7,432 nucleotides of DNA from an uncultured Lachnospiraceae bacterium (GTDB lineage: Bacteria > Bacillota_A > Clostridia > Lachnospirales > Lachnospiraceae). Shown here one piece after another: positions 1 to 7,432 of the stretch. A program made the translations under genes and the position numbers. The stretch is from the NCBI GenBank assembly GCA_947564305.1, contig CANOBT010000228.1, positions 1 to 7,432 of the forward strand. The letters run 5' to 3'. The notes under the pieces were generated by a model. That model saw nothing but the letters and a program-made list of their open reading frames with translations, did no database searches and was not told where the DNA came from. Within the stretch, counting starts at the first letter, position 1; every line of letters begins with the position of its first letter.

Positions 1-59
1 CCGTTCTCTATGCATTTAACTTTTACATCTACTTCAATATTATTCTTAACCACAATCAT
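1..59 (-). CDS. Partial CDS, N-terminus of an unrecognised protein, runs off the left edge
   Basis: An open frame starts with ATG at 59-57 and reads MIVVKNNIEVDVKVKCIEN without a stop to the window edge. A purine-rich AGGGG lies at 66-62. It is only 2 nt from this ATG but 8 nt from an in-frame GTG at 53-51, so the GTG may be the true start. A weak promoter candidate lies upstream. Nineteen residues are too few to assign a family. It is downstream of the recombinase remnant on the same strand and could belong to the same former mobile element, but that is inference. Confidence 0.5.
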   Translation of the reverse strand, partial: MIVVKNNIEVDVKVKCIEN

Positions 60-101
60 CACCCCTATAAATAAATACCGGTTGTCTTTTTCGTATAATT
101 T

Positions 102-130
102 ATAGTACATCATTTTTACGGTTTTTTCAA
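102..130 (-). promoter_or_regulatory. Candidate promoter for the partial left-edge gene
   Basis: On the minus strand TTGAAA (130-125) is followed after 17 nt by TACTAT (107-102), 4 of 6 to the -10 consensus, in a very AT-rich stretch about 43 nt upstream of the ATG at 59. It lies after the recombinase end. A nearby TATAAATTAT run gives other -10 options, so the exact register is uncertain. Confidence 0.35.
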
Positions 131-181
131 TCAAAAAAGAGGCTCACCACAAAAGCAGCAATCCCCCAACAATCACAATAT

Positions 182-1535
182 TTACTTCCAGATTACTTTA
201 ATCTTATTATCCGAATGAACTTCAACTCTTTCGACATATTCATCCATCAGCTATGGTGTCAGCTTCAACACTGCAAAACTGTCATGAATCTTCACACGGT
301 TATATTCCCTGACTTTATCCTCAGCCTGAGATAACTGCTCCATCAGTTCCTCATGCTTCTTTCTGAGCATATCCATCTGATCCATAGAAGAATCATAGCT
401 GTCAGCCTTGCCAAGAGCATAGGCTTCAAATTCAGCCATTCTCTTTTTCTTTGCCTTCTCAATCGCCCTCTCAGACGCCTGGCATTCCTTATTCAAATGC
501 TCAACGGCTTCAATGGCACGTTCCTTTTCTTCCAACAGGAGCCTGTCCGATTCTCCCAGTTCCAGAATATGCTGCTGCAGCTGATACAGGATAACCTCTT
601 CCAGATAGAAATCTTCCACACGCTTCACACATCCATCCAGCTTATAAATATTAAGCCCAGGACACCAGTAATAGTGATGACCGCTGACATTATGCCTGAG
701 AGACCTGCCACAACAACCGCAGGACAGTATTCCAACCAATATGTGCTTATCAGTACGCTTCCACGGACGAAGCTTCTTGGTAAACCTTGCCTGTACCTTA
801 TCAAAGGTCTCCCTGTCCACAATCGGCTCATGATGGTTTTCTGTGATAATCCATTTGGATGGTTCTGTCACTCTCTTATCGCTCCGGATCTTCTCACATT
901 CATAAGTTCCCTGCACCAGATTTCCGATATAGGCTCTGTTTTTCAGCATGCGGAGCAGTGAAGTGTGCTGCCATAAGAACGCACCGCCCTTCGGTTTTAT
1001 CTTCCGGATGCCCTTTTCCATCCATATCTGTGCAGGAGTTTTAACACCTTCCTCATTGAATATCCTTGCAATCTCCACCGTGGACATTCCGTCTGCATAC
1101 ATGGAAAACATCCTTCTGACAATGACTGCTTCATCTTCTGCGATAACAAACTTATGCCTGTCCTTTGAATCTTTGCCATAACCAAAAGGTGCTTCTGAAC
1201 CAACATACTTGCCCTGTTCCTTAATTGCCCTCATGGAAGCCTTCACTTTCACAGACAAGTCCTTACTGTACAGATCATAAAGCAGATTCTTGAAATTCAC
1301 ATCAATATCAGCCACATTCCCAACATACTTATCGCTGTCATACTTGTCATTGATGGAAATGAATCTCACTCCCATAAAGGGAAATATCTGCTCCAGATAC
1401 GAACCCAGTTCAATATAATCCCTTGCAAATCGCGAAAAGTCTTTCACGATAATACAGTTAATTTCATAATTACTTACCCTATCCAGCAAGTCCTGAATGC
1501 CGGGGCGGTCAAAAGTTTGTGCCGGAATACCCATC
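182..1535 (-). pseudogene. Large serine recombinase remnant: 5' end lost, one frameshift, premature TAG
   Basis: This encodes a site-specific recombinase of the large serine type (mobile-element integrase/excisionase). Homology starts abruptly at DGYSGTNF (1535-1512), shifts frame at a TTTT run (1514-1511), and continues with FDRPG and KDFSRFARD, which carries the conserved arginine region. A Recombinase domain (GKYVGSEAPFGYGK onward), a zinc ribbon (CGCC with two later cysteines near residues 278-308 of the open frame) and a long coiled coil follow. The N-terminal strand bearing the catalytic serine is absent, so the product should be inactive. The open frame ends at TAG 253-251, but the same frame continues for 22 codons (LMDEYVERVEV..KVIWK) to TAA 184-182, which looks like the normal C-terminus. 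The open stretch alone is 251-1552. The 5' end is joined to hsdM in frame. Confidence 0.85.
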
Positions 1536-2198
1536 ATCACAGATAATCTCATTCGTTTTTGGCTCCATCAGTTCCACTATCATTTTGATAATATGTCTTG
1601 GAGTACGAAACTGTCCATTCACCCCCGCGGTTGCCAGTTTAGACAAAAGATACTCGTAAACATCCCCTCTTGTATCGGCTTTTTCCAACTGTGCCATCTA
1701 ATCATACTCATTCTTACATTCCGCATCTGATGTGCTTTGCGTGAGCGGACGCTTTGCATCCAACAAGGTATAGATTTCATCCATAGCCGTTACAATTTTG
1801 TCTAACATCAGGGGCGTAGGAATTTTAAATATTGCATCTCCCATATACTTTGCATAAGCGCTTTCCTTATTTCCATGTAGATTTTTAATAAATGGAAATA
1901 CCCATTCCTGCACAGTAGTGTACATTTTCTGGGCCGGGAAATCATGAAATACACTCCATTTCAACTGATTTCCTGCGATGGTACGTTCTCCAACCATGAC
2001 TTCCTCTGCGAAGATGCTCTGATAAGACAGCCCAAGCATTGCACTTTCTTTGATATGTAAATTATCGGCATCGTCCAAATCCCTGATGAACATCAAATAA
2101 GTCATCTGCTCAATTACATCTAACGGATTTGTCAATCCGCCTGTCCAGAATATTTCCCACAAACTGTCAATTTTATTTTTTAATTCACCTGTTATCAT
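1536..2198 (-). pseudogene. hsdM: hsdM remnant, type I restriction-modification methylase N-terminal part
   Basis: HsdM is the adenine methyltransferase subunit of type I restriction-modification systems. Residues 1-166 from ATG 2198 (MITGELKNKIDSLWEIFWTG..) match the HsdM N-terminal helical domain. An in-frame TAG at 1700-1698 is followed directly by ATG, and the same frame goes on with [25 protein letters not shown] and NEIICD. That is the start of the methylase domain, just before the SAM-binding motif that would normally follow CD. There the gene is replaced by recombinase sequence. The linker before the TAG (about LDAKRPLTQ..KNEYD) seems longer than I expect for this family. Ribosome site AGGGGG at 2214-2209 is 10 nt from the ATG. 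The SAM and NPPF catalytic motifs and any hsdS or hsdR are missing, so no working methylase is made. Confidence 0.85.
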
Positions 2199-2223
2199 AC
2201 GATTCGTTCCCCCTGTTAAGTGC

Positions 2224-2280
2224 CTGATTCAAACTATATTTATCATATCACATAACACCATTACAATCTATTTTAATCTC
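2224..2280 (-). repeat. Promoter-bearing 57-nt repeat, copy A
   Basis: This block matches 4161-4217 at 52 of 57 positions without a gap and in the same orientation. The outer ends (CTGATTCAAAC and ATTACAATCTATTTTAATCTC, plus-strand reading) are the most conserved; differences cluster just downstream of the -10. Similarity stops sharply on both sides. It sits upstream of the hsdM remnant. Confidence 0.85.
2242..2270 (-). promoter_or_regulatory. Extended -10 promoter of the hsdM remnant
   Basis: The minus strand reads TGA-TATGAT (2250-2242), an extended -10 (TGnTATnAT type), with a poor -35 (TAGATT, 2270-2265) 17 nt upstream. Transcription would start near 2235, leaving a leader of about 37 nt before the hsdM ATG at 2198. 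The same element occurs before the metallophosphoesterase gene. Confidence 0.6.
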
Positions 2281-2376
2281 GCCGTTTTTCAAATTTAACG
2301 ATTCCGTAAAAAAATACCTATCCTATAACGCCGCTCCCTCAAAAAAATCGTACTGTTTCCTGCTGTTTGTAACCAT

Positions 2377-2410
2377 AAAAAGAAAACCCCCGGACAGCCG
2401 TCCGGAGGCC
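2377..2410 (-). terminator. Rho-independent terminator of the MerR-family gene
   Basis: Just after the stop codon at 2423 the minus strand forms a 9-bp hairpin, CCTCCGGAC / GTCCGGGGG (one G-U), with loop GGCT, followed by TTTTCTTTTT. This is a textbook intrinsic terminator and separates the regulator from the hsdM remnant. Confidence 0.92.
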
Positions 2411-2422
2411 TTCATCCCCCTC

Positions 2423-3271
2423 TCATCTTCTATAAAACGCCTCAATTGCTTCCCCGATATAAGCCGTCGAACCATCTCCATACAGAGAATCCATACCTGA
2501 CTGGATTTCCGGGTTTTCCCTGTATTCCTTCGCCAGTTCCAGCATCAATTTCTTCACATCTTTCATCTGGTATAGCTGCTTTGCAACAAAATCATATTCC
2601 CCTATCAATTCCCGAACCTCAAAGGAATTCACATCCGTACCACGTTTGCTCGCAATCCTCTTTTGAATCTCTTCCATCCGTTTCTGATAAGAGGCAAATA
2701 TCTCTGAACTCTTGTGCCCTTTTGCGGATTCCAGCACAGCGTCTTTATCCCCATACCACTCCACAAGTTTTGCAAAATTCTTTTGCGCCTTTTCGGAGGA
2801 AGCGTTCTGAAAAAAACTCTTTTTAAATGCTTCCATACTCCCATAACGCTCTATGAATACTGCTTTTTGTTCCTCATTCATATTTTCAGCCATACTGTCA
2901 TATAACGTCTGGATTTCTGTTTCATCAAATACTGTAAAGTCCATCTTGTCTTCTCCTTTCAGAATGTCATCAATACTGGCAATCAAACGCTCCATGCGTT
3001 CCTTCTTTGCCACCAGCATTTTTCTCTGCATCTGCAGAATCTGGTTTCTGTCAAAGACAGGATTTTCCATAACAGTTTTGATTTCTTTTAGAGGAATATC
3101 AAATTCACGGAAAAACAAAATCTGGTGTAACCTTTGCAGGGCCTTATCGTCATAAAGCCGGTATCCCGCCTCACTTTTGGCTGTCGGCGCCAACAGCCCG
3201 ATTTCATCGTAATAGTGAAGCGTACGCGCGCTGATACCTGTGATTTGTGCGATTTCCTTTACTGTCATCAT
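2423..3271 (-). CDS. MerR-family transcriptional regulator with TipAS-like C-terminal domain
   Basis: This 282-residue protein starts with a MerR winged helix-turn-helix (MTVKEIAQITGISARTLHYYDEIGLL, residues 2-70, with the GYRLYDD wing), continues with a dimerising coiled coil (about 75-110), and ends in an alpha-helical TipAS-type effector domain (about 150-282). Proteins of this Mta/TipA/SkgA type bind drug-like ligands and activate their own or neighbouring promoters by untwisting a long spacer. Ribosome site AGGAGG (3287-3282) is 10 nt from the first ATG and 13 nt from the adjacent second one, favouring the first. It is transcribed alone, from an autoregulation-type promoter to a strong terminator. 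No efflux pump gene is next to it, so its target beyond itself is unknown. Ligand is unknown. Confidence 0.93.
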   Translation of the reverse strand: MMTVKEIAQITGISARTLHYYDEIGLLAPTAKSEAGYRLYDDKALQRLHQILFFREFDIPLKEIKTVMENPVFDRNQILQMQRKMLVAKKERMERLIASIDDILKGEDKMDFTVFDETEIQTLYDSMAENMNEEQKAVFIERYGSMEAFKKSFFQNASSEKAQKNFAKLVEWYGDKDAVLESAKGHKSSEIFASYQKRMEEIQKRIASKRGTDVNSFEVRELIGEYDFVAKQLYQMKDVKKLMLELAKEYRENPEIQSGMDSLYGDGSTAYIGEAIEAFYRR

Positions 3272-3302
3272 TTTGTTTTGGCCTCCTGTCTTTGATAAAA
3301 CT

Positions 3303-3333
3303 ACTGTAATCTATGACGTTCCGTGAAGGTCAA
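3303..3333 (-). promoter_or_regulatory. MerR-type promoter with 19-bp spacer and dyad operator
   Basis: On the minus strand TTGACC (3333-3328) and TACAGT (3308-3303) are 19 bp apart, the over-long spacer typical of MerR-activated promoters. A dyad of form GACnTTC-3-GAAnGTC covers 3315-3331, overlapping the -35 and the spacer. The stretch upstream (3334-3355) consists of T and A tracts and may act as an UP element. The layout suggests that the regulator controls its own gene. Confidence 0.75.
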
Positions 3334-3344
3334 GATTTTTTTAT

Positions 3345-3378
3345 AAAAAAATTATCACGCTGCCGACAGAATACAGCA
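3345..3378 (-). terminator. Weak candidate terminator of the metallophosphoesterase gene
   Basis: On the minus strand GCTG (3377-3374) can pair with CAGC (3362-3359), followed a few bases later by AATTTTTTT. The stem is short and the loop is 11 nt, so this is weak. The same T tract also serves as the A/T-rich upstream part of the regulator promoter. Confidence 0.3.
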
Positions 3379-3405
3379 ACGGAATTTATTGCACAGTTCC
3401 CTAAC

Positions 3406-4107
3406 TCATCCCTCCAAAATCAGCTCCGGCTTAAAATTCAAGTAATCCGCGGACACAAGTTTATACTCAATCCCATTTACAATTCCCTTGAAACTGTCAT
3501 CGAACCTCTCCTTCCCATGACAATGGGAGTACACCACTTTTGACACCCCATACGCTTCTGCCATCTGTGTAAACGGGCTTGACATCTCCCCAATACTGGT
3601 CGGAGGATAATGTAAGAACATCATATATTTTCTGTAACCCGCTTGTCGAGCAGTCTCAAAAGATATTTCCAGACGTTTCAATTCCCTGTCTCTGATTTTC
3701 TCAAAATGATCATACTCATCCAATCCCTCATAGCAGTATCCCTTTGTACCAACCAGGGCATAGTCCTCGTAGGTATAATAATTATTTTGCAGAAATTCGA
3801 GCCTTCCTGCAAATATCTCATTTAATTTTGACGTTTTTTTTGCATCCCAAAACATATCGTGATTTCCTCGGAGCAATATTTTTCTTCCCGGCAGCTTTTC
3901 AATAAAATTCAAATCTTCCTCACACTGCTGCAGATTTCTTCCCCATGAATGGTCCCCGGTAATCACAACCGTATCTTGTTCTGCAATTCGTTTCTTCCAC
4001 TGTTTCCAGATTTTCTTTTCATGATTTTTCCAAATCCGGCCAAAAACATCCATCGGTTTGTCCACTAAAAAAGACAAATGGAAATCGCCAATTGCATAAA
4101 GACTCAT
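3406..4107 (-). CDS. Calcineurin-like metallophosphoesterase
   Basis: This 233-residue soluble protein has all five metal-binding motifs of the calcineurin-like phosphoesterase fold in order: GDFH (D8, H10), GDHSWG (D52), GNHD (N82, H83), LHYPP (H166) and SHCHG (H195, H197). Such enzymes use two metal ions to hydrolyse phosphomonoesters or phosphodiesters; the substrate cannot be read from the sequence. There is no signal peptide or membrane segment. Length and motifs resemble small bacterial members often labelled metallophosphoesterase or serine/threonine phosphatase. The ribosome site AAGGAT (4126-4121) is 13 nt from the ATG, a little far. It has its own promoter within repeat copy B. It lies downstream of the rtcB-slipin locus on the same strand; a role in RNA end or cyclic phosphate processing is possible but unsupported. 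Confidence 0.92.
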   Translation of the reverse strand: MSLYAIGDFHLSFLVDKPMDVFGRIWKNHEKKIWKQWKKRIAEQDTVVITGDHSWGRNLQQCEEDLNFIEKLPGRKILLRGNHDMFWDAKKTSKLNEIFAGRLEFLQNNYYTYEDYALVGTKGYCYEGLDEYDHFEKIRDRELKRLEISFETARQAGYRKYMMFLHYPPTSIGEMSSPFTQMAEAYGVSKVVYSHCHGKERFDDSFKGIVNGIEYKLVSADYLNFKPELILEG

Positions 4108-4160
4108 TTATTTTTTATCCATCCTTTTTAAATTCTACTTACTAATCCTATTTTTAACGG

Positions 4161-4217
4161 CTGATTCAAACCCTTTTTATCATAACACATAACATCATTA
4201 CAATCTATTTTAATCTC
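4161..4217 (-). repeat. Promoter-bearing 57-nt repeat, copy B
   Basis: This is the partner of 2224-2280, with 5 mismatches in 57 and no gap. It sits upstream of the metallophosphoesterase gene. The two direct copies flank the regulator and phosphoesterase genes, so recombination between them would delete about 1.9 kb. Confidence 0.85.
4179..4207 (-). promoter_or_regulatory. Extended -10 promoter of the metallophosphoesterase gene
   Basis: The minus strand reads TGT-TATGAT (4187-4179), an extended -10 identical in position to that in copy A, again with a weak TAGATT -35 at 4207-4202. The start of transcription would be near 4172, about 65 nt before the ATG at 4107. Confidence 0.6.
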
Positions 4218-4228
4218 ACAATTTGAAA

Positions 4229-4292
4229 GGCCTCCGGGGAATCACCCGTAACTGTTCACGGGGCTGTGCACCACGCTGCACAGCCTCCGGCC
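4229..4292 (-). other. GC-rich double-hairpin element between slipin and metallophosphoesterase genes
   Basis: In an otherwise AT-rich gap there is a perfect 9-bp hairpin (GGCTGTGCA / TGCACAGCC at 4262-4285, 6-nt loop) next to a second one (CCCGT / ACGGG at 4245-4262, 8-nt loop; they share one base). GGCC palindromes at 4229-4232 and 4289-4292 could close the whole. No T-run follows on either strand, so it is not a standard terminator. It may be a REP-like repeat, an mRNA 3' end protector or a small RNA. Confidence 0.55.
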
Positions 4293-4327
4293 GATAAAGC
4301 GGCGGCTTCAGGCATCCAGCCTTTTTC

Positions 4328-4341
4328 TCTGCATATGCAGA
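4328..4341. repeat. Perfect 14-bp palindrome TCTGCATATGCAGA
   Basis: This fully self-complementary 14-mer lies 15 nt after the slipin stop codon. It could be a protein-binding dyad or a small hairpin at the mRNA 3' end. No T-run follows it on the minus strand. Confidence 0.5.
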
Positions 4342-4356
4342 TTATAAAAATAATTA

Positions 4357-5466
4357 TCACCCCGCCTGCTCAGCCCCCATCAGCTTTCCCAACTGTTCCA
4401 CAATCCCTGCATTTCCATTAACGGATATCTCACCCACCTTTTCACAGATCCGCTCCAAATACTCCAGCTCCTTCAGCTTATAAAGCGTGTGGTTCTCATC
4501 CATCAGCTTCGCCGTATTGAGCAGCGACCGGGTAGATGCCACCTCTTCCCTTCTGGAAATCACATTTGCCTGGGCGGTCTTTTCTGCCACAAGTACGGAG
4601 TTCATAATGGCTCTGATCTCACCCGGCAGGATGATATCCTTGATTCCTGCACTCAGAAACGTCACACAGAACATATTCTCCCGCTCTTTCAGCACCACAT
4701 AGATTTCCTTGGAAATCTGTTCTTTCAATTCCAAAATCTCATCCAACTTGTAATTCCCCACGATTTCACGGATAGCCAACTGTACGGCAGAATAGAGCTG
4801 CCCCTTCAAATCCGAGATTGTCGCGGCAAATTGTACGGCGTCCCTGATTTTATACATGCAGGCAACATTCATCCGAATCCCGATTTTATCCTTGGTCAGA
4901 ATTTCCTGCCCCACAATATCCAGTTCTTTCTGTTTCATATCAAACACCCGATAGGAAATGCTGTGAGTATCATTCCAGAAGCGATATACCCCCTTAGAAA
5001 GCGGCTCCTGCATCACATTGTCAAAATATACAAGTCCTGTTTCGCCTTCTCCGACCCGTACCTCCGTATAAAATTTTCCCGGAAGCAGCGACAGCATCTG
5101 CCTGGTGACCTCCGGCCCGATTACCGCATCAGCCATGGACACAATCTTGATTTCGTATTTATCAAATACATTCCAGAATGTATATTCCTTCCTGTTTGCA
5201 TAAGATGCCAGTTTCCCGTTTCTATAGATAAATCCCACACAGCCATCCGGTATTTCCATATGTACCACGGACTCCTGAAATACAGGATCTTTCGAAAGAA
5301 TCTGATAGGGAACTTCCATATAATCCAACTCTCCTGTCATCTCCTCAACCTCTACCCTATAGCCCGCCATTTGCGAAAAATGATAAACCCCGGATGTGAT
5401 CATTTTCTTAAATATACCATTTTTTAATACAAATCCTGCCTGATTGTCCTGAATCATATACCTCAT
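4357..5466 (-). CDS. Slipin family (SPFH/Band 7 domain) protein
   Basis: This protein of about 369 residues has a C-terminal SPFH/Band 7 core, roughly residues 140-330 (REIVGNYKLDEIL, the LKEREN stretch, then AEKTAQANVISRREEVA and a helical tail). Slipins form ring or cage oligomers, usually at membranes. No N-terminal hydrophobic anchor is visible, so it may be cytosolic or peripheral. The N-terminal half repeats a beta-rich unit three times: near GFVLKNG..GVYHF, GFIYRNG..EYTFWN and GLVYFDN..GVYRFWN. I start at ATG 5466-5464 because GGAGG (5480-5476) directly touches the upstream in-frame ATG at 5475, leaving no spacer, but lies 9 nt from this one. It follows rtcB on the same strand across a large structured RNA region. 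Slipin-RtcB neighbourhoods are, as I recall, described among RNA-repair loci. Confidence 0.88.
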   Translation of the reverse strand: MRYMIQDNQAGFVLKNGIFKKMITSGVYHFSQMAGYRVEVEEMTGELDYMEVPYQILSKDPVFQESVVHMEIPDGCVGFIYRNGKLASYANRKEYTFWNVFDKYEIKIVSMADAVIGPEVTRQMLSLLPGKFYTEVRVGEGETGLVYFDNVMQEPLSKGVYRFWNDTHSISYRVFDMKQKELDIVGQEILTKDKIGIRMNVACMYKIRDAVQFAATISDLKGQLYSAVQLAIREIVGNYKLDEILELKEQISKEIYVVLKERENMFCVTFLSAGIKDIILPGEIRAIMNSVLVAEKTAQANVISRREEVASTRSLLNTAKLMDENHTLYKLKELEYLERICEKVGEISVNGNAGIVEQLGKLMGAEQAG

Positions 5467-5490
5467 AATTTTCATCCTCCAAATTTATTA

Positions 5491-5539
5491 AAAAGTTTTC
5501 TGTGCACTGATTTTTCTTTCACCTTTTTTGAAAACTTTT
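5491..5539 (-). promoter_or_regulatory. Leader inverted repeat in front of slipin, overlapping the closing stem of the folded RNA
   Basis: On the minus strand AAAAGTTTTC (5539-5530) is perfectly complementary to GAAAACTTTT (5500-5491), with a 29-nt loop. The second arm ends about 10 nt before the GGAGG of slipin. The first arm shares AAAAG (5539-5535) with the 3' strand of the 11-bp stem closing the upstream RNA, so the two helices exclude each other, as in many riboswitch expression platforms. AT-rich pairing makes it weak, so function is inference. Confidence 0.4.
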
Positions 5540-5763
5540 ATCCCGCTTTCATCAGCCCGATGCGGAAGTCTGGTTCAGCAGACAGTCCGGATGAAGGACA
5601 TGTCTGCTGCCGTATCTTGCAGACTGTTGTTCATCCTTTCCATCTCCGGTATCCCCCGACTGCTGGCAGCGGACCGAACTGCATTCTCACTCTGCATCCA
5701 TCAACAGCACTTTTAAAATCCTCCTGCTGAATGCAGACTGTGCCGGAAATCGGGATAAAAGCA
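5534..5763 (-). ncRNA. Large structured RNA (about 230 nt) with pseudoknot, class unknown
   Basis: All pairs are on the minus strand. P1, CTTTTATCCCG (5761-5751) with CGGGATAAAAG (5545-5535), 11 bp, closes the domain. P2, ATTTCCGG (5750-5743) with CCGGAGAT (5649-5642), 8 pairs with one G-U, stacks directly on P1. P3, CTGCATTC (5736-5729) with GAATGCAG (5686-5679), 8 bp. A small hairpin lies at 5672-5656. P4, AGTCTG (5625-5620) with CAGACT (5572-5567). P5 is a 9+4 bp hairpin (5609-5596 with 5588-5576, one bulge). Its entire 7-nt loop TTCATCC (5595-5589) is complementary to GGATGAA (5636-5630), a likely pseudoknot. No open frame here looks like protein. I recognise no named class. It could be a leader regulating slipin, a free RNA cut from the rtcB transcript, or both. 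Confidence 0.7.
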
Positions 5764-5773
5764 TTCTCATAGA

Positions 5774-5805
5774 GCGGATTCGAACCGCAGACTTAGATAG
5801 TCCTG
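5774..5805 (-). ncRNA. Second T-arm-like hairpin (no D-arm partner)
   Basis: On the minus strand GCGG-TTCGAAT-CCGC (5788-5774) has the canonical 7-nt T-loop (TTCGAAT, G53-C61-type closing pair) on a 4-bp stem. Just upstream GCAGGAC (5805?-5800 region) can pair with GTCTGC (5792-5787) around loop TATCTAA, sharing two bases with the T-like stem, so the two folds compete. The seven bases after the T-stem do not pair with any matching 5' acceptor strand, so it is not the 3' end of a normal tRNA. Confidence 0.45.
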
Positions 5806-5812
5806 CCAAATA

Positions 5813-5875
5813 TTGTGTACTCTACCCACTGAGCTACCGTTTACACGGGAGGGAGTCGAACCCTCGACACCACAA
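5813..5875 (-). ncRNA. Circularly permuted tRNA-like domain downstream of rtcB
   Basis: Minus-strand order: anticodon-stem 3' strand TTGTG (5875-5871); 5-nt variable region GTGTC (46 G, 47 T, 48 C as in tRNA); T-arm GAGGG-TTCGACT-CCCTC (5865-5849); 4-bp acceptor helix CCGT/ACGG capped by GTAA, a GNRA tetraloop (5848-5837); T8-A9; D-arm GCTC-AGTGGGTA-GAGT (5834-5819) with A14, G15, G18-G19 and A21; A26; anticodon-stem 5' strand CACAA (5817-5813), which pairs with TTGTG. Every linker has tRNA length, so an L-shaped elbow can form, but the acceptor ends are joined: no CCA end, no charging. This resembles the tRNA-like module of bacterial YrlA Y RNAs, which are known near Ro60 and RtcB genes. A 7-bp stem-loop (5899-5881) and CCAA/TTGG (5903-5900/5809-5806) may continue the RNA. 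Confidence 0.72.
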
Positions 5876-5904
5876 GCTTTTCTTAACCCCATGTTAAGAT
5901 TGGT

Positions 5905-5992
5905 GAAATAATTTATGACATACCTTGCAGCACACTGCAGGCACCGCCGGGCAGGAAGTATCTTCCCATACCCGTGCACAATAACTTATTTC
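5905..5992 (-). ncRNA. Branched helix directly after the rtcB stop codon
   Basis: On the minus strand GAAATAAGTTAT (5992-5981) pairs with ATAAATTATTTC (5916-5905) at 11 of 12 positions. The enclosed segment makes two hairpins: GCAC-GGG...CCC..GTGC with an inner GGAAG/CTTCC (5977-5941), and TGCAG-TGTG-CTGCA (5939-5926). Together this is a three-way junction beginning two bases after the rtcB TAA (5997-5995). It has no T-run, so it is not a simple terminator. It may be the 5' domain of the same RNA as the tRNA-like part. Confidence 0.5.
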
Positions 5993-5994
5993 CA

Positions 5995-7227
5995 TTATCC
6001 TTTGACCACACCGACTGTTTTCAATTTTCTGACGGGTGTAACCAAATCCAACTGCTGTGCCATGACCTGCTCGATATCCTTATAAGCAAACCGGCATTCC
6101 TCAGCCACATCATTTTTCTTACGTTTTCCAAGCACAACACCCTGTTCCTTGAGATCCACCATCACCTTCTCCGTAGAAAACGCCTGCATTGCCCCGGTTC
6201 GGGAATAGTTTCTGCCTGCGCCGTGTGAAGATGTACAAAAGGATTCCTGATTCCCTTTCCCTTCCACCACGTAGCTGTAGGAGCCCATCGCCCCGGGTAT
6301 CACAGCCATTTCACCCTTACGCACTCTGGTGGCGCCTTTTCGGTGCACCCAGACATTGGCGTCATAGTGATTTTCCAAAGCCGCATAATTGTGATGGCAG
6401 TTGATTTCTTCTCCAAATTCCACGGTCTGTTCCGTGTACTTCTCCACTATTTCTTTCACAATGGAACAAGTCTTTTGAAGCATACGGGCACGGTTTTCAA
6501 ACGCATATTCCATGGCCAGGTGCATCCAGTTGATATACTGCTGCCCTTCTTCTGTATCAGTAGGCAGGAATGCCAGTTGATACTCTTCCTTCACCTCACT
6601 GTACCATCTCCGGTTCAGTTCTCTTGCCGTTTTGTGGAAATAATCACAGACGGCCTTTCCCAGATGACGGCTTCCGGAATGAATCATGACGCAAAGATAT
6701 CCTTCCTCATCCTCCTGAAGCTCGATAAAATGGTTGCCTCCTCCAAGGCTTCCTGCCTGGAAATATCCGTCGTCAATCAAAGGCAGCAGCTCTTTGTTTT
6801 TCTCATATTTCTCCATTTCCTGCTTTGCCCGGTCAAGTACCCGGGATTCCTGCGGAACCTTGTAACGCTCTGTATTTAGCGGGATAGTTCTCATGATATT
6901 GCCGATCATTGCCTGAATCATCGTTCCATTTCCTGTCTGAACCTCCCGTATATCATCCACATGGATATTCGTCGGGATAAAGTCCATGCCGCATCCGATA
7001 TCCACTCCAACCGCATTTGGAATGAGCACATTCTTCGCTGCGATCACTCCGCCTATGGGCATTCCCTTTCCTGCGTGAGTATCGGGCATCAGGCAGACCC
7101 ATTTATGTAGAAACGGAAGCTGTGACAGATGATAGGCCTGTTCCAGACAATTTTTCTCCAACTTTCCTTCCTGCTCCAACCAAATCTTTACCGGAAATCT
7201 TGTGTTTTCATTATATAGTACAAACAT
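5995..7227 (-). CDS. rtcB: RtcB family RNA ligase (3'-phosphate or 2',3'-cyclic phosphate to 5'-OH)
   Basis: RtcB seals RNA ends left by metal-independent ribonucleases, joining a 3'-phosphate or 2',3'-cyclic phosphate to a 5'-hydroxyl using GTP and manganese. The 410 residues match the usual bacterial length (about 408). Motifs are complete: MPDTHAGKGMPIGGV (about 47-61), GVDIGCGM with metal ligands D76 and C79, GGGNH (H166), HSGSRHLG (H183), NCHHNYA (H279), RKGATR, IPGAMGS and the guanylated histidine in SSHGAGR (H335), which corresponds to H337 of the E. coli enzyme. The ATG at 7227 follows a good AAAGGATGAGG site (7243-7233). No rtcA cyclase, archease or RtcR-type regulator lies in the window, and no sigma-54 promoter is seen. 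Its 3' end runs straight into structured RNA that includes a tRNA-like domain, which is a striking neighbour for an RNA-repair ligase. Confidence 0.97.
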   Translation of the reverse strand: MFVLYNENTRFPVKIWLEQEGKLEKNCLEQAYHLSQLPFLHKWVCLMPDTHAGKGMPIGGVIAAKNVLIPNAVGVDIGCGMDFIPTNIHVDDIREVQTGNGTMIQAMIGNIMRTIPLNTERYKVPQESRVLDRAKQEMEKYEKNKELLPLIDDGYFQAGSLGGGNHFIELQEDEEGYLCVMIHSGSRHLGKAVCDYFHKTARELNRRWYSEVKEEYQLAFLPTDTEEGQQYINWMHLAMEYAFENRARMLQKTCSIVKEIVEKYTEQTVEFGEEINCHHNYAALENHYDANVWVHRKGATRVRKGEMAVIPGAMGSYSYVVEGKGNQESFCTSSHGAGRNYSRTGAMQAFSTEKVMVDLKEQGVVLGKRKKNDVAEECRFAYKDIEQVMAQQLDLVTPVRKLKTVGVVKG

Positions 7228-7275
7228 ATCATCCTCATCCTTTCCTTTTGTTGTTACCCTATAGCTGATGAACCT

Positions 7276-7281
7276 ATTATA
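7276..7281 (-). promoter_or_regulatory. Candidate -10 of the rtcB promoter
   Basis: A perfect TATAAT occurs on the minus strand about 48 nt before the rtcB ATG, but no good -35 is found at 16-18 nt upstream. The -35 may be weak or replaced by an activator. The gap 7228-7427 is the divergent promoter region shared with the plus-strand gene at the right edge. Confidence 0.45.
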
Positions 7282-7354
7282 TGAAAAAACTTCCAGAACA
7301 TCATTTCAAAAAAGTTGCGAACTCTATTTTGACAAATGAATCGTAGAAACCGTC

Positions 7355-7383
7355 TTGTGAAGAATATTCAGATTCAGTATAAT
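7355..7383 (+). promoter_or_regulatory. Sigma-70-type promoter of the right-edge gene
   Basis: TTGTGA (7355-7360), 17-nt spacer, then a perfect TATAAT (7378-7383) on the plus strand. Transcription would begin near 7390, giving a leader of about 38 nt before the ATG at 7428. It drives away from rtcB. Confidence 0.8.
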
Positions 7384-7427
7384 GAAAACAGCAAACCGAA
7401 AGATTTCAGAAAGGAGTCCCCTGCAAA

Positions 7428-7432
7428 ATGTC
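7428..7432 (+). CDS. Start of a divergent gene, cut by the right edge
   Basis: ATG at 7428 is preceded by AAAGGAG (7410-7416) at 11 nt and by the promoter at 7355-7383. Only the first codon and two further bases are inside the window, so nothing can be said about the product. Confidence 0.7.

Follow-up and report, generated by a model that had tools for sequence, protein, structure and literature searches.

What does a tRNA-like RNA do between a gene for the RNA ligase RtcB and a gene for a slipin? The question is raised by the window analyzed here, that is, the whole stretch of 7,432 nucleotides, probably a complete contig, from an uncultured Lachnospiraceae bacterium, in which the order rtcB, RNA, slipin lies entirely on the minus strand and structured RNA fills the gap between the two genes (5531-5992). 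In the titles and abstract openings of the literature on RtcB with slipin or SPFH proteins, YrlA, WYL regulators and vaults, this RNA is not described, and an earlier notice in print is possible. The two genes are:

5995..7227, minus strand: rtcB, RNA ligase gene (Pfam PF01139, E 6.9e-108)
4357..5475, minus strand: slipin, SPFH/Band 7 gene (Pfam PF01145)

Elsewhere in the window, N-terminal HsdM pieces (1509-2198; PF12161, PF02384) end beside a serine recombinase (251-1552), which points to truncation of a restriction-modification gene, and a near-identical stretch, CATAACA.CATTACAATCTATTTTAATCTC, is found at 2251-2280 and again at 4188-4217, upstream of two different genes.

The tRNA-mimic core

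The sequence-only reading of this DNA had described, at 5813..5875, a T-arm, a looped acceptor helix, T8-A9, a D-arm, A26 and two pairing anticodon-stem strands, all of which are present on the minus strand:

5813..5875, minus strand: permuted tRNA mimic (core), by fold, Rfam match and covariation
5875-5871, minus strand: 5' strand of the anticodon stem, TTGTG
5870-5866, minus strand: variable region, GTGTC
5865-5849, minus strand: T-arm, GAGGG-TTCGACT-CCCTC
5848-5837, minus strand: acceptor hairpin, CCGT-GTAA-ACGG
5834-5819, minus strand: D-arm, preceded by T8-A9 and followed by A26
5817-5813, minus strand: 3' strand of the anticodon stem, CACAA

The span given at the time was right for the core but too narrow, as conserved structure extends from about 5992 to 5531. 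Searched with a descriptor of the permuted fold, the window yields one match on its minus strand and none on the other, and 400 mononucleotide shuffles yield none. The Rfam model of YrlA matches 5879-5808 of the minus strand with 41.3 bits (E 1.2e-6), its gathering score being 69, and the search of the other Rfam 15 families yielded tRNA, mir-3613 and a tmRNA T-arm fragment, all under their gathering scores and with E up to 5. ARAGORN reported no tRNA in the window, and no cloverleaf in standard order is formed. Folding a 186-nt region as a single sequence gave no signal (z 0.13), so the structure is visible by comparison only. The minus-strand core has the form of a tRNA elbow in circular permutation, the type found in bacterial Y RNAs.

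The locus and its core in relatives

A slipin-family profile search provided the relatives, with 80 loci kept out of at least 476 confirmed ones, and titles mostly of Lachnospiraceae or kin. Some loci repeat others: L147 and L163 are the contig of L035, and L134, L144-L146, L148, L150 and L152 duplicate loci of the first 80. The rtcB gene lies upstream in 67 of the 80 slipin loci and is absent there in nine, each with at least 1.2 kb of upstream sequence, while four loci are too short; where rtcB is missing upstream or positioned downstream, the RNA keeps its place 5' of slipin. A covariance model of the core built from 37 rows (R1) matches 74 of the 80 loci upstream of slipin at 37 bits or more, one copy (L050) being cut. 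This model is unusable alone on a genome-wide scale, since tandem tRNA genes reach about 49 bits, and its matches were sorted by means of ARAGORN and the neighboring genes.

The six loci without an R1 match include two that are short of sequence (L006 and L080) and four (L018, L022, L040 and L078, all MAGs) in which the core is gone and parts of the flanking domains described below, domain 0 and domain 2, are kept (in L078 by eye), so that the core in these four is either dispensable or misassembled. L018 and the core-bearing L016 derive from the same MAG. The cut copy of L050 (4960-5010) ends after the acceptor and is joined to the middle of a slipin gene without a start, through a deletion or an assembly error, and the gap of L045 carries the T-arm, acceptor and D-arm core in two tandem copies. 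L035 is the sole locus with intervening genes, namely two ORFs between RNA and slipin; these (L163 3039-5513, equal to L035 2442-4916) encode 687 and 129 aa with no significant Pfam match.

Two genome samples widen the picture. In the class sample, slipin is found in 10 of 391 genomes, where, besides G002, nine are more distant (37-43% identical); in five of these nine a distant rtcB (27-29%) comes after slipin. Upstream of the nine slipin genes, R1 scores at least 46 bits in four, about 17 bits in two and nothing in three; inspection by eye, which is weaker evidence, reveals P1-like and GGATACC motifs in all nine. In the family sample, with slipin in 16 of 299 genomes, R1 reaches 37 bits or more upstream in 12, and about 22 bits in L157 and L158; L147 (the L035 contig) has the RNA further upstream, and L152 repeats L078, which has no core. 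Core presence set beside rtcB placement in the two samples indicates that the RNA tracks slipin more closely than rtcB. In viral contigs, a scan turned up no confirmed slipin relative.

Covariation and tertiary contacts

Compensatory changes in related loci, which the first reading had named as a check, are indeed found in the stems. When 37 core rows were aligned ignoring structure, both-side changes were seen in 13 of 18 pairs, with 62 double-change cells against 12.6 in shuffled alignments (0 of 500), and slid versions of the same alignment gave only 3-15 such cells. For 33 rows outside the training of the model, in an alignment fitted to the structure, 98.8% of cells pair versus 71.5% after shuffling, and double-change cells number 149 versus 43.3 (0 of 500); counted by pairs, however, double changes (13 versus 11.1 shuffled) are unremarkable in these rows (44 of 500). 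Covariation is present in all four core helices. Rows of alignment A2 came from a parse that fixes parts of the T-loop, T-stem and D-stem, where invariant pairs are uninformative.

The tertiary pair 15-48 could be followed in 69 parsed rows, as G-C in 61, A-U in six, G-G in one (L009, of doubtful register) and G-U in one (L038), the 15/48 pairing alone being informative in a parse that demanded T8, A14 and a purine at 15. Free of that rule are the 33 model-found rows: T8, A14 and the D-loop GG occur in 33 of 33, and pair 15-48 is G-C in 29, A-U in three and G-G in one. This pair, which lies outside the secondary structure, varies as in real tRNAs.

The whole RNA

Running RNAalifold on 29 full rtcB-slipin gaps gave 135 pairs, 73 of them with double changes versus 41.1 in shuffled alignments, and 273 double-change cells versus 94.9 (0 of 300), the counts and the structure sharing one alignment. 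The conserved structure covers about 460 nt (5531-5992, minus strand), a figure that refers to the span of conserved structure and not to mapped mature ends. Its parts other than the core are:

5905..5992, minus strand: domain 0, a three-way junction directly after the rtcB stop, with closing stem 5992-5981/5916-5905, hairpin P0 (5978-5945) and hairpin P1 (5944-5920), by RNAalifold
5881..5899, minus strand: P2 hairpin, TCTTAAC-ATGGG-GTTAAGA, by RNAalifold and helix counts
5774..5803, minus strand: module 2, an anticodon-arm-like hairpin (5803-5789) and a second T-arm (5788-5774)
5531..5765, minus strand: domain 2, the large 3' domain, with closing helix 5765-5746/5550-5531, in which AAUGCUUUUAUCCCG pairs with GCGGGAUAAAAGUUUU
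5656-5647, minus strand: GGGGAUACCG, in domain 2

Both-side changes affect 9 of 27 pairs of domain 0 and 25 of 38 pairs of the inner part of domain 2, each with 0 of 500 shuffles. A covariance model of domain 0 (R2) locates it directly 5' of the core in loci outside its training set, and at E up to 0.01 detects it in 30 of 54 slipin-type sources outside training; at the same threshold a model of domain 2 (R3) detects that domain in 16 of 57. The two opposite-strand matches of R3, in L018 and L022, fall on the same places, read in reverse. Neither model has a match in the YrlA-type loci L082, L084, L086 and L129. The idea that domain 2 masks the Shine-Dalgarno site was not retained, as the pyrimidine strand covaries with an internal partner (GGAUGAA/UUCAUCC in the window).

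Two T-arms stand 56-94 nt apart in 48 of the 80 loci and in the window, the pair of L045 being a product of its duplication; by this spacing rule a second T-arm is unseen in 32 of the 80, a few of which, such as L005, carry one outside the rule. Across the 48 module-2 regions the hairpin loop measures 3-10 nt, with no hairpin in four and 7-nt loops such as CUGUAAA in 18, and in the window the loop differs from a 7-nt anticodon loop. As the loop is so variable in length, the idea that module 2 is an anticodon loop in the strict sense was abandoned. Next to the RNA, neither a terminator nor a listed promoter of the minus strand was found.

Promoter box, WYL regulators and the slipin protein

The region upstream of rtcB holds the following:

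7308..7321, minus strand: conserved promoter box TTCGCAACTTTTTT, an exact match
7281-7276, minus strand: TATAAT-like -10 element, by reading
7428..7432, plus strand: putative start codon of a WYL gene running the other way, truncated where the window stops, with an RBS-like aaggag at 7411

Within 450 nt upstream of rtcB, and with the window included, the TTCGCAACTTTTTT box is exact in 40 of 63 cases, has one mismatch in 18 and is found in neither form in five, and the consensus of its copies contains a TATAAT-like element at a near-fixed distance. Both strands of about 0.77 Mb of locus DNA hold 45 exact copies; the five beyond those 40 stand before the RNA in L002, L037, L048 and L071 and before an RNA remnant in L078. 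Of 56 loci in which this could be tested, 49 encode at least one of two WYL-type proteins upstream of rtcB and 43 encode both; in 46 the WYL gene nearest rtcB is on the opposite strand. WYL domains are termed ligand-binding regulators in the portion of the literature cited here (PMC4012209). All in all, the locus looks like a WYL-controlled operon, and the conserved box offers a handle for finding the signal that induces it.

The slipin is an SPFH/Band 7 protein with three beta repeats and, by hydropathy, no predicted membrane helix. Its AlphaFold2 model (pLDDT 84, pTM 0.57) matches, among the matches listed, the repeats and the SPFH-like shoulder of the major vault protein (MVP), and on the strength of this model the slipin probably belongs to a fold family, vault- or stomatin-like, whose proteins form rings and cages. 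An MVP-like fold by itself establishes neither RNA binding nor a cage.

Relation to YrlA and Ro60

Ro60 is the usual protein partner of Y-type RNAs, and is ring-shaped in Y-RNA particles. That no Ro60 gene was visible near the mimic, as first remarked for the window, holds well beyond it: PF05731 was found in none of 30 related genomes, with 1 of 14 control genomes positive. DUF2828, a Ro60-like family, was also found in 0 of 30, but the controls were equally blank.

The window matches positions 17-92 of the 114 of the YrlA model, that is, the tRNA-like module alone, with the outer pair failing. Other slipin-type loci match over 23-85 (L064 and L069), 23-88 (L029) and 1-114 (L072, 38.2 bits). 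The basal stem that carries Ro60 is found neither in the YrlA match of the window nor in the fold of the whole RNA. The earlier suggestion of a YrlA-like or new mimic can hence be kept in part: a permuted mimic of the Y-RNA kind does lie beside rtcB, but a plain YrlA is not supported, the basal stem being outside the match, and the mimic is one part of a far larger RNA that had been missed. The YrlA gathering score (69) is reached by none of 11 loci, the Ro60-linked RNA of L129 also staying under it at 46.5.

Searching with R1 uncovered four RNAs in other contexts, each aligning to YrlA over 1-114. One (L129/L161) is a full-length YrlA-type RNA with a WYL pair on one side and a TROVE/vWA Ro60 protein after it; another (L082/L160) precedes a DUF2828/DUF7788 protein (L160 5128-6603), a hint that proteins of the DUF2828 family could be partners of the Ro60 kind; a third (L086/L162) follows an rtcB bearing the promoter box (10-base core); and the last (L084/L159) lies near transposases. 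After the rtcB and full-length YrlA-type RNA of L162 comes a 692-aa ORF with no known domain (5046-7124); Pfam gave no match for it, and it does not convincingly resemble the 687-aa ORF of L163.

Possible functions of the RNA

The explanation that we favor, to which we would give close to even chances, is that of a Y-RNA-type scaffold RNA that does without Ro60, has a vault- or stomatin-like partner and acts in trans in an RNA-repair locus. Comparative support for it comes from the covarying fold, the order of the genes, the promoter box, the negative search for Ro60 and a slipin model of vault/stomatin-like fold. We infer that the locus is transcribed as an operon, from whose transcript the RNA would be set free to work in trans as a scaffold with slipin as its ring partner. 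Slipin might then hold the 5' and 3' domains of the RNA, and so stand in for Ro60, the ring-shaped protein of Y-RNA particles; the tRNA elbow could recruit tRNA-handling enzymes or broken tRNAs to RtcB, and tRNA damage would turn the operon on. Against this scaffold count the failure to find a terminator or a listed minus-strand promoter by the RNA, the four core-less MAG loci, the near-constant place 5' of slipin, an R1 signal that is weak or absent in five of the nine distant slipin genomes, and the pTM of 0.57 of the slipin model. In a bolder version that we regard as unlikely, the locus would encode a bacterial vault-like RNA-repair particle, in which a soluble MVP/SPFH ring or cage replaces Ro60 and the RNA of about 460 nt loads RtcB or tRNA substrates under WYL control.

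The main rival is a cis-acting leader of the slipin mRNA, whose tRNA-like fold would sense a tRNA-binding protein, broken tRNA or a small molecule and set translation or read-through accordingly, and which we consider a genuine possibility, if on the improbable side. In its favor, the RNA lies on the coding strand 5' of slipin in the examined loci, also in those with rtcB downstream or not upstream; the search for a terminator behind the RNA was negative; and the yjdF riboswitch is a leader described as having a tRNA-like fold in the part of the source relied on here (PMC9142559). However, two ORFs part the RNA from slipin in L035, and because this is the case in one locus only, we have given the leader more weight; about 460 nt with separate domains is also large for such an element, and the pyrimidine strand of domain 2, the potential mask of a ribosome site, covaries with the internal strand named above. 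A core of this kind, furthermore, adjoins Ro60 in L161, and the literature describes Y RNAs as trans-acting.

An unlikely alternative is that the RNA serves as bait or sensor, in which case module 2 and the elbow would draw anticodon nucleases, the RNA would be cut instead of tRNAs or signal damage to WYL, and RtcB would reseal it. The 7-nt loops in 18 of 48 module-2 regions, the adjoining RtcB, the ligand-binding nature ascribed to WYL domains (PMC4012209, in part) and the competitive-inhibitor role proposed for YrlA in the cited portion of PMC7790460 would all agree with this. A loop that ranges from 3 to 10 nt, that is missing with its hairpin in 4 of 48 regions and that in the window is no 7-nt anticodon loop argues against it, as do a second T-arm unseen by the spacing rule in 32 of 80 loci, with few exceptions, and YrlA fragments that, according to the same portion of that source, went undetected in Salmonella (PMC7790460).

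It is very improbable that we are dealing with an ordinary YrlA Y RNA whose Ro60 is encoded elsewhere and was missed: the core does match the YrlA model and a Ro60-linked core exists in another genome (L161), but the 30 related genomes, whose completeness was not given, lack PF05731 where one control genome has it, the basal stem is outside the match of the window, and the RNA has a 5' junction and a 3' domain besides. A pair of decayed tandem tRNA genes, an outcome that the sequence-only reading had itself named, is barely credible, for although such genes match the core model with up to about 49 bits and the core may have originated from such a pair, its helices and 15-48 pair covary with compensatory changes, the domains around it are conserved along with it, and ARAGORN was empty in 79 of 81 gaps (two calls).

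Comparison with known systems

With YrlA (RF02553), the core shares the permuted T-arm, the looped-off acceptor hairpin, the D-arm and the conserved elbow nucleotides, and both may neighbor rtcB. YrlA is given as 90-150 nt in the excerpt of the source used here (PMC8394870), whereas the RNA reported here has about 460 nt of conserved structure and, in addition, the 5' junction, the second T-arm, the 3' domain and the linkage to slipin; not found were Ro60, in 30 genomes, and the Ro60 basal stem, in the match of the window. The yjdF riboswitch likewise sets a tRNA-like fold before a gene, but is described in the consulted part of its source as a homologue of tRNA-Lys, with a small aptamer and an expression platform (PMC9142559). 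An SPFH gene, PaFlo8, is also found in a Pseudomonas rtc locus together with RtcA, RtcB and RtcR; there the regulator is RtcR, and the cited portion mentions no RNA (PMC13086221).

The rsr-yrlBA-rtcBA RNA repair operon of Salmonella, in the part of the source drawn on, combines a tRNA-mimic RNA with RtcB under a dedicated regulator as our locus appears to do, with the differences that here WYL stands for RtcR and slipin for Rsr, and that no rtcA is in the window (PMC7790460).

To our knowledge, bacterial Y RNAs with tRNA mimicry have so far been tied to Ro60, and a larger RNA beside RtcB and an SPFH ring-type protein, apparently free of Ro60, would uncouple the tRNA mimic from that protein and provide a directly testable case for the role of the mimic in RNA repair. 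Vaults contain small RNAs and the TROVE protein TEP1. The slipin model shares with MVP the repeats and the shoulder fold, but slipin has three repeats only, and a cage with RNA inside is hypothetical here; what this locus of common gut bacteria does bring together is a vault-like protein, a Y-type RNA and an RNA ligase.
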